Origin: Alphaproteobacteria bacterium
GTDB lineage: Bacteria; Pseudomonadota; Alphaproteobacteria; Rhizobiales; Devosiaceae
DNA: 64,000 bases
Assembly (NCBI GenBank): GCA_018828145.1
Contig: JAHJWO010000010.1
Coordinates: 1 to 64,000 of the forward strand
Direction of reading: 5' to 3'
The notes beneath the pieces were generated by a model. It saw only the letters and a program-made list of their open reading frames with translations. It searched no databases and was not told the origin of the DNA. Both the position numbers and the translations under genes were made by a program. This document shows, in pieces, positions 1 to 64,000 of this stretch (its first letter is position 1; each line of letters opens with the position of its first letter).

Positions 1-118
1 ACCCAAAACACGAAAGGAAAAACCCGCCCCTTGACCGCCCCCGCGTCGCGGGAAACTATCGTCCAACCGGGTCAGTTCTCAATGACAATCCCGGGTCAAA
101 TCCTGGCGACAATCAACA
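1..118 (+). mobile_element. Right end of an IS21-like insertion sequence (partial)
   Basis: The window opens in what looks like the last codons of a reading frame ending in TGA at 32-34 (…KEKPAP). This is followed by two imperfect tandem 24-nt copies (67-90 and 91-114) that both begin CCGGGTCA and end GACAATC, 17 of 24 positions matching. Repeated GGGTCA…GACAAT units next to the end of istB are typical of IS21-family termini. The recognisable hsdR reading frame begins at about 119, directly after the repeats, so I place the element boundary near 118. The transposase itself lies outside the window. Family assignment is from memory of the terminal motif and is moderate. Confidence 0.5.
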
Positions 119-628
119 TTCGGTCGGCAGCGCGAGACCGTGGACACGTCCAAGATCGTGCTGACCCACCACAAACTCTCGAGCCTGGGCAAGACGCCGC
201 TGGTCCTGGACGGGATGGGGGAGAAGCTGCAGGCCATCTACGAGGCAGGCTCAGGCAGTGTCCAGGAGAAGGAAAAGGCGCTGCTGGCTGAGATCATCGC
301 CAAGGTCAACGACCTGTTCCAGGGCACCACCGATGACGACCAGCTCATCTACGTCAACAACGTCCTCAAGGGAAAGCTGCTGCAGTCCGAGACCCTGACG
401 CAGCAGGCCGCGAACAACACCAAGCAGCAGTTCTCGAACTCCCCTGACCTCGCCAAGGCCATCGTCGATGCCGTGATCGACGCCATGGACGCTCACCAGG
501 CCATGAGCCAGCAGGCCCTTGGCTCAAAGCGGGTTCAGGACGGACTAAGGGATGTTCTCCTGGGGCCAGGGCAGCTCTATGAGGCATTGCGGGCACAGCT
601 TCCAGGTGGAAACAGCCCGTCAGCCTAA
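119..628 (+). pseudogene. hsdR: Type I restriction enzyme R subunit, C-terminal remnant
   Basis: About 165 codons resemble the helical C-terminal domain of HsdR, with the segments VDTSKIVLTHHKLSSLG, AGSGSVQEKEKALLAEII, LNDLF-like KVNDLFQG, TTDDDQLIY and AIVDAVIDAMDAHQAMS. Full HsdR proteins are around 1000 residues and carry a nuclease domain and helicase motifs; none of these is present, so this is a 5'-truncated remnant. The frame is open back to about 119 (a stop lies at 83-85 inside the presumed IS end), which suggests that insertion of the element cut the gene. A GTG at 140 could restart translation, but a functional product is unlikely. The gene ends 4 nt inside the convergent integrase gene. 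No hsdM or hsdS is visible. Confidence 0.72.
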
Positions 629-2367
629 GGCTGGTCCATCGGCACGAGGTGGGACAAGTCGAGGCCGTCATACCTGATCTGGCGCACCCATTTGTCCAAG
701 TGCTGCAGCACGTAGCCCTTACCATAACGCTTGGCCATTCCGCTCTCGCCATGACCCTGCAGAGCGTTCATCACCTCGAAGGGCACATCGACATTGCGGC
801 AGGCATCCTCGAAGCTGTGTCGGAAGCTATGGAACGAGGTCTTGGCCGCATCCGCACCGCTGGCCTTGAGGAACCGGCCGAAATACTTGGAGAACGGCGA
901 CGAGTAGTAGCCGTCTTCGCCCATGGGGAGGTCTGGGAATAGCCGGACTGCGCCTTCCGCCTTCCGCCGTTCAATGAGCTTCTCAAGGCCCAGCTCCAGC
1001 AGAGTGGGGTGGATAGGGATGCGACGCCGGGACGTGCTGGTCTTAAGGCGCTGGTCTTCACCCTCGTCAACCAGCGAGAAATGGAGAACGCCACCCTCGC
1101 GGCTCACATCGTCCACACGGAGCTGGATGATTTCACCCATGCGGGCACCTGAGTAGAGGCTGATCAGCGGCACCCAGTACCGGCCGCTGTCCCGAAGAAC
1201 TAGGCTGCCGGGCTGTGACCAATGCCTCTCTGAAAGGCACCCTCTGTAGATCGGCGCGTTGAAGATGGCGGTCAACTGCACGGGGCTGAACGGGTCTCGA
1301 TCATCGCGCGCGTGGCCTCGGACCTTGATCTTTAGCCGCTCGAACGGGTTTCCGGTGACCTCGTCGTAGTTCTCGGCTGCCCAGTTCCAGAAGGCTGCCA
1401 CGAAGCCGATGATCTTGTTGATGTTGCTGTCCGACATCGATGGCAAGCCCAGCTCCGCCGACTTCTCGGATGCCTCGCGGAAGGTCAGGTGGCGAAGGGC
1501 CTGATGCTTGACCCAGTTGGGCGGGAGCTTCTGCAGCGCCAGCTTGAAGGCCCGTCCATCGGCCTTGCCGTAGGAGCCGACCGGGCGATCACCGACGAGG
1601 TCGAGAAAGTGCTGCGACCACACCGAGTGCTCGTGCTTGGTCTTCGCCACCCAGGTAGACCTTGCCTTCTCGGCAATCCAGTCGTCCCGAACGACAGACG
1701 CCAGTACACCGGCCCCCTGCCCAGGAGCGGACGCTGGAGCCAAGGTAACCTGCGGAGTGACAACCACGTCACCACGGTTGCGCGAGCTGATGGCCTCCTG
1801 TGCCCGGACGATTGAGGACTGGATGGCGCGGATAGCTAGCTTCCAGCTGGGCGATTGCTCATGAAGGCGGATGTCCAGACCATCCCAGGTCAGGACCTCT
1901 TCGACCTCTTGCCGGTAAAAGTCGTCTCCCTTGCCCCTGGCCAGCATATGCCGGGCATCACTGCCGAACTCTGTGGCTTGGGCGGTGTACTCGTCAAAGC
2001 TAGGCACCGGGGTGCTCGGCAGCGGCTCACCATCCTCGTAGAAAGCTTCGAGCCTGACCTGCTCGTCCTCATCCAGCAGGTGGCTGTAGTAGAGTTCCTC
2101 GATGCGGGCGAGCTGGCTCCTGGTGAGCTCAGCGATGACCGGAGCGGAGGGGCGCGCCTGCCCATGGCGATGAGCCGCGAAACGCTCATCCACCCGCGCC
2201 GCAGCTTTTCGGACCAGCAGCAGGGCCTCGTAGGGGTCCTTCGTCCCCAGCGAGAAGGTTTCCTCGGTTTTAGGGTAGGTGGACCGGATGTCGGCAGGCA
2301 CTGAAGCCCGATGCCAATAGGTGCTGCCGCGCTTCATGAGGCGAGGGTGTTTGGGCATGTCGTTCAT
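625..2367 (-). CDS. Tyrosine site-specific integrase with DUF6538-type N-terminus
   Basis: A 580-residue phage/island integrase. The N-terminus (about residues 8-65) matches DUF6538, a domain found at the front of many alphaproteobacterial island integrases. A core-binding helical region precedes a C-terminal catalytic domain (about 370-570). Visible catalytic elements are Arg in SGARMGEI, Arg/His in HSFRHSFED (H-x-x-R), the downstream His in LQGHGESG and the nucleophile Tyr in AKRYGKGY. It would catalyse strand exchange between attP and the attB in the neighbouring tRNA-Ser. Its start codon lies 90 nt from the encoded CCA end of that tRNA and the gene points away from it, the usual layout of a tRNA-integrated element. 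The stop overlaps the hsdR remnant. It appears intact, so the element or its relic may still be excisable. Confidence 0.93.
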   Translation of the reverse strand: MNDMPKHPRLMKRGSTYWHRASVPADIRSTYPKTEETFSLGTKDPYEALLLVRKAAARVDERFAAHRHGQARPSAPVIAELTRSQLARIEELYYSHLLDEDEQVRLEAFYEDGEPLPSTPVPSFDEYTAQATEFGSDARHMLARGKGDDFYRQEVEEVLTWDGLDIRLHEQSPSWKLAIRAIQSSIVRAQEAISSRNRGDVVVTPQVTLAPASAPGQGAGVLASVVRDDWIAEKARSTWVAKTKHEHSVWSQHFLDLVGDRPVGSYGKADGRAFKLALQKLPPNWVKHQALRHLTFREASEKSAELGLPSMSDSNINKIIGFVAAFWNWAAENYDEVTGNPFERLKIKVRGHARDDRDPFSPVQLTAIFNAPIYRGCLSERHWSQPGSLVLRDSGRYWVPLISLYSGARMGEIIQLRVDDVSREGGVLHFSLVDEGEDQRLKTSTSRRRIPIHPTLLELGLEKLIERRKAEGAVRLFPDLPMGEDGYYSSPFSKYFGRFLKASGADAAKTSFHSFRHSFEDACRNVDVPFEVMNALQGHGESGMAKRYGKGYVLQHLDKWVRQIRYDGLDLSHLVPMDQP

Positions 2368-2457
2368 GGCTCCACTGTAACAGTTCGGTGGAACAGCGAG
2401 AAGCTCAAGCTACTGGAAATGCTGGGGTCTCAGGATGTCTGGGCTTCCTGGGATCGA

Positions 2458-2547
2458 TGGCGGAGAGAGAGGGATTCGAACCCCCGATAGAGTTGCCCCT
2501 ATGCCGCATTTCGAGTGCGGTGCATTCAACCACTCTGCCATCTCTCC
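2458..2547 (-). tRNA. tRNA-Ser (anticodon CGA)
   Basis: On the minus strand a class II tRNA can be folded. The acceptor stem is GGAGAGA/TCTCTCC, followed by a D-arm, a 5-bp anticodon stem CCGCA/TGCGG around the loop CTCGAAA (anticodon CGA, serine UCG codons), a long variable arm, and the T-arm with TTCGAAT. The discriminator is G and the CCA end is encoded at 2460-2458. The long variable arm fits tRNA-Ser. The 3' half is the probable integration site of the neighbouring element. Confidence 0.95.
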
Positions 2548-2598
2548 GCGAGATCGATGAGGTCCCCTGGCGGGGTCCGGCTGGTCGACACGGCCGGG

Positions 2599-2627
2599 CT
2601 TATGACATAGCAATAGTTGGCTCGCAA
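2599..2627 (-). promoter_or_regulatory. Probable promoter of tRNA-Ser
   Basis: Minus-strand TTGCGA (2627-2622), 17-nt spacer, CATAAG (2604-2599). The hexamers and spacing fit the alphaproteobacterial housekeeping consensus and lie about 52 nt upstream of the tRNA 5' end. This is by eye only. Confidence 0.4.
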
Positions 2628-2666
2628 CACCTCTTGTGACCTTTCATCACGCTTGGCAGCTCTCCC

Positions 2667-3104
2667 ATGCTTTTCGTCTATGGCACCTTGCAGGATCCCG
2701 ACGTACTGGGCGCCGTGCTGGGGCGGCCGGTGGACCTCTCACGCCTCGAGGCGGCCACTGCACCGGGATACCGCGCGGTCTTCTATCCCGGCCGGGTCTA
2801 TCCGGCGCTGATCCGCGCCCCCGACGCGACCGCGAGCGGCCGCGTGGTCGCGGACCTCTCTCCGCTGGATCTGGCCGTGCTGGACGCCTTTGAGGGCGAC
2901 GAATATCGCCGCGAGGCCATCATGATCCGCACCGGCGGGGAGCAGCTTTTGCTCGATACCTATCTTCCCGCCGTCCCGATCGTATCGGCTCCCGACTGGG
3001 AGCTGGCGAGCTGGACGGCCCTGCACAAGCCGGCCGTGATCGGGCGGGAGACCGGCGCGGCGCAGGCCCTGCGGCAGCGTCTTTCGGCGCGGCAGGCCGG
3101 CTAG
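2667..3104 (+). CDS. Gamma-glutamylcyclotransferase (AIG2-like) family protein
   Basis: A 145-residue protein of the GGCT/AIG2 fold. The N-terminal signature FVYGTL (residues 3-8) forms the glutamyl-binding loop, and the acidic residue expected at the active site is in LDAFEGDEYRR (about residues 71-81). Family members cyclise gamma-glutamyl amines or peptides to 5-oxoproline; the true substrate cannot be read from sequence. It stands alone between the tRNA and a divergent-function gene on the same strand, with 79 nt to the next start. The start ATG at 2667 gives the canonical short N-terminus; no strong ribosome-binding site is visible. The protein is cytosolic, without a signal peptide. Confidence 0.85.
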   Translation: MLFVYGTLQDPDVLGAVLGRPVDLSRLEAATAPGYRAVFYPGRVYPALIRAPDATASGRVVADLSPLDLAVLDAFEGDEYRREAIMIRTGGEQLLLDTYLPAVPIVSAPDWELASWTALHKPAVIGRETGAAQALRQRLSARQAG

Positions 3105-3144
3105 CGTCACGATTTCGTGCATTGCTGAACTGCTCTCCCCGCGC

Positions 3145-3163
3145 TTGCGTTCAAGGAACGCAA
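3145..3163. promoter_or_regulatory. Perfect 8-bp inverted repeat upstream of MBL-fold gene
   Basis: TTGCGTTC, 3-nt spacer AAG, GAACGCAA. It ends 20 nt before the start codon at 3184 and just before the ribosome-binding site AAGGGAGA. It could be an operator or an mRNA hairpin controlling the downstream gene. No regulator gene is adjacent. Confidence 0.35.
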
Positions 3164-3183
3164 AGATCACAAGGGAGAAGACA

Positions 3184-3960
3184 ATGGTAAAGCGTCGTGA
3201 CGTGGTTGTCGGCATGGCAACACTGCCGATCGTGTCTCTGGGGACTGCGGCCTTCATGCCCGCCTGGGCGCAGGGAGAAGCTGGATTGGACGGAGATGCA
3301 GTTGCGACCGCCGATGGTGATATCATCATCCATCCGGTCGATCATGCCAGCCTGCTGCTCGGCTTCGGCGCCGAGGTGATCTATGTCGATCCCGTTGGTG
3401 GCGCAGAGCGCTATGAGGGGCTGCCCGCCCCCACCGGCATCCTCATTACCCATGGCCATGGCGATCATTTCGACCTGCCCACGCTGGAAGCGATTGCCGC
3501 ATCGGCCCCGATCATCACCAGCCAGGAAGTGTTCGACAAGCTGCCCGAGGGTCTCAAGGGCAATGCCACCGCGCTCGCCAATGGTGCCGAGGGCAGCCTC
3601 AACGGCATCGCCATACGCGCCATCGCGGCCCATAACATTACCGAAGACCGCATGAACTATCACCCGGTCGGCGTGGGCAATGGCTATGTGCTGACCCTGG
3701 GCGACAAGCAGGTCTATGTGGCGGGCGACACCGAGCCGACCCCCGACATGCTGGCCTTGACCGATATCGCGGTCGCCTTCCTGCCGATGAACCTGCCCTA
3801 TACCATGACGCCCGAGCAGGCCCTGGACGCGGTCAACACCTTCAAGCCGGCCATCGTCTACCCCTATCACTATGGGGACAGCGACCTGTCGGTGCTGGAA
3901 GCGGGCGTCGGCGCCGAGACCGAAGTGCGGCTGCGCAACTGGTATCCCAACGGCGCCTGA
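3184..3960 (+). CDS. MBL-fold metallo-hydrolase with Tat signal peptide
   Basis: A 258-residue protein. The N-terminus has the twin-arginine pattern KRRDVVVG followed by a hydrophobic stretch and a likely cleavage after AWAQ, so the product should be exported folded to the periplasm. The mature part is a metallo-beta-lactamase fold of the UPF0173/UlaG-like type: the metal motif THGHGDHFD is at about residues 94-102, GDTEP supplies the next metal ligand, and a C-terminal PYHYGDS completes the site. The ATG at 3184 is preferred over upstream in-frame starts because AAGGGAGA sits 8-12 nt before it and the Tat signal begins there. Substrate unknown; relatives include hydrolases of phosphate or lactone esters. 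A palindrome lies just upstream. Confidence 0.86.
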   Translation: MVKRRDVVVGMATLPIVSLGTAAFMPAWAQGEAGLDGDAVATADGDIIIHPVDHASLLLGFGAEVIYVDPVGGAERYEGLPAPTGILITHGHGDHFDLPTLEAIAASAPIITSQEVFDKLPEGLKGNATALANGAEGSLNGIAIRAIAAHNITEDRMNYHPVGVGNGYVLTLGDKQVYVAGDTEPTPDMLALTDIAVAFLPMNLPYTMTPEQALDAVNTFKPAIVYPYHYGDSDLSVLEAGVGAETEVRLRNWYPNGA

Positions 3961-3974
3961 GCGCGCCGCAACGC

Positions 3975-4003
3975 TTGACTCTTGGGGCATTTGCCCCGAT
4001 AAG
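3975..4003 (+). promoter_or_regulatory. Probable promoter of rplU-rpmA
   Basis: TTGACT (3975-3980), 17-nt spacer, GATAAG (3998-4003). It predicts a leader of roughly 175 nt before rplU. The spacer itself contains a GGGGCA/TGCCCC dyad, which could also be a regulatory site. Confidence 0.45.
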
Positions 4004-4184
4004 CGCCCCCGGAACGCGTGCCAGCTTGCCTGGCGCGCTTCCTTTGTTTGAAAACGCTGTTCGAGGCTGCCCGCCGGTTTGATCGCCGGCAGCATGCAAG
4101 AAGACCGCAGGATCTGGGCTTATGTCTGCGGCGCCACAGAGCGCGACACAATGGGACCGGGCGTTTGACGCTCCCGGTTAAGCT

Positions 4185-4748
4185 ATGACTTTCGCCGTGA
4201 TCAAGACCGGTGGCAAGCAGTACAAGGTTGCCGCCAACGACGTTCTCAAGATTGAAAAGCTCGATGCCGAAGCCGGCACCATCGTCACCTTCGACCAGGT
4301 GCTGATGATTGACGGCGAAGTGGGTGCTCCGCTCGTCGAAGGCGCGCTCGTCGCTGCCGAACTGCTCGAGACCCGCAAGCAGAAGACGGTCATCATCTTC
4401 AAGAAGAACCGTCGCCACAACTATCGTCGCCGCAATGGCCACCGCCAGCTGCTCTCGACCGTGCGCATCACCGAAATCCTGACCGGCGGCGCCAAGCCGA
4501 CCATCAAGGCTGCCGGCATTGCCAAGCCGACCGAGACCGTGAGCGAAGCCGCTCCGGCCAAGAAGGCAACCAAGGCTGCTGCCCCCAAGGCTGCCGCTGC
4601 GGAAACCGCCGAGGCTCCGGCCAAGGCACCGGCGAAGAAGGCTGCTGCCCCCAAGAAGGCCGCTGCCGAGACCACCGAAGCCGCTGCTGAAAAGCCGGCA
4701 AAGAAGGCCCCGGCCAAGAAGGCCGCACCCAAGGCCGACAAGGAATAA
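4185..4748 (+). CDS. rplU: 50S ribosomal protein L21 with long Ala/Lys/Pro-rich tail
   Basis: The first ~100 residues are a standard L21: [13 protein letters not shown] at the start, then the basic [16 protein letters not shown] loop that binds 23S rRNA, and TxVRITEI. A low-complexity tail of about 80 residues follows, built from repeated PAKKA, KAAAPK and AAETAEA blocks. Bacterial L21 is usually about 103 residues; extensions of this composition are common in Hyphomicrobiales. The tail is probably a disordered RNA-binding extension. It forms an operon with rpmA 12 nt downstream and reads from the promoter at 3975. The start codon has only a weak Shine-Dalgarno sequence. Confidence 0.97.
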
Positions 4749-4760
4749 GGAGCTCCAGAG

Positions 4761-5027
4761 ATGGCACACAAAAAAGCAGGCGGTTCATCCCGCAACGGTC
4801 GTGACACCGCTGGCCGTCGTCTCGGCGTGAAGAAGTTCGGCGGCGAGACTGTCATCGCCGGCAACATCATCATCCGCCAGCGCGGCACCAAGTGGCATCC
4901 CGGCACGGGCGTTGGCCTGGGCAAGGATCACACCATCTATGCGCTCGTCGATGGCAACGTGTCGTTCCGAACCCGTGCGAATTCGCAGGTGTTTGTTTCC
5001 GTCGACCCGGCCAAGGCCGCCGAATAA
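4761..5027 (+). CDS. rpmA: 50S ribosomal protein L27
   Basis: An 88-residue protein with the complete L27 pattern: [15 protein letters not shown] at the N-terminus, which reaches the peptidyl-transferase centre, then [22 protein letters not shown] and GKDHTIYAL. No N-terminal pre-sequence of the Firmicutes type is present. AAGGAG precedes the ATG at 4761. It is the second gene of the rplU operon, which ends at the strong terminator at 5098-5128. Confidence 0.98.
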
Positions 5028-5097
5028 CCCGGCAGGTCAATCGAACCAGCCGGTGACCCGTTCCCCGGCTCGTGTTCGCGACAATGCGAAATTTGAC

Positions 5098-5128
5098 AAA
5101 GGGGAACCGGTTTGCCGGTTCCCCTTTT
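5098..5128 (+). terminator. Rho-independent terminator of rplU-rpmA
   Basis: Perfect stem GGGGAACCGG/CCGGTTCCCC with a TTTG loop, extended by AAA/TTT and closing in four T. It separates the ribosomal-protein genes from the GNAT-obgE operon. Confidence 0.85.
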
Positions 5129-5157
5129 CGCATTTTCGCCACCTGGATGAACGTCAA

Positions 5158-5685
5158 ATGAACAGCATGAAGGACCGCCTGCCCGCCACAATGACGACGG
5201 ACCGCCTGCTGCTGACCACGCCGACCCTGGCACATGTCCCCGACATCGCCCGGCTGGCCAATAATGCGCGCATCCACGACGTCATGTCGCGCCTGCCCTT
5301 TCCCTATACCGAGGCGGATGCGCTGTTCTTCATCGAGCAGGTGGTGACGAGCCCTGACGAGCGCTGCTACGCCATCCTTGAGCACGGCGTCTTCATGGGC
5401 GTCGTCGGCCTGCGCTTCGAGGCGGGAACCCTGCCGGAGCTGGGCTATTGGCTGGGCGAAGCGTTCTGGGGCCGGGGCTATGCCAGCGAGGCGGCCCGGG
5501 CGGTGGTCGCGGCGGCGAAAGCGGCCGGCATTCCCGCCCTGCGCTCGCGAGCCCTGCTGACCAATACGCCGTCGCATAATGTGCTGCGCAAGGCCGGCTT
5601 CACCATCATTGGCGAAGGCACCGACAAGGAGGGAAACCTCGCCGGACGTCGCCTGGCGCTGATGCGGCTGGAGTTCGACAGATGA
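5158..5685 (+). CDS. GNAT N-acetyltransferase, RimJ/RimL type (copy A)
   Basis: A 175-residue acetyltransferase of the Acetyltransf_3 (RimJ/RimL) group: TDRLLLTTPT at the N-terminus, LPFPYTEADA, the acetyl-CoA-binding region ELGYWLGEAFWGRGYASEAARAV (about residues 100-123) and a C-terminal NTPSHNVLRKAGF. The frame is open far upstream into rpmA and the terminator, so I start at the ATG at 5158, after the terminator. It overlaps the next gene by 4 nt (ATGA). It is the first of four coupled GNAT genes and is most like the third (6197). The substrate may be a ribosomal protein N-terminus or a small amine; the sequence does not say. Confidence 0.85.
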   Translation: MNSMKDRLPATMTTDRLLLTTPTLAHVPDIARLANNARIHDVMSRLPFPYTEADALFFIEQVVTSPDERCYAILEHGVFMGVVGLRFEAGTLPELGYWLGEAFWGRGYASEAARAVVAAAKAAGIPALRSRALLTNTPSHNVLRKAGFTIIGEGTDKEGNLAGRRLALMRLEFDR

Positions 5686-6200
5686 CGCCCATCGCCACAA
5701 AGCGGCTGATCCTGCGCGACGCCACGCTGGACGATGCCCCGCTCTATGCCCTGGGCGTCGGCGAATACGAGGTCGCGCGGTTCCTGACGCCCGTGCCCTA
5801 TCCCTATACGCTGGCCATGGCGGTCGACTGGCTGCGCCAGGCCCGGCCGGCCACGCCGGAGCGATCCATGCTGGTCATCGACCTGCCCGGTACCGGCGTC
5901 ATCGGCTGCGTCTCGCTGATCAATGAGCTCGGCTTCTGGATCGCCCGGCCGCACTGGAACCGCGGCTATGTGACCGAGGCCGCCACGGCCTTGCTCGACT
6001 GGCACTTTGCTGGCACCCAGGCGCAGGCCGTCGCCTCCAGCGCCCATCACAACAATGCCGCCTCGCTCGCCGTGCAGAGCAAGCTCGGCTTCGTGCCGAC
6101 GCGCCGCGAGATGCGGTTCAGCCAGACCCTGCAGCACAATGTCGAGCATGTGGTGACCACATTGTCGCGCCAGGACTGGCAGTTGCGAGGATCGCGATGA
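5682..6200 (+). CDS. GNAT N-acetyltransferase, RimJ/RimL type (copy B)
   Basis: A 172-residue GNAT: TKRLILRDATLDDAP, PVPYPYTLAMAVDWLRQ, then the acetyl-CoA loop in FWIARPHWNRGYVTEAATALL (about 86-106) and HHNNAASLAVQSKLGF near the C-terminus. The usual Q/R-x-x-G-x-G/A loop reads RPHWNRGYVTEA. It overlaps its neighbours on both sides by ATGA, so translation is coupled. It is most like the fourth GNAT (6721), not the adjacent ones, which suggests that a two-gene unit was duplicated. Substrate unknown. Confidence 0.84.
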   Translation: MTPIATKRLILRDATLDDAPLYALGVGEYEVARFLTPVPYPYTLAMAVDWLRQARPATPERSMLVIDLPGTGVIGCVSLINELGFWIARPHWNRGYVTEAATALLDWHFAGTQAQAVASSAHHNNAASLAVQSKLGFVPTRREMRFSQTLQHNVEHVVTTLSRQDWQLRGSR

Positions 6201-6724
6201 CATTGGACCATGCCCTGCCCGCCACCATCCGCACCGAACGCCTGACTCTGCGGGCGCCGGTGGCGTCGGACCTTGCCGATATCGTGGCCATGGCCAACAA
6301 TCCCAAAATGGTCGAGACCACCGCCACCCTGCCCTTCCCCTATGGGGAGCGCGATGGCCGCGACTTCATCGCCCAGGCAACCGGCAACCCCGACCTCAGG
6401 GCCTATGCCATAGCCGGTGCGGATGACCGCTTCATGGGGACCATCCTGTTCAAGTTCGCCGCCGGCAAGCCGCCCGAGCTCGGCTACTGGCTGGGCGAAC
6501 CCCATTGGGGCCAGGGCTATGCCGGCGAGGCCGTGATCGGCCTGCTCGCCGCGCTGCGCCAGATGCCCGGCTTCGCCCGGATCGGCGCGCGGGTGCTGCA
6601 GAGCAATCCGGCCTCGATCCGCGTGCTGGAAAAAGCCGGTTTCCTCGTGACGGAACGCACGCAGGGCGTGGTCGAGCGCCATCGCGGCAAGCCCCTCCTC
6701 GTCATGGAGTGGCAGGCAACATGA
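6197..6724 (+). CDS. GNAT N-acetyltransferase, RimJ/RimL type (copy A')
   Basis: A 175-residue GNAT that parallels copy A: IRTERLTLRAPVASDLADI, ATLPFPYGERD, PELGYWLGEPHWGQGYAGEAVIG and SNPASIRVLEKAGFLV. It shares PFPY, ELGYWLGE and W-G-x-GYA-x-EA at matching positions with the gene at 5158. The 4-nt ATGA overlaps with both neighbours keep it in the same coupled string leading to obgE. Retention of four such genes ahead of obgE suggests distinct substrates; none can be named. Confidence 0.84.
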   Translation: MTLDHALPATIRTERLTLRAPVASDLADIVAMANNPKMVETTATLPFPYGERDGRDFIAQATGNPDLRAYAIAGADDRFMGTILFKFAAGKPPELGYWLGEPHWGQGYAGEAVIGLLAALRQMPGFARIGARVLQSNPASIRVLEKAGFLVTERTQGVVERHRGKPLLVMEWQAT

Positions 6725-7257
6725 ATGTGACGCTGCGCACGCCCCGCTTCATCCTGCGTCCGGCCCAATTGGGCGACGCCGAGCCGATTGCCCGCTATCT
6801 CAACGATTTCGAAGTGGCCGGCAATCTTGCGCGCGTGCCCTTTCCGTACCATCTCAGTGATGCCAAGGCCTGGCTGCGCACGCGCCGGCCAAACCTGCCG
6901 GTCGAGGAGACCAATTTCTCCATTGAACTGCCGGGCGCCGGTTTTGCCGGCCATGTCGGCTTCCATCGGGGAGCGCAGGGCCCGATCATCGGCTATTGGC
7001 TGGGCCAGCCCTTCTGGGGCCGCGGCATCATGACGGAGGCGGTTACGGCCAGCCTCGACTGGTTTTTCGAGGCCACCGGGGCGGACACCGTCTATTCGGG
7101 CGTCTTCCATTTCAACGCGGCTTCGCTCGCCATTCAAAACAAGCTCGGATTTACCCAAACCGGGCGCTCTACCCTGCTCTGCCTTGCGCGCGGCGCCGAG
7201 GTGGAGCATATCGACACCAAACTGACGCATGGCGTCTGGAAGGCCAGAGAAAAATGA
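6721..7257 (+). CDS. GNAT N-acetyltransferase, RimJ/RimL type (copy B')
   Basis: A 178-residue GNAT that parallels copy [75 protein letters not shown] and [16 protein letters not shown]. The shared IDLPGTG/IELPGAG and LDW segments tie it to the gene at 5682. The start at 6721 overlaps the preceding stop (ATGA), and its own stop overlaps the obgE start, so this gene and obgE are translationally coupled. Confidence 0.84.
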
Positions 7258-8297
7258 AGTTCCTCGACCAGGCCAAGGTCTATGTCCGCTCCGGCGATGG
7301 CGGCGCCGGCGCCGTCTCGTTCCTGCGCGAAAAATTCGTCGAGTTCGGCGGGCCCAATGGCGGCAATGGCGGACGGGGCGGCGATGTCATCATCGAATGC
7401 GTCGACGGCCTCAATACGCTGATCGACTATCGCTACCAGCAGCATTTCAAGGCCAAGACCGGCACCCATGGCATGGGCAAGCAGCGCACCGGCGCCGATG
7501 GCGAAGACACCATTCTGCGCGTACCCGTGGGCACCCAGGTGTTCGAGGACGACAACGAGACGCTGATCGCCGACATGACCGAGGTGGGCCAGCGCGTCGT
7601 GCTGCTCTCGGGCGGCAATGGCGGCTTCGGCAATGCCCATTTCAAGACCAGCTCGAACCAGGCGCCGCGCCACGCCAATCCCGGCCAGGTGGGCGTCGAG
7701 AAGTGGATCTGGCTGCGTTTGAAGCTGATTGCCGATGCGGGCCTCGTCGGCCTGCCCAATGCCGGCAAGTCGACCTTCCTGGCTGCCGTCTCGGCCGCCA
7801 AGCCCAAGATCGCCGACTATCCCTTCACCACGCTCCATCCCAATCTGGGTGTGGTGTCGATCGGCGAGCGCGATTTCGTGCTGGCCGATATTCCCGGCCT
7901 GATCGAGGGCGCCAGCGAAGGCGCCGGGATCGGCGACCGGTTCCTGGGTCATGTCGAGCGCTGCGGCGTGCTGATCCACCTGATCGATGGCACCCAGGAC
8001 GACGTCAAGCAGGCCTATAAGACCATCCGGTCCGAGCTGGCCGCCTATGACGAGCGGCTGGCCGAAAAGCCAGAAATCGTGGTGCTCAACAAGATCGACG
8101 CCATCGAGCCGGACGATCTCAAGGAAAAGCTCAAAGTGCTCAAGAAGGCCAGCAAGCAGGATGTGTTGCTGGTCTCCGGCGTGACCGGCAAGGGCACCGA
8201 CATGGTGCTCTATGGCGTGATCGAGACGCTGGACGCCACCAAGGCCGCCAAGCTGGAAGCCGCGCGGCGGAAGGCCGAACCCAATTGGGCGCCGTGA
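7254..8297 (+). CDS. obgE: GTPase ObgE/CgtA
   Basis: A 347-residue Obg GTPase involved in late assembly of the 50S subunit and growth control. The N-terminal glycine-rich Obg fold (about 1-158) has [21 protein letters not shown] and repeated GGxGGxGG segments. The G domain follows with the P-loop GLPNAGKS, switch [16 protein letters not shown] and the NKID specificity motif. The C-terminal part beyond the G domain is short, as in alphaproteobacteria. The ATG at 7254 overlaps the GNAT stop by 4 nt. Placement downstream of rplU-rpmA is widely conserved. A 23-nt hairpin repeat separates it from proB. Confidence 0.98.
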
Positions 8298-8320
8298 TGA
8301 GCCTGCGCTGGACCTGCCTT

Positions 8321-8343
8321 ACCTCTCCCCCAAAGGGAGAGGT
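8321..8343. repeat. Dispersed palindromic repeat, single arm
   Basis: ACCTCTCCC, 5-nt loop, GGGAGAGGT between obgE and proB. The same 23-nt unit occurs as the arms of the foldback repeat at 51121-51247, so this is a REP-like dispersed element and not a gene-specific signal. Confidence 0.65.
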
Positions 8344-8366
8344 GAAGAGATCGAGTATCTGGCAAG

Positions 8367-9506
8367 ATGAACGCCCTCGCGCCCTATAAGCGCCTGACCA
8401 TCAAGATCGGCTCGGCCCTGCTTGTGGACAAGTCGGGGCGGTTGCGCGCCGGCTGGCTGGCAGACCTCGCGGCCGATATCGCGTCGCTCAAGGCCGGCGG
8501 CTGCGACGTGGTGATCGTCTCCTCGGGCGCCATTGCGCTGGGGCGCGGCCTGCTCGGCCTCAGCGCCGTGGCGCTGACACTGGAGCAGAGCCAGGCGGCC
8601 GCCAGTGCCGGGCAGATTGCGCTGAGCCAGGCCTGGGCCGAAGCGCTGGGCCGGCATGGCATCGTCACCGGGCAGATTCTGATCACGCCCAATATCACCG
8701 AGGAGCGGCGCTACTATCTCAACGCGCGCACCACCATCGCCACCCTGCTGGGCCTGGGCGCCATTCCCATCATCAACGAGAATGACAGCGTCGCCACCGC
8801 CGAGATCCGCTACGGCGACAATGACCGCCTCTCGGCCCGCGTCGCCACGATGATCGAGGCCGATTGCCTGGTGCTGCTCAGCGATGTCGACGGGCTCTAT
8901 ACCGCCCCGCCCGCCAGGGACCCCAATGCCGAGCATCTGCCGGTGATCAGGGCGATCACCCCGGCCATCGAGGCCATGGCCGGTGGCGCCGCCAGCCACC
9001 TGTCGCGCGGGGGCATGACCACCAAGGTCGAAGCCGGCAAGATCGCGACCCAGGCCGGTACCGCCATGATCATTGCCAAGGGCACCGAGTCCCATCCGCT
9101 CAAGGCCCTGACCGAGGGCGGCCGGCACACTTTGTTTCATCCCGCCCAGAGCCGCGCCCAGGCGCGCAAGCGCTGGATCATGGGTACGCTGGCCGTATCG
9201 GGCACGCTGCAGGTCGATGCCGGCGCCGCACGCGCGCTGCTGACCGGCAAGTCGCTGCTGCCGATCGGCGTCACGAGGGTAACCGGCGAATTCGAGCGCG
9301 GCGATGCCATTGCCATCACCAATCCCGATGGTGTTGAAATCGCCCGCGCCCTGGTTGGTCTCGACAGCGACGAAGCCCGGCTGGTCATGGGCAAGCGCAG
9401 CGACGCCGTGGTGGAACTGCTCGGCGCCGGCAACCGCGCCGCCCTGGTACATCGCGACAATCTGGTGCTGGTGGGCGCCAAGGAGGAAAGCCATGAGCTT
9501 GGCTGA
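8367..9506 (+). CDS. proB: Glutamate 5-kinase
   Basis: A 379-residue ProB that phosphorylates glutamate to gamma-glutamyl phosphate, the first step of proline synthesis. The amino-acid kinase domain (about 8-255) shows [20 protein letters not shown], the glutamate-binding PIINENDSV and the lysine-containing [14 protein letters not shown]-terminal PUA domain (about 275-370) follows, as in E. coli ProB. It overlaps proA by 14 nt, which suggests coupled synthesis of the two enzymes that hand over the labile phosphate intermediate. Feedback inhibition by proline through the kinase domain is known for the family. Confidence 0.97.
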
Positions 9507-10773
9507 AGCCGCTACATCCGTTTCCGGCATCATGGCGGAAATCGGCCGCAACGCCCGCATCGGCGCCAGGGCCCTGGCCATTGCCACGCCCGAGCAGAAG
9601 CGCACCGCGCTGACCGTTGCTGCCGGCGCCATCAATGCGCATCGCAAGGCGATCCTCGCCGCCAATGCCAAGGACATGGCCGCCGCCGAGGCCAAGGGCA
9701 TTTCCAAGGCCTTTCTGGACCGCCTGCTTTTGACCGATGCGCGCATCGACGGCATTGTCGATGCCGTGAAAACCATTGCCGACCTGCCCGACCCGGTCGG
9801 CGCCACCATTGCCGAATGGGACCGGCCCAACGGGCTGCATATCGAGCGCGTACGCACGCCGCTCGGCGTCATCGGCGTGATCTTTGAAAGCCGCCCCAAT
9901 GTCACTGCCGATGCGGGGGCCCTCTGCATCAAGTCGGGCAACGCGGTGATCCTGCGCGGCGGCAGCGACAGCTTTCACTCCAGCCAGGCCATTGTCGACT
10001 GCATGCTCGATGGCCTGCATGCTGCACGCTTGCCGGTGGAATGCCTGCAGCTTGTGCCCACCACCGACCGCGCTGCGGTCGGCGAGATGCTCAAGGGCCT
10101 CGACGGCAATATTGACGTCATCGTGCCGCGCGGCGGGAAGGCGCTGGTGGCCCGCGTGCAGGACGAGGCGCGCGTGCCGGTCTTTGCCCATCTCGAAGGG
10201 CTGGTGCATGTCTATATCGACAAGAGCGCTGACCTCGAAAAGGCGGTCAACGTCACGCTCAACGCCAAGATGCGCCGCACCGGCATTTGCGGCGCCGCCG
10301 AGACGCTGCTGGTGCACAAGGATGTGGTGACGACCCACCTCAAGCCCATCATCGAGGCGCTGATTGCCAAGGGCTGCGAGATCCGCGGTGACGCCACGGT
10401 GATGGCTGCGATCCCCACCGCCAAGCCGGCCACCGAGCAGGACTGGCGCACCGAATATGAGGACGCCATCATTTCGGTGAAGATCGTCGACAGTCTCGAG
10501 GCCGCCATCGCCCATATCGAGCACTATTCGAGCCACCATACCGAGGCGATCATCGCCGAGGACCCGGCAGCGGTCGAAAAATTCTTCAACGAGATCGACT
10601 CCGCCATCCTCGTCCACAATGCCTCGACCCAGTTTGCCGATGGCGGCGAATTCGGCTTTGGCGGCGAGATCGGCATTGCCACCGGCAAGATGCATGCGCG
10701 CGGGCCTGTCGGCGTCGAACAGCTCACCAGCTTCAAATACCGCATCCGCGGCAATGGCCAGACGAGACCCTGA
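9493..10773 (+). CDS. proA: Gamma-glutamyl phosphate reductase
   Basis: A 426-residue ProA that reduces gamma-glutamyl phosphate to glutamate semialdehyde with NADPH. It is an aldehyde-dehydrogenase-fold enzyme: [13 protein letters not shown] and LRGGSD at the nucleotide site, the catalytic cysteine in [11 protein letters not shown], and a C-terminal [22 protein letters not shown]. The start is set by AGGAGG at 9481-9486, six nt ahead of the ATG at 9493, inside the end of proB. The upstream continuation of the frame is proB read in another frame. Confidence 0.97.
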
Positions 10774-10779
10774 CCCCTT

Positions 10780-11421
10780 TTGACCCTGCGCCATCCCATC
10801 CGCCTTCCCGGCATCACTGAACTGCCACCCTCCGGCGCCGGCATGCGCATCGGGCTGTTTGGCGGCAGCTTCAACCCGATCCACGAGGGCCATCGCCTGG
10901 TCATCGAGGAGACCATGCGGCGGCTCGAGCTCGACGCGGTCTGGGTGCTGGTGACGCCGGGCAATCCGCTCAAGAACCACAACGACCTGGCGCCACTCGC
11001 CGACCGCGTGCTGGCCGCCCGCGCCCTGCTCGACAATCCGCGCGTCCGCGTCACCGGTTTCGAGGCGGCGCAGGGCTTTACCTATTCCTGGCAGACCATC
11101 CGCTACCTGACCGGCGCCATGCCGGACCGACGCTTCGTCTGGATCATGGGCGCCGACAACCTGGTGGATTTCAACCGCTGGGAACGCTGGCGCGATATCG
11201 CCGCCATGGTGCCGCTGGCCATCTATGTCCGCCCCGGTTCGAGCCGCCGCGCGCCCGTCTCGATGGCGGCCACGGCGCTGGCCCGCTGGCGCATCGACGA
11301 GGAGGATGCGCCCATCCTGGCAGGCCTGGCGCCACCCGCCTGGGTCTACCTGCATGGCCGCCAATCCCCGCTCTCATCGTCCGCCATCAGGGCAAGACGG
11401 CAACCGGTTAAGCCAAAATGA
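10780..11421 (+). CDS. nadD: Nicotinate-nucleotide adenylyltransferase
   Basis: A 213-residue NadD that makes nicotinic acid adenine dinucleotide from NaMN and ATP. Motifs are GLFGGSFNPIHEGH (residues 25-38, HxGH nucleotidyltransferase signature), FVWIMGADNL, and the C-terminal SSSAIRAR in the ISSTxIR position. The start shown is a TTG six nt after the proA stop; an internal ATG at 10843 would remove 21 residues and begin directly at MRIGLFGG. N-terminal extensions of this kind occur in relatives, so the choice is uncertain. Adjacent to rsfS, as in many alphaproteobacteria. Confidence 0.94.
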   Translation: MTLRHPIRLPGITELPPSGAGMRIGLFGGSFNPIHEGHRLVIEETMRRLELDAVWVLVTPGNPLKNHNDLAPLADRVLAARALLDNPRVRVTGFEAAQGFTYSWQTIRYLTGAMPDRRFVWIMGADNLVDFNRWERWRDIAAMVPLAIYVRPGSSRRAPVSMAATALARWRIDEEDAPILAGLAPPAWVYLHGRQSPLSSSAIRARRQPVKPK

Positions 11422-11599
11422 ATGCCCAATCTTGCGAAATTGCCACCGAAGGCGCATATTGCCTTTGTGTGATAAACGTCACCGGAACAGGAACTGACTG
11501 CTTGCCGTTTACCAAACGCCTGCAACATTCCGATCAACAACCAAGGATGCTGACCCCACGCATGACCCATGCACTGGCATGGGCGGAAGGCCATTGCTG

Positions 11600-11992
11600 A
11601 TGGCCGCGCTGCCCGAGAACACCGTCTCTACGCCCCCGGCCAATCCGGCCACGCCCGAACGCCCCATGATCGAAGTGATCCTTGATTGCCTTGACGATGC
11701 CAAGGCCGAGGAAGTCGTTGCCGTGGACATTACCGGCAAATCCTCGCTCGCCGACCATATGGTCGTGGCGTCCGGCCGTTCGCAGCGCCATGTCGGCGCC
11801 GTGGCCGACCAGATGGTCACCGCCCTGCGCGACGCCGGCTATGGCAAGCCGCGTATCGAGGGCCTGCCCCATTGCGATTGGGTCCTGGTCGATGCCGGCG
11901 ATGTCATCGTCCACATCTTCCGCCCCGAAGTGCGCGAATTCTACAATATCGAGAAGATGTGGCAGGCCGATTTTGCCGCCGACGCCCACTAG
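11600..11992 (+). CDS. rsfS: Ribosome silencing factor RsfS
   Basis: A 130-residue RsfS/Iojap protein that binds L14 and blocks subunit joining when nutrients are scarce. Typical blocks are DDAKAEEVVAVDITGKSSLADHMVVASGRS, PRIEGLPHCDWVLVDAGDVIVHIFRPEVREFYNIEKMW. I use the ATG at 11600 because GGAAGG lies about 9 nt upstream; an in-frame ATG at 11579 has no ribosome-binding site and sits in a hairpin (CCCATGC/GCATGGG, 11566-11583). The 178 nt before the gene hold no other frame and may carry its own promoter, though I could not fix one. rlmH follows after 9 nt. Confidence 0.95.
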   Translation: MAALPENTVSTPPANPATPERPMIEVILDCLDDAKAEEVVAVDITGKSSLADHMVVASGRSQRHVGAVADQMVTALRDAGYGKPRIEGLPHCDWVLVDAGDVIVHIFRPEVREFYNIEKMWQADFAADAH

Positions 11993-12001
11993 GCTGTCTC
12001 G

Positions 12002-12484
12002 ATGCGCATCACGATCGCGGCTGTCGGCCGGATGAAGGCCGGGCCGGAGCGGGAATTGGTCGCCCGCTATCTCGATCGTGCCACCGGCGGCGGCAAGCCG
12101 CTGGCCTTGACCGGCTTCGACGTCATTGAACTGAGCGAATCGCGCGCCTCACCCTCGGCCAGCCGCAAGGCTGACGAGGCCAAGGCGCTGCGCGCCGCCC
12201 TGCCCGAGGGCATTGTCGTGGCCCTGGACGAGCGCGGCAAGGCCATCGGCTCGGAGGCCCTTGCCAGCCAGATCGGCCGCTGGCGCGACGATGGCCGCCC
12301 CGCGGTGAGCTTTGTCATCGGCGGCGCGGACGGCATCGATCCGGGTCTGGTGGCGACCGCCGACCTGGTGCTGAGCTTTTCGCCCATGGTCTGGCCGCAC
12401 CAGCTGGTCCGCATCATGCTGGCCGAACAGCTTTACCGGACCACCACAATCCTGTCCGGCCATCCCTATCACCGCGGCGATTGA
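12002..12484 (+). CDS. rlmH: 23S rRNA pseudouridine-1915 N3-methyltransferase
   Basis: A 160-residue SPOUT methyltransferase that modifies helix 69 of 23S rRNA. It has the SPOUT knot elements FVIGGADG and LSFSPMVWPHQLVRIMLAEQLYR and the diagnostic C-terminus ILSGHPYHRGD that contacts the ribosome. It follows rsfS by 9 nt, an arrangement conserved across bacteria. The start ATG at 12002 gives the standard MRITIAAVGRMKAGPE N-terminus. Confidence 0.97.
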   Translation: MRITIAAVGRMKAGPERELVARYLDRATGGGKPLALTGFDVIELSESRASPSASRKADEAKALRAALPEGIVVALDERGKAIGSEALASQIGRWRDDGRPAVSFVIGGADGIDPGLVATADLVLSFSPMVWPHQLVRIMLAEQLYRTTTILSGHPYHRGD

Positions 12485-12591
12485 GGCCACGCCATCACAG
12501 CATGGTTAAGCAACGTTAACCTGCGGTTTTCCGGCAGCTTGCTATGGTGCCGCCATTGATTCGGGCGCATCGCGCCCCTGCGGGAGTGGTC

Positions 12592-14001
12592 ATGGCGTTG
12601 CGGCCGGGCAAGAGACTGGGTGTGCTGCTGGCCGGCCTGCTGCTGGCGGGCGCCTCGACCTTGCCCCTGCTCGCCCAGACCGAGACGCCGCCGGCTGCCA
12701 CCCAAGCGCCGCCCGAAGCCCCGGTCGACGTGCCCTTGCGCGGCACCGTGTCCGAGCCGGCAGCCCCCGCGGCGACGGACCCGGCCACCCCGCCCGCCGA
12801 AGCGCCACCCACCCCGGCCGACCTCGAAGCGGTGGAAGCCACGATTTCGCTGACCCAGGAGCGCATCGATGCGCTCAAGGCCGAGATTGCCGAGATGGAG
12901 GGCGACCGCACGAGGCAGAACGCCGCCCTGATCGCCGCCGCCCAGCGCGTCAAGCTGGCCGAGATCGAGGTTGCCGATGTCGAGGAGCGCCTGTCCGAGC
13001 TGATCGTCTCCGAGCTCGAAGTGCGCGGGCGGCTGGACGGCTCCAATGCCGAGATCGCCAATGTGCTGGCCGCGCTCGAGCGGATCAGCCTCAACCCGCC
13101 GCCGGCGCTGATCGTTGATCCCGATGATGCGCTGGGCTCGGCCCGCAGCGCCATGCTGATCGCCGCCATCGTGCCGCAGCTGACCGCCCGGGCCGCCGCC
13201 GTGACCGCGGACCTCCAGGCGCTGACCGATATCAAGGCGCAGGCTCTGGCCGAGGAAGCCACGCTCAAGGCCAATTATGACGTGCTCGACGAGGACCGGC
13301 TGCGCATTGCCACCCTGATTGCCGCCCGCCGGCAGGGCATCGACATGCGCAGCGCCGAACTGGCCGCCGAAGAGGCGGAGGCCGAGGCCCTCGCTGCCCG
13401 CGCGGCGACGCTGCAGGAGCTGATCGGCACGCTGTCCGAACGCGTCACTTCGGTCTCGACCGCGGCCGCCGCAGCCGATGCCGCCGCTGACCCGGACGCG
13501 CCGACCCTGACGCCCGAGGCAATCCAGGTGGCCCTGGCCAACACCGCCCGCACCGAGCCGGCCATTCCCTTTGGCGCTGCCCGGGGCTATCTCGCCATGC
13601 CGGCCAATGGCGTCAATGTCGTCGATTATGGCGCCGGCGACGGCTTTGGCGGCATCAGCCAGGGCATTTCGGTGGTCACCCGCGCCGATGCGCAGGTCGT
13701 GGCCCCGGCCGATGGTTGGGTGCTTTATAAGGGCCCCTACCTCAATTACGGCCAAATCGTCATTCTCAATACCGGGCAGACCTACACCGTCCTGTTGGCG
13801 GGCCTAGACACCGTGACCGTGGACATCGGCCAATTCGTGCAGATGGGCATGCCGCTGGGAACGATGGGTTCACGCACAATTGGCCGCTCGGTCACCACCA
13901 ATGCTGGCGCCGATCAGCCGACCCTCTATATTGAACTGCGACAAAACAACGAGCCCATCGATCCGACCGGATGGTGGGCTGCCCCGACACAGAGTGGATA
14001 G
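12592..14001 (+). CDS. Murein hydrolase activator, EnvC-like
   Basis: A 469-residue exported protein. A signal peptide (VLLAGLLLAGASTLPLLAQ) leads into a Pro/Ala-rich spacer, then a long coiled coil (about residues 80-300, ETISLTQERIDALKAEIAEMEGDR onward) and a C-terminal LytM/M23 fold (about 325-460: VVAPADGWVLYKGPYLNYGQIV, LYIELRQNNEPIDPTGWW). The metal-binding HxxxD and HxH residues of active M23 peptidases are missing, as in E. coli EnvC, so the likely role is to activate cell-division amidases. I prefer the ATG at 12592, after CGGGAG and directly before the signal peptide, over 12544. ctpA follows after 7 nt. Confidence 0.87.
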   Translation: MALRPGKRLGVLLAGLLLAGASTLPLLAQTETPPAATQAPPEAPVDVPLRGTVSEPAAPAATDPATPPAEAPPTPADLEAVEATISLTQERIDALKAEIAEMEGDRTRQNAALIAAAQRVKLAEIEVADVEERLSELIVSELEVRGRLDGSNAEIANVLAALERISLNPPPALIVDPDDALGSARSAMLIAAIVPQLTARAAAVTADLQALTDIKAQALAEEATLKANYDVLDEDRLRIATLIAARRQGIDMRSAELAAEEAEAEALAARAATLQELIGTLSERVTSVSTAAAAADAAADPDAPTLTPEAIQVALANTARTEPAIPFGAARGYLAMPANGVNVVDYGAGDGFGGISQGISVVTRADAQVVAPADGWVLYKGPYLNYGQIVILNTGQTYTVLLAGLDTVTVDIGQFVQMGMPLGTMGSRTIGRSVTTNAGADQPTLYIELRQNNEPIDPTGWWAAPTQSG

Positions 14002-14008
14002 AACCCGC

Positions 14009-15433
14009 ATGCGCCTGACACCCCTTCGCGTTGCTGCCATCGTCCTGGCGCTGTCGCTGCCTGCCGGCCTGCTGATCGCCCAGGAAGAGCCGGCTCCGGC
14101 CCCCGCCGAAGAGCAGGCGCCCCCGGCCGAGCCCGCCCCCAGCGGCGAAGAGCCCGAGCCAACGCCCGAAGAAAATGCCGCGGCCTCCCGCGACCCGCTC
14201 GAAATCTATGCCGATCTGAACCTGTTCGGGGAAATCTTCGACCGCATCCGCGCCGAATATGTCGATCCGCCCGATGAGCAGGAGCTGATCCGCGCCGCCA
14301 TCCAGGGCATGCTGACCTCGCTCGACCCCCATTCCGGCTATCTGCCGCCCGCCGACTATGACGACATGCGCGAGGACACCTCGGGCGAATTCGGCGGCCT
14401 GGGCATCGAAGTCACCATGGAAGAGGGCGTCATCAAGGTGGTCTCGCCCATCGACGACACCCCGGCCGCCCGTGCCGGCATCATGGCCAATGACCTCATC
14501 ATCGAGCTGGATGGCGTGCAGGTGCAGGGCCTGACGCTCGACGAAGCCGTGGCCAAGATGCGCGGACCGATCGGCACCTCGATCAATGTCACCGTGTTCC
14601 GCGAAGGCGTTGCCGAACCGCTCGATTTCGAACTGACCCGCGCCGTCATCGCCATGCGCGCCGTGCGCTGGAGCATGGAAGGCGGCGAAGAAGAAGGCGA
14701 AGGCGATGTCGCCGTGCTGCGCCTCTCGCGCTTTTCCGAACAGGCCTTTGTCGGCATCGAAAGGGCCCTCAAGGACATCTATGCCGCGCGTGACAATGAG
14801 GCCCCCAAGGGCATCATTCTCGACCTGCGCAACAATCCCGGCGGCCTCGTCGACCAGTCGGTCTATGTCGCCGATGCCTTCCTCAAGCAGGGTGCCGTCG
14901 TGCTGACGCGCGGCCGCATTGCCGAGGAAAGCGCCCGCTATGACGCCCAGCCCGATACGCTCGACGCCATGATCGCCGACGTGCCGCTGGTGGTGCTGAT
15001 CAATGGCGGCTCGGCCTCGGCCTCCGAAATCGTCGCCGGCGCCCTGCAGGACCACAAGCGCGCCACGGTGGTGGGCACAAGGTCCTTCGGCAAGGGCAGC
15101 GTGCAGTCGATCATCTCGCTGGGGCCCGACGGCGCCATGCGGCTGACCACGGCGCGCTACTATACGCCCAACAATCGCTCCATCCAGGCGCTGGGCATCA
15201 CGCCCGACATCGAGGTCAAGCAGGTCGTGCCCGAGGAATTCCAGGGTCGCGACGAGATCATCGGCGAGGCAGGTCTGGCCGGTCACATCACCATCGAAGG
15301 CCAGGAAGAGACCAGCGTCGGCTCCTCGGTCTATGTCCCCGCCGAAAAGGCGGAAGACACCCAGCTGCAATATGCCATCCGGCTGGTGCAGGGCGAGGAG
15401 ACCGACGCGGCCTTCCCGCCCAAGGCGGAATGA
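14009..15433 (+). CDS. ctpA: Carboxyl-terminal processing protease (S41)
   Basis: A 474-residue periplasmic serine protease that trims C-termini of envelope proteins. A signal peptide (RVAAIVLALSLPAGLLIAQ) is followed by a Pro/Glu-rich linker (about 25-60), an N-terminal helical part with DPHSGYLPPADY, a PDZ domain (about 120-210, GGLGIEV…AGIMANDLIIELDGVQ) and the S41 core. The catalytic serine is in NGGSASASEIVAGAL and the lysine in TRSFGKGSVQ. The acidic insert EGGEEEGEGD is unusual but sits in a loop. Forms an operon with the upstream EnvC-like gene, as in many alphaproteobacteria. The ATG at 14009 is chosen because the signal peptide begins there. Confidence 0.95.
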   Translation: MRLTPLRVAAIVLALSLPAGLLIAQEEPAPAPAEEQAPPAEPAPSGEEPEPTPEENAAASRDPLEIYADLNLFGEIFDRIRAEYVDPPDEQELIRAAIQGMLTSLDPHSGYLPPADYDDMREDTSGEFGGLGIEVTMEEGVIKVVSPIDDTPAARAGIMANDLIIELDGVQVQGLTLDEAVAKMRGPIGTSINVTVFREGVAEPLDFELTRAVIAMRAVRWSMEGGEEEGEGDVAVLRLSRFSEQAFVGIERALKDIYAARDNEAPKGIILDLRNNPGGLVDQSVYVADAFLKQGAVVLTRGRIAEESARYDAQPDTLDAMIADVPLVVLINGGSASASEIVAGALQDHKRATVVGTRSFGKGSVQSIISLGPDGAMRLTTARYYTPNNRSIQALGITPDIEVKQVVPEEFQGRDEIIGEAGLAGHITIEGQEETSVGSSVYVPAEKAEDTQLQYAIRLVQGEETDAAFPPKAE

Positions 15434-15531
15434 CCGGCCCGAGGGCCGCTGTGTTATGAAAATCCAGGGGGCGGGGCTGCTGATTCGCTGCCACGCCCCC
15501 GATCTGTTTCGTCGTGCGGAAGTCATGAACC

Positions 15532-16656
15532 ATGGCCAATGACCTGACGACGCCGCTCACCGGCCGCAAGCGGAAGGCCGGTTCGCGGCCGCATATGCCC
15601 ATCGCGCGGACCCTGTTCGCCCTGCTGGCGCTTCTTGCTGTCGCTTTCGTGCTGCGCCTGGTGCTGACCGACGACCCCAATGGCGGCCGCCCCAGCGAGG
15701 AAGTGGCCATTACCTCGACGCGCAACAGCAACGAAATCGCCAACCAGGTCGCCACCGGCCCGGTGACCATCACCGCCGACCCCCAGCAATTCCCTGCCGG
15801 CAGCTCCATGACCGCCGTGCCCACCGGCACAACCGGCGCCAATTCCATAACCGGCCTGCCCGACATATTCGGCGCCCTGCCCGATCTCAGCGAGGAGACC
15901 AGCGAGGGGCCCATTCCGCGCGTCTCGACCACCGGACTCACCCCCTTTGCGGCCTATGCGCGGCCGGCCGGGGAAGCGGTGGCCAGCGGCCTGCCCATGG
16001 TGGCCATCATCGTCACTGGCCTGGGCATCAATGAGCAGGGTTCGCTCGACGCCATCGACCAACTGCCGGACGACGTGACGCTCGCCTTTGCCCCCTATGG
16101 CAAGACGCTGGTGACCACCGTGGCCGCCGCCCGCTCGGCCGGTCATGAAGTGCTGCTCGAAATCCCGCTCGAACCCTTCGACTTCCCGCAGAACGATCCC
16201 GGCCCCCAGACGCTGCTCACCGGCGAGCCGCCGCGCGCCAATCTCGAAAAGCTGTTCTGGCTGATGTCGCGCTTTGGCGGCTATGTCGGGGTGATCAACA
16301 ATATGGGGGCGCGCTTCACTGCTGCGGCGACCGATTTTTCGCCCATCATGGAAGAACTGGGCGCCCGTGGCCTGGGCTATGTCGACGACGGCTCATCCAA
16401 CCGCTCGGTGGCCAACCAGCTGGCGGCCGGCAACAAGGTGCCGTTCTCCCGCGCCGACCTGGTGATCGACGCCAACCCGGCCCGCCAATCCATTCTCGCA
16501 GCGCTTGCCAGCCTTGAGGCCAAGGCGCTGGAGAACGGCTCCGCAATCGGTATTGTCAGCGCCCTGCCCATATCGGTGGCGGCCATTGCCGAATGGTCGC
16601 GCGAACTGCAATCCCGGGGCGTCGTGCTGGTCCCTTCCAGCGCCCTGATGAAGTAG
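15532..16656 (+). CDS. Divergent polysaccharide deacetylase family protein
   Basis: A 374-residue membrane-anchored or secreted protein. A cytoplasmic basic N-terminus precedes one membrane segment (about residues 24-44, TLFALLALLAVAFVLRLVL). A low-complexity linker leads to a DUF610-type NodB-like barrel: MVAIIVTGLGINEQG, DDVTLAFAPYG, EVLLEIPLEPFDFPQNDPGP, GYVGVINNMGARFTA. In this family the usual metal-binding motif of polysaccharide deacetylases is altered, and the enzymatic role is unproven. Position between ctpA and rppH is conserved in Hyphomicrobiales, which hints at a cell-envelope role. Confidence 0.88.
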   Translation: MANDLTTPLTGRKRKAGSRPHMPIARTLFALLALLAVAFVLRLVLTDDPNGGRPSEEVAITSTRNSNEIANQVATGPVTITADPQQFPAGSSMTAVPTGTTGANSITGLPDIFGALPDLSEETSEGPIPRVSTTGLTPFAAYARPAGEAVASGLPMVAIIVTGLGINEQGSLDAIDQLPDDVTLAFAPYGKTLVTTVAAARSAGHEVLLEIPLEPFDFPQNDPGPQTLLTGEPPRANLEKLFWLMSRFGGYVGVINNMGARFTAAATDFSPIMEELGARGLGYVDDGSSNRSVANQLAAGNKVPFSRADLVIDANPARQSILAALASLEAKALENGSAIGIVSALPISVAAIAEWSRELQSRGVVLVPSSALMK

Positions 16657-16668
16657 GAATCCTTGTCC

Positions 16669-17205
16669 ATGCCAGCCCGTCCAGACCGTGAAAGCCTGCC
16701 CTATCGCGATTGCGTGGGGATCGCCGTGTTCAACCACGACGGCAATGTCTTCATCGGCCGGCGCAAGGCCGAGGACGACCCCGAGGACAGCGCCGAGCTG
16801 GGTGCACCCTGGCAGATGCCCCAAGGCGGCATCGACAAGGGCGAGGACCCGCTCAAGGCCGCCTTGCGCGAGCTGCACGAGGAAACCAACATTACCGCCG
16901 TGAGCCTTTTGGCCGAGGCGCCCGAATGGATCTATTACGACCTGCCCGATGAGGCGCTGGGCATTGCGCTCAAGGGCAAGTATCGCGGCCAGCGCCAGCG
17001 CTGGTTCGCCTTCGCCTTTACCGGCAGCGACAGCGAAATCGACATCTCCGCGCCGGGCGGCGGCAAATACACCGCCGAGTTCGACGCCTGGCGCTGGGAA
17101 AGGCTGAGCCGGACCCCGTCGCTGATCGTGCCGTTCAAGAAGCAGGCCTATGAGAAGGTCGTCGCCGCCTTCGCCGACATTCCCCAGCGCTTCACCCACG
17201 TCTGA
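16669..17205 (+). CDS. rppH: RNA pyrophosphohydrolase
   Basis: A 178-residue Nudix enzyme that removes pyrophosphate from 5'-triphosphate mRNAs and so starts their decay; related enzymes are also called IalA, a dinucleoside polyphosphatase. The Nudix box is clear: [20 protein letters not shown] (about 46-65). Other matches are [11 protein letters not shown] and GQRQRWFAF. The ATG at 16669 lies 9 nt after AGGAA; a TTG at 16663 is too close to that site. It follows the deacetylase gene by 12 nt. Confidence 0.95.
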
Positions 17206-17349
17206 AACGGCTTCGATATTGGCGTTGGGGCGGCCTGCAACGGCAATCTCCTGCGCTTCCGGTCCTCACGTACCTGATGTAGGCTCCGCTCCGGTTCTCG
17301 AAGACCGCCCGTTTCGGCTCACCCCAACACCAATCTCAGCGCAGTTTAC

Positions 17350-18036
17350 ATGAAAACCATTGGCCTGATCGGCGGCATGAGCTGGGAATCGACGGCGCAT
17401 TACTATCGCGTCATCAACCAGGAGACCGCCGCGCGGCGGGGCGGCCTTCATTCCGCGCCGCTGATCGTCCATTCGGTGGATTTCGCCCCGATCGCCGCCA
17501 TGCAGTCGGCCGGCGACTGGGAGGGCGCGGGCCATCAGCTGGCCGGGATTGCCCGTGATCTCGAAGTGGCAGGCGCCGAAGTCATCGGGCTGGCCACCAA
17601 TACGATGCATATCATCGCCGACCAGATCACCGATGCCATCACGGTGCCCTTCATCCATATCGCAGACCCCACCAGCGACGCCCTGCTGGCGGACGGCTTT
17701 GAAACTGTGGGCCTGCTCGGCACCCGTTTCACCATGGAAATGGACTTCTATCGCGACCGGCTGACGGCGCGGGGCCTGACCGCGCTGATCCCCGATGTGG
17801 ACCGCACCAATCTCAACGGCATAATCTATGACGAGCTGTGCCGCGGCGTGGTGCGCGAGGAATCGCGCCGCATCTATGTCGCGGCCATCGAGCGCCTCGC
17901 TGCGCGCGGCGCCGAGGCGGTGATCCTGGGCTGCACCGAGATCACCATGCTGATCGACGACGCCATCAGCCCGCTGCCGGTCTATGACACGACCGACCTG
18001 CACGCCAAGGCGCTGGTCTCCGCCGCCCTGTCCTAG
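17350..18036 (+). CDS. Aspartate/glutamate racemase family, YgeA-like
   Basis: A 228-residue member of the Asp/Glu racemase superfamily: MKTIGLIGGMSWESTAHYYR at the start, ATNTMHIIADQ, and VILGCTEITMLI near the end. The two catalytic positions are Thr83 (in ATNT, where most relatives have Cys) and Cys195 (in LGCTE). The Thr/Cys pair is the arrangement described for E. coli YgeA, an aspartate/glutamate racemase with directional preference. The product may supply D-amino acids or recycle them. It stands alone 144 nt after rppH and converges on the chemoreceptor cluster, overlapping the next stop by 4 nt. Confidence 0.85.
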   Translation: MKTIGLIGGMSWESTAHYYRVINQETAARRGGLHSAPLIVHSVDFAPIAAMQSAGDWEGAGHQLAGIARDLEVAGAEVIGLATNTMHIIADQITDAITVPFIHIADPTSDALLADGFETVGLLGTRFTMEMDFYRDRLTARGLTALIPDVDRTNLNGIIYDELCRGVVREESRRIYVAAIERLAARGAEAVILGCTEITMLIDDAISPLPVYDTTDLHAKALVSAALS

Positions 18037-19943
18037 GCGGCGCGGCGGGCGCCGGCGCCGGCATCGCCCAGCCGGAATACGGCAACCAGGCGATCCAGTT
18101 CGCTGGCCTGGCCCTCGGTCTGCTCGATGGCGGCATTGGTTTCTTCCACCAGCGCCGCGTTGTGCTGGGTCATTTCGTCCATCTGGCGCACCGCCACATT
18201 GACCTCTTCGATGGCCGAGGCCTGCTCGCGGCTGGCGCGGGCAATGGCGTCGAGAGCGGTATGGTTGTCCATCACCGAGGCCAGCATGTCGGCCAGCCGC
18301 TCGGCGGCATCCGACACCAGGCGGGAGCCGCCGGCGACCTCGTTCACGCTCTGCTCGATCAGCTGCTTGATCTCGGCCGAAGCACCGGCCGCCGATTGCG
18401 CCAGACGGCGCACTTCTACCGCCACCACGGCAAAGCCCTTGCCGGCATCGCCGGCCCGCGCCGCCTCGACCGAGGCATTGAGGGCCAGCAGGTTGGTCTG
18501 GAAGGCGATATCGTCGATCAGCCCGATGATGTTGGAGATCTTGGACGAGGACTCGGTGATCCGCTCCATGGCGGAGGTGGCCTGGTGCATCACGACGCGC
18601 CCCTCTTCGGCCGCACGCGAGACGCTGCCGGCTTTCTTGCTGGCCGCCTCGGCCCGGGCGGCATTGTCGACCACGGTCGAGGACAGCTGCTCCATGGCCG
18701 CCGAGGTCTCCTCGATGGTCGCGGCCTGCTTGGTGGTGCGTTCGGACAGATCGTTTGCGCCGCTCAGGATCTCGCCCGTGGCAGTCTTGAGTGCCGCCGA
18801 TGTGCCGCGCAGCTGGCTGACGATCTCGGTCAGCCGGTCCGCCACCGCATTGGTGTCGTCCTTGAGCTGGCTGAAGGCACCCTGATAGCTGCCGCGAACC
18901 CGCTGATCGAGCTCGGCCCGGGCGAGGGCGCCCAGCACGCCGCTGGTTTCGCTGAGCCCGGTATCGACCACACGGACCAGGTTGTTGACCGCCCCTGCCA
19001 CTTCCTGCAATTCGCCATCGTCGAAACTGGTCTCGACCCGTCGCGAGAAATCGCCATTGGCGGCAGCGCCCACCACATCGGCCAGGCTGCGGTTGAGCTG
19101 CAGCGACTGGCTGGCCCGGCGCGCCGTCTGCTGGGCCGCGGCATCCGCATTGGCGGCCAGCTCGGCGCGGCTCTGCAGGGCGGCGCGGAACACACCCAGC
19201 GTCGAGGCCATGGCGGCCATTTCGCTGACCGGCTGGTGCTCCGGCACGGTGACGTCGAGCTGGCCTTCGGCCAGCCCCTGCATGCTCTGTGTCATGGCGG
19301 TCATCGGGGCCACCACGAAGCGCCGGCTGAGCACGAGCATGCCGGCAGCCAGCACCAGGATGATCGCCATGCCCACGATATTGGCGATGCGCGACATCTG
19401 GATGGCCGAGGCCACCGCATCATTGTTGCGGCCATTGCCGGACTGGATTGTGTCCGAGACGGCCTCCATGGCGCCTTCCAGCGCCCCGAAACTGGTCTCG
19501 AACCCCGCCAGCGCCGCCTTGGCGCCGTCAACATCGCCCGCACCGGTCTGGGCGACGATGGCCTGCGCCGAACCGATATAGTCCTGCAGCACGCCCGCCA
19601 CGCCATCAAGAGCCAGCCGGATATCGGCCGGCAGGTCGAGCGCCTTCTGCGCTTCGATGGCGGCGATGAAATTGTCGCCATATTCGACGATTTCGGCCTG
19701 GGTCTCGGCGGCGATGGCGGCGTCGCCGGTGGTCGCCGCGTAGAGCGAACGATAGACCACGCCGCGCATGGCATCATGCATCATGTCGGCGTACATCTGT
19801 TCGCGCATGGACTGCATCAGCACCGAGGATGCCCGGCTGGTCTCCTCGAACGCCCGTCCCACATAGTAACTCGAACCCATCAGCAAGGTGCCGGTGACCA
19901 GCACCGCACCACAGACCCCGCCGACAATCGTGCCAAACCGCAT
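18033..19943 (-). CDS. Methyl-accepting chemotaxis protein 1
   Basis: A 636-residue receptor. One membrane segment is at about 5-27 and another at about 188-206; the periplasmic part between them is helical (4HB-like) and lacks an evident Cache fold. A HAMP domain (about 207-260) and a second HAMP-like stretch lead to the signalling domain. The highly conserved hairpin tip is present ([23 protein letters not shown] … [17 protein letters not shown], about 465-520). Methylation-helix sequence ATIEETSAAMEQL is visible. No C-terminal pentapeptide tether for CheR is seen. It is the downstream member of the minus-strand receptor cluster. Ligand unknown. Confidence 0.95.
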   Translation of the reverse strand: MRFGTIVGGVCGAVLVTGTLLMGSSYYVGRAFEETSRASSVLMQSMREQMYADMMHDAMRGVVYRSLYAATTGDAAIAAETQAEIVEYGDNFIAAIEAQKALDLPADIRLALDGVAGVLQDYIGSAQAIVAQTGAGDVDGAKAALAGFETSFGALEGAMEAVSDTIQSGNGRNNDAVASAIQMSRIANIVGMAIILVLAAGMLVLSRRFVVAPMTAMTQSMQGLAEGQLDVTVPEHQPVSEMAAMASTLGVFRAALQSRAELAANADAAAQQTARRASQSLQLNRSLADVVGAAANGDFSRRVETSFDDGELQEVAGAVNNLVRVVDTGLSETSGVLGALARAELDQRVRGSYQGAFSQLKDDTNAVADRLTEIVSQLRGTSAALKTATGEILSGANDLSERTTKQAATIEETSAAMEQLSSTVVDNAARAEAASKKAGSVSRAAEEGRVVMHQATSAMERITESSSKISNIIGLIDDIAFQTNLLALNASVEAARAGDAGKGFAVVAVEVRRLAQSAAGASAEIKQLIEQSVNEVAGGSRLVSDAAERLADMLASVMDNHTALDAIARASREQASAIEEVNVAVRQMDEMTQHNAALVEETNAAIEQTEGQASELDRLVAVFRLGDAGAGARRAA

Positions 19944-20014
19944 TTGCAGACCTCGTCCCGTTCTGGGTCAGTATGAGCGCCAATAGCTAAGGAAACGGTA
20001 ACCATGGCACCGTG

Positions 20015-21883
20015 TCAGGCGGCCCGGCGGGGTGCTTTCTGCAGGGCGGGCTCGTCCAGCTTGAACACCGCCACGATGCGATCGAGCTCGCTGGCCTGCG
20101 CCTCGGTCTGCTCGATGGCGGCATTGGTTTCTTCGACCAGGGCGGCATTGTGCTGGGTCATCTCGTCCATGGTGCGGACGGCGATATTGACCTCTTCGAT
20201 AGCCGAGGCCTGCTCACGGCTGGCCTGGGCAATGCCCTCGAGCAGGCTGCTGTTCTCGCGCACCGCATCACGCACGCTCGAGAGGCGCTCCGCCGCCTCG
20301 GCCACGAGGCGCGACCCCGAGGCCACTTCGCTGACCGAGCGGTCGATCAATTGCTTGATCTCGGCGGAGGCGCCGGCGGCCGATTGCGCCAGGCGCCGCA
20401 CTTCCACGGCCACCACGGCAAAGCCCTTGCCCGCATCGCCGGCCCGGGCAGCCTCGACCGAGGCGTTGAGCGCCAGGAGGTTGGTCTGGAAGGCAATGTC
20501 GTCGATCAGCCCGATGATATTGGAGATCTTGGCCGAGGATTCGGTGATCTTCTCCATCGCCTCATTGGCCTGGCTCATGATCGTGCCGCCCTGGTCGGCC
20601 GAGCGCATCACGGCCTCCGCCTTGGTGCTGGCTTCGGCGGCATGGGCGGCATTCTGCCCCACCGTGCCGGCCAGCTGCTCGACGGCTGCCGAGGTTTCCT
20701 CGACGGTCGCCGCCTGCCGCGTCGTGCGCTCGGAAAGGTCATTGGCGCCCGAAAGGATTTCGCCCGTGGCGGTCTTGAGCGAGCGCGAGGTCTGCCGCAA
20801 CTGGGTGACGATCCGGGCCAGCTGCTCGCCCACCTGGTTGGTGCTATTCTTGAGCGCGCCGAACGCGCCCTGATAATTGCCGGTCATGCGGACCGAGAGA
20901 TTGGTATCGGCCAGGGCCGCCAGCACGCGCCCGGTTTCCTCGAGCCCCGTATCGACCGTGGCGACCAGGTTGTTGACGCTGCTGGCCAGCTCGTTGAGCT
21001 CGTCATCGGGGAAGCTGGCATCGACCCTGCGGCTGAAATCACCGGCAACCGCAGCATCGACCACTTCGCCAAAGGCGGCGCGCAGCGAGGCCATCATGGC
21101 GGCGCGCTCGCTGGCGGTGCGGCTGCGCTGCTCGGTTTCGGCCTGGCTCATCTCGCCAACCTTGACGCCATTGTCGCGGAACACCGCCACGGCGCGGGCC
21201 ATTTCGCCCAGCTCGTCCGCCCGCGCAATGGCCGGAACGTCATCGACCGAAGCAGGGTCCTGCGCGATCTGGGTGGCCGCACGGACGAGGCCCAGCAGCG
21301 GGCCGGTAATGGACAGGCGAATGAAGAAATAGAGCGCGACGGTCAGCACGGCGATGACGCCGACGCCCACCATGGCTGCGGTGACCATGGTCTGGCTCTG
21401 CCGCGCCAGGCTATCGCTGATATCCCAGGCGAAAGCGGCGGTGCCGACCACGGCCTTGTCCGGGCCGAAGCGGGCCGGCACGGCGACATAGGCAATGGCG
21501 CCCTCCGAGCGGGCTTCCACCGCCCCGCTGGCCAGCGAGCGGGCCGCGATATCGGCCAGGGCCGCACTGTCGTCCGATCCTTCGGCCGTGGTGGCGATCA
21601 GGGTCGACTGCAGGTCGAAGCTGGCGCCGGCCGCAAACTGGTCTCCCAGCGAGGCCTTGAGCCCCTCATAGGCGGTGAGCACCGCATCGGCCTTGCCGAA
21701 GCGGATGCCACCAGCGAGCTGTTCGGTGCTGGCGGTCGAGACCGTGACATTGGCCCGCTGCAGCTCGCTCCGTAGCAGCGCCGCATTCTGGCTGGTGCCG
21801 ACATAGCTGATGATTACGGAGCCGGCGACCAGGGCCAGCAGCACGAGGCCGACGATCTTGCGGGTGAGGGTGAGCTTGAACAT
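20015..21883 (-). CDS. Methyl-accepting chemotaxis protein 2
   Basis: A 622-residue receptor with membrane segments at about 8-28 and 170-192. The periplasmic region (about 29-168) is Cache-like, with [19 protein letters not shown] resembling a sensor fold. HAMP, a second HAMP-like region ([20 protein letters not shown]) and the full signalling hairpin ([22 protein letters not shown]) follow. From the second HAMP onward it is close to receptor 1, which suggests duplication with a swapped sensor. The start lies 54 nt from the stop of the stand-alone Cache-like gene, with a GC-rich hairpin in between, so the two may be cotranscribed. Confidence 0.95.
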
Positions 21884-21937
21884 GGTGGGGGACCTGACGC
21901 AAAGGAGTGGCGGCGGCCCGGGGGCCGCCGCGAGGGA

Positions 21938-22522
21938 TCAGAGCATGGAGACGTCGACGCCCACGGTGACGGCACCGATGACCGCTCCGGTCGCCGGATC
22001 GCTGATCGGCACCGAAACCTGGCTCTGGAAGATCTGCGTGCTCTCGTCCTGCTCGATCTCGCCGATATGGACCGCATCGGCACCTGCGCCGAAGCTCATG
22101 GTGAACTTGTCCTCGTCACCCTGCCAATAGTCGGACGTCAGCGTGCTCTGGCCGACATTGAGGCCCTTGGCGTCCATCACGAAGATCTCGGTATACTTGC
22201 CGGCCGAAGCATCCTGCACGCCGGCCAGATATTGCGAGGCGGCATTGGCCAGCGTCGCGTCGATCAGCGGCTTGCTGGCGGCACCCACTTCGGCGCGCCA
22301 CTGCGTATCCAGGGCATCGATCTGGGCCTGGTCATAGCTACCGGTAACGGCATTCTGCGCCACAATGGCGGCAACCACGATGGGATCGGCGGCGAAGGCG
22401 GTGATCTCGCCTTTGGCCAGCTCGGTCAGCGGGGCGGTGAATTCGTCCTGGGCATGGGGGGCAGCGACCAGCGAGAGAATTGCGGCAAGGCTGAGGGCCG
22501 CAAGGGTAGTGGGTTTCGACAC
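21938..22522 (-). CDS. Stand-alone periplasmic Cache-like protein
   Basis: A 194-residue exported protein with a signal peptide (LAALSLAAILSLVAAPHAQ) and no membrane anchor or signalling domain after it. The mature part resembles a single Cache/PDC sensor: FVMDAKGLNVGQSTLTSDYWQGDEDK and QVSVPISDPATGAVIGAVTVGVDV, the pattern found in the ligand-binding halves of chemoreceptors. The GTG start is supported by GAGGAGAA about 8 nt upstream. It sits directly upstream of receptor 2. It may bind a ligand in the periplasm and present it to a receptor, but this is inference; function is unproven. Confidence 0.8.
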   Translation of the reverse strand: MSKPTTLAALSLAAILSLVAAPHAQDEFTAPLTELAKGEITAFAADPIVVAAIVAQNAVTGSYDQAQIDALDTQWRAEVGAASKPLIDATLANAASQYLAGVQDASAGKYTEIFVMDAKGLNVGQSTLTSDYWQGDEDKFTMSFGAGADAVHIGEIEQDESTQIFQSQVSVPISDPATGAVIGAVTVGVDVSML

Positions 22523-22632
22523 GGGAATTGTTCTCCTCTGCCGCGCGAGGGGAAGCGCGGCGTGAGGTCAAGCATGTGCCGTCATCGTAAAGAGTTGGTG
22601 AATTAACTGCTGCCGCCGAACTTAATCAGCGG

Positions 22633-24810
22633 TCATGCCGCCCGGCTTCTCGAACTTTCCGATGCGCGAACAACGGCTTGGCTGCCGCCCTCCTCGAGCA
22701 CAAAAATATCCACGATGCGATCGAGCGTCTGCGCCTGTGCCTCGGTCTGCTCCATGGCGGCATTGGTCTGTTCGGCCAGGGCCGCATTGTGCTGGGTCAT
22801 TTCATCGAGCGTGCGCACGGCGGTGGAGACTTCCTCGATGGCGGAAGCCTGCTCGCCGCTGGCCCTGGCGATCGCCTCAACGAGGGCACTGTTCTGCTTG
22901 ACCGCCTCGAGCATGTCCGACAGCCGCGCCGCCGCATCGGAAACCAGCTGCGAGCCGCCCTTGACCTCATTGGCGGAGAGCTCGACCAGCGACTTCACAT
23001 CCGCCGAGGCACCCGCAGCCGATTGCGCCAGCCGGCGCACTTCGACGGCCACCACGGCAAAGCCCTTGCCGGCATCGCCCGCGCGTGCCGCCTCGACCGA
23101 GGCATTGAGCGCCAAGAGGTTGGTCTGGAAGGCGATGTCGTCAATGAGCCCGATTATGTTGGAAATCTTGGACGAGGATTCGGTGATGCGTGCCATGGCG
23201 TCATTGGCCCGCGCCATGACCGTGCCGCTCTCGGCGGCGGCCTGCGACACGGCCGAGGCCTTGCCCGCCGCATCCCTGGCCATCTTGGCATTGGCGGCGA
23301 CCGTGCCCGCCAGCGTGTCCATGGCGGCGGCGGTCTCCTCGATCGTGGCCGCCTGCCGCGTGGTGCGGTCGCTCAGATCATTGGCGCCGCTGAGGATTTC
23401 CCCGGTTGCCGCCTTGAGCGAGCGCGACGTGGTGCGCAGCTGGCCGACCACTTCGGCAAAGCGCGCCACCGCGCCGTTGAGCGCATGGCGCAGGTCTTCG
23501 AATTCGGGCTGGAAAGCGGTGTCGATCCGGCCGGTCAGGTTGCCCTCGGCCAGTTGCTGCAGGCCGGCGCCGACGGCCGCCACCGCCTGGCGGCGCGACG
23601 TGACATCGGTGGCGAACTGCACCACCTTGTAGGGCACGCCATCGAGCCCCAGGATGGGCGTGAACGTGCTCTGGATCCACACTTCGCGGCCGTCCCTGGT
23701 GCGACGGCGATATTCGCCGCTCTTGAACTGGCCGGCAGCCAGATCGAGCCAGAACTGGCGATAGGCCAGGTTGGTCGGATCGGCATCGAACAGGAAGAGC
23801 GCATTGGGGCGACCCTGCACATCGGCCAGGCCGTAGCCCAGGAGGGTGAGGAAGTTCTCATTGGCCGTCAGCACCTCGCCATCCATGCTGAACTCGACCA
23901 CGATCTGGGACATGGAAATGGCATTGCGCTGGCCGGTATGGTCGGCGGCCTCTGCCAGGTGGCGCCTGGTTTCTTCGCCCAGCTCGGCGACGCGCTCGGC
24001 ATTGGCGCGGAACACTTCCACCGCCCGCGCCATGGCGCCAATCTCGTTGCGCCGCTCCGTATAGGGTACGGCCGCGCCGAAATCGCCCTCGGCAATGGCG
24101 CTCATCACATCCGACAGGCGCGGGATCGGCCGCGTCAGCATGCGCGACAGCAGCAGGGCCATGATGCCGATCAGCAGGAGCGCGGCGCCGCCAATGGCGA
24201 CGAGCATGCTCAGATTCTGCCCCACCACCGCCTCGATCGGCCCGCGATCCACCGCGACCAGCAGCGCGCCGATGACGGTGCCATCGGACATGGCGATGGG
24301 CTGGTAGAGGGTGAAATAGCCAGTGCCATTGATCACCTCTTCGGCTCGCACCGGGCTATTGGCCATCATGGCATCAAACAGCGGCGTGCCGGCCAGGATC
24401 GGCGTATCGAGCAGCCGCTCGCCATCCGGCTTGAGCAGGCTCGATGTGCCCAGATTGAAATCGGGACCGACCTCGCTGTCATAGACATAGATCGCCGCCT
24501 CCTGGCCGGAGACCCGGGCAATGGTGTCGATCACGTCATGGCTGCGGAAGCGCGGCATGGAGCGCATGGTGAGCGCTGCGACATTGCCGGCCTCGTCCGA
24601 GGCGATCTCGAGGCTGGGCAGGTTGACCTGGAGGATTTCCGCGGTGATGCGCGTGGCGCTCGCCACTTCCTGCGCCGCATCGCTGCTGGCCGTGCCGGAG
24701 AGGCTCACGAACAGGCCCAGCAGGACCGCCCCGATGGCAATGGCGATGGAACAGACGGCCATGGCGGCAATCGCAAAGGTGAGGCGGATATTGCCCAGCA
24801 GGGAACTCAT
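22633..24810 (-). CDS. Methyl-accepting chemotaxis protein 3 with PAS domain
   Basis: A 725-residue receptor. Membrane segments at about 10-36 and 202-224 enclose a periplasmic Cache domain (AAIYVYDSEVGPDFNLGTSSL, GYFTLYQPIAMSDGTVIGALLVAVD, sCache-like). A HAMP domain (about 225-280) is followed by a cytoplasmic PAS-PAC domain (about 305-410: VVEFSMDGEVLTANENFLTLLGYGLADV, WIQSTFTPILGLDGVPYKVVQFATDVT), then a second HAMP-like part and the signalling hairpin. The PAS could sense redox state or a small ligand; no haem or flavin residue can be assigned. A CtrA-like site lies about 70 nt upstream of the start. Confidence 0.95.
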   Translation of the reverse strand: MSSLLGNIRLTFAIAAMAVCSIAIAIGAVLLGLFVSLSGTASSDAAQEVASATRITAEILQVNLPSLEIASDEAGNVAALTMRSMPRFRSHDVIDTIARVSGQEAAIYVYDSEVGPDFNLGTSSLLKPDGERLLDTPILAGTPLFDAMMANSPVRAEEVINGTGYFTLYQPIAMSDGTVIGALLVAVDRGPIEAVVGQNLSMLVAIGGAALLLIGIMALLLSRMLTRPIPRLSDVMSAIAEGDFGAAVPYTERRNEIGAMARAVEVFRANAERVAELGEETRRHLAEAADHTGQRNAISMSQIVVEFSMDGEVLTANENFLTLLGYGLADVQGRPNALFLFDADPTNLAYRQFWLDLAAGQFKSGEYRRRTRDGREVWIQSTFTPILGLDGVPYKVVQFATDVTSRRQAVAAVGAGLQQLAEGNLTGRIDTAFQPEFEDLRHALNGAVARFAEVVGQLRTTSRSLKAATGEILSGANDLSDRTTRQAATIEETAAAMDTLAGTVAANAKMARDAAGKASAVSQAAAESGTVMARANDAMARITESSSKISNIIGLIDDIAFQTNLLALNASVEAARAGDAGKGFAVVAVEVRRLAQSAAGASADVKSLVELSANEVKGGSQLVSDAAARLSDMLEAVKQNSALVEAIARASGEQASAIEEVSTAVRTLDEMTQHNAALAEQTNAAMEQTEAQAQTLDRIVDIFVLEEGGSQAVVRASESSRSRAA

Positions 24811-24878
24811 TCTGCATCTCCAACGGCGATCCGGTCACAGGGACGTGACCGGGCACGGGGCAGAGTGAGGCCTCTTCG

Positions 24879-24893
24879 TTAAGCGAGTGTTTA
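24879..24893 (-). promoter_or_regulatory. CtrA-like binding site upstream of receptor 3
   Basis: Plus-strand TTAA-N7-TTTA; read toward the receptor gene it is TAAA-N7-TTAAC, seven of eight core positions of the CtrA consensus TTAA-N7-TTAA. It lies about 70 nt upstream of the start codon. CtrA commonly controls motility genes in alphaproteobacteria. Confidence 0.4.
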
Positions 24894-25030
24894 TGTGGGG
24901 CAATTGTTTAGTCAGCTCAAGGGTTTGCCCATATTTTGGGCATCTCTAGCATGGGCCCGTGCAGCGGGCCCGCCGCGAGGCGGCGCTGCTCGACCACCAC
25001 CTTGCGGCTGCGGCATGATCTCGGGATGGG

Positions 25031-25049
25031 CCCCGGCTCAAGGCCGGGG
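25031..25049. repeat. Dispersed GC-rich palindrome
   Basis: CCCCGGC, 5-nt loop, GCCGGGG, followed by TGACAT. Short GGCC-rich hairpins of this type recur in alphaproteobacterial intergenic regions; a related hairpin is at 61803-61823. Confidence 0.5.
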
Positions 25050-25093
25050 TGACATCGCAGGTGGGGCGGTCGAGAACAGCACCGAGGCCACCA

Positions 25094-25126
25094 GAATAAG
25101 AAAGGCCCGGGATCGCTCCCGGGCCT
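25094..25126 (-). terminator. Rho-independent terminator of the atp operon
   Basis: Perfect 10-bp stem (AGGCCCGGGA/TCCCGGGCCT, 25103-25126) with a 4-nt loop. On the minus strand it is followed by TTTCTTATTC. It lies about 30 nt after the atpC stop. Confidence 0.8.
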
Positions 25127-25154
25127 CCTCAAAATCTCTGAACGGTCGCAACGC

Positions 25155-25580
25155 CTAGTGGATGTGGCCCTGGTTGAGCTGGCCAGCCTCGATGGCGAGG
25201 TTGAGCAGCGCGCTGACCACTTCCTGCGCATAGGACTTTTCTTCAGGCGTCGGCGCGGCGGCAAGCTCTGCCTCGGCGGCCTTGATCTGGGCTGCCAGGT
25301 CCGCATGGTCGAACTCGGCATAGGGCACCGACTGCTCGGCCAGGATCGTCAGGCCCTCGGGCGAGACATCGGCAAAGCCGCCCTTGACGAAGAAGATCTC
25401 GTCGCGGCCGCCCTGGCCGTTGACGGTGATGAAGCCGGGACGCAGCGTCGTCATGAATGGCGCATGGTCGTTCATGACGGTGAAATAGCCTTCCGTGCCC
25501 GGCACCGTGACCGAGGTCACGATTTCCGACAGCACCAGCCGCTCGGGCGACACGATCTCGATCTTGAGGCCTTCAGCCAT
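25155..25580 (-). CDS. atpC: ATP synthase F1 epsilon subunit
   Basis: A 141-residue epsilon subunit, which sits on the gamma stalk and can inhibit ATP hydrolysis. The beta-sandwich domain is clear (LKIEIVSPERLVLSEIVTSVTVPGTEGYFTVMNDHAPFMTTLRPG); the C-terminal helical part is short and Ala/Glu rich. The ATG at 25580 is chosen because AAAGGAC lies about 8 nt before it; the frame continues upstream without support. Last gene of atpHAGDC, before the terminator at 25094. Confidence 0.96.
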   Translation of the reverse strand: MAEGLKIEIVSPERLVLSEIVTSVTVPGTEGYFTVMNDHAPFMTTLRPGFITVNGQGGRDEIFFVKGGFADVSPEGLTILAEQSVPYAEFDHADLAAQIKAAEAELAAAPTPEEKSYAQEVVSALLNLAIEAGQLNQGHIH

Positions 25581-25666
25581 TCTATTGGTCCTTTTGCACT
25601 GAAGCCCGGAACGATATCCAGGCTCCACTACGTCATGGCGCCCGGGCCGGAGCCCGGGCTATTGGA

Positions 25667-27130
<1,464 letters not shown>

Positions 27131-28018
27131 TTAGAGCGCTTCCGCGCCCGAAATGATTTCGATGAGTTCTTTGGTGATCTGGGCCTGGCGCTGGCGGTTG
27201 TAGCTCAGCTGCAGCTGGCCGATCATTTCACCGGCATTGCGGGTCGCATTGTCCATGGCGGACATCTGCGCACCGTAGAAAGAGGCGGAGTTCTCGAGCA
27301 GGGCCTTGAGGATCTGCACCGAGATATTGCGCGGCAGCAGGTCTTCGACGATGGCTTCTTCGCTCGGCTCATATTCATAGGGCACGGCGGAGGCTTCGAC
27401 AGCGCCTTCACCAGCCGGCTTCTCGAGCTTGGCGGGGATGAGCTGCTGGGCCGTCGGCACCTGGCTGATCACGCTGCCGAACTTGGCGAAATAGAGCGTC
27501 GCCACGTCGAATTCGCCGGCATTGAACATGGCGAGCACCTTGTCCGCGACCTGCTGGGCCTGGACGAAGCCGACCTGCTTGATTTCACGGAAGTTGAACG
27601 TGTCGACGATGTGATCGGGATACTGACGCTTGAGGATGTCATTGCCCTTGCGGCCAACGGTCAGGATCTTGACCGTCTTGCCCTGGCTGATCAGCTTGGC
27701 GGCATGCTCGCGCGCCAGCCGGGCGATCGACGAGTTGAAGCCGCCGGCCAGACCGCGCTCGCCGGTGGCGACAACCAGCAGATGCACCTGGTCCTTGCCC
27801 GTGCCGCCGAGCAGCACGGGTGCATTTTCCTGCCCGTCATAGACGGCACCAAGCGCAGCCAGCACCTTGCCCATGCGCTCTGCATAGGGACGCGCCGCTT
27901 CGGCCGCTTCCTGGGCGCGACGGAGCTTGGCCGCCGCAACCATCTGCATGGCCTTGGTGATCTTCTGGGTCGATTTGACCGAGTCGATCCGGTTCTTTAG
28001 GTCCTTTAGCGAAGGCAT
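27131..28018 (-). CDS. atpG: ATP synthase F1 gamma subunit
   Basis: A 295-residue central-stalk subunit. The N- and C-terminal helices that form the rotating coiled coil are conserved: [36 protein letters not shown] and [54 protein letters not shown] marks the middle domain. Length is normal for alphaproteobacteria. An 85-nt gap to atpA contains no gene. Confidence 0.98.
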
Positions 28019-28103
28019 GGGCCTGTCGTCTCGCTTCCAGTGTGGTCGCGCTCTCGAACCGGAAAGGTGGTACCCACCTTTCCTGAGAACGCTCTAAAAG
28101 GCC

Positions 28104-30199
<2,096 letters not shown>

Positions 30200-30328
30200 T
30201 GCCGCTACACCCTCTTGGTTGCCTGCCTGCTTCGCCGCCCTGTTTTCTCTGGGAAACCCGGGCGGTTGCCGACGCTTGTTCTTGTCTGGGAAAGGGGACG
30301 TCCGGAGACCCCTTCAAAGTCGCGCTCG

Positions 30329-30357
30329 CTCTAGCACAAGGCTCGCGCGGCTTGCAA
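30329..30357 (-). promoter_or_regulatory. Possible promoter of atpHAGDC
   Basis: Minus-strand TTGCAA (30357-30352), 17-nt spacer, CTAGAG (30334-30329). It would give a leader of about 120 nt before atpH. The -10 is poor against TATAAT, so confidence is low. The remaining gap (30200-30407) shows no gene. Confidence 0.3.
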
Positions 30358-30407
30358 GGCTTGGGGTCGCGATTCCAATGCGGCGAAAGTGTCGCAGGGG
30401 CATCAAC

Positions 30408-32576
30408 CTACATAAAGCTCATCGGGTCGATATCCACCTGCACGCGCAGGTTGCCCGTTACCTTCTCGGCCGAGCCCAGCCAGAAGCGCACATAGCCCGA
30501 AAGGTCGAAATCCTTACCCGACTGCGCCAGGAGCCGCACGCGGTGGCGGCCGCGCACCATGGCGATGGGCGCGTCGGCCGGACCGAACAGCTTGACCCCA
30601 TCGGCCATCGGCGCCGCCGAGAGCAGCTTTTTGGCATAGCCCATTGCCACCTCATGCTCGTTGGCCGAGACGATCAGCGCCGCCAGCCGCCCGAATGGCG
30701 GCAGCCCGCCCCCCTCGCGCGCCGCCAGCTCATGCGCATAGAAGGCTTCCCGATCCCCGCTGACCATGGCGCGCATCACCGCGTGGTCGGGATGATAGGT
30801 CTGGAGGAACGCCTTGCCGGTCTTGGAGGCCCGTCCGGCTCGGCCGGCCACCTGGGTCAGGATCTGGAAGGTCTTTTCGGCGGCACGCGGATCGCCATGC
30901 GCCAGCCCCAGATCGGCATCGAGCACGCCCACCACGGAGAGCTTTTCGAAATGGTGGCCCTTGGAGACGAGCTGGGTGCCGATGATGAGGTCGAATTCGC
31001 CGCGCTCGATTTCCGAGAAGCGCTCGCGCAGCTGGGCATTGCTGCCCATGTCTGAGGAGAGAATCACCCGCCGCGCATCGGGGAAGCGCGCCGCCGCCTC
31101 CTCGGCCACCCGCTCGATGCCGGGACCCACCGCGATCAGCGCATCGGCCTCGCCACAGGCGCCGCAGACTTTCGGCGTGCGGATCTCATGCCCGCAATGG
31201 TGGCACATGAGCACGCCCCGGAAGCGATGCTCGACCATCCAGGCCGAACAGTCCGGGCATTGGTACTGGTGCCCGCAGGAGCGACACAGCGTCAGCGGGG
31301 CATAGCCGCGCCGGTTGAGAAACAGCAGCGCCTGCTCGCCCCGGTCGAGCGCCGCGAACACTTCGCGCGCCAGAAGCGGCGCAATCCACTGCCCCTTTTC
31401 CGGCCCGTCGACCCGCATGTCGATGGCGGTGATATTGGGCATGGCTGCCTCGGCAAAGCGGCTGGTCAGCAGCACATGGGCATAGCGCCCGCCATTGGCA
31501 TTGTTGCGCGTTTCCACCGACGGCGTCGCCGAGGAGAGAATGACCCGTGCATCGGCCAGGTGCGCCCGCACCACGGCCATGTCACGCGCATGGTAATTGA
31601 CCCCGTCGGACTGCTTGTAGGCGCCGTCATGCTCCTCATCGAGCACCAGCATGCCCAGTTCGCGGAACGGCAGGAACAAGGCCGAGCGCGCGCCCACCAC
31701 CGCCCGCACCGTGCCATCGAGCACGCCGCGCCACACCCGCCCGCGCTGCGCCGGCGTCATGTCGGAATGCCATTCGGCGGGGCGCGTGCCGAAGCGCTTG
31801 GTGAAGCGGGAGATGAAGGTATTGGTCAGCGCAATCTCGGGCAGCAGGATCAGCGCCTGCCTTCCCGCCCGCAGCGTGTCGGCCACCGCCTCGAAGAAGA
31901 CTTCGGTCTTGCCGCCACCGGTGACGCCGTCGAGCAGCGCCACGCCGAATTTGTGCGGATCGAGTGCGGTGATCTCGGCCAAAGCCTTTTGCTGGTCGGC
32001 CGAGAGCGTGGCCACCGCGCCATCGGGGTCGGGCGGCAGCACCACGGGCGGCGCCGGCATTTCCAGCCGCTCGATGGCCCCTGCCCGCTCCAGCCCCTCG
32101 ATGACCGAGGGCGAGACGCCTGTGGCCCCGATCAGCGCCGGCTTGGGCCAGGCCATGTCGTCCATCAGTGCATCGAGCACCCGCAGCCGGGCCGGCGTCA
32201 GCTTTTCGGGCTCATGGCCAGTGCGGCGGAAGGCGATGACCGGCCGTGGCGTATCGAGCGCCTCGGTCGAGCGCAATACGGCGCGCAGCACCTGCCCCGG
32301 CGCTGCCAGCGTATAACGGGCCACCCATTCGATCAGCCTGAGCAATTCCTCGCTGAGCGGGGGCACATCATAGGCCTGGGCGATGTCGCGCAGCCGGTTA
32401 TGCGCCACCATGTCCTTGGGCGGCCCCCAGACCACGCCCAGCGTCAGCCGCGGCCCCAGCGGCACGGCCACGATCGAGCCACGCGTCACCACCATGCCGG
32501 GCGGGATGCGGTAGCTATAGGGCCCCTCGACGGCGACCCCCACCATGACGGCGACGATGTCTGGACGCTGTTCCAT
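30408..32576 (-). CDS. priA: Primosomal helicase PriA
   Basis: A 722-residue 3'-5' helicase that reloads the replisome at stalled forks. The N-terminal DNA-binding domain has GPYSYRIPPGMVVTRGSIVAVPLG. The helicase core carries Walker A DGVTGGGKTEVF, LDEEHDGAYKQ and LSSATPSVET. The zinc region is complete, with CRSCGHQYQCPDCSAWM and CHHCGHEIRTPKVCGACG (eight cysteines). TQLVSKGHHFEKL and QVAGRAGRA complete the helicase motifs. I use the ATG at 32576 because AACGGG precedes it; an in-frame ATG at 32597 has no ribosome-binding site. Located upstream of atpH in the same direction. Confidence 0.97.
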   Translation of the reverse strand: MEQRPDIVAVMVGVAVEGPYSYRIPPGMVVTRGSIVAVPLGPRLTLGVVWGPPKDMVAHNRLRDIAQAYDVPPLSEELLRLIEWVARYTLAAPGQVLRAVLRSTEALDTPRPVIAFRRTGHEPEKLTPARLRVLDALMDDMAWPKPALIGATGVSPSVIEGLERAGAIERLEMPAPPVVLPPDPDGAVATLSADQQKALAEITALDPHKFGVALLDGVTGGGKTEVFFEAVADTLRAGRQALILLPEIALTNTFISRFTKRFGTRPAEWHSDMTPAQRGRVWRGVLDGTVRAVVGARSALFLPFRELGMLVLDEEHDGAYKQSDGVNYHARDMAVVRAHLADARVILSSATPSVETRNNANGGRYAHVLLTSRFAEAAMPNITAIDMRVDGPEKGQWIAPLLAREVFAALDRGEQALLFLNRRGYAPLTLCRSCGHQYQCPDCSAWMVEHRFRGVLMCHHCGHEIRTPKVCGACGEADALIAVGPGIERVAEEAAARFPDARRVILSSDMGSNAQLRERFSEIERGEFDLIIGTQLVSKGHHFEKLSVVGVLDADLGLAHGDPRAAEKTFQILTQVAGRAGRASKTGKAFLQTYHPDHAVMRAMVSGDREAFYAHELAAREGGGLPPFGRLAALIVSANEHEVAMGYAKKLLSAAPMADGVKLFGPADAPIAMVRGRHRVRLLAQSGKDFDLSGYVRFWLGSAEKVTGNLRVQVDIDPMSFM

Positions 32577-32638
32577 TTGTGCCCGTTCTGTTCGCATCCG
32601 AACATAGGAAGCGCAAGTGATTCTGCCAAAGCCGTCGC

Positions 32639-32661
32639 GTGCTGACAGGGCCTGTCAGCAC
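32639..32661. promoter_or_regulatory. 23-bp near-perfect palindrome, CTGACAG-N3-CTGTCAG type
   Basis: GTGCTGACAGG, one central base, CCTGTCAGCAC: an 11-bp perfect inverted repeat. It lies between priA (minus) and the small gene at 32701 (plus). The same core followed by CAC recurs at 44064-44083. Operator or dispersed repeat. Confidence 0.45.
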
Positions 32662-32700
32662 CCCTGGCGCAAGCTGATTGCATCAGGGAGGAGCCAAGCC

Positions 32701-32892
32701 ATGACCCAGATGATCGATCGCCTGCCAGCCAATGATGAGCTGGTCGCCATTGCCGAAAAGGCCAGCCTCTATGCCTTGCTGCAGCAGGCTTTGCGCCGCC
32801 AGCGCATTCCCCAGCAATTGCCGGCGCGGCTCTATGACGACCTGGGCATCCTGCCCAGCCAGCGGCCCGATTTCACCCCGAGGGGTCGCTAG
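32701..32892 (+). CDS. Small uncharacterised protein, 63 residues
   Basis: A 63-residue protein that I do not recognise. It begins MTQMIDRLPANDELVAIAEKASLYALLQQALRRQ, likely helical, and ends in a basic, Pro-containing tail. No signal peptide or membrane segment. The start is strongly supported by GGGAGGAG about 8 nt upstream, which argues that it is really translated. It is divergent from priA and convergent with the omptin gene. The palindrome at 32639 lies 40 nt before the start and may control it. Confidence 0.7.
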   Translation: MTQMIDRLPANDELVAIAEKASLYALLQQALRRQRIPQQLPARLYDDLGILPSQRPDFTPRGR

Positions 32893-32900
32893 GCACCGGC

Positions 32901-33884
32901 CTAGAACGAGCCCTTGATTCCCGCGGTGATTTCGCCGCTGCGCAAGGCGCCGGCCGCGACATTGCCGATCGCCCCGGTCGGGGCGCCGGTGGCGATATTG
33001 TAGTATTCTGTATCGCCGCGCTGCTCGAAGATATGGTCGTAGCGCGCCGCCAGGGTCAGCTCGACATTTTCGCCCAGGTCAAAGCCGACATCGACGCCGG
33101 CCGTAACGGTCGGCGCCATGTAGAGGCGATCAAGAAAGCGCAGGTTGCGCAGCCAGTGATCGTCGGTCGAGACCGACAGGAAGGTCACCCCGCCGCGCAG
33201 CAGGCCGCCGACGCGGAAATTGCCGTAGTCCTCCTCGCCGTCAAAGCCCAGGAACAGCTCGGGAAACTGCTGCCGATAGGTGGCGGCGGCGACGCCGTTG
33301 GCAATGGTACCGGGCTGGTCGCGGAAGCCGCCATTGCTGGAATAGAGATAGGTGCCGCCATAGGCGGTCCATTGCGCATCGGTATATTTGAACCCGCCAT
33401 GCGCCCGCACCACGGCCGTGCCGTCCTTGACCAGCTCATAGCCCAGCGCCGCAGCACCGGTGAAATAGTGATCGAGATTGGTATCGGGATGCTGGCTGCG
33501 ATGGGACCAGTTGGCGAAGGTGTCGTCGCCCTTCAGCCAGTCATAATCTTCCATATAGCTGTTGCCGAAGCCGGCAACGCTGCCCTCGGCGCGCAGGCTG
33601 AACCCGGCGCCAATATCGGCAGCAATGCTGCCACGCAGCACGGGAGTCGTGCTCTGCCAGATCAGGTGGCTGAGCGTGTAATTGCCCGCCATCACCTTCT
33701 CATTGCCTTCCAGATACATGGCGCCGATGCTGGCATCGATGCGCACCGTGTCGTCGGCCGAGGCATGGCTCACCGCCTGGGGCTGGTCGCCCCAGAAATC
33801 AGCCGACTGGCCTGCTGCGGCCGTGGTGGCGGCCAGCATCAGCAGGCTTGCGGCACATGCCTCGGGCATGGAAAATCTGCGCAT
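32901..33884 (-). CDS. Omptin-family outer-membrane protease
   Basis: A 327-residue protein matching OmpT/Pla along its length. After a signal peptide (SLLMLAATTAAAGQ) come beta strands and the conserved blocks MEDYDWLKGD, WSHRSQHPDTNLDHY, GGTYLYSSNGGFRDQPGTIANG and the C-terminal AGIKGSF ending in Phe, as barrel proteins do. The four catalytic residues of omptins are all present: Asp113 and Asp115 (as OmpT Asp83/Asp85 in MVDQDW) and Asp241 and His243 (as OmpT Asp210/His212). Omptins cleave between basic residues at the cell surface. GGAGG supports the start. Shares its upstream region with xerC. Best known from gammaproteobacteria. Confidence 0.9.
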   Translation of the reverse strand: MRRFSMPEACAASLLMLAATTAAAGQSADFWGDQPQAVSHASADDTVRIDASIGAMYLEGNEKVMAGNYTLSHLIWQSTTPVLRGSIAADIGAGFSLRAEGSVAGFGNSYMEDYDWLKGDDTFANWSHRSQHPDTNLDHYFTGAAALGYELVKDGTAVVRAHGGFKYTDAQWTAYGGTYLYSSNGGFRDQPGTIANGVAAATYRQQFPELFLGFDGEEDYGNFRVGGLLRGGVTFLSVSTDDHWLRNLRFLDRLYMAPTVTAGVDVGFDLGENVELTLAARYDHIFEQRGDTEYYNIATGAPTGAIGNVAAGALRSGEITAGIKGSF

Positions 33885-33926
33885 CGCTCTGCCTCCGATC
33901 GATTATGGAACCCTGGACGGTGCGGG

Positions 33927-33941
33927 TTAAGGTTCGGTTTA
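33927..33941. promoter_or_regulatory. CtrA-like site between omptin gene and xerC
   Basis: TTAA-N7-TTTA, seven of eight core positions of the CtrA box. It sits 25 nt before xerC and 43 nt before the divergent omptin start, so it could serve either gene. Confidence 0.35.
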
Positions 33942-33965
33942 CCCTCGCGGCCGGAGACTGCAGCA

Positions 33966-34895
33966 ATGGTCGATTCCGCCTTTGCCACCGATGATGCCGT
34001 CCGCGCCCAGCTCGCCGCCTGGCAGCGCGAGCTCGGCTCCGTTCGTCGTCTGGCCGCCAATACGCTAGAGGCCTATGCCCGGGATGTCGACCAGTTCCTG
34101 TCCTTCCTGGCCGGCCATGCCGGCGGGCCGGTGACGCTGGCAACGCTGCGCGAGCTGCGCGGCGCCGACATCCGCGCCTTCATGGCGCAGCGCCGCAATG
34201 AGAGCCTCGGCTCGCGCTCGCTGGCCCGGGTGCTCTCGGCGCTCAAGAGCCTGTTCCGCTATCTCGAACGCGAGGGCGTGGTGACGAGCGAAGCGCTCAA
34301 TGTCATCCGCACGCCCAAGCTGCCCAAATCCCTGCCCAAGGCGTTGACCGTGCTCGAGGCGCGCCAGACCATCGCCACCACGGCGGATATGGAAGAACGC
34401 CCCTGGGTCGCCGCCCGCGACATGGCCGTGCTGACGCTCTGCTATGGCGCCGGCCTGCGCATCGCCGAAGCGCTGGCCCTGACCCGTGGCGACCTCGAAG
34501 CCCAGACCCTGCGGGTGACCGGCAAGGGCGGCAAGGTGCGGCTGGTGCCGCTGATCGATGCGGTGCGCCGCTCGATCGAACTCTATCTCGAGCTCTGCCC
34601 GTTCAAGCCCTGGCCGGAAGAGCCGCTGTTTCGCGGCGTGCGGGGCGGCGTGCTCTCGCCGCGGTTGATCCAGCTGCGCGTGGTGCAGTTGCGCAGTGCG
34701 CTCGGCCTGCCGCCATCGGCCACCCCGCATGCCCTGCGCCATTCCTTTGCCACCCACCTCCTGGGCAAGGGCGGCGACCTGCGCGCCATCCAGGAATTGC
34801 TGGGTCACGCCAGCCTCTCGACCACCCAGATCTATACCGCTGTCGATACCGACAGGCTGCTGGAAAGCTACCGCAAGGCCCATCCGCGCGGCTGA
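33966..34895 (+). CDS. xerC: Tyrosine recombinase XerC
   Basis: A 309-residue chromosome-dimer recombinase acting at dif. The N-terminal SAM-like domain (about 10-100) has TLEAYARDVDQFLSFLAGH. The catalytic domain has Arg in CYGAGLRIAEAL, Lys in TGKGGKVRLVPL, HALRHSFATHLL, His in LLGHASLSTTQ and nucleophile Tyr in QIYTAVD. The N-terminal length and PKLPKSLPKAL favour XerC over XerD. I start at the ATG at 33966; the frame is open far upstream over the omptin gene and is not real there. Placement next to priA is usual in Hyphomicrobiales. The following 228 nt (34896-35123) contain no gene I can support. Confidence 0.95.
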   Translation: MVDSAFATDDAVRAQLAAWQRELGSVRRLAANTLEAYARDVDQFLSFLAGHAGGPVTLATLRELRGADIRAFMAQRRNESLGSRSLARVLSALKSLFRYLEREGVVTSEALNVIRTPKLPKSLPKALTVLEARQTIATTADMEERPWVAARDMAVLTLCYGAGLRIAEALALTRGDLEAQTLRVTGKGGKVRLVPLIDAVRRSIELYLELCPFKPWPEEPLFRGVRGGVLSPRLIQLRVVQLRSALGLPPSATPHALRHSFATHLLGKGGDLRAIQELLGHASLSTTQIYTAVDTDRLLESYRKAHPRG

Positions 34896-35123
34896 ACCGC
34901 CTGGCAGATGCCGAACGGATATCGCCCGGCCAGCCTTGCCAGCCCCCTGCCGGCTCGCTACGACACCAGCCATGCACTCGTCCGCGATCCTTATCCTCAC
35001 GCTTCTCATTTCTGGCTCCCCTCGGGACCGGAACGAGCGCTGACGTCCAGCCCTTCGTGTCTCCGGCCCGCCTTTCAGGCGCTCCGGTGATCTGTCAGGC
35101 GGGACCGCTCAGGAACCCGCCTC

Positions 35124-36065
35124 ATGTCCACCATCGCCGTCCCCCAACCCGCCAATGATCCGCTCGGCTATGCCTTTGCCGTGGCCGGGGCGGTGCTGTT
35201 TTCCACCAAGGGCATCTTCATCAAGCTCGCCTATGGCCAGGGTGTCTCGACCGAGATGCTGCTCAGCCTGCGCATGATCGTGGCCCTGCCGGTCTATCTC
35301 GTCATCCTGCTGACCCTGTTGCGCCGCGAGGACAGCCTGCGCGCCGCCCTCACACCCAAAACCGTCATCGCCAGCATGGCGGTTGGCATATTGGGCTACT
35401 ACCTCTCCAGCTATCTCGACTTCCTGGGGCTCAACTACATCACCGCCCAGTATGAGCGGCTGGTGCTGTTCACCTATCCCTTCTTCGTGCTGCTGTTCGG
35501 CGTCTGGTTTTTTGGCGACCGCATGGTCTGGCGCGTCGTGCCCGCCATGCTGGTCTCCTATGCCGGGCTGCTGGTGATCTTCGGTTGGAACCTGGCGGTC
35601 AATCCCGATGGCCTCGTGCTGGGCACGCTGCTGGTACTGGGTTCGGCCATCACCTTCGCGCTCTACCAGCATCTGGCCAAGCGGCAGATGCTGGTGCTGG
35701 GCTCGGCGCTCTTCACCTGCATCGGCATGTCGACGGCGGCACTCTGCGCCATTGCCCAGAACATGGTGCTGGCCGGACCCGCCAGCTATCTGGCGCTGAC
35801 GCCGCAGATCTGGCTCTATGGCCTGGCGCTGGGCCTGCTCGGCACGGTGCTGCCCAGCTTCCTGATGAATGCCGGCATGGCCCGCATCGGGGCGCGCGCC
35901 ACCTCCTCCACCGCCGCCTTCGGCCCGGTGGTGACGATCATCATTGCGGTTATCGTCCTCTCCGAACCCTTCACCCTGTTCCATGGCGTGGGCACCGCGC
36001 TGGTGCTGGCCGGCTCGGTCCTCTTCGCGCGCGCCGAACGCCGCGCCCGGCAGGCACCCGGCTGA
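35124..36065 (+). CDS. DMT-superfamily (EamA) transporter
   Basis: A 313-residue inner-membrane protein with ten predicted helices in two EamA repeats (about 13-150 and 165-300). The second repeat shows the typical ARIGARATSSTAAFGPVVTIIIAVIVLSEPFT. EamA proteins export amino acids or other metabolites; the substrate is not readable. AGGAA lies about 9 nt before the ATG. It stands alone between xerC and the six-repeat protein gene. Unrelated in detail to the DMT pair at 45.1-46.8 kb. Confidence 0.88.
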   Translation: MSTIAVPQPANDPLGYAFAVAGAVLFSTKGIFIKLAYGQGVSTEMLLSLRMIVALPVYLVILLTLLRREDSLRAALTPKTVIASMAVGILGYYLSSYLDFLGLNYITAQYERLVLFTYPFFVLLFGVWFFGDRMVWRVVPAMLVSYAGLLVIFGWNLAVNPDGLVLGTLLVLGSAITFALYQHLAKRQMLVLGSALFTCIGMSTAALCAIAQNMVLAGPASYLALTPQIWLYGLALGLLGTVLPSFLMNAGMARIGARATSSTAAFGPVVTIIIAVIVLSEPFTLFHGVGTALVLAGSVLFARAERRARQAPG

Positions 36066-36151
36066 ATCTTCACCGCAATGGCTTTTGGCCGCCTTAAAGC
36101 CGCTGTAAGGTCCGGGCACGACTGCGGCATACATCCGGGAAGGGACAACCG

Positions 36152-37474
36152 ATGAACGCATTGAACAGGGCTTTGGGCGGCGCTTTTCTGGGCCTGGTGC
36201 TTGCCGCGGGGCTCGCCGCCCCGGCGCTGGCGCAAAAGCTCGACAACAAGAATCCCGCGCCTTCGGCCACCGCCACCACGGCCAGCGGCGACATCGACTT
36301 CGGCGATGATTCGAGCAGTTGGGCCAATGACGGCGAATGCGATGACCCCCGCTTCGAAGGCGCCGGCACCGCCACCGAACTGCTCGATGACGACATCCGC
36401 AAGGACGCGACCGATTGCAGGGCCGCCTATGAGGCCGGCACCGTGACGCTCAAGGATGGCGGCACAGCCCCGGCCGACATCGCCATCGCCACCCCGATCG
36501 ACGCCATCGACTTCGGCGACGACAGCAGCGAATGGGCCAATGATGGCGAATGCGACGATCCCCGCTTTGCCGGTACCGGCGCGGCCGAGGAACTGCTCGA
36601 CGCGGATATCCGCAAGGATGCCACCGACTGCCGCGCAGCCTATGAGGCGGGCACGGTCACGCTCGCCGATGCGGGCGCGAGCGCGACGGCCACCACGACC
36701 GCCGAGATCGACTTCGGCGATGATTCGAGTGAATGGGCCAATGATGGCGAATGCGATGATCCGCGCTTTGCCGGCACCGGCTCGGCCGATGAAACGCTCG
36801 CTGCCGACATTCTCAAGGACGCCACCGACTGCCGCGCCGCCTATGACGCCGGCACGGTGACCTTTACCGGCGGCGACAGCCAGACCGCTTCCATCGATTA
36901 TGGCGACGACACCAGCGAATGGGCCAAGGACGGGGAATGCGACGATCCGCGCTTTTCCGGCACGGGCGTCGCCAGCGAACTGCTCGATGCCGATCTGGGC
37001 CATGACGCCACCGACTGCCGCGCTGCGGTGGAAGCGGGCACCGCCACCTTCAATGGCGGGTCGGCCACCACCCCGGTTGCCGAATTCGACTATGGCGGGG
37101 ACTGGAGCAAGTGGGCCAATGACGGCGAATGCGACGACCTGCGCTTCATGGGCGAAGGCACCGACAAGAAGCTGCTGACCGACGACATGATGGGCGACGC
37201 CACCGACTGCAGGACGCTGGAAGCCGACGGCAAGGTCACCATCCGCACGGTCTATTCGCCCGAATATGCCGCCGGCGCCCCCTATGACAGCAGCGGTATC
37301 GACTTTGGCGACAACAGCTCCGACTATGCCAATGACGACCGCTGCGACGACCCGCGCTTCGAAGGCCCCGGCGCCGCCTCGGTCCTGCTGGAAAGCGACC
37401 TCGAACACGACAGCGCAGACTGCAAGGCCGCCTACGAGGCCGGCACGATCGTGCTGATCGACGCGCAGAGCTGA
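36152..37474 (+). CDS. Secreted protein of six Cys/Asp-rich repeats
   Basis: A 440-residue exported protein with a signal peptide cleaved after LAAPALAQ (residue 28). The mature part is six repeats beginning near residues 48, 118, 186, 248, 311 and 383, spaced 62-72 apart. Each has the pattern IDFGDDSSEWANDGECDDPRF, then a G-x-G-rich turn, LLxxDI, and DATDCRAAYEAGTVTL. Every repeat has exactly two cysteines (GEC and TDC), so six disulfides are likely, and 8-10 acidic residues, which suggests metal, perhaps calcium, binding. Single copies of the WANDGECDDPRF motif occur at the ends of other alphaproteobacterial exported proteins. I know no function. Its own terminator follows at 37499. Confidence 0.85.
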   Translation: MNALNRALGGAFLGLVLAAGLAAPALAQKLDNKNPAPSATATTASGDIDFGDDSSSWANDGECDDPRFEGAGTATELLDDDIRKDATDCRAAYEAGTVTLKDGGTAPADIAIATPIDAIDFGDDSSEWANDGECDDPRFAGTGAAEELLDADIRKDATDCRAAYEAGTVTLADAGASATATTTAEIDFGDDSSEWANDGECDDPRFAGTGSADETLAADILKDATDCRAAYDAGTVTFTGGDSQTASIDYGDDTSEWAKDGECDDPRFSGTGVASELLDADLGHDATDCRAAVEAGTATFNGGSATTPVAEFDYGGDWSKWANDGECDDLRFMGEGTDKKLLTDDMMGDATDCRTLEADGKVTIRTVYSPEYAAGAPYDSSGIDFGDNSSDYANDDRCDDPRFEGPGAASVLLESDLEHDSADCKAAYEAGTIVLIDAQS

Positions 37475-37498
37475 GCCAGACTGCCGGCAAACGTCATG

Positions 37499-37529
37499 CG
37501 GCGGGGTGAAAGCCCCGCCGTTCCTGTTT
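37499..37529 (+). terminator. Terminator after six-repeat protein gene
   Basis: Perfect stem CGGCGGGG/CCCCGCCG with a 6-nt loop, then TTCCTGTTT. It lies between convergent genes (sdhB on the other strand) and may act both ways. Confidence 0.65.
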
Positions 37530-37538
37530 CCGGAGCGG

Positions 37539-38321
37539 TCAGGCCGCCTTGCGCTCGACCATCATCTTCTTGATTTCGGCGATGGCCTTGGCCGGGTTGA
37601 GCCCCTTGGGGCAGACCTTGGCGCAGTTCATGATCGTGTGGCAGCGATAGAGCTTGAACGGGTCCTCGAGGTCGTCGAGCCGTTCCTGCGTGGTCTCGTC
37701 GCGGCTGTCGATCAGCCAGCGATAGGCCTGCAGCAGCGCGGCGGGGCCGAGATACTTTTCGCCATTCCACCAATAGCTCGGGCACGAGGTCGAGCAGCAG
37801 GCGCACAGAATGCACTCGTAGAGCCCGTCGAGCTTGGCGCGCTGCGGCACCGTCTGCGTCCATTCCTTTTCCGGCGTCGGCGAGGTGGTCTTGAGCCAGG
37901 GCTCGATGGCGCGGTGCTGGGCGTAGAAGAGGGTTAGGTCGGGCACCAGGTCCTTGACCACCGGCATATGCGGCAGCGGGTAGATCTTGATCGGGCCGGA
38001 GCTGTCATCCATGCCCTTGGTGCAGGCCAGGGTATTGAGCCCGTTGATGTTCATCGAGCACGAGCCGCAAATGCCCTCGCGGCAGGAACGGCGCAGCGTA
38101 AGGGTCGCATCGACCTTGTTCTTGATCCACAGCAGCCCATCGAGGATCATCGGGCCACAATCGTCCAGATCGACGAAATAGGTGTCGATGCGCGGATTGG
38201 CGCTCTGGTCGGGATCGTAGCGATAGACGTGATATTCGCGCAGCCGCGTCGCGCCGGCGGGCTTGGGCCAGGTCTTGCCCTTGGTCGGCCGGTCGGCCTT
38301 GGGGAGCATCAGTTCGACCAT
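37539..38321 (-). CDS. sdhB: Succinate dehydrogenase iron-sulfur subunit
   Basis: A 260-residue SdhB that passes electrons from the flavoprotein to ubiquinone. All three cluster motifs are present: [21 protein letters not shown] for 2Fe-2[17 protein letters not shown] for 4Fe-4S and [17 protein letters not shown] for 3Fe-4[14 protein letters not shown] matches the quinone-site region. Last gene of the sdhCDA-x-x-sdhB string; two small genes separate it from sdhA, with 48 nt between the nearer one and sdhB. Confidence 0.98.
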
Positions 38322-38369
38322 GGGTCGGTCTTCCTTTTCAACGCGCGCCGCTCAACCCGGCGCGAAAAC

Positions 38370-38654
38370 CTAATAGTTCGGCTTGCAGATCTGGTTCGAT
38401 TTGGCGACGTAGGTATTGTAGGGCACGGCGTCTTCCGGGGCCGTCGCGCGGCCCTTCATCGAGGCGATCACCACGCCCATGAAGCGCTCGTCGATCAGCG
38501 TCATCGCCGCATCGGCCTTGCACGAGCACAGCGTCTGGTCCTGGGCGATGCCCATGCAGACGGCATAGAATTCGTCCTTCTGCGCCGCGGTCGGCGCGGC
38601 AAGGGTCGGAACGGTCATGAGGCCAAGCGCGGCCAGCACGGCGACAGATCTCAT
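38370..38654 (-). CDS. Small secreted Cys-containing protein in the sdh operon
   Basis: A 94-residue protein with a signal peptide (SVAVLAALGLMTVPTLAAP). The mature part has four cysteines, in FYAVCMGIAQDQTLCSCKADAA and NQICKPNY, enough for two disulfides. I do not recognise a named family. The start overlaps the upstream DUF3052 gene by 4 nt, so it is translated with the sdh operon. Periplasmic location is likely. A role in assembly or protection of the dehydrogenase is possible from position alone. Confidence 0.78.
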   Translation of the reverse strand: MRSVAVLAALGLMTVPTLAAPTAAQKDEFYAVCMGIAQDQTLCSCKADAAMTLIDERFMGVVIASMKGRATAPEDAVPYNTYVAKSNQICKPNY

Positions 38655-39082
38655 CTCAACTCCTTCCGGATCACCAGTTTCAGGCCCGACCAGGTGGCGT
38701 CCACCGCACAGACCTTCACATCGACCAGCCCCAGCGGCAGCACCACGGCGCGGATCACGTCCTCGCTGATGTCAGTCGCCACCTTGGCGGCCTTTTTGGG
38801 CCAGCTGACCCAGATCATCCCGTCGCGGGCCATCAGGTCCATCAGCCTTTGCGCCATCGCCTCGAGCACCGCCCGCACAGTCGTGAAGAGGTGAATGACA
38901 TCATAACCCGCCTGCGCATCGCCGAGCTGGTCGGCACTGGCCCGGCGCGACTCGATGAAGTTGCGCGCGGTGGCGAGTTCGGCCAGCGATGCGGGCAGGT
39001 CGATGAACAGCGCCCGCTGTCCATCCCTGAGCCCCAGCTTCTGCGCCAGGGGCGTCCCCGAATATCCGGCCGGATCGCTCAT
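38651..39082 (-). CDS. DUF3052 family protein
   Basis: A 143-residue soluble protein matching the DUF3052 pattern: YSGTPLAQKLGLRDGQRALFIDLPA, DVIHLFTTVRAVLEA, GMIWVSWPKKAAKVATDISEDVIRAVVLPLGLVDVKVCAVDATWSGLKLVIR. The start shares its first base with the sdhA stop and the stop overlaps the next gene by 4 nt, so it is tightly coupled in the sdh operon. DUF3052 proteins have no proven role; some act near growth regulation in actinobacteria. Not usually part of sdh. Confidence 0.82.
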   Translation of the reverse strand: MSDPAGYSGTPLAQKLGLRDGQRALFIDLPASLAELATARNFIESRRASADQLGDAQAGYDVIHLFTTVRAVLEAMAQRLMDLMARDGMIWVSWPKKAAKVATDISEDVIRAVVLPLGLVDVKVCAVDATWSGLKLVIRKELR

Positions 39083-40893
39083 CAGTAGACGCGCGCCTTG
39101 GGGGCGATCTTCTTGAGATCGATGCCGCCTTCGCTCTCGGGCGTCAGCGGGTCGACATGCACCGGGCGGTAGCCCAGCTTGACCGCGCCGGTATCGGTAT
39201 CGATCCAGCTCAGCGTGTGCTTGCGCCAGTTCTCGTCGTCGCGGGAGGGAAAATCCTCGCGCGCATGGGCGCCACGGCTTTCATGCCGCGCTTCGGCCGA
39301 AACCACCGTCACCATGGCATTGGCCATGAGGTTTTCCAGCTCGAGGGTTTCCACGAGGTCCGAATTCCAGATCAGGCTGCGGTCGGTGATGCGGACATCG
39401 GGCAGGCGCGAATAGATTTCGCTCATGCCTTTGACGCCGCTCTGCAGCGACTCCGCGGTGCGGAACACCGCAGCGTCGGACTGCATGGTGCGCTGCATCT
39501 CGTCGCGCAGCTTGGCGGTCGGCTGGCTGCCCGACGCATTGCGCAGCCGGTCGAAGCGGGCGAGGATCTTGTCGTCCTGCGCCTTGTTGATGGCCGGGAT
39601 CGGCGCGGCGCGGTCGAGCACCTTGCCGGCGCGGATGGCGGCGGCACGGCCGAACACCACGAGGTCGGTCAGCGAATTGGAGCCAAGGCGATTGGCGCCA
39701 TGTACCGAGGCGCAGGCCGCTTCGCCCACCGCCATCAGGCCGGGCACCACGGCGTCGGGATTATCCGGCGTCGGGTTCAGCACCTCGCCATGATAGTTCG
39801 CGGGAATGCCGCCCATATTGTAGTGCACTGTCGGCAGCACCGGGATCGGCTCGCGCGTCAGGTCGACGCCGGCAAAGATCTTGGCGCTCTCGGTAATGCC
39901 CGGCAGGCGCTCATGCAGCACCTTGGGGTCGAGGTGGTCCAGGTGCAGGTAGATATGGTCCTTCTTGGGACCGACGCCGCGGCCCTCGCGGATTTCCAGC
40001 GTCATGCAGCGGGAAACCACGTCGCGCGATGCCAGGTCCTTGGCATTGGGGGCATAGCGCTCCATGAAGCGCTCGCCTTCCGAATTGGTCAGATACCCGC
40101 CCTCGCCGCGCGCGCCTTCGGTGATCAGCACGCCCGCGCCATAGATGCCGGTGGGGTGGAACTGCACGAATTCCATGTCCTGCAGCGGCAGGCCGGCGCG
40201 CGCCACCATGCCATTGCCGTCGCCGGTGCAGGTATGGGCCGAGGTGGCCGAGAAGAAGGAGCGGCCATAGCCGCCCGTGGCCAGCACGACCAGCTTGGCG
40301 CGGAAACGGTGCAGCGTGCCATCGTCGAGCTTCCAGGCGATGACGCCCTGGCATTCGCCATTCTCGCCCATGATCAGGTCGAGCGCGAAATACTCGATAT
40401 AGAATTCGGCATTGTTGCGCAGGCTCTGGCCATAGAGCGTGTGCAGGATCGCATGGCCCGTGCGGTCGGCGGCGGCGCAGGTGCGCTGCACCGGCGGGCC
40501 CTCGCCGAATTCGGTCATGTGTCCGCCAAACGGGCGCTGGTAGATCTTGCCTTCGGTGGTGCGCGAAAACGGCACGCCGTAATGCTCGAGCTCATAGATC
40601 GCCGCCGGCGCCTCGCGCGCCAGATATTCCATGGCGTCATTGTCGCCCAGCCAGTCCGACCCCTTGACGGTGTCGTACATGTGCCACTGCCAGCTGTCGG
40701 GGCCCATATTCTGCAGCGACGCCGCAATGCCGCCCTGCGCCGCCACGGTATGGCTGCGGGTGGGGAAGACCTTGGTGATGCAGGCGGTCCGAAGACCCTG
40801 CTCGGCCATGCCCAGAGTGGCACGCAGGCCCGCGCCACCGGCGCCAACCACCACCACATCGAATTCGTGGTCGATGAGTTCGTATTGAGCCAT
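39082..40893 (-). CDS. sdhA: Succinate dehydrogenase flavoprotein subunit
   Basis: A 603-residue SdhA that oxidises succinate to fumarate. It has the FAD-binding [20 protein letters not shown], the covalent FAD histidine in [25 protein letters not shown], the active-site arginine region with SRDVVSRCM, and the C-terminal [20 protein letters not shown]. The ATG at 40893 gives the standard [12 protein letters not shown] start; the frame continues upstream into sdhD only by chance. It lies 5 nt after sdhD. Confidence 0.98.
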
Positions 40894-40898
40894 CAGGC

Positions 40899-41294
40899 CT
40901 AACCCCAGAAGACGAGCTTGAGAATGGCGGCCACACCGGCCACCGCGATCGCGATGCAGAACAGGGTGTTGAGCATCATGTAGAAGCGGTAGGTGCGCCC
41001 GTGGAAATAGTCTTCCAGCGTGTCGCGCATGCCGTTGCGCATATGCAGGGTGACAATCACCAGCAGAGCAGCCAGCGGCAGGCCGATCCAGCCATTGCCG
41101 ATCACCGCCACCATGTCGACACGGTCCTGGCCGGCGAGGCGCACCACGACGAAGAGCAGCAGCAGCAGGAAGGCGATATTGATCGCGCCCGTCAGCCGCT
41201 GGGTGATGAAATGGCGGGTCGAGGCTTTCTTGTCGCCATAGACCGACTTGGGATTGGCGACCGTGTCGCGGGTAATGACCTGTTCGCGCATCAT
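40899..41294 (-). CDS. sdhD: Succinate dehydrogenase membrane anchor SdhD
   Basis: A 131-residue protein with three membrane helices (about 36-55, 65-84, 107-128). The histidine in [16 protein letters not shown] is in the position that helps bind haem b or ubiquinone in this family. The start overlaps the sdhC stop by 4 nt and sdhA follows after 5 nt. Family assignment combines the helix pattern, the RNGMRD-type motif and operon position. Confidence 0.93.
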
Positions 41295-41677
41295 GCCATC
41301 CAGACAAAGACAGTCCAGACCAGCACGGTCAGGACGATGGAACCGACAAGATTGGCCCAGGCCAGCATTTCGCGCTGCCCCGGCTCCATGCCGATGATGA
41401 AATCCCAGATGAAATGGCGGATGCCGCCCAGCATGTGGTGGATCAGGCTCCAGGTGAACCCGAACAGCACCAGCTGTCCGAACCAGCTGCCATAGATCTC
41501 GTTGACCATATTGAGCGGCGCCTGCCCCCAGGCGGCGGCGCCGAGCCAGACCACCAGCAGGACCGTGCCGGCATAATTGGCAATGCCGGTGGCGCGATGG
41601 AAGATCGACATCGCCATGGTAATGGTCCAGCGATAGATCTGGAGATGCGGAGAGAGCGGGCGGGATCGAACCGTCAT
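41291..41677 (-). CDS. sdhC: Succinate dehydrogenase cytochrome b556 subunit SdhC
   Basis: A 128-residue integral protein. [32 protein letters not shown] at the N-terminus is the SdhC signature, and the haem-ligand histidine is in [13 protein letters not shown]. Three membrane helices. I use the ATG at 41677, which gives the usual N-terminus; an upstream in-frame start at 41743 adds 22 residues without a family match and would overlap the probable promoter. First gene of the sdh operon. Confidence 0.95.
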
Positions 41678-41730
41678 GAGGCCTCGCTGGCTTGCGGCCG
41701 GGCCGCTTGCAGTTTGGAATGGTTCGAGAC

Positions 41731-41759
41731 TTCTAGCGCCCAAAGCTTACGAAATCAAA
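41731..41759 (-). promoter_or_regulatory. Possible promoter of the sdh operon
   Basis: Minus-strand TTTGAT (41759-41754), 17-nt spacer, CTAGAA (41736-41731), predicting a leader of about 47 nt before sdhC. Similar CTAGA-type -10 as upstream of atpH. Tentative. Confidence 0.3.
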
Positions 41760-41795
41760 GCATCGCCATCCGACTTTTGGCGCATTGCGCACTTT

Positions 41796-41810
41796 GTTCG
41801 TATGTCGAAC
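41796..41810. promoter_or_regulatory. Palindrome GTTCG-N5-CGAAC upstream of sdhC
   Basis: Perfect 5-bp arms with a 5-nt spacer, about 37 nt upstream of the possible sdh promoter. Could be an operator. It differs from the alphaproteobacterial LexA box, which is a direct repeat. Confidence 0.3.
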
Positions 41811-41903
41811 AGCCTGTGCGGGCAGCGCATCGCGGGACTGTCGGGCAAAAGCAGACTGCCCCGGCGTTGACCGGGGCAGCTGTTGCACAGACCCAGCCGG
41901 GTC

Positions 41904-42290
41904 CTACTTCCACTTGATCGGCAGGTCGTTCTTGAACCCGCCGCCCTTGCCGCCGCCACCCTGGCCGGGGGCCACACCGCCCGTGCCTTCATTGAGCGAC
42001 TGCGCGTCGGGCATGCCGATGACGCGGTTGACGGCGATCTGGTTTTCGATGCCCGGCCACTGGCACTCGGCATTGTTGAGATCGAGGAAGCTGCACTCGA
42101 TCACCGTATTGGGGGTCTCACACGAAAAGCTCGGATTGGCATCGGACAGCGTGCCGCCCTGCGCGATGCAGCGATCGGCGAAGCGGTCGATGGTGATGCC
42201 GACCGAACGGGTGGCGGCCTGGGCCGGCAGGCTGGCCGAGAGGCCGGTAAGGGTGGCGAGGGCGGCGGCGATGATGATGGTCTTGGTCAT
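41904..42290 (-). CDS. Small secreted protein, function unknown
   Basis: A 128-residue exported protein with a signal peptide (IIIAAALATLTGLSASLPAQA). The mature part has four cysteines (DRCIAQGG, FSCET, ECSFL, ECQWPG) and ends in a Gly-rich tail (GQGGGGKGGGFKND). I recognise no family. The start at 42290 is set by GGAGAG about 7 nt upstream; the frame extends 23 codons further without support. It is monocistronic between sdhC and a divergent Nudix gene. Confidence 0.78.
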   Translation of the reverse strand: MTKTIIIAAALATLTGLSASLPAQAATRSVGITIDRFADRCIAQGGTLSDANPSFSCETPNTVIECSFLDLNNAECQWPGIENQIAVNRVIGMPDAQSLNEGTGGVAPGQGGGGKGGGFKNDLPIKWK

Positions 42291-42459
42291 GGTTCTCTCC
42301 TGATGGGGTGCGGTGGCCATGTGGCGCGCCGCTGATGGCGCCCTTCTAGCCAAGCCCACCTCACGCCGCCGTGAACCGGCCGTTTATCTGCCATTCAGCA
42401 AAGCGTCTGGCCGCATCGGAGCGTTTGCGGCATAGAGGCGGCAGCACGCGAGGACCCTC

Positions 42460-43047
42460 ATGCACGACACAATCACCATCGACAGCATCACCCCGCTCGC
42501 CAAGGACTGGGGGCGGCTGGACCGCTATGAGGTGACCCATGCCCGCCGCGACGGCACGCGCCAGACCGTCATGCGCGAGGTCTATGACCATGGCAGCGCG
42601 GCGGCCGTGCTGATGTTTGCGCCCGCGACGCGCAGCGTGATCCTGACGCGCCAGTTCCGCCTGCCGCCCCATCTCAATGGCGACCCGGCCTGGCTGATTG
42701 AGGCGCCCGCCGGCCTGCTCGACGGCGAGGCCCCGGCCCTGGCGGCGCGGCGCGAGGCGATCGAGGAAACCGGCTATGAGCCGCAGGCCCTGCAATTTCT
42801 CTTCGACGCCTATATGAGCCCCGGCTCGCTCACCGAGAAATGCGCCTGCTTCCTAGCCCGCTATACGCCCGGCGAGCAGCTGGCCGCCGGCGGGGGCCTG
42901 GCCCATGAAGGCGAAGACATCGAGGTGTTCGAACTGGACCTCGATGCCGCGCTGGAGATGATCGCAACCGGCGAAATCGCCGATGCCAAGACCATCCTCA
43001 TGCTGCAGGCGCTGCAATTGCGGCTGGTGCTGGGCGAAGGGATTTAG
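42460..43047 (+). CDS. Nudix hydrolase, NudK/ADP-ribose pyrophosphatase type
   Basis: A 195-residue Nudix enzyme. The N-terminal half has SAAAVLMFAPATRSVILTRQFRLPPHLNG and the box region LIEAPAGLLDGEAPALAARREAIEETGYEP (about 79-108), followed by DAYMSPGSLTEKCACFLA. This order resembles E. coli NudK (GDP-mannose pyrophosphatase) and ADP-ribose pyrophosphatases. The RREAIEETGY core is intact; the upstream box glutamate is shifted relative to the strict consensus. Substrate cannot be fixed. A bidirectional terminator separates it from the next gene. Confidence 0.88.
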   Translation: MHDTITIDSITPLAKDWGRLDRYEVTHARRDGTRQTVMREVYDHGSAAAVLMFAPATRSVILTRQFRLPPHLNGDPAWLIEAPAGLLDGEAPALAARREAIEETGYEPQALQFLFDAYMSPGSLTEKCACFLARYTPGEQLAAGGGLAHEGEDIEVFELDLDAALEMIATGEIADAKTILMLQALQLRLVLGEGI

Positions 43048-43099
43048 CGGGTCTCCGCCCCTCGCCATTTGGGCATGGCCCTCATGGCCTTCTCACCTA

Positions 43100-43122
43100 A
43101 AATCACGCCACTGGCGTGATTT
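43100..43122. terminator. Bidirectional terminator between convergent genes
   Basis: AAATCACGCC, 3-nt loop, GGCGTGATTT: a perfect 10-bp stem with A/T ends on both sides, between the Nudix gene (plus) and the DUF1737 gene (minus). Confidence 0.65.
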
Positions 43123-43134
43123 GCCTCCGGCCGG

Positions 43135-43341
43135 TCAGAAGTCCACCAGCTTCTTGTCCGGATCATAGGGCTGGTCCCGGGCAACCCGCGTCACCGCCTG
43201 GCCGGCCTTCATCGTCTGGGTGGAGGCATCATAGGCGTAGCTGGGCGAGCCATGCAGCTGCCAGCCCTCGCTCAGCGCCTTGGTGACCTTGTGGCAGAAA
43301 GCGGCGTCGTCCGCGCCGGTCAGGAAACGGTAGATGAGCAT
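43135..43341 (-). CDS. DUF1737 family small protein
   Basis: A 68-residue protein of the DUF1737 type: LIYRFLTGADDAAFCHKVTKALSEGWQLHGSPSYAYD followed by GQAVTRV. Such proteins are common in Hyphomicrobiales and have no assigned function. I start at the ATG at 43341; upstream in-frame codons run into the divergent carbonic anhydrase control region. Only 73 nt separate the two divergent start codons, so they share a regulatory region. Confidence 0.85.
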   Translation of the reverse strand: MLIYRFLTGADDAAFCHKVTKALSEGWQLHGSPSYAYDASTQTMKAGQAVTRVARDQPYDPDKKLVDF

Positions 43342-43414
43342 GCATGTCCCCGTTGCGCGGCCAAACACATCGCCGCAGTTGATCTCGGCCGTTCTTACCG
43401 ATAATCGAAAGGTC

Positions 43415-44056
43415 ATGCATCGCTTTCCTGATCACCTGCTGAAGGGCCACGCCAATTTCATGGCCGGCCGCTATGTCCGCGAAAAGGACCGCTACCGCGA
43501 GCTTGCCGCCAGCGGTCAGACGCCGTCCACCATGATCATCGCCTGCTGCGACAGCCGCGCGGCACCGGAAATGATCTTCGACTCCGAGCCGGGCGAACTC
43601 TTCGTCCTGCGCAACGTGGCCAACCTCGTGCCAGTCTACCAGCCTGATGGCGGCCAGCACGGCACTTCGGCGGGCATCGAGTTTGCCGTCAAGGCGCTCG
43701 AAATCTCCAATATCGTGGTGATGGGCCATGGCCGCTGCGGCGGCATCAAGGCGGCCCTCAACCCCGATCACAGCCCGCTCGATGAAGGCGACTTCATCGG
43801 CAAGTGGATGAGCATGCTGGGCGACCTGCCCGGGCAGCTCGGCACCAAGTCCATGATGACCGCCGCCGAGCAGCAGACCGCGCTCGAGCGCATCTCGATT
43901 CGCAATTCCATCAACAATCTGCGCACCTTCCCCTACGTCGCCGACCTCGAAGCGGCGGGCCGGCTGGCGGTGCACGGCGCCTGGTTCGATATTTCGACCG
44001 GCGAATTGTGGGTCATGGATGGCGACAGCGGCGACTTCGTCCGCCCCGATTTCTGA
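43415..44056 (+). CDS. Beta-class carbonic anhydrase
   Basis: A 213-residue enzyme interconverting CO2 and bicarbonate. Zinc ligands are visible: Cys and Asp in IIACCDSRAAPEMIF, then His and Cys in VVMGHGRCGGI. GELFVLRNVANLVP and HGTSAGIEFAV complete the family pattern. I use the ATG at 43415 (MHRFPDHLLKGHANF), the usual N-terminus; an earlier in-frame ATG at 43334 would overlap the divergent DUF1737 gene. Likely supplies bicarbonate to biosynthesis. A CTGACAG-type palindrome lies 8 nt after the stop. Confidence 0.95.
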   Translation: MHRFPDHLLKGHANFMAGRYVREKDRYRELAASGQTPSTMIIACCDSRAAPEMIFDSEPGELFVLRNVANLVPVYQPDGGQHGTSAGIEFAVKALEISNIVVMGHGRCGGIKAALNPDHSPLDEGDFIGKWMSMLGDLPGQLGTKSMMTAAEQQTALERISIRNSINNLRTFPYVADLEAAGRLAVHGAWFDISTGELWVMDGDSGDFVRPDF

Positions 44057-44063
44057 GCTTTCC

Positions 44064-44083
44064 CTGACAGAGACTGTCAGCAC
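44064..44083. promoter_or_regulatory. Palindrome CTGACAG-N3-CTGTCAG with CAC tail
   Basis: Perfect 7-bp arms directly after the carbonic anhydrase stop. The core and the CAC flank match the palindrome at 32639-32661. A second, GC-rich dyad (CGGCCGCG 44085-44092 with CGCGGCCG 44104-44111) follows at once. No T-run, so not a standard terminator. Confidence 0.4.
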
Positions 44084-44445
44084 ACGGCCGCGTGAAGTGT
44101 TCGCGCGGCCGCTTCACGTATCCGTGATGCTGAACATCTGAAAGCCGACCGCCGATCGACTGCATGATCGGGCTGCTGTCGAGACAATAAAACTTCAAAA
44201 TACTGCACAAGACTACAATCTTTGTGTGCACAAAGCGTGTTTATCTTGTTGCATACACTTTGGGATGATTAAGGCAATACTGCCTGAAAATGGCCCGATA
44301 ATTTCCCGCTCCCGGCCGATTTTCCGGCCCGGACGGAACACATTGCCAGATCATTGTCTGTCTCACGGGCTGCAGGAGAGCATCCCGTCGGGGATCGGCT
44401 AACCGGTCACCGCTTTTATCTCCCCAACATTGGAGCTCAACTCCC
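44084..44445. other. Long non-coding region upstream of the EF-hand genes
   Basis: No gene seen in about 360 nt. It is more AT-rich than its surroundings, especially 44180-44290. It contains a GC dyad at 44085-44111 and a 16-bp palindrome at 44220-44235. I could not fix a promoter; it probably holds the control region, or an unrecognised small RNA, for the EF-hand gene at 44446. Confidence 0.5.
44220..44235. promoter_or_regulatory. 16-bp palindrome upstream of EF-hand gene
   Basis: CTTTGTG-TG-CACAAAG, perfect 7-bp arms with a 2-nt centre, in the AT-rich part of the region and 210 nt before the start at 44446. Typical size of a dimeric regulator site. No regulator is adjacent. Confidence 0.4.
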
Positions 44446-44694
44446 ATGAAGAAGATCATTGTTTCGTCCCTCGTCGTGCTCGGCCTTTCGACCGCTGCAT
44501 TCGCTCAGGCTGCCACGGACTTCGCGTCCGTCGATGCCGATATGAGCGGCGGTGTTTCCCTTGCCGAAGCCCAGGTCGCCTGGCCTGACCTGACCGAGGA
44601 AGCCTTCACGGCTGCGGACACCGACGCCAATGGCGATCTGTCGGCTGAAGAATACGACGCGCTCGTCGCCGCATCGGCTGCCCCGGCCAGCTAG
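44446..44694 (+). CDS. Secreted EF-hand protein 1
   Basis: An 82-residue exported protein. A signal peptide (KKIIVSSLVVLGLSTAAFAQ) precedes two EF-hand loops, DADMSGGVSLAE (about 30-41) and DTDANGDLSAEE (about 57-68), each with Asp at positions 1 and 3 and Glu at 12. So it should bind calcium in the periplasm or outside. It is paralogous to the next gene: both share a signal peptide ending AAFAQ, FAxVDxD, LAEAQVAWPDLT or FAELQLAWPDLT, and the second loop. A strong terminator follows, so the two genes can be expressed separately. Confidence 0.85.
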   Translation: MKKIIVSSLVVLGLSTAAFAQAATDFASVDADMSGGVSLAEAQVAWPDLTEEAFTAADTDANGDLSAEEYDALVAASAAPAS

Positions 44695-44728
44695 AGCCGG
44701 TTCGCGCCCCACCCACGGGCGCTGACAG

Positions 44729-44763
44729 AAGCCACCCCATGCCTCCTGGGGTGGCTTTTTCTT
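44729..44763 (+). terminator. Rho-independent terminator of EF-hand gene 1
   Basis: AAGCCACCCC (44729-44738) pairs with GGGGTGGCTT (44748-44757), then TTTCTTTC. Clear intrinsic terminator, although the next gene is in the same direction 39 nt on. Confidence 0.85.
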
Positions 44764-44801
44764 TCGGCCGCGCCGCCGCGGCCCCTTATGGAGTTTTTAG
44801 C

Positions 44802-45053
44802 ATGCACAAGATTGTCCTGAGCCTTGCCGTCCTCGGCTTTTCCGCCACGGCGGCCTTCGCCCAGACCCCAACCAGTTTTGCCGATGTCGATACCGACGCC
44901 AATGGCGAGCTGAGCTTTGCCGAATTGCAGCTGGCCTGGCCCGACCTGACCCAGGCCGAGTTCGACGCTGCCGACGGCGATACCAGCGGCGGCCTCGCCC
45001 CCGACGAGCTCAATACGCTGCAGCCGGCCGCCCTGCCCGCGACCCCGCAATAG
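44802..45053 (+). CDS. Secreted EF-hand protein 2
   Basis: An 83-residue exported protein with a signal peptide (KIVLSLAVLGFSATAAFAQ) and two EF-hand loops, DTDANGELSFAE and DGDTSGGLAPDE, both with the calcium-binding spacing. The tail is Pro/Ala rich. It is a diverged duplicate of the gene at 44446. GGAG lies about 9 nt before the ATG at 44802; the frame extends upstream over the terminator and is not used. It is followed by a hairpin at 45063-45083 before convergent genes. Confidence 0.85.
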   Translation: MHKIVLSLAVLGFSATAAFAQTPTSFADVDTDANGELSFAELQLAWPDLTQAEFDAADGDTSGGLAPDELNTLQPAALPATPQ

Positions 45054-45062
45054 CCCTGTGCC

Positions 45063-45083
45063 GGGCCGCCTGTCGGGCGGCCC
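45063..45083. terminator. Hairpin between convergent genes
   Basis: GGGCCGCC, 5-nt loop, GGCGGCCC, nine nt after EF-hand gene 2 and seven before the stop of the convergent transporter. No clear T-run. Confidence 0.45.
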
Positions 45084-45090
45084 GCTTCGC

Positions 45091-45972
45091 TCAGTCGAGG
45101 CGGATGGCAGGCTCGATGGACCGCGACCGCCACAGCGTGACCAGGAGCCCGGCAATGACCAGCACCCCGCCGGCAATCTCGATACCCGTAATGGTTTCGC
45201 CCAGCACCAGATAGCCGGACAATAGCCCGGTAATCGGCACCAGCAGGGTGAACGGCGCCACCACTGTGGCGGGATGCCGGCCCAGCAACCAGCTCCAGAT
45301 CACCCCACTCAGCAGCGTGGCCGGATAGGCCAGGAACGCGATCAGCGCCGCGTCGGACCAGTCAAAGCCTACCAGCGCCGCCGTCACCGCGGGCGGCCCT
45401 TCGACCAGCAGCGACAGCGCCAGCAAGGGCAGCGGTGCGGCCAGAAGGCCCCAGACAGTGAAGGACAGGGCATTGACCTTGCCCGCCCGCTTGATCAGCA
45501 CATTGGCAAGGCCCCAGCACAGCGCGGCCAGCAGCGTCATCACCAGCGGCACGAGGCTCGCTCCGCCCAGCCGCCCGGTGGCGATCACCGCAATGCCGGC
45601 AAAGGCGATGATGGCGCCGATGACCTGGAACCGGCTCGGCCGCTCGCCTAGGATGACGAAGGCCAGTGCCATGGTGAAAAAGGCCTGCACCTGCAGCACC
45701 AGCGACGCCAGGCCCGCCGGCATGCCCCAGGCCAGCGACAGGTTGAGAAACGCATAGAGACCGAAGCCCAGCGCCAGCCCGAACCCGGCCACCCAGACCC
45801 AGTGCACCCTGGGCGGCTTGACGAAGAAGACCAGCGGAAAGGCCGCGAAGAAGAAGCGCAGGGCGGCCGCCAGCAGCGGCGGCATGGCCGCGACGCTGAG
45901 CTTGATGACCACGAAGTTGAAGCCCCAGATGGCGACGACGAGCAGCGCCAGCAGCACATGACGGATCGGCAT
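45091..45972 (-). CDS. DMT-superfamily (EamA) transporter, second of pair
   Basis: A 293-residue inner-membrane protein with ten helices in two EamA repeats. RHVLLALLVVAIWGFNFVVIKLSV opens the first repeat; GMPAGLASLVLQVQAFFTMALAF and PATVVAPFTLLVPITGLLSGYLVLGE are the typical repeat ends. Its ATG shares one base with the stop of the preceding transporter (TGATG), so both are made together. The two are paralogs, with WGxNFVxIK and GMPAGLASLVxQxQxFFT in common. Similar to the O-acetylserine/cysteine exporter YdeD/EamA group; substrate not proven. Confidence 0.88.
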   Translation of the reverse strand: MPIRHVLLALLVVAIWGFNFVVIKLSVAAMPPLLAAALRFFFAAFPLVFFVKPPRVHWVWVAGFGLALGFGLYAFLNLSLAWGMPAGLASLVLQVQAFFTMALAFVILGERPSRFQVIGAIIAFAGIAVIATGRLGGASLVPLVMTLLAALCWGLANVLIKRAGKVNALSFTVWGLLAAPLPLLALSLLVEGPPAVTAALVGFDWSDAALIAFLAYPATLLSGVIWSWLLGRHPATVVAPFTLLVPITGLLSGYLVLGETITGIEIAGGVLVIAGLLVTLWRSRSIEPAIRLD

Positions 45973-46847
45973 CAGGCGGCCCGCAGCCGCGCCACGAGGC
46001 GCGGTCCGAACACATTGAGCACGAGGCCGGCCAGGATCAGCAGGCTCCCCGCCACCTCCAGCGGTGTCACCATTTCGCCCAGCAGCACGAAGGCCGCGGC
46101 AAAGCCCACCACCGGCACCAGCAGCGTAAAGGGCGCCACCAGCCCCGCCGGATGCCGCCCCAGCAGCACCGCCCAGCCGCCATAGCCCAGCAGCGTCGAG
46201 CCATAGGCGATGAACAGCACCGAGAACCAGGCCTGCGGACTGGCGCTGGTCAGCGCCACCAGCGCCTGCGGCCCTTCGAGCAGCAGCGATACCGCCAGCA
46301 TCGGCAGGGGCGGCACGAGGCTCCCCCAGATGACGAAGGCAAACATGTCGACCTTGCCGGCCCGCTTGGTGACGATATTGGAAATGGCCCAGAACCCGGC
46401 GGCCACCAGCGTCATCAGCAAGGGCAGCAGCACCGCGCCACCGATATGCTCGGACGCTATGGTGCCAAGGCCCGCCAGCGCGATTCCCGCGCCGGCCAGT
46501 TGCGGCAGGGTCGGCCGCTCGCCGAGGAACAGGATGGCCAGCCCCAGGGTGAAGAAGACCTGCATCTGCATGACCAGGCTCGCCAGCCCTGCCGGCATGC
46601 CCAACCCGATGGCGGTGAACAGGAAGCTGAACTGCAGCACGCCCACCGTCATGCCATAGGCCACCAGCATGGCCCAGCTCACCTGCGGCTTGCGCACGAA
46701 GAACACTGCCGGCAGGGCACAGCCCAGATAGCGCAGGCCTGTCAGCAGGAAGGGCGAAATCTCGTCTACCCCCCACTTGATCGCGACGAAATTGAGCCCC
46801 CAGACGAAGACGACGCCAAGGGCAAGGAGAATGTCGCGAAGGGGCAC
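45972..46847 (-). CDS. DMT-superfamily (EamA) transporter, first of pair
   Basis: A 291-residue ten-helix transporter: LRDILLALGVVFVWGLNFVAIKWGV, GLGMPAGLASLVMQMQVFFTLGLAILFLGERPTLPQ and GRHPAGLVAPFTLLVPVVGFAAAFVLLGE. A tandem duplicate of the gene at 45091, with which it is coupled. The pair may function as two homologous exporters or as a heterodimer; other small DMT pairs do so, but the ten-helix EamA proteins usually act alone. A GNAT gene lies 18 nt upstream in the same direction. Confidence 0.88.
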   Translation of the reverse strand: MPLRDILLALGVVFVWGLNFVAIKWGVDEISPFLLTGLRYLGCALPAVFFVRKPQVSWAMLVAYGMTVGVLQFSFLFTAIGLGMPAGLASLVMQMQVFFTLGLAILFLGERPTLPQLAGAGIALAGLGTIASEHIGGAVLLPLLMTLVAAGFWAISNIVTKRAGKVDMFAFVIWGSLVPPLPMLAVSLLLEGPQALVALTSASPQAWFSVLFIAYGSTLLGYGGWAVLLGRHPAGLVAPFTLLVPVVGFAAAFVLLGEMVTPLEVAGSLLILAGLVLNVFGPRLVARLRAA

Positions 46848-46865
46848 TTGGATGTTCCGCCTGGG

Positions 46866-47315
46866 TCAGGCTGGGCGTTGCCAGCCGAAGAGAATGTCGG
46901 GCAAGCCGGCTTCGTTGTCGCCGTCGGTCCGCCGGATTTCGGTAAAGCCTTGTCGGACATAAAAGGCCCGGCCGGCGAGATTGTCCGCGAAACACCACAG
47001 TTGAAGGTGTTCCTGGCGGTGTTTGGCTGCATCGACCAGCAATTTGCCGATGCCTTGGCCACGCTGTGCCGGCTCGAGATAGAGATGCTCGATCCAGCCC
47101 GGCGTTTCGACCAGGAAACCCAGCTTCACCCTGGCCCGCTCTGCCAGCGTGATCAGGCCTCTGTCCAGATAGCCCCCGAAGAATTCGATGTCTTCCGCCC
47201 CGCTATGCAGCACTGGCAGAAAGGGCAGCGCCGCGGCGCGGGAACGGGCAAAAATCCCGGCTACATCGACGATATCGTCGATCGAGGCGGGCCGGAGGGT
47301 GATGGTGTCCATCAA
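46866..47315 (-). CDS. GNAT N-acetyltransferase
   Basis: A 149-residue acetyltransferase: TITLRPASIDDIVDVAGIFARSRAAALPFLP, then LYLEPAQRGQGIGKLLVDAAK, which contains the acetyl-CoA loop QRGQGIG, and ADNLAGRAFYVRQGFTEI. Upstream of and probably cotranscribed with the two DMT exporters, and downstream of asd (23 nt). A detoxifying acetylation followed by export is conceivable, but is inference from gene order only. The start may be 47315 or the adjacent ATG at 47312. Confidence 0.85.
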   Translation of the reverse strand: MMDTITLRPASIDDIVDVAGIFARSRAAALPFLPVLHSGAEDIEFFGGYLDRGLITLAERARVKLGFLVETPGWIEHLYLEPAQRGQGIGKLLVDAAKHRQEHLQLWCFADNLAGRAFYVRQGFTEIRRTDGDNEAGLPDILFGWQRPA

Positions 47316-47338
47316 TATTCCTCCGGCCGCTGTTTGGT

Positions 47339-48382
47339 TCAGGCCGCCTTGCGGCCCACGAGGCCCCGCGCAATCAGCTCTTCGGCGATCTGGATCGTGT
47401 TGAGCGCGGCGCCCTTGCGCAGATTGTCCGAGACGACCCAGATATTGAGCCCGTTCTCGATCGTCGCGTCCTCGCGGATGCGGCTGACAAAGGTGTCATA
47501 TTCGCCCACGCACTCGACCGGCGTCGCATAGCCACCGGCCTCGCGCTTGTCGATCACCGAAATGCCCGGCGCCTCGCGCAGGATGTCGCGCGCCTCATCG
47601 GGGGAGATCGGATTCTCGAACTCGATATTGACCGCTTCGGAATGGCCGACAAACACCGGCACGCGCACGGCGGTGCAGGTCACCTTGATCTTGGGATCGA
47701 GTATCTTCTTGGTCTCGGCCATCACCTTCCACTCTTCCTTGGTCGAGCCGTCTTCCATGAAGACGTCGATATGGGGAATGACGTTGAAGGCGATCTGCTT
47801 GGGGAACTTGTTGCCCTGGCCCGGGCTGTCATTGACGAAAATGCCCTTGGTCTGGTTCCACAGCTCGTCGACGCCTTCCTTGCCCGCGCCCGATACCGAC
47901 TGATAGGTCGAAACCACGATGCGCTTGATCTTGGCAAAGTCGTGCAGCGGCTTGAGCGCCACCACCAGCTGGGCGGTCGAGCAATTGGGATTTGCGATGA
48001 TGTTAAGCCGGGTCGGATTGGCCAGCCACGCATCGAGCACATGGCCGTTCACTTCCGGCACCACCAGCGGCACGTTGGAATCGTAGCGCCAGAAGCTCGA
48101 ATTATCGATGACGATGCAGCCGCTGGCAGCGATGCGCGGCGCCCAGTCCTTGGAAATGGTCGAGCCGGCCGACATGATGGCGAAATCGACGCCCTTGAAG
48201 TCGAAATCGTCAAGGTTCTTGGCCTTGAGGATCTTGTCGCCATAGGAGATTTCGCGGCCGATCGAGCGCGAGGAGGCGAGTGCGATCACCTCGTCGGCCG
48301 GGAACTTGCGTTCGGCCAGAATATTGAGAACTTCACGGCCCACATTGCCCGTGGCACCGACGACAGCGACGCGATAACCCAT
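47339..48382 (-). CDS. asd: Aspartate-semialdehyde dehydrogenase
   Basis: A 347-residue enzyme of lysine, threonine, methionine and diaminopimelate synthesis. The N-terminus is the NADP site VAVVGATGNVGREVLNIL; the catalytic cysteine is in ANPNCSTAQLVVAL; the substrate-binding QSVSGAGKEG and the histidine in PVFVGHSEAV are present. The start at 48382 gives MGYRVAVVGATG; an upstream in-frame start (48436) adds 18 unsupported residues. The 230-nt leader contains a possible Thr/Lys-rich leader peptide. Confidence 0.97.
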   Translation of the reverse strand: MGYRVAVVGATGNVGREVLNILAERKFPADEVIALASSRSIGREISYGDKILKAKNLDDFDFKGVDFAIMSAGSTISKDWAPRIAASGCIVIDNSSFWRYDSNVPLVVPEVNGHVLDAWLANPTRLNIIANPNCSTAQLVVALKPLHDFAKIKRIVVSTYQSVSGAGKEGVDELWNQTKGIFVNDSPGQGNKFPKQIAFNVIPHIDVFMEDGSTKEEWKVMAETKKILDPKIKVTCTAVRVPVFVGHSEAVNIEFENPISPDEARDILREAPGISVIDKREAGGYATPVECVGEYDTFVSRIREDATIENGLNIWVVSDNLRKGAALNTIQIAEELIARGLVGRKAA

Positions 48383-48489
48383 TTTTTGGAACTCCAGTCC
48401 CTTACCATTTCCGCCCCCGCGCGATGAACTTGCCATCGCGGCCAGTGCTTTGAGCCTCTCCCCGTCGGGAGACGACCCGGGGAAAAGCG

Positions 48490-48582
48490 TCAGGCGGTTT
48501 TGGTGGTTTTGGTCATGAGGGCAGCGACGCCACCGGCCAGAAGCCGGGTGGTTGCGAATTCCGCAATGTCGAACAAGCTGCG
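48490..48582 (-). CDS. Possible Thr/Lys-rich leader peptide upstream of asd
   Basis: A 31-codon frame that ends in MTKTTKTA and a TGA, 107 nt before asd on the same strand. The last codons read ATG ACC AAA ACC ACC AAA ACC GCC. Threonine, lysine and methionine are end products of the pathway asd serves, which is the logic of attenuation. A predicted promoter (48617-48644) would start transcription about 27 nt before the first codon. Downstream, an imperfect hairpin (about 48453-48477) and CGCGATG/CATCGCG (48420-48440) precede asd, but neither has a T-run. No Shine-Dalgarno is visible. Could be chance. Confidence 0.3.
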   Translation of the reverse strand, partial: RSLFDIAEFATTRLLAGGVAALMTKTTKTA

Positions 48583-48616
48583 CATCGATTGACTGCTTTG
48601 GTTGAAAGCAGGCGAA

Positions 48617-48644
48617 GTCATACGCCCAAATAGGAAATAGTCAA
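48617..48644 (-). promoter_or_regulatory. Probable promoter upstream of asd
   Basis: Minus-strand TTGACT (48644-48639), 16-nt spacer, TATGAC (48622-48617). The transcript would begin near 48609 with a leader of about 225 nt to asd. Confidence 0.4.
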
Positions 48645-48710
48645 TGAACTTGCCGCAGGCCGCGCGACGTGGCACGCGCCGACTGGTGCGCAATTGCCAC
48701 AAGGGACGTG

Positions 48711-48726
48711 TTAAGGCTAGCTTAAC
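48711..48726 (+). promoter_or_regulatory. Perfect CtrA-type box upstream of outer-membrane protein
   Basis: TTAA-N7-TTAAC with all core positions matching the CtrA consensus. The same bases form the inverted repeat GTTAAG-N5-CTTAAC (48710-48726). It lies 64 nt before the start at 48790. Confidence 0.55.
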
Positions 48727-48789
48727 GCATATTATTGTTGCGGTATTAGGGCCTTTCGCCGGCAATGGCGCAAGGCAGGGAAATGATCA

Positions 48790-49872
48790 ATGCGCGCGGG
48801 ACTTCTGGCAGGATTGGGTTTGGTTTTTGGACTGTCCGGCGCTGCCATGGCGCAGGATACAGCGCTCTATTTTAGCCCGGACCTGACCAGCGAATTCACG
48901 GCACCCAGTGCCTTTGACGGCCTCTATGCCGGCGCGCTGCTCGGCCCCATCTCGGCCCGCAAGAACAATTTCAACACCACCGGCTGGGAAATCCGCCCCG
49001 AAATCGGCGGCGTCGTCGGCTGGAACCAGCCCGTCGCCCCCGGCGTCATCCTGGGTGCCGAGCTGCAGGCCACGGTGGCCACCGATTTTTCCAGCTCCGC
49101 CTATCTGCGCGCCATGGCCTTGGCCCGGCTGGGCTTTGCCGCCGGCGACAATACGCTGGTCTATATCCTGGGTGGCGCCGGCCGGCTGGGCGACAGCTGG
49201 GCCTTCGAGGCCGGCATCGGCGCCGAAGTCATGGTCACCCCGAACATGGCCCTGCGCCTTGAAGCGGCCGGCATCGGCCAGCTCGGCCCCGTGCCCAATG
49301 GCAACAATATCCCCGCCGTGTCGGCCATGCGCATCACGTCGGGCATCCTCTGGCAGCTCGACGGCCCGCCCGCCGCAACGACGTTCAACTCCGGCCCGGT
49401 GACCGATTTCACCGGCCTCTATGCCGGCATCAATATTGGCGGGCTGACCGATCCGCAGTTCAACTTCTTCAACGACTATGGCTGGGGCTGGCATCTGAGC
49501 CGCTTCGAAATGGGCGGCCTGGCCGGCTATAACCACGCGCTGACCGACCTGATCCGCGCCGGCGTCGAAGTCCAGCTCGGCGTCAATTACGACACCTCGG
49601 GCGATGCCGGGCTCGATGCACTGGCGCTGGCCCGCATCGGCGTCGTGCCGGTCGAGGGCGTCCTCGCCTATGCCGCGGGCGGTGTGGGCCTCGTCGAGGG
49701 CCAGAGCGCCTATGCCTTTGGCGGCGGCGTCGAATATGCCCTTTGGGGCCAGGCCAGCCTGCGCGGCGAAGCGCTTCTGCTGGGCCGAATGGACAATGCG
49801 CCCGGCCTGACCGGGGTCAGCGGGCCCACGACCTCCAAGGTCACCATTGGCACGGTCTGGCACTTCGACTAA
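48790..49872 (+). CDS. Outer-membrane beta-barrel protein with two similar halves
   Basis: A 360-residue exported protein with a signal peptide (LLAGLGLVFGLSGAAMAQ). The mature part falls in two halves of about 165 residues. Each begins with the same phrase (FDGLYAGALLGP near 43 and FTGLYAGINIGG near 209) and continues with alternating strands and LxALALARxGxxxxxxxLxYxxGGxGxL. This looks like two Omp25/OmpA-type eight-stranded barrel domains in tandem, or one larger barrel made by duplication. It ends VWHFD rather than in Phe. A perfect CtrA-type box lies upstream, so cell-cycle or stress control is plausible. Confidence 0.78.
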   Translation: MRAGLLAGLGLVFGLSGAAMAQDTALYFSPDLTSEFTAPSAFDGLYAGALLGPISARKNNFNTTGWEIRPEIGGVVGWNQPVAPGVILGAELQATVATDFSSSAYLRAMALARLGFAAGDNTLVYILGGAGRLGDSWAFEAGIGAEVMVTPNMALRLEAAGIGQLGPVPNGNNIPAVSAMRITSGILWQLDGPPAATTFNSGPVTDFTGLYAGINIGGLTDPQFNFFNDYGWGWHLSRFEMGGLAGYNHALTDLIRAGVEVQLGVNYDTSGDAGLDALALARIGVVPVEGVLAYAAGGVGLVEGQSAYAFGGGVEYALWGQASLRGEALLLGRMDNAPGLTGVSGPTTSKVTIGTVWHFD

Positions 49873-49922
49873 GACGCAACCCTTCCCATCCCGCCGTCGC
49901 GGGAGTGACGCGGTGAGTTGCC

Positions 49923-51113
49923 ATGCCCCACTATGATGTCGTGATCCTTGGCGCCGGCGCCGCTGGCATGATGGCCGCCATCGAGGCCGGCAAGCGCGGC
50001 CGCTCCGTCCTGGTGGTCGACCACGCCAGATATGCCGGCGAGAAGATCCGCATTTCCGGTGGCGGGCGCTGCAACTTCACCAATATCCACGCCACCATCG
50101 ACAAGGGGCGCGATCGCTTCCTCAGCGACAATCCGCGCTTCGCCCTTTCCGCGCTCAGCCGCTACACGCCCGACATGTTCATCGCCATGGTGCGCGACCA
50201 CGGCATCACCTTCCATGAAAAGACCCTCGGCCAGCTGTTCTGCGACGGGCCCGCCACCCAGATCAACACCATGCTGCTGGGCGAGATGCGCCAGGCCGGG
50301 GTGACCCTGGTGCTCGAAACCAGCGTCGAGGCGGTGGATCGCGGCACCGACGGATTCTCGCTGCAGCTGAGCACCTCCTCCATCACCTGCGAGGCTCTCA
50401 TAGTGGCCACGGGCGGCAAGTCCATTCCCAAGATGGGCGCGACGGGCCTCGGCTATCAGCTGGCCACCCAGTTCGGCCTGCGGCTGACCGAGACCCGCCC
50501 GGCTTTGGTGCCGCTGACCTTTGAGACCGGTGCCCTGGAAAAACTCAAGGAGCTCTCCGGCATCGCCACCGACGCCATTGTCAGCCACGGCAAGACCGCG
50601 TTCGAGGAGGCGCTGCTCTTCACCCATCGCGGCCTGTCCGGCCCGGCCATCCTGCAGATCTCGTCCTATTGGCGCGAAGGCGATGCCATCGCGGTCGACC
50701 TCCTGCCGCATCAGGATGCCGGCGAAAAGCTGCGGGCCGCCCGCAAGGCGACGCCCAAGGTGCAGGTCCAGACCGTGCTCGGCGGCATGCTGCCCAAGAA
50801 GTTGGCGCAATTGCTGGGCGACGATCTCGACCTGCCCGGCATGATCGGCGATTTCTCCGACAAGAAGCTCGCACTGGTCGAAGCGGTGCTCAAGGCCTGG
50901 ACACTCAAGCCTGTGGGCTCGGAAGGCTACCGCACCGCCGAGGTCACCCTGGGCGGCGTCGATACCCGCGATCTCGACGCCAAGACCATGGCCGCCCGCA
51001 ACGTGCCCGGCCTCTATTTTGTCGGCGAGGTGGTCGATGTCACCGGCTGGCTCGGCGGCTACAATTTCCAGTGGGCCTGGGCCTCGGGCTGGGCCGCGGG
51101 GCAAGTGGCCTAA
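49923..51113 (+). CDS. BaiN/HI0933-family flavoprotein
   Basis: A 396-residue FAD-dependent oxidoreductase of the HI0933/YhiN/BaiN group. The N-terminal dinucleotide site is DVVILGAGAAGMMAAIEAGKRGRSVLVVD, followed by the family signature GEKIRISGGGRCNFTN, and ATGGKSIPKMGATGLGY. The C-terminal GLYFVGEVVDVTGWLGGYNFQWAWASGWAAG is diagnostic. Reaction unknown in most bacteria; some members reduce C=C bonds. 50 nt downstream of the outer-membrane gene, with a small palindrome (CCCGC/GCGGG) between, and followed by a foldback repeat. Confidence 0.93.
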   Translation: MPHYDVVILGAGAAGMMAAIEAGKRGRSVLVVDHARYAGEKIRISGGGRCNFTNIHATIDKGRDRFLSDNPRFALSALSRYTPDMFIAMVRDHGITFHEKTLGQLFCDGPATQINTMLLGEMRQAGVTLVLETSVEAVDRGTDGFSLQLSTSSITCEALIVATGGKSIPKMGATGLGYQLATQFGLRLTETRPALVPLTFETGALEKLKELSGIATDAIVSHGKTAFEEALLFTHRGLSGPAILQISSYWREGDAIAVDLLPHQDAGEKLRAARKATPKVQVQTVLGGMLPKKLAQLLGDDLDLPGMIGDFSDKKLALVEAVLKAWTLKPVGSEGYRTAEVTLGGVDTRDLDAKTMAARNVPGLYFVGEVVDVTGWLGGYNFQWAWASGWAAGQVA

Positions 51114-51120
51114 GGTTCTT

Positions 51121-51247
51121 CACCTCTCCCTTTGGGGGAGAGGTCGACTTGCAAAGCAAGGCGGGTGAGGAGCCTTCCCCGCGTACCGAGCTAGGAAAAG
51201 GCCCCCTCACCCGGCCTGCGGCCGACCTCTCCCCCAAAGAGAGAGGT
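51121..51247. repeat. 127-nt foldback repeat (MITE/REP-like)
   Basis: Arms of about 25 nt (from 51122 and from 51222) match as inverted copies at all but one position; each arm is itself a hairpin (ACCTCTCCC…GGGAGAGGT-like). The interior contains GGCGGGTGAGG and its near-inverse CCTCACCCGGCC. One arm occurs alone at 8321-8343. Lies between convergent genes. Confidence 0.75.
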
Positions 51248-51251
51248 AAGG

Positions 51252-51806
51252 CTAAAACCGAAATCCCAGCCTGATGCCGACATTCGTATTGGCCCGCTGC
51301 GGCGTTCCACAGGCGCCGAAATCCGGCAGATGCTCCGCCGTGGCAATCACTGAAGCCCCCAGCGGCAGGTTGATGCCCACGCTGCCGGCCACCCGCAGGC
51401 CGACGCCACAGCCCAGGTTGCGCGCCGGATCATTCTGCGGCGCATTGAACATCGAGCTGCGCAGCACGCCACCCGCACTGGCCTCGACAAAGACCGGCAG
51501 AATCGGCGCCTGCACCGTCCAGCTCAGCCCCGCATAGCCATAGCTGTCCTGGCCACGAAAGCTCATCGTGGCACCCAGATGCGGCCGCAGCTCGCCGATC
51601 ACCGTCCAGGCATTGAGATCGGGCGCGGTGAACAGCAGTTCCACATTGGCGTCGCCGATCCGGTTGGCATCGAGCAGATTGCCCGTGTCGACGCCGCGCG
51701 CCGAAATGCCTGCGCGGATTTCGGGCAGGAAGGTCATCTGCGCCTGCGCCGGCATGGCCGCCAGCAATGCGAGGAGAAGGCTGAGGGAAGCGATCAGGCT
51801 GCGCAT
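51252..51806 (-). CDS. Outer-membrane protein, PagL/acyloxyacyl-hydrolase-like
   Basis: A 184-residue exported protein with a signal peptide (LIASLSLLLALLAAMPAQAQ) and a small beta-barrel ending in Phe. Strand pattern and GELRPHLGATMSF and AEHLPDFGACGTPQRANTNVGIRLGFRF resemble alphaproteobacterial proteins called lipid A 3-O-deacylase (PagL-like). In PagL the catalytic His is followed two residues later by Ser; here the sequence is HLPD, so the serine is not in place and activity is doubtful. The start at 51806 has GGAG upstream. Confidence 0.65.
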   Translation of the reverse strand: MRSLIASLSLLLALLAAMPAQAQMTFLPEIRAGISARGVDTGNLLDANRIGDANVELLFTAPDLNAWTVIGELRPHLGATMSFRGQDSYGYAGLSWTVQAPILPVFVEASAGGVLRSSMFNAPQNDPARNLGCGVGLRVAGSVGINLPLGASVIATAEHLPDFGACGTPQRANTNVGIRLGFRF

Positions 51807-51972
51807 GGGAAAGCTCCGTGCCGTCAATCTCTGATTGAGCCTGTGCGGCGCCGGATCGGCAAGATTTGACTCAAATTGTCATGAACGAGACCTTACCGCG
51901 CTGCATCTGCATCTCGCTTTCATCGCATTTTGCCGATAGAAGGCGGGTAAATTGCATGCAAAGGAATTTCCC

Positions 51973-52983
51973 ATGGCCGCTCCCTTCGCCCTGTCGCTGC
52001 AGGATCTCGCCCCCATTGCCGAGGGCACCACCACGCAACAGGCCATGGCCGAAACCATCCTCCTGGCGCAGGAGGCCGACCGGCTGGGCTATACGCGGCT
52101 CTGGTATGCCGAACATCACGGCATGCCCTCCATCGCTTCGTCCGTGCCCGAAATCCTCATCGGCAGCGCCGCCGCCCATACCAAGGACATCCGCATCGGC
52201 TCGGGTGGCGTCATGCTGCTCAACCACGCGCCGCTCCGCATTGCCGAGGCCTATCGCACGCTCGAGGCGCTGCATCCCGGCCGTATCGATCTGGGCCTGG
52301 GCCGCGCGCCCGGTGGCGACGGCTATGCCATGCGCGCCCTGCGCAGCGGCGGCGGCGAGGAATTTTCCGCCTACCTGGCCGAGCTCATGGCCTTTGACGA
52401 AGAGAGCTTTCCGCCCGAGCATCCGTTTTCGCGCGTGCCGGTCTCGCCCGGCGGCATCCGCCTGCCGCCCATGTGGCTGCTCGGCTCCTCCGGGGCCAGC
52501 GCCTCGGCGGCCGGCCAGCTGGGCATCGGCTATGCCTTTGCCGCCCATTTCAGCCACACACCCCCTGCCCCCGCCTTCGAGGCCTATCGCTATGCCTTCC
52601 AGGCGACCGAGGCCTTCCCCAGGCCGCGCGCCATGCTCTGCGTCTCGGTGATCTGCGCCCCCACCGACGAGGAAGCGCAATATCTGTCGCGCTCCCAGGC
52701 GGTCAGCTGGGCCCTGTTCACCACGGGCGAGCAGCGCAAGCTGATGTCGCCCGAGGAAGCCCATGCCCGCGTGCTGACGCCCCAGCAACAGGCCGTCATC
52801 GACCATCAGTCGACCCTCTGGATCGTCGGCTCGCCCCAGACGGTACGCGACACCATTGCCGAAAAGGCCGAAAGCTGCGCCGCCGACGAGGTTATGATCA
52901 CCACCACCATCCACAGCTATGCCTTGCGCCGCCGCAGCTATGCGCTCATCGCCGAGGCCTTCGGGCTGGATCCGCGGCACTGA
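51973..52983 (+). CDS. LLM-class flavin-dependent oxidoreductase
   Basis: A 336-residue bacterial-luciferase-like TIM barrel. Typical elements are ETILLAQEADRLGYTRLWYAEHHGMPSIASSVPEILIG, IRIGSGGVMLLNHAPLRIAEAYRTLEALHPGRIDLGLGRAPGG, and the C-terminal VGSPQTVRDTIAEKAESCAADEVMI. It belongs to the MsnO8/alkanal-monooxygenase-like group; the substrate is unknown. The start at 51973 lies about 8 nt after AAGGAA; an earlier ATG at 51952 adds seven residues. A degenerate CtrA-like site lies in the gap to the next gene. Confidence 0.92.
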   Translation: MAAPFALSLQDLAPIAEGTTTQQAMAETILLAQEADRLGYTRLWYAEHHGMPSIASSVPEILIGSAAAHTKDIRIGSGGVMLLNHAPLRIAEAYRTLEALHPGRIDLGLGRAPGGDGYAMRALRSGGGEEFSAYLAELMAFDEESFPPEHPFSRVPVSPGGIRLPPMWLLGSSGASASAAGQLGIGYAFAAHFSHTPPAPAFEAYRYAFQATEAFPRPRAMLCVSVICAPTDEEAQYLSRSQAVSWALFTTGEQRKLMSPEEAHARVLTPQQQAVIDHQSTLWIVGSPQTVRDTIAEKAESCAADEVMITTTIHSYALRRRSYALIAEAFGLDPRH

Positions 52984-53035
52984 CGGGCACCAATTTCATG
53001 CCCTGTTAACGTCTCGTTTCGGCTCCGCTATTATC

Positions 53036-54322
53036 ATGCCCGAAATTGAGCTTTCGGATCAGGCCATGAGCGCTGCCGCCTTCGTTCTGGCCATTAATCT
53101 GTTCGTCGCCTTGATCTTTGCGGCCGCCTTCGGCATCGTCGCGGCCTATGCCCGCTCGGCCGTCGGCGCGCGCTGGCTGGCTCTGGCCTATGGCCTGGGC
53201 GTGATCAATCCCGTGCTCGAATTCATCCTGCCGCACCAGATCGATCCCCGTCCCGTGCAGGTCGCCATTTTCGCGTCCTTCCTCTTCGCCCTCAGCCTCG
53301 TCGTCATCGGCCTCAACCGCCACTACCGGCTGACGCCGCCCTGGCGGACGCTCAGTATCATCGTGACGGGGTCGATGCTGCTCAATGTCCTGATCATCGA
53401 CATGCCGCGCGATTCCCTGCTGCGGGCCGTGCTCTATCAATTACCCTATTTCGCCGTGCAGGTCGTGGGCGTCGTCACCATCCTGCGCTACCGCGGGCGC
53501 AGCGCGCTCGACCTGGCGCTCCTCGTACTGATCGCCGTCAGCGCCCTGCAATTTCTGTCCAAGCCGCTGCTGGCGGCATGGCTGGGTTCGGGCGCCACGC
53601 CCCAGGCCTATATCGGCTCCACCTATGCCGCCATTTCCCAGAGCGTCGGCGCCGTGCTGCTGATCGCCAACGGCCTGCTCATGCTGCTGATCATCGTGCG
53701 CGACGCCATGGCCGAAATGTCGGCGCGCTCGGAAACCGACAAGCTGTCCGGCCTGCTCAACCGCCGGGGCTTCGAGGACCGCGCCAATCGTCTCATGGCC
53801 ATTGCCCGGCGCGCCAGCATGCCGGGCGCTATGGTGGTGGCCGACCTCGACCACTTCAAGGCGATCAATGACAATCACGGCCACGAGGCCGGCGACCGCG
53901 TGATCACCGCCTTTGCCGACATGCTGGCCGGGGCGGCCGACCAGCGGGCGGTGCTGGGGCGGCTGGGCGGCGAGGAATTTGCGGTCTTCATCCCCGGGGC
54001 CAACCCCGCCACCGGCCGGCTCTATGCCGAGGGCGTGCGCAGCGGCTTTTCTGGCCTGGTCATGGACCAGCTGCCGCCCGATCACCGGCTCAGCGCCAGC
54101 TTCGGCGTGGCCCAGCTGCTGCATGGCGACAGTCTATCCGACCTGTTGCGCCGGGCCGATGCGGCTCTTTACGAAGCCAAGAAGAATGGTCGCGACCGGG
54201 TCTGCGTCGCCGAAGTCGACGGCACGCCCCAGCTCGCCGCGTCGCGGCGCAGCAATGCCAGCGCCGATCGCGCCAGCGACAGTACCGAAATCAGGACGTC
54301 TCCGCGCCGGTCCGGGCCGTGA
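53036..54322 (+). CDS. Membrane-bound diguanylate cyclase (GGDEF)
   Basis: A 428-residue protein. Six or seven membrane helices (about residues 12-215) form a 7TM-like sensor, then a GGDEF domain (about 230-400): ARSETDKLSGLLNRRGFEDRAN, VVADLDHFKAINDNHGHEAGDRVI, active site RLGGEEFAVF, RADAALYEAKKNGRDRV. It should make cyclic di-GMP. The inhibitory RxxD site five residues upstream of GGEEF reads RAVL, so product inhibition through that site is not expected. No EAL domain. The end of the gene overlaps a RidA remnant on the other strand. A weak CtrA-like site (TTAA-N7-TTTC, 53006) precedes it. Confidence 0.93.
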   Translation: MPEIELSDQAMSAAAFVLAINLFVALIFAAAFGIVAAYARSAVGARWLALAYGLGVINPVLEFILPHQIDPRPVQVAIFASFLFALSLVVIGLNRHYRLTPPWRTLSIIVTGSMLLNVLIIDMPRDSLLRAVLYQLPYFAVQVVGVVTILRYRGRSALDLALLVLIAVSALQFLSKPLLAAWLGSGATPQAYIGSTYAAISQSVGAVLLIANGLLMLLIIVRDAMAEMSARSETDKLSGLLNRRGFEDRANRLMAIARRASMPGAMVVADLDHFKAINDNHGHEAGDRVITAFADMLAGAADQRAVLGRLGGEEFAVFIPGANPATGRLYAEGVRSGFSGLVMDQLPPDHRLSASFGVAQLLHGDSLSDLLRRADAALYEAKKNGRDRVCVAEVDGTPQLAASRRSNASADRASDSTEIRTSPRRSGP

Positions 54323-54353
54323 CCTGCACGATCAGCATGCTGGCGGCCGGGGA
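54291..54353 (-). pseudogene. Remnant of a RidA gene (C-terminal end)
   Basis: Minus-strand codons read PAASMLIVQVTARTGAETS followed by TGA. The intact RidA at 54817 ends PAASMLIVQ…VTARIGAHAS, so this is the last ~20 codons of a second copy with 11 codons lost between IVQ and VTAR. At the DNA level GCCGCCAGCATGCTGATCG is identical in both. It lies just downstream of the GNAT gene at 54392, exactly where a duplicated GNAT-RidA unit would place it. It overlaps the last 32 nt of the diguanylate cyclase gene. Confidence 0.75.
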
Positions 54354-54391
54354 CGACCTGCGCGGCTTGCCGTCGGCGCATCCCACTGGCT

Positions 54392-54820
54392 TCAGCTGAA
54401 GCGCTTCTGGAAGAATATGCGGCGCGAGCCAGCAGGATGATCTTCGATGGCCCCGAATTCGACGAAGCCGACCTTGCGGTAGAAATCGGGCGCCTGGAAA
54501 TCGAAGGTTTCGAGCCACATGCCACCCAGGCCCCGTTCGCGGCCCCAGGCTTCGGCGCGCCCGATCAGCGCCTCGCCCAGGCCTTGTCCGCGCGCTTCCT
54601 CGGCAACCGACAGGTACTGGACGAACATCCACTCATAGAGGGCATAGCCGGTCAGCCCACCGATGATCTTTCCCGTCTCGTCCTTCAGCAGGAAGCCATA
54701 GCTGCGGTAATTGGCGCTGGGGCGCTGGCGTTCCGCCGCCTCGCCGATAATGTTCAGGACGGCCCCGATCTGCTCTTCGTCAGGCGCATCGACGAACTCG
54801 ATACGGGCCGCGGCGCTCAC
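54392..54820 (-). CDS. GNAT N-acetyltransferase (copy 1 of GNAT-RidA unit)
   Basis: A 142-residue acetyltransferase with GLTGYALYEWMFVQYLSVAEEARGQGLGEALIGRAEAWGRERG, where EEARGQGLG is the acetyl-CoA loop, and the C-terminal GMWLETFDFQAPDFYRKVGFVEFGAI. Closest in the window to the GNAT at 55210, sharing WL-x-TF-x-FQAP-x-FY-x-K-x-G. The start overlaps the RidA stop by 4 nt, so the two are coupled. Substrate unknown. Confidence 0.87.
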   Translation of the reverse strand: MSAAARIEFVDAPDEEQIGAVLNIIGEAAERQRPSANYRSYGFLLKDETGKIIGGLTGYALYEWMFVQYLSVAEEARGQGLGEALIGRAEAWGRERGLGGMWLETFDFQAPDFYRKVGFVEFGAIEDHPAGSRRIFFQKRFS

Positions 54821-55206
54821 GACGCATGCGCCCCGATGCGCGCAGTGACTTCGATCTCGATCTTCATGCCAGGCTCGATCATCTGCACGATCAGCATGCT
54901 GGCGGCAGGGCGGATATCCTTGAATACCGGACCGACAGCGGCCACGACGGCATTCACGTCATTGCGGTCGCCCACATAATAGACCACCCTCACCGTATCC
55001 TGGATCGACGAGCCGGCTTCCTTGAGGGCCTTGTCGATGGTGGCCAGCGCATTGGCCGCCTGCTGGCCGACATCGTCAGGCATGGTCATCGTCGCATAGT
55101 CATAGCCGGTCGTGCCGGAGACATAGACCGTATCCTCGTGCCGGACGGCACGGGAATAGCCGAAGGTCGCTTCGAAGGGCGAGCCGGTGGAAACGCGCTG
55201 GACCAT
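54817..55206 (-). CDS. RidA family protein
   Basis: A 129-residue YjgF/YER057c/UK114 protein: SPFEATFGYSRAVRHEDTVYVSGTTGYDYATM, then ANALATIDKALKEAGSSIQDTVRVVYYVGDRNDVNAVV and ASMLIVQMIEPGMKIEIEVTA. Canonical RidA hydrolyses reactive enamines/imines; the catalytic arginine of RidA is expected in the VRVVYYV-DR region of this protein, but the subfamily here may differ. Overlaps the downstream GNAT gene by 4 nt and lies 3 nt after the upstream GNAT gene. Likely part of one transcript with leuD. Confidence 0.9.
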   Translation of the reverse strand: MVQRVSTGSPFEATFGYSRAVRHEDTVYVSGTTGYDYATMTMPDDVGQQAANALATIDKALKEAGSSIQDTVRVVYYVGDRNDVNAVVAAVGPVFKDIRPAASMLIVQMIEPGMKIEIEVTARIGAHAS

Positions 55207-55209
55207 GGA

Positions 55210-55638
55210 TCAACTCAAGTGTTTGTGGAGGAAATACCGGCTGTGGCCGGGCGGATAATTGGCGATTTCGCCGAACACGGAATAGCCGAGCTTCGCGTAA
55301 AAGCCCGGCGCCTGGAAGCTGAATGTGTCGAGCCAGATGCCCGTGCAGTCATGCTGGCGCGCCACCACTTCGGCCTGCTCCATCAGCTGCCGTCCCACAC
55401 CCTGCCCACGCAGACGCTCGGGCACGAACAGCAGCTCGACGAACATCCAGCCAAAGCCGATGCGGGCAGTCAGCCCGCCATCGGTGGCACCCGTTTCGGG
55501 ATGGCGCAGCATGAGACCGATCGTGCCAAACTGCCCGGCAAAACCCGGCGTCTGGCTGCGATTGAAGGCAACAAGACCATCCACCACCGCCTGGCGGCTT
55601 TCCGGCCGCAATTCGGCCTCGTAGACGATCTCGCTCAT
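55210..55638 (-). CDS. GNAT N-acetyltransferase (copy 2 of GNAT-RidA unit)
   Basis: A 142-residue acetyltransferase: FGWMFVELLFVPERLRGQGVGRQLMEQAEVVARQHDCTGIWLDTFSFQAPGFYAKLGYSVFGEI, with RLRGQGVG as the acetyl-CoA loop. It is paralogous to the gene at 54392. The start at 55638 is four nt downstream of the leuD stop, so it reads on from leuD. An in-frame extension upstream over leuD is not used. Confidence 0.87.
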   Translation of the reverse strand: MSEIVYEAELRPESRQAVVDGLVAFNRSQTPGFAGQFGTIGLMLRHPETGATDGGLTARIGFGWMFVELLFVPERLRGQGVGRQLMEQAEVVARQHDCTGIWLDTFSFQAPGFYAKLGYSVFGEIANYPPGHSRYFLHKHLS

Positions 55639-55642
55639 GGCT

Positions 55643-56248
55643 TCAGAGCCAGGGGCGGTCGGCCGCCATCTTGCTTTCGAAGCTGGTGATCGACGGATCG
55701 GACTTGAGCGTGCCGGCAATATCGTCCAGCCCTTCGAGCAGGATCTGCTTTCGGCTCGGGTCGATATCGAAGTGGATAGTGCCGCCATCGGGACCCTTGA
55801 TGGTCTGGGACTCCAGATCCACGGTCAGCGTCGCATTGGAGCCGCGCTCGGCATCGTCGAGCAGCAGCTTGAGCTGCTCGGGGGTGACCACCAGCGGCAG
55901 GATCCCGTTCTTGAAGCAGTTATTGTAGAAGATGTCGGCAAAGCTGGTCGAGATCACGCAGCGGATGCCGAAATCGAGCAGCGCCCAGGGCGCATGTTCG
56001 CGGCTCGAGCCACAGCCGAAATTGTCGCCGGCCACGATGATGCTCGCCTGGCGATAGCTTGGCTTGTTGAGCACGAAATCGGGATTCTCGGTGCCATCCT
56101 CGTTGTAGCGCATCTCGCTGAACAGCGCCGAGCCCAGGCCCGTCCGCTTGATCGTCTTGAGATACTGCTTGGGGATGATCATGTCGGTGTCGATATTGAT
56201 GATCGGCAGCGGCGCCGCGACCCCGGTCAGGCTAGTGAACTTGTCCAT
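55643..56248 (-). CDS. leuD: 3-isopropylmalate dehydratase small subunit
   Basis: A 201-residue LeuD, the swivelling-domain partner of LeuC in leucine synthesis. [31 protein letters not shown] at the N-terminus, [46 protein letters not shown] in the centre. leuC is not in the window, as is common where leuC and leuD are apart. I start at the ATG at 56248, the family N-terminus, rather than 56302. It heads a string of genes with the two GNATs and RidA. Confidence 0.97.
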
Positions 56249-56366
56249 GAACAAACCTCGCTTTGGCGAAGGGTCATCGCGCGAAAGCAGGGTTTGGGTC
56301 AAGTCGCGAATGGGCAGAAGCGTTCGGCGAGGTACTGCTGAGTACGCCGGAGGCGCAGTCGTCTCG

Positions 56367-56467
56367 CTCCCCCTTGTGGGGAGGGATCAAGGGTGGGGGT
56401 GAGTCGGGGGAGTGAGTTTGCCGAAACACACCCCTTCGGGGCCACCTTCCCCACAAGGGGGAGGGAG
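56367..56467. repeat. 101-nt foldback repeat (MITE/REP-like)
   Basis: CTCCCCCTTGTGGGGAGGG at 56367-56385 recurs inverted at about 56446-56464 with one mismatch; GGGTGGGGGTGAGTCGGGG lies between. Occupies most of the 238-nt gap between leuD and argC. A different family from the repeat at 51121 but of the same design. Confidence 0.7.
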
Positions 56468-56486
56468 GCGCCGACTGCCATATCCG

Positions 56487-57437
56487 TTAGGCCGCCAGGC
56501 TCTCCCGGGCGCTCACGCCCAGCATCAGGTTCAGATTCTGCACCGCGGCGCCCGACGCGCCCTTGCCCAGATTGTCATAGACCGCCACCAGCACGGCCTG
56601 CGCCCGCGCGTCATTGGCAAAGACATGCAGGGTCATCGTATTGGTGTCGTTATGCGCCTGCGGATCCAGCGCCGGCGTCCGGGCGGTTTCCTCATAGGGC
56701 GCCACCACGACGAAGCTGTCCTCGATCGCCGCGAAATGGTCGGCAATGGCGGCATGCAGCTCCCGCCCGCTCGGCACGCGGGCCAGCTGGCCCAGCTGCA
56801 GCGGCACGAAGGTGGTCATACCCTGGGCAAAGTCACCCACCGTCGGCACGAAGAGCGGTGCGCTGTCGAGCCCGGTATAGAGCGTCATTTCCGGCACATG
56901 CTTGTGGTTGAAGGTCAGCCCATAGGGCATGAAATGACTGGCCGAAGCGCCCGCCGCCTCATATTCGGCGATCATCTGCTTGCCGCCGCCCGAATAGCCG
57001 GAAATGCCGTTATAGCTGATGGCATGGTCGGCCGGCAGCAGGCCCGCCGCAATCAGCGGCCGAACATGGGCGATCAGCCCCTGCGGCCAGCAGCCCGGAT
57101 TGCTGACGAAACGCGCACTGGCAATGGCCTGGCTCTGTCCCTTGTCCATCTCGGCAAAGCCATAGGCCCAGTCGGGATCGACGCGAAAGGCCGTCGAGGC
57201 ATCGATCACCCGCGTCGTGCCATTCTCGATCAGCGAGACGCTCTCCTTGGCCGCCTCGTCGGGCAGGCAGAGGATCGCCACGTCGGCGGCATTGAGCAGC
57301 CGCTTGCGCTCGTCCTGATCCTTGCGCTTGTCGGCGGCAATGGACAGCACTTCGAGGTCGCGCCGGCCGGCCAGGCGCTCGCGGATCTGCAGACCCGTGG
57401 TTCCGGCTTCCCCGTCGATGAAAATCTTGGCGACCAT
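56487..57437 (-). CDS. argC: N-acetyl-gamma-glutamyl-phosphate reductase (type 2)
   Basis: A 316-residue ArgC of the shorter type 2 form. KIFIDGEAGTTGLQIRERLAGR at the NADP site, the catalytic cysteine in VSNPGCWPQGLIAHVRPL, ISYNGISGYSGGGKQMI, and HVPEMTLYTGL. It makes N-acetylglutamate semialdehyde for arginine synthesis. The start at 57437 is the usual MVAKIFIDGE; an ATG at 57491 adds 18 residues with no match. Confidence 0.96.
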   Translation of the reverse strand: MVAKIFIDGEAGTTGLQIRERLAGRRDLEVLSIAADKRKDQDERKRLLNAADVAILCLPDEAAKESVSLIENGTTRVIDASTAFRVDPDWAYGFAEMDKGQSQAIASARFVSNPGCWPQGLIAHVRPLIAAGLLPADHAISYNGISGYSGGGKQMIAEYEAAGASASHFMPYGLTFNHKHVPEMTLYTGLDSAPLFVPTVGDFAQGMTTFVPLQLGQLARVPSGRELHAAIADHFAAIEDSFVVVAPYEETARTPALDPQAHNDTNTMTLHVFANDARAQAVLVAVYDNLGKGASGAAVQNLNLMLGVSARESLAA

Positions 57438-57506
57438 TGGCGTTTCTCCCGATGCGGCAGCGTAAATGGACCTCGCATGTGTCGAGGTCAAGACGTCACA
57501 CCGCGG

Positions 57507-57959
57507 CTAGAGCACGGTGTCGATCGCCTGCAGCATGGTGATCCAGCCCTTTTCGGTCCGGGAAACCCATTCGGCCCATTGCGCATCCATCTCGTGATAG
57601 AGCGTCACAATGGCGCCCGGCCCGTCCGGCTCGGGCTCGATGATCATGGTGACCAGCGAGGTCTGCTCCTCCTCGCTGGGATCGGTATACCAGGTGAAGG
57701 CGATCTTGGTGGGGCGCTCAAGCGCCGTGAAGGTGCCCCAGTGGCGGGCCTCGCCGTCGGCCCGCATATCGGCGAACAGGAACCTGCCGCCCACCACCGG
57801 GTCGATTTCGCACGCCGTCATTTCCCCGCCGCTGCCCGACTGCTCGCTCCAGGCCTGCTGCCAGAGCCGCACCATGGCCGGATCGAGAAAGGCGTCATAG
57901 ACACGCTCCGGGCTGGCCTTGAACCGGTGGGTGACCTTGGCTTCGATCGTATCGGCCAT
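57507..57959 (-). CDS. SRPBCC (AHSA1-like) domain protein
   Basis: A 150-residue START/SRPBCC-fold protein: TIEAKVTHRFKASPERVYDAFLDPAMVRLWQQAW, MTACEIDPVVGGRFLFADMR, YHEMDAQWAEWVSRTEKGWITML. This fold binds hydrophobic ligands. Its start overlaps the stop of the ArsR gene by one base, so the pair is coupled; ArsR-SRPBCC pairs are widespread and the AHSA1-like protein may sense or remove the ligand of the regulator. Ligand unknown. Confidence 0.9.
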   Translation of the reverse strand: MADTIEAKVTHRFKASPERVYDAFLDPAMVRLWQQAWSEQSGSGGEMTACEIDPVVGGRFLFADMRADGEARHWGTFTALERPTKIAFTWYTDPSEEEQTSLVTMIIEPEPDGPGAIVTLYHEMDAQWAEWVSRTEKGWITMLQAIDTVL

Positions 57960-58303
57960 CAGCTTTGCTCCTTGTTATCCTGGGCGGCGAGCACGGCATC
58001 CATGGCCTCGAGCCCGCCCTTCCAGAAGCGTTCCTGTTGCTCGATCCATTCGCGGGCGCTGCGCAGGGACTCGGGCCGGAAGCTCAGAATGTGCTCGCGA
58101 CCTGCCTTGCGGCGGCTCACCAGTTCGGCCCGCTCCAGCAGCCGGATATGCTTGCTCACCGAATTCAGCGAAATGGCGAAGGGCGCCGCCAGTTCGGTCA
58201 CGCGCGCCTCGCCCTGTGACAGGCGCTTGAGGATGGCCCGCCGCGTCGGGTCGGCCAGGGCAATGAGCGTGTGATCGAGCAGGGCATCCGGCGCTTGCAT
58301 CAT
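57959..58303 (-). CDS. ArsR-family transcriptional regulator
   Basis: A 114-residue winged-helix repressor: ALADPTRRAILKRLSQGEARVTELAAPFAISLNSVSKHIRLLERAELVSRRKAGREHI. No metal-binding cysteine pair is present, so it belongs with the metal-independent SdpR-like group that accompanies SRPBCC proteins. It almost certainly binds the palindrome two nt before its own start. Two adjacent ATG codons (58303 and 58300) are possible starts. Confidence 0.93.
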   Translation of the reverse strand: MMQAPDALLDHTLIALADPTRRAILKRLSQGEARVTELAAPFAISLNSVSKHIRLLERAELVSRRKAGREHILSFRPESLRSAREWIEQQERFWKGGLEAMDAVLAAQDNKEQS

Positions 58304-58304
58304 T

Positions 58305-58324
58305 ATTAATCCTTATGGGTTAAT
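58305..58324. promoter_or_regulatory. Operator of the ArsR/SRPBCC pair
   Basis: ATTAATCC, 4-nt centre TTAT, GGGTTAAT: arms match at seven of eight positions. It lies between the -10 and the start codon of the ArsR gene, covering the predicted transcription start, as in autorepression. Confidence 0.65.
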
Positions 58325-58351
58325 ATTGTCGATCCCGCCCACGGTTGTCAA
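58323..58351 (-). promoter_or_regulatory. Promoter of the ArsR/SRPBCC pair
   Basis: Minus-strand TTGACA (58351-58346), 17-nt spacer, CAATAT (58328-58323). Predicted start near 58316, giving a 13-nt leader. Confidence 0.55.
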
Positions 58352-58407
58352 GCAGGTGCGCCAATGGCATTGCTTTGACCAACTGGACAAAAAACAGGGA
58401 GACGAAG

Positions 58408-59118
58408 ATGACCCCACACAACCATGCCAAGGCGGGTGACTATGCCGAAGCCGTGCTCCTGCCGGGCGATCCCCTGCGAGCCAAGTGGATTGCCGAGACC
58501 TTTCTCGACGACGCCAAGCTGGTCAATTCGGTGCGCAACTGCCTGGGCTATACCGGCACCTACAAGGGCAAGCGCGTCTCCGTGCAGGCCACCGGCATGG
58601 GCCAGCCCTCGCTCTCGATCTATGTGCACGAGCTGATCAACGTCTATGGCCTCAAGACGCTGATCCGCGTCGGCACCTGCGGCGGGCTCAATGCCAGGGT
58701 CAAGGTCCGCGACCTGATCCTCGCCCAGGCCGCCTCGACCGACAGCGCCATCGTGCGCGACCGCTTCGGCGCCTACAATTTCGCGCCCATCGCCGATTTC
58801 GGCCTGTTGCGCGCCGCCGCTGAAAAGGCCGAGGCCAGGGGCATGCGCTACCATGCCGGCAATATGCTGAGCTCGGACATCTTCTACCATGCCGACGGCA
58901 TGGCCGGTTACGACAAGCTGCCCGAACACGGCGTCATCGGCGTCGAGATGGAAGCCGCCGCGCTTTATACCCTCGCCGCCCGCTTCGGCGTTCGGGCCCT
59001 CACCATCTGCACCATGACCGATTGCCTGATCACCAAGGAAGAGATCGACGCCAACGAGCGCCAGACCTCCTTGCGCGAAATGGTGGAAGTGGCTCTCGAA
59101 GTGGCGATCGAGGCCTAG
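58408..59118 (+). CDS. deoD: Purine nucleoside phosphorylase, DeoD type
   Basis: A 236-residue phosphorylase that splits purine (deoxy)nucleosides for salvage. Typical segments are EAVLLPGDPLRAKWIAETFL, TGMGQPSLSIYVHELI, RVGTCGGLNARVKVRDLI, and EMEAAALYTLAARFGVRALTICTMTD with the catalytic Asp. The start at 58408 follows GGGAGACGA; an upstream in-frame ATG at 58345 overlaps the divergent promoter. Single gene, divergent from the ArsR pair. Confidence 0.96.
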   Translation: MTPHNHAKAGDYAEAVLLPGDPLRAKWIAETFLDDAKLVNSVRNCLGYTGTYKGKRVSVQATGMGQPSLSIYVHELINVYGLKTLIRVGTCGGLNARVKVRDLILAQAASTDSAIVRDRFGAYNFAPIADFGLLRAAAEKAEARGMRYHAGNMLSSDIFYHADGMAGYDKLPEHGVIGVEMEAAALYTLAARFGVRALTICTMTDCLITKEEIDANERQTSLREMVEVALEVAIEA

Positions 59119-59218
59119 ACGCAACTCGGCGCATGAGGGGAGGACCAGCTGGCGCGCCCCTCACGCGCTCGTCATTAACCCTCACCCAATCCGCCACCGT
59201 TCTGCCGATATCGCTGTG

Positions 59219-59234
59219 TTAACCTCCCCTTAAC
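59219..59234 (+). promoter_or_regulatory. Perfect CtrA-type box upstream of 59252 gene
   Basis: TTAA-N7-TTAAC with all core bases matching; it ends 18 nt before the start codon at 59252. A second TTAACC half-site is at 59175. The short distance suggests repression, or a start site further downstream than assumed. Confidence 0.55.
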
Positions 59235-59251
59235 ATCGGGGCCCGTCGCAC

Positions 59252-60604
59252 ATGCAGCTCAAGCCGAACGCCTATCGCCTCAACGAAACCGTCAAGGGCG
59301 TCGAGACGATGACCCGCTTTGCCCTGGCCGTGCTGGCTCTGGCCTCGGGCGTCTATACCTATCTCGGTGTGCGCGGCCTGCTTGATGGCTCGGCCACCTT
59401 CGTCTTCTTTGCCGCCATCATCTATTCGGCCGCCGTGTCGGTGGCCATCTATGCCTTCTGGAGCTTCATGCTCCGCTTCGTGCCGCTGGTCACTTCCGGC
59501 GTGCAGCGGCTGGCTTTGTTCCTCACCATGGCCATTGGCTGCGCCATGATCATCGCCATGTCGAGCTGGCTCAACGCCGCCGCCCTCGCCGGCTCGGCCT
59601 CGCTGGAACAGCATATGGCCGTGACGCTGCAGGGCTATGCCGAGGATCTCGACAATGCCCATGCCAATGCGCTGGCCAGCCAGAGCCTCCTGCCCGACGT
59701 GCAGCGCGCGGCCGAGCGCTTTGCCGGCCTTGCCGCCGACGAGCGCGAAAGCGGCGCCCTGACCGGCACCACCGGCTCGGGCAGCGTCGTGCAGCTGCTC
59801 ACCCAGATGGGCACGCAGATGGACCAGCTGGCCGCCACCATTACCGGCTCGCGCGACGAGGTGGCTTTGCTGTTCGAACAGGGCTCGGCGCGCCTTGCCA
59901 CCATGCGCGAACTGGTCTCCACACCCGGCGCCATCGAGCCGCGCTCCGACAGTTTCCAGGCCGAGGCCGTCCAGCTCTCCGCCGTCATCGCCGCGCTGCA
60001 GCAGACCGACGTCGCCTCCTCGGTCAAGCGCGCCTCGGCTGACCTCTCGGCCGGCTTCATCGCCCCCGTCGCCGATGGCGGCACCGCCGATCTTGCCAAT
60101 CGGCAGGACCAGGTGATGGAAACCGTGCGTGCCTCGGTGGCCGCCCAGTCCGCGGCGCTGACCCAGGCGGCCGACGAGATCCTCGCCAATCCGCCGGTCG
60201 AGCAGCGCCGCTTCGTGCCGCTCTCCAGCGCCGAGGCGGTGATCCGCTACTGGCAGGACTTCATCCCCAGCTGGGCCGGCGCCATTTCCATCGACCTGCT
60301 GCCCGTCGTGCTGGTGCTGGTGCTGATGATCGTCAACGACGCCATGCGCAAGGATTCCGAATCCCTCGCCGAGGCCGAGAACATCACCGCCGCCGAAATG
60401 CTGCGCGCTATGGCCCTGTTCCGCCAGATGGAGGCGGCCGGCATCGATGTGTCCACCGGCCAGCCGCGCCAGGCGCCCGCGGCGCCGGTCGAGCCCGAAC
60501 CCATCGACACCGCCACCGTCACCGCCGCGGCGCCTGACGACGCCACCGTGACCCCCATCGATGCGGCGCAGCGCAAGCGTACCGACGGTCCCCGCCCGGC
60601 ATGA
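59252..60604 (+). CDS. Membrane protein with periplasmic helical region, unnamed
   Basis: A 450-residue protein I cannot name. Three membrane helices are close to the N-terminus (about 22-44, 49-75, 85-108). A long helical, Ala/Gln-rich region (about 112-340: EQHMAVTLQGYAEDLDNAHANAL … VKRASADLSAGFIAP … QVMETVRASVAAQSAAL) follows, and a last helix at about 347-365 (ISIDLLPVVLVLVLMIVNDA). The cytoplasmic tail is helical and then Pro/Ala rich. The arrangement resembles a receptor sensor region without a signalling domain. It overlaps the ClpP-like gene by ATGA and has a perfect CtrA-type box upstream. Confidence 0.72.
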   Translation: MQLKPNAYRLNETVKGVETMTRFALAVLALASGVYTYLGVRGLLDGSATFVFFAAIIYSAAVSVAIYAFWSFMLRFVPLVTSGVQRLALFLTMAIGCAMIIAMSSWLNAAALAGSASLEQHMAVTLQGYAEDLDNAHANALASQSLLPDVQRAAERFAGLAADERESGALTGTTGSGSVVQLLTQMGTQMDQLAATITGSRDEVALLFEQGSARLATMRELVSTPGAIEPRSDSFQAEAVQLSAVIAALQQTDVASSVKRASADLSAGFIAPVADGGTADLANRQDQVMETVRASVAAQSAALTQAADEILANPPVEQRRFVPLSSAEAVIRYWQDFIPSWAGAISIDLLPVVLVLVLMIVNDAMRKDSESLAEAENITAAEMLRAMALFRQMEAAGIDVSTGQPRQAPAAPVEPEPIDTATVTAAAPDDATVTPIDAAQRKRTDGPRPA

Positions 60605-61413
60605 AGACCGCCGCCAACGCCCGCGCCGAGAACACCACATTCTACCGCCGCCTGCTCCACCGGGCGGCCGCGGTCGATGACGGCAATATCCTGCGCGTCG
60701 CCTTCTTCGCCCTGCTGATCGGCACTGCCTCGGTGCTCTATGTCGACTTCCGCGAGCTGACCGAAAGCGAGGGCTCGGCCCTGGCCATGCCCATGCAGCC
60801 CATCCTGCCGCCCTATGATCCGGAGGGTCCTTCCGAAGGCGCGCGCCCCAATATAACAACCAGCCCTCAAGTGCTTGAACAGCCGCTGGAAATCGCCCTG
60901 GGCACCGGTGGACAACTCACCCTGACGGGCTCGATCGAGCTCGGTTCTGCCACCCGCTTCGCTGACGAGATTGCAGCCCGGGGAGAATACGTACAGACTG
61001 TGGTTCTCGATTCCCCTGGAGGGTCGGTCGTGGATGCGCTGGCTATCGGCAGTCTGATCCATGAAAAGGGCCTTGGCACCAAGGTCGCTGCCGGCTCGCT
61101 GTGCGCCTCGTCCTGCCCCATCATCTTTGCCTCGGGCGCCACCCGCATTGCCAGCCCCGAGGCGGCCATCGGCGTGCACCAGATCTATGCCGCCGCGCTT
61201 TCGGGCGATCCGCAGAGCGCCCTGCGCGTTGCCGGCGCCGCCATGAGCGACGCCCAGACCACCACCGCCGAGATCATAAGCCACCTCACCAAGACCGGCG
61301 TCGATCCGGCCCTGTGGCTGCATGCCCTCGAGACACCGCCCGACCGGCTCTATTACTTCACGGCAGAGGAGATGACGCGTCTCAAGCTTGTCACGCAACT
61401 GGCAAACAATTGA
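60601..61413 (+). CDS. Membrane-anchored ClpP-fold protein (COG3904-like)
   Basis: A 270-residue protein with one N-terminal membrane helix (about 30-50) and a periplasmic ClpP/crotonase-like domain (about 100-260). The segment VVLDSPGGSVVDALAIGSLIHEKGLGTKVAAGSLCASSCPIIFASGATRIASPEAAIGVHQ has the SPGG oxyanion loop and a serine in CASSC at the position of the nucleophile in ClpP/SppA relatives, with a following GVHQ histidine. Such COG3904 proteins are predicted periplasmic hydrolases. Coupled by ATGA to the membrane protein upstream, suggesting that the two act together. Not proven to be a protease. Confidence 0.75.
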   Translation: MKTAANARAENTTFYRRLLHRAAAVDDGNILRVAFFALLIGTASVLYVDFRELTESEGSALAMPMQPILPPYDPEGPSEGARPNITTSPQVLEQPLEIALGTGGQLTLTGSIELGSATRFADEIAARGEYVQTVVLDSPGGSVVDALAIGSLIHEKGLGTKVAAGSLCASSCPIIFASGATRIASPEAAIGVHQIYAAALSGDPQSALRVAGAAMSDAQTTTAEIISHLTKTGVDPALWLHALETPPDRLYYFTAEEMTRLKLVTQLANN

Positions 61414-61488
61414 TCGCCTGACAGCGGAACCGGCGGAGGACCGGACCGTTCCATCAGGTTAGCAAGCATATTGGCGGGGAGGCCAATA

Positions 61489-61779
61489 ATGACTCAGATT
61501 CATACCCTTACACGACACCGCGATATCCAGAACTGGGTGACCGATCGGCATGGCATTCCGGCAATTGCCCGGGTGCGCAACCGCTTCGGCGAAGAGCGCG
61601 CCCAGCTCAAGCTGAGCTTCCAGCGCCGCAACCGGCCGGGCCTTGCCAGCCAGGATGAGGGCCTCAGCCCCTGTTCCTGGACCGCCTGGCTTGCCGAACT
61701 CGACCGCCAGCAGCTGGCGCTGCAGGTCGACATGGCGGCCGACGACTGCGCCATCGTCGAGCGTCGCGCGGCGAGCTGA
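61489..61779 (+). CDS. Small uncharacterised protein, 96 residues
   Basis: A 96-residue soluble protein: TQIHTLTRHRDIQNWVTDRHGIPAIARVRNRFGEERAQLKLSFQ, then WTAWLAELDRQQLALQVDMAADDCAIVERR. I recognise no named family. GGGGAGG lies about 8 nt upstream of the ATG at 61489, a good ribosome-binding site, so it is likely expressed. It is 75 nt downstream of the ClpP-like gene and could belong to the same transcript. A GC-rich hairpin follows at 61803. Confidence 0.7.
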   Translation: MTQIHTLTRHRDIQNWVTDRHGIPAIARVRNRFGEERAQLKLSFQRRNRPGLASQDEGLSPCSWTAWLAELDRQQLALQVDMAADDCAIVERRAAS

Positions 61780-61802
61780 CCTTCGCGCGAGCCCACCGCT
61801 AA

Positions 61803-61823
61803 CCCCCGGACCTGATCCGGGGG
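61803..61823. repeat. GC-rich palindrome after small gene
   Basis: CCCCCGGA, 5-nt loop, TCCGGGGG. Resembles the dispersed hairpin at 25031-25049 and may act as a terminator for the preceding gene; the following bases are pyrimidine-rich (CCATTTCCCTTTCC). Confidence 0.5.
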
Positions 61824-61952
61824 CCATTTCCCTTTCCTTTGCATGACGTCACCCACCGCCCTCCGCGGCGGAGGCTGGCCTGCGCCAATCCGGCATTGCG
61901 AAAATTGCCGCTTCGGGGTCAATAGGCCGACCCTGACGATTCCCGAGACCTC

Positions 61953-62594
61953 ATGAGCCGGCCCCAGATCGCCCTTGTCCTGCATGCCCTGCTGCTGATC
62001 GGGGCGCTGGCCTATCTGGTCCCCGCTTTGACCCGGACCTTTGGCGGCCCCACCGGCTATCTGCTGTCGCTGCTCGCCTATTGGCTCGGCTTCTGCCTGC
62101 CGGTTATCGCCCTGCATGTACGCGGACGGCGCAGTCCACACCTCTTTTCCGAGCGGCTGGCCTGGCGGGACTGGTTCATCCCAGCTCTCCTGCTATTGCA
62201 GCTGGGCGTGATCAGCCTCGTGGCGATGACGCCCCATACCTCCATGCTGACCACGCATGGCGCCATGCTCGCGGCGCTGATCGGCGTCATCAATGGTCCG
62301 CTTGAAGAAATCGCCTGGCGCGGCGGCTTCATGACCCGCTTTGCCGATCGGCCGCGCCTGGGCTTCTGGCTCGGCTGGCTGCTCTTTACCCTCTGGCATG
62401 TGCCGCTGGCGCTGAGCCACGATATCGTCTTCGAGGGCGGCTGGATGGCGCTGGTCGGCGGCGCGGCCGCGCTGGGCCTGTTCTGGAACTGGATCGCCTG
62501 GCGCACCGGTTCGGTCTTCTGGACATCCATCGCCCACGCCCTCACCAATATCATGGCCTTCTGGGTGCTGTTCGACGGCAACGGCTTCGTGTGA
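61953..62594 (+). CDS. CPBP-family intramembrane metalloprotease
   Basis: A 213-residue membrane protein with six or seven helices. The three motifs of the CPBP (Abi/CAAX) family are present: EEIAWRGGF (EExxxR), FTLWHVPLAL (FxxxH) and HALTNIMAF (HxxxN). Members cleave membrane substrates; the eukaryotic relative is Rce1, and some bacterial ones handle self-immunity. Substrate unknown. Single gene; the 130 nt upstream contain no other gene. Confidence 0.9.
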   Translation: MSRPQIALVLHALLLIGALAYLVPALTRTFGGPTGYLLSLLAYWLGFCLPVIALHVRGRRSPHLFSERLAWRDWFIPALLLLQLGVISLVAMTPHTSMLTTHGAMLAALIGVINGPLEEIAWRGGFMTRFADRPRLGFWLGWLLFTLWHVPLALSHDIVFEGGWMALVGGAAALGLFWNWIAWRTGSVFWTSIAHALTNIMAFWVLFDGNGFV

Positions 62595-62630
62595 GCCGGC
62601 GGCGGCGCGTGCCGACCGCCGGCCCCAGGG

Positions 62631-62915
62631 TCAATCTAGCCTATCCCTGTTGCGATAGTCGAACTGCTTGCGCATGGCGTCGAGCAGCATGGGCGGCGGT
62701 TGGCGCCTCTTGAGCACGGCATGCAGGTCCAGCGGCTCAAGGCCGATATCATAGAGCAGCCGGCTGTCGAGCCGGGACAGCATGATATGGGTCTGGGCGG
62801 CCCGGTTATGCCGGCGCAGCCGCACCAGCAGGCGCAGCAGGCGCCACTTGAAAGCAGTCAGGGATGTGAGGCGCGGACGGGCGTCAAAACGCAGGCCGCT
62901 GTCGATAACGGTCAT
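62631..62915 (-). CDS. DUF1127 family protein
   Basis: A 94-residue protein with a C-terminal DUF1127-type motif: LSRLDSRLLYDIGLEPLDL (about 46-64), preceded by the basic RLLVRLRRHNRAAQTHI. Small DUF1127 proteins in Hyphomicrobiales and Rhodobacterales have been linked to phosphate uptake, carbon metabolism and RNA binding. This one is longer than the ~45-residue class, with an N-terminal extension. GGAGAAG lies 6-12 nt before the start. Confidence 0.85.
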   Translation of the reverse strand: MTVIDSGLRFDARPRLTSLTAFKWRLLRLLVRLRRHNRAAQTHIMLSRLDSRLLYDIGLEPLDLHAVLKRRQPPPMLLDAMRKQFDYRNRDRLD

Positions 62916-62979
62916 TGAACTTCTCCTGAAAACCAGGGGCCATGCCGCGGCATGGCCCCTGGCTATTGGTTGGGATGGA

Positions 62980-63933
62980 TCAGGCAGCCAGCTGCGGCAG
63001 GCAGTGGTGGCAGATGGCGCCGATATGGCGGTGATCGGTGCCGCAGCACCCGCCGATCACCCGTATATTGGGCAGCAGCGGCAGGATGCGCTGGTAGCGT
63101 TGCGCCAGGTCCTGCCAGTCACCGATATCGAGCACCTCGCTCTCATCGAGCTCGGCATGGCTCTTCATCGAGGCATTGACGCGCAGGCCCCCGATCCGGT
63201 CCACCCAGCTCCCCGCATGGCGGATGGTGCTGGCGAAGTGGATCGGATGCACGCAGTTGATCATGTAGTAGGCCGGTGACCCGCCGGTCGCCGCCTCCAC
63301 TTCACCAATCGCCTGGCCCAGCGGCTTGCCGCCAGGCAGCCTGCCATCGGTTTCGAGCGTGAAGGACAGCACGCACGGCAACCCCGCCGCCGCGGCCAGC
63401 TTGGCAATGCCGATCGCCTCGGGCGTATTGGTGAGCGTATAGGCCGTCACCAGGTCCGCCTCGGCCTCGGCAAAAGCTGCCACCTGCCCGTCATGATAGC
63501 GCATGGCCTCTTCGACGCTCATCGCGCCATCATATTGCCAGGCATCGCGCCGCGGCCCGATAGCCCCGCTCACCACCGTGGGCACGCCCGATGCATGAAA
63601 GCTCTCCGCCACGTCGCGGCAGAAGCGGACGGCCCCGATATTGACCGCACGCAGGCGCTCGGCATCATAGCCCACCAGCGCACCCCAATCAGGATTGGCC
63701 CGCCAGGTATTGGTGTCGAACAGGAAACCCTGTCCGGCATTGCGGGCAATCCCGATATAGGGCCGGTAATATTCGCGCATCGCCTGCCGGCCCTGCTCGC
63801 TGTCATTGAGCTGGAACACGCTGAAATGGGGCAGGTCATGCCCTTCGTTGAAGATCATATGCGTCTCGATACCGCCATCGGTGACGAACATCTGTCCGGA
63901 TAGCTGTGGCAGGGTCTTGCTCTGCTTTGCCAT
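62980..63933 (-). CDS. Homocysteine S-methyltransferase family protein
   Basis: A 317-residue Zn-dependent methyltransferase barrel: LSGQMFVTDGGIETHMIF, DTNTWRANPDWG, VVSGAIGPRRDAW, and the zinc cysteines in MINCVHPIHF and IGGCCGTDHRH. It probably transfers a methyl group from a donor such as S-methylmethionine or betaine to homocysteine to give methionine. I use the ATG at 63933, which has GGAGG five nt before it; an ATG at 63945 is in frame. The leader upstream can fold (see 63951-64000). Confidence 0.9.
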   Translation of the reverse strand: MAKQSKTLPQLSGQMFVTDGGIETHMIFNEGHDLPHFSVFQLNDSEQGRQAMREYYRPYIGIARNAGQGFLFDTNTWRANPDWGALVGYDAERLRAVNIGAVRFCRDVAESFHASGVPTVVSGAIGPRRDAWQYDGAMSVEEAMRYHDGQVAAFAEAEADLVTAYTLTNTPEAIGIAKLAAAAGLPCVLSFTLETDGRLPGGKPLGQAIGEVEAATGGSPAYYMINCVHPIHFASTIRHAGSWVDRIGGLRVNASMKSHAELDESEVLDIGDWQDLAQRYQRILPLLPNIRVIGGCCGTDHRHIGAICHHCLPQLAA

Positions 63934-63950
63934 TTTGGCCTCCATTGCGA

Positions 63951-64000
63951 CTTGATTTAGCCAGTGAGGCGGCGCTACATCTTGGCCGCCGGTGGTCAAG
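63951..64000 (-). promoter_or_regulatory. Possible structured leader of the methyltransferase gene
   Basis: On the minus strand CTTGA at the window edge can pair with TCAAG, enclosing a GGCGGC/GCCGCC hairpin, with GCTAAATCAAGTCGC just before the ribosome-binding site. A methionine-related gene with a folded leader suggests an S-adenosylmethionine riboswitch. The match is not good enough to assign a class, and the window ends here. Confidence 0.2.

Follow-up and report, generated by a model that had tools for sequence, protein, structure and literature searches.

A candidate two-gene envelope module of alphaproteobacteria pairing a helical membrane protein with a ClpP-fold protein

Two overlapping genes in the window (the whole stretch of 64,000 nucleotides analyzed here, part of a Devosia-like genome) encode a membrane protein, A, and a protein with a predicted ClpP fold, B, and their arrangement raises the question of whether they form a single system and what such a system would do in the cell envelope. 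An earlier note on this DNA had called them a candidate new system, which is a fair description: the pair was absent from the portions of the literature that we searched, and A has no convincing family match. Our searches addressed ClpP-like periplasmic and membrane proteases, CtrA, Devosia, and NfeD-stomatin proteins in sources that included few subscription papers. In the accessible parts of these sources, COG3904 led to work on Vibrio genomes and guessed locus tags of Sinorhizobium meliloti led to work on sRNA prediction, and the pair was found in neither. We propose, with a probability of roughly 0.6, that A is the membrane platform of B, a periplasmic ClpP-class peptidase, within one inner-membrane complex. 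The pair would then represent a strictly co-inherited envelope module of two genes in many alphaproteobacteria, S. meliloti included. Its features are listed in Table 1.

Table 1. Features of the A-B locus in window coordinates
Feature	Coordinates	Strand	Basis
CtrA-type box GTTAACCTCCCCTTAAC (TTAA-N7-TTAA, both orientations)	59218..59234	+	Pattern search; conserved upstream of A in the Devosia group
Gene A, 450-aa membrane protein: three helices, helical part, one helix, tail	59252..60604	+	Hydropathy, structure model
A residues 102-114, AMSSWLNAAALAG, putative periplasmic end of helix 3	59555..59593	+	13/13 residues invariant, 26 rows
A residues 339-348, PSWAGAISID, start of helix 4	60266..60295	+	Conservation in 26-row alignment
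Gene B, 270-aa membrane-anchored ClpP-fold protein	60601..61413	+	PF00574, structure model
B C168-A-S170-S-C172 (CASSC), putative nucleophile S170 between two invariant cysteines	61102..61116	+	C168, S170, C172 in 26/26 rows
B H193, putative catalytic histidine	61177..61179	+	26/26 and 43/43 rows; aligned to ClpP HQ position
Gene C, 96-aa protein, function unassigned, Devosia-group neighbor, not core	61489..61779	+	Locus comparison; no family match
Weak terminator-like hairpin after C	61819..61832	+	4 in region versus 1.2 expected in shuffles

Genetic linkage and distribution of A and B

The A and B genes are joined, as had been described, by an ATGA overlap; it lies at 60601-60604, where the TGA stop codon of A (60602-60604) meets the ATG of B (60601), and the same overlap is found in 37 of 47 Devosia-group loci. 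When loci of the same order were retrieved using only A as the query (L003-L032, among them that of the window), B adjoined A on the same strand in 30/30. Across 297 genomes of the order, orthologues of A and B occur in the same 58, and no genome holds only one of them. The earlier note would have been undermined by genes unlinked in other genomes; instead, linkage is near perfect, with 58/58 genomes holding both. The corresponding Fisher p value of 3e-63, which is not corrected for kinship, overstates the case, because the training set of the B profile consisted of A-linked B proteins, the score threshold was chosen post hoc, and the genomes are related. That profile produced 59 places at 228 bits or more in the 297 genomes, the next scoring 124; the 228-bit line was set after this gap had been seen, which, together with the A-linked profile, favors the count of 58/58.

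At 57 of 60 A places, B lies on the same contig and strand, within 266 nt in 56 cases; the two genes are 1733 nt apart in one genome (G204). The other three places, in G211, in G016, and at one of the two pieces of A in G134 (the second piece there adjoins B), resemble contig breaks. Four further genomes of the order, and one second copy (G145), have only distant relatives of A. The genome searches score few first-look candidates per genome, and some absences may therefore be misses.

Within the class, a B-like protein is present in 37/385 genomes, and the A profile matches 9/385, the window's own counted. The four best B-like matches in the class after the window's own adjoin A (L081-L084), and the 25 further class loci that were fetched (L085-L109) have no A within ~1.5 kb. 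A draw from the phylum, whose share outside the class is unstated, gave matches in 18/378 genomes, all from the same order or class. Devosia accounts for 45 of the 48 B loci from named genomes. The A gene was also found on 139 plasmid records, and we checked for B beside it in four named ones, Sinorhizobium meliloti pSymB, Shinella zoogloeoides, Phaeobacter gallaeciensis, and Paracoccus albus; the pair adjoins in all four. B is annotated in these records as hypothetical or as a Clp protease subunit, and both genes of the pair are annotated as hypothetical in that of S. meliloti. In P. gallaeciensis, a lytic murein transglycosylase gene follows the pair on the same strand (L112:7914-11333).

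Predicted architecture of B and A

B matches Pfam PF00574 with 21.4 bits against a cut-off of 20.2. Its structure model consists of one N-terminal helix (residues 27-60) and a domain that aligns with the ClpP fold at a VIA-align Z score of 16.4 and an rmsd of 2.6 over 159 residues, and this predicted structure would place B in the ClpP/crotonase fold. Invariant positions in 26 diverse B rows, the window included, are S138, G140, G141, C168, S170, C172, P173, H193, Q219, and T245. The serine S170, flanked by the invariant cysteines C168 and C172 (26/26 rows), is likewise constant in a second set of 43/43 rows, so that the relatives do conserve a serine, a point on which the original proposal could have failed. 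We consider S170, the first serine of CASSC, the likely nucleophile rather than S171, since the latter is replaced in 6/26 rows (Ala in five, Thr in one). The model and the invariant serine thus favor B as a membrane-anchored ClpP-like protein with an apparent nucleophile, as had been suggested. Position 250, which aligns with the catalytic Asp of ClpP (presumably D171 in Escherichia coli), is occupied by L, I, M, or V in 26/26 rows. With Ser and His invariant and the Asp position hydrophobic, the triad is non-canonical, and B could be weak or non-enzymatic; the best reading of the alignment is a Ser-His hydrolase without the usual Asp.

The CxSxC motif is common to 30/30 related ClpP-fold loci examined and is hence not special to the A-linked branch. 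We take this wider family, and B with it, to be COG3904-like, the label used in the earlier note. An A partner is restricted to the A-linked branch, in that 26/30 loci of the wider family have no A within the ~3.4 kb fetched. The CxSxC ClpP-fold family gains its first specific partner, together with well-defined residues as targets for mutation. A second CxSxC ClpP-fold-like protein occurs in the same genome as the window (L002; 35% identity to B over part of the protein), with no A partner within the stretch fetched.

B shares with ClpP (Peptidase S14) the fold, the SPGG strand, and the Ser and His positions, but it differs in its predicted membrane anchor and periplasmic location, its hydrophobic Asp position, and the CxSxC around its serine. 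It also has no Clp ATPase gene beside it; the scanned neighbors encode a phosphorylase and a CPBP-type protein. In both NCBIfam (E 7.6e-9) and PHROG (4.3e-8), the best match of B is to phage ClpP-like head maturation proteases, but B reaches 35.7 bits against an NCBIfam cut-off of 120, has a membrane helix, and lacks capsid genes as neighbors. We also considered and rejected a phage origin of B; matches to half of the protein occur in four records of Agrobacterium phages, which represent two phages. SppA is a ClpP-superfamily membrane peptidase of the envelope that uses a Ser-Lys dyad; B matches it weakly (E 0.05), keeps Ser-His, and scores 13.2 bits against the TIGR00706 cut-off of 155.45, which leaves it outside the SppA family.

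The hydrophobic stretches of A lie near residues 16-68, which we take to be two helices, and near 87-105 and 343-361, and its model shows long helices between the membrane stretches, with a mean pLDDT of only 67.7. Hydropathy and model agree with the earlier description of four membrane helices and a large helical part; the latter spans residues ~108-340 and is probably periplasmic as judged by the positive-inside rule. The strictest motifs of A, in 26 rows from several families, lie at the two membrane ends of this helical part; at the second of these, P339, W341, A342, G343, A344, I345, I347, and D348 are invariant. The Pfam scan of the window's A returned a single match, PgaD at E 0.059, and matches among the 26 A proteins are scattered, with no family in more than 6/26 and a best E of 0.0008. 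NCBIfam, PADLOC, and PHROGs give either no matches or weak ones without a consistent family, and the A model has no match at E 0.001 or better in the PDB or among viral models. A role as a sensor was considered on the strength of a match to TorS (Z 9.6, rmsd 10.3) and rejected; this match is joined by designed bundles, ClyA, and BAR domains, and such matches are the usual background for long helices. The label "sensor-like" is less supported, as neither fold nor family matches are confident.

In the reading that we favor, A and B would belong to a single complex of the inner membrane that faces the periplasm. B would be a ClpP-class serine hydrolase anchored by its single helix, most likely a peptidase, acting through a Ser170-His193 dyad and an SPGG oxyanion strand. 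The transmembrane helices of A would hold B, its helical periplasmic part would gate B, assemble it, or bring substrates to it, and the ATGA overlap would aid a fixed A:B stoichiometry. We consider it unlikely that B is instead a catalytically dead or very specialized ClpP-fold scaffold and the pair a structural or signaling complex rather than an enzyme. Such a scaffold would account for the hydrophobic Asp position in 26/26 rows and for the two invariant cysteines, which recur in 30/30 related loci and could form a structural disulfide. The invariance of the Ser, the His, and the SPGG strand across orders would however be unusual for a dead enzyme, and dyad hydrolases exist in the ClpP superfamily, as in SppA and PH1510.

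Periplasmic peptidase B on its platform A would resemble the NfeD1b-SPFH1b (stomatin) operons, which likewise combine a gene for a membrane ClpP-class protein with one for a membrane partner. In these operons (for example PH1510/PH1511), the gene for a membrane protease with a ClpP domain is accompanied by one for a membrane scaffold (PMC2636767). In contrast, A has no SPFH (Band 7) match in the window's Pfam scan or among the 25 listed of 30 families for the 26 members, so the likeness is one of design and not of membership. The proteins also differ in layout, A having four helices with its helical part between the third and fourth, and B being short with a single helix.

The CtrA-type box and the neighboring genes

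A CtrA-type box precedes A, with TTAACCTCCCCTTAAC at 59219-59234 and the other-strand reading at 59218-59233. The match is perfect, as first claimed, and the gap to the A start codon is 17 nt rather than 18. Four strand-matches of the box are found in the window, at two places, against 0.01 expected by shuffles. The second perfect box, at 48710-48726, adjoins an ORF (L163:1581-2660) that matches an outer-membrane beta-barrel model. TTAA-N7-TTAA is given as the CtrA consensus in PMC9437464.

We counted the box in the 100 nt before A and took random 100-nt stretches from the same loci as the background. The perfect eight-base box is present in 28/51 Devosia-group loci (background, 0.7%), and a box with at most one mismatch is present in 38/51 (background, 1.2%). 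This count left out a duplicate of the window (L001), loci with partial A (L055, L058, and L078, of which L058 and L078 do have the box), and loci in which A starts too close to the edge (L081-L084). The start of the perfect box ranges from 32 to 58 nt before the A ATG across the Devosia group. Its sequence is thus maintained even as its distance from A varies, a pattern that speaks for function, though the loci are related. Among 24 loci from other genera and families, the perfect box occurs in 2/24, both in the window's family (background, 0.3%), and a box with at most one mismatch in 7/24 (background, 0.8%); in most other families tested it is absent or undetectable before A. That control by CtrA belongs to the system is less supported, the signal being clear only for Devosia and its family.

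The whole genome (a 4.43-Mb assembly) contains 40 strand-matches of the box versus 8 for the reversed pattern, and it encodes a CtrA orthologue with 85% identity to a Caulobacter CtrA query sequence. Genes were scanned at 16/21 box loci, yielding 20 proteins, 10 of them without a Pfam match. The neighbors identified by Pfam include FliX, FlgI, MipZ, an EAL protein, and a sigma-54-type response regulator, which we take to be a fit for a CtrA regulon. Also beside boxes are an Omp85 protein, a beta-barrel protein, an Ig/cadherin-like protein, a Shikimate_DH-domain protein, and a DUF6949 protein. The pair in the Devosia group carries the conserved upstream TTAA-N7-TTAA expected of the CtrA regulon, and this conservation suggests that A and B are probably turned on or off there at a particular point in the cell cycle.

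The third small gene with a good ribosome-binding site is present as described, its GGGGAGG (61476-61482) lying 6 nt before the ATG at 61489 and its start 75 nt after B, but a role for C in the system is less supported. C has no family in the Pfam, NCBIfam, PADLOC, and PHROG scans and was seen next to A and B in no loci but those of the Devosia group. We rejected it as a core gene, as it was not detected in L009-L032, loci that end ~0.6 kb after B. In D. enhydra, C lies ~5 kb from the A-B pair (L071:11904-12218), which marks it as a separable gene. The gene upstream of the pair encodes a deoD-type phosphorylase that was found close to A and B in some, but not all, Devosia-group loci, and the downstream gene encodes the CPBP-type protein.

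Distant relatives of A and their surroundings

An A profile built solely from B-linked A proteins also matches proteins without detectable B, at E 2e-17 to 4e-79, which indicates that the A family has uses beyond B. We widened eight of these distant loci (9-20 kb fetched), leaving out two contigs too short for a neighborhood count (L126 and L133; 3.2-3.4 kb). Genes for conjugative coupling proteins (T4CP) are present at 5/8, identified by Pfam in L192, L194, L195, and L196 and by tblastn in L197 (41% over 263 residues), and relaxases are present at 2/8 (L194 and L195); L193/L200, L198, and L199 gave no T4CP or relaxase match. A-type proteins may accordingly be an unrecognized part of alphaproteobacterial mobilization modules, as judged from these neighborhoods. 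Two small proteins encoded after the distant A are common to two genomes (L194:16567-17711 and L196:11293-12827); they share 36% over 86 aa, and 24% over 196 aa for the second gene, and belong to no Pfam family.

The least expected result was the recurrence of anchored partners beside A-type proteins. The next gene encodes a protein with a single N-terminal helix at 4/8 distant loci (L192, L193, L194, and L196), although the helix of L192 was read by eye and that of L196 exists only if the gene starts ~70 codons into the listed ORF. The next gene overlaps the distant A by ATGA in L194. At L193:1191-3378 (also given as L131), the distant A is overlapped by a single-helix protein with an M48-like HEIGH...ELEAD, whose M48 match of 17.7 bits, a single case, falls below the Pfam cut-off of 20.3; this partner would be another, putative, peptidase. 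Elsewhere, L195 has no single-helix gene after the distant A, L197 has a resolvase-type recombinase, and in L198 the next gene product has several hydrophobic stretches, as read by eye. A gene for an A-type protein followed by one for an anchored protein thus appears to recur in half of these few cases, with partner folds that differ.

These surroundings bear on whether the A family is at base a DNA-mobilization membrane protein working with a conjugative coupling protein, and A-B a domesticated or cargo version still serving conjugation or plasmid upkeep. The T4CP and relaxase genes noted above speak for such an origin, as do the plasmid records of A and its patchy presence (58/297 genomes). 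We nevertheless regard it as improbable: the T4CP and relaxase queries had no match in 48 Devosia-group A-B loci (545 kb in all), in the named plasmid A-B loci L110-L114, or in the short A-B loci L003-L032 (~4 kb each), and the pair in the window has a CtrA box. An anti-phage or toxin-like two-gene system would explain why the pair is patchy and partly plasmid-borne but is very improbable, given that PADLOC offers no defense-protein match for A, B, or C at E 0.1 and that the pair occurs in 45 Devosia loci with a CtrA box conserved in that group.

The platform-peptidase reading of A and B can be extended, speculatively, to the whole A family, as an alphaproteobacterial membrane hub with swappable anchored periplasmic partners. 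Such a hub would lie near T4CP genes and genes for small anchored proteins in mobile modules, once with a metallopeptidase-like partner, and would have been domesticated as the platform of a ClpP-fold protease made redox-sensitive by its invariant CxSxC cysteines, wired to CtrA in Devosia. The module suggests a connection of periplasmic proteolysis both with the CtrA cell cycle and with membrane proteins associated with conjugation.

In a tree of A and its distant relatives, the A-B rows need two label changes, but eight rows have very long branches, and the pairing may have had a single origin or more than one. Plasmid searches with the distant relatives L125 and L131 were set aside, as they returned the same genera as A and the position-compared rows were A itself; a search with L132 found nothing. 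We also rejected G979 (L201) as a relative, its match lying in an ORF antisense to a larger one. The genome G449 has a second match at E 1.9e-5. At L193:5748-9252, an AAA ATPase gene adjoins a subtilase-family gene, a layout that may represent a defense or mobile cargo pair.
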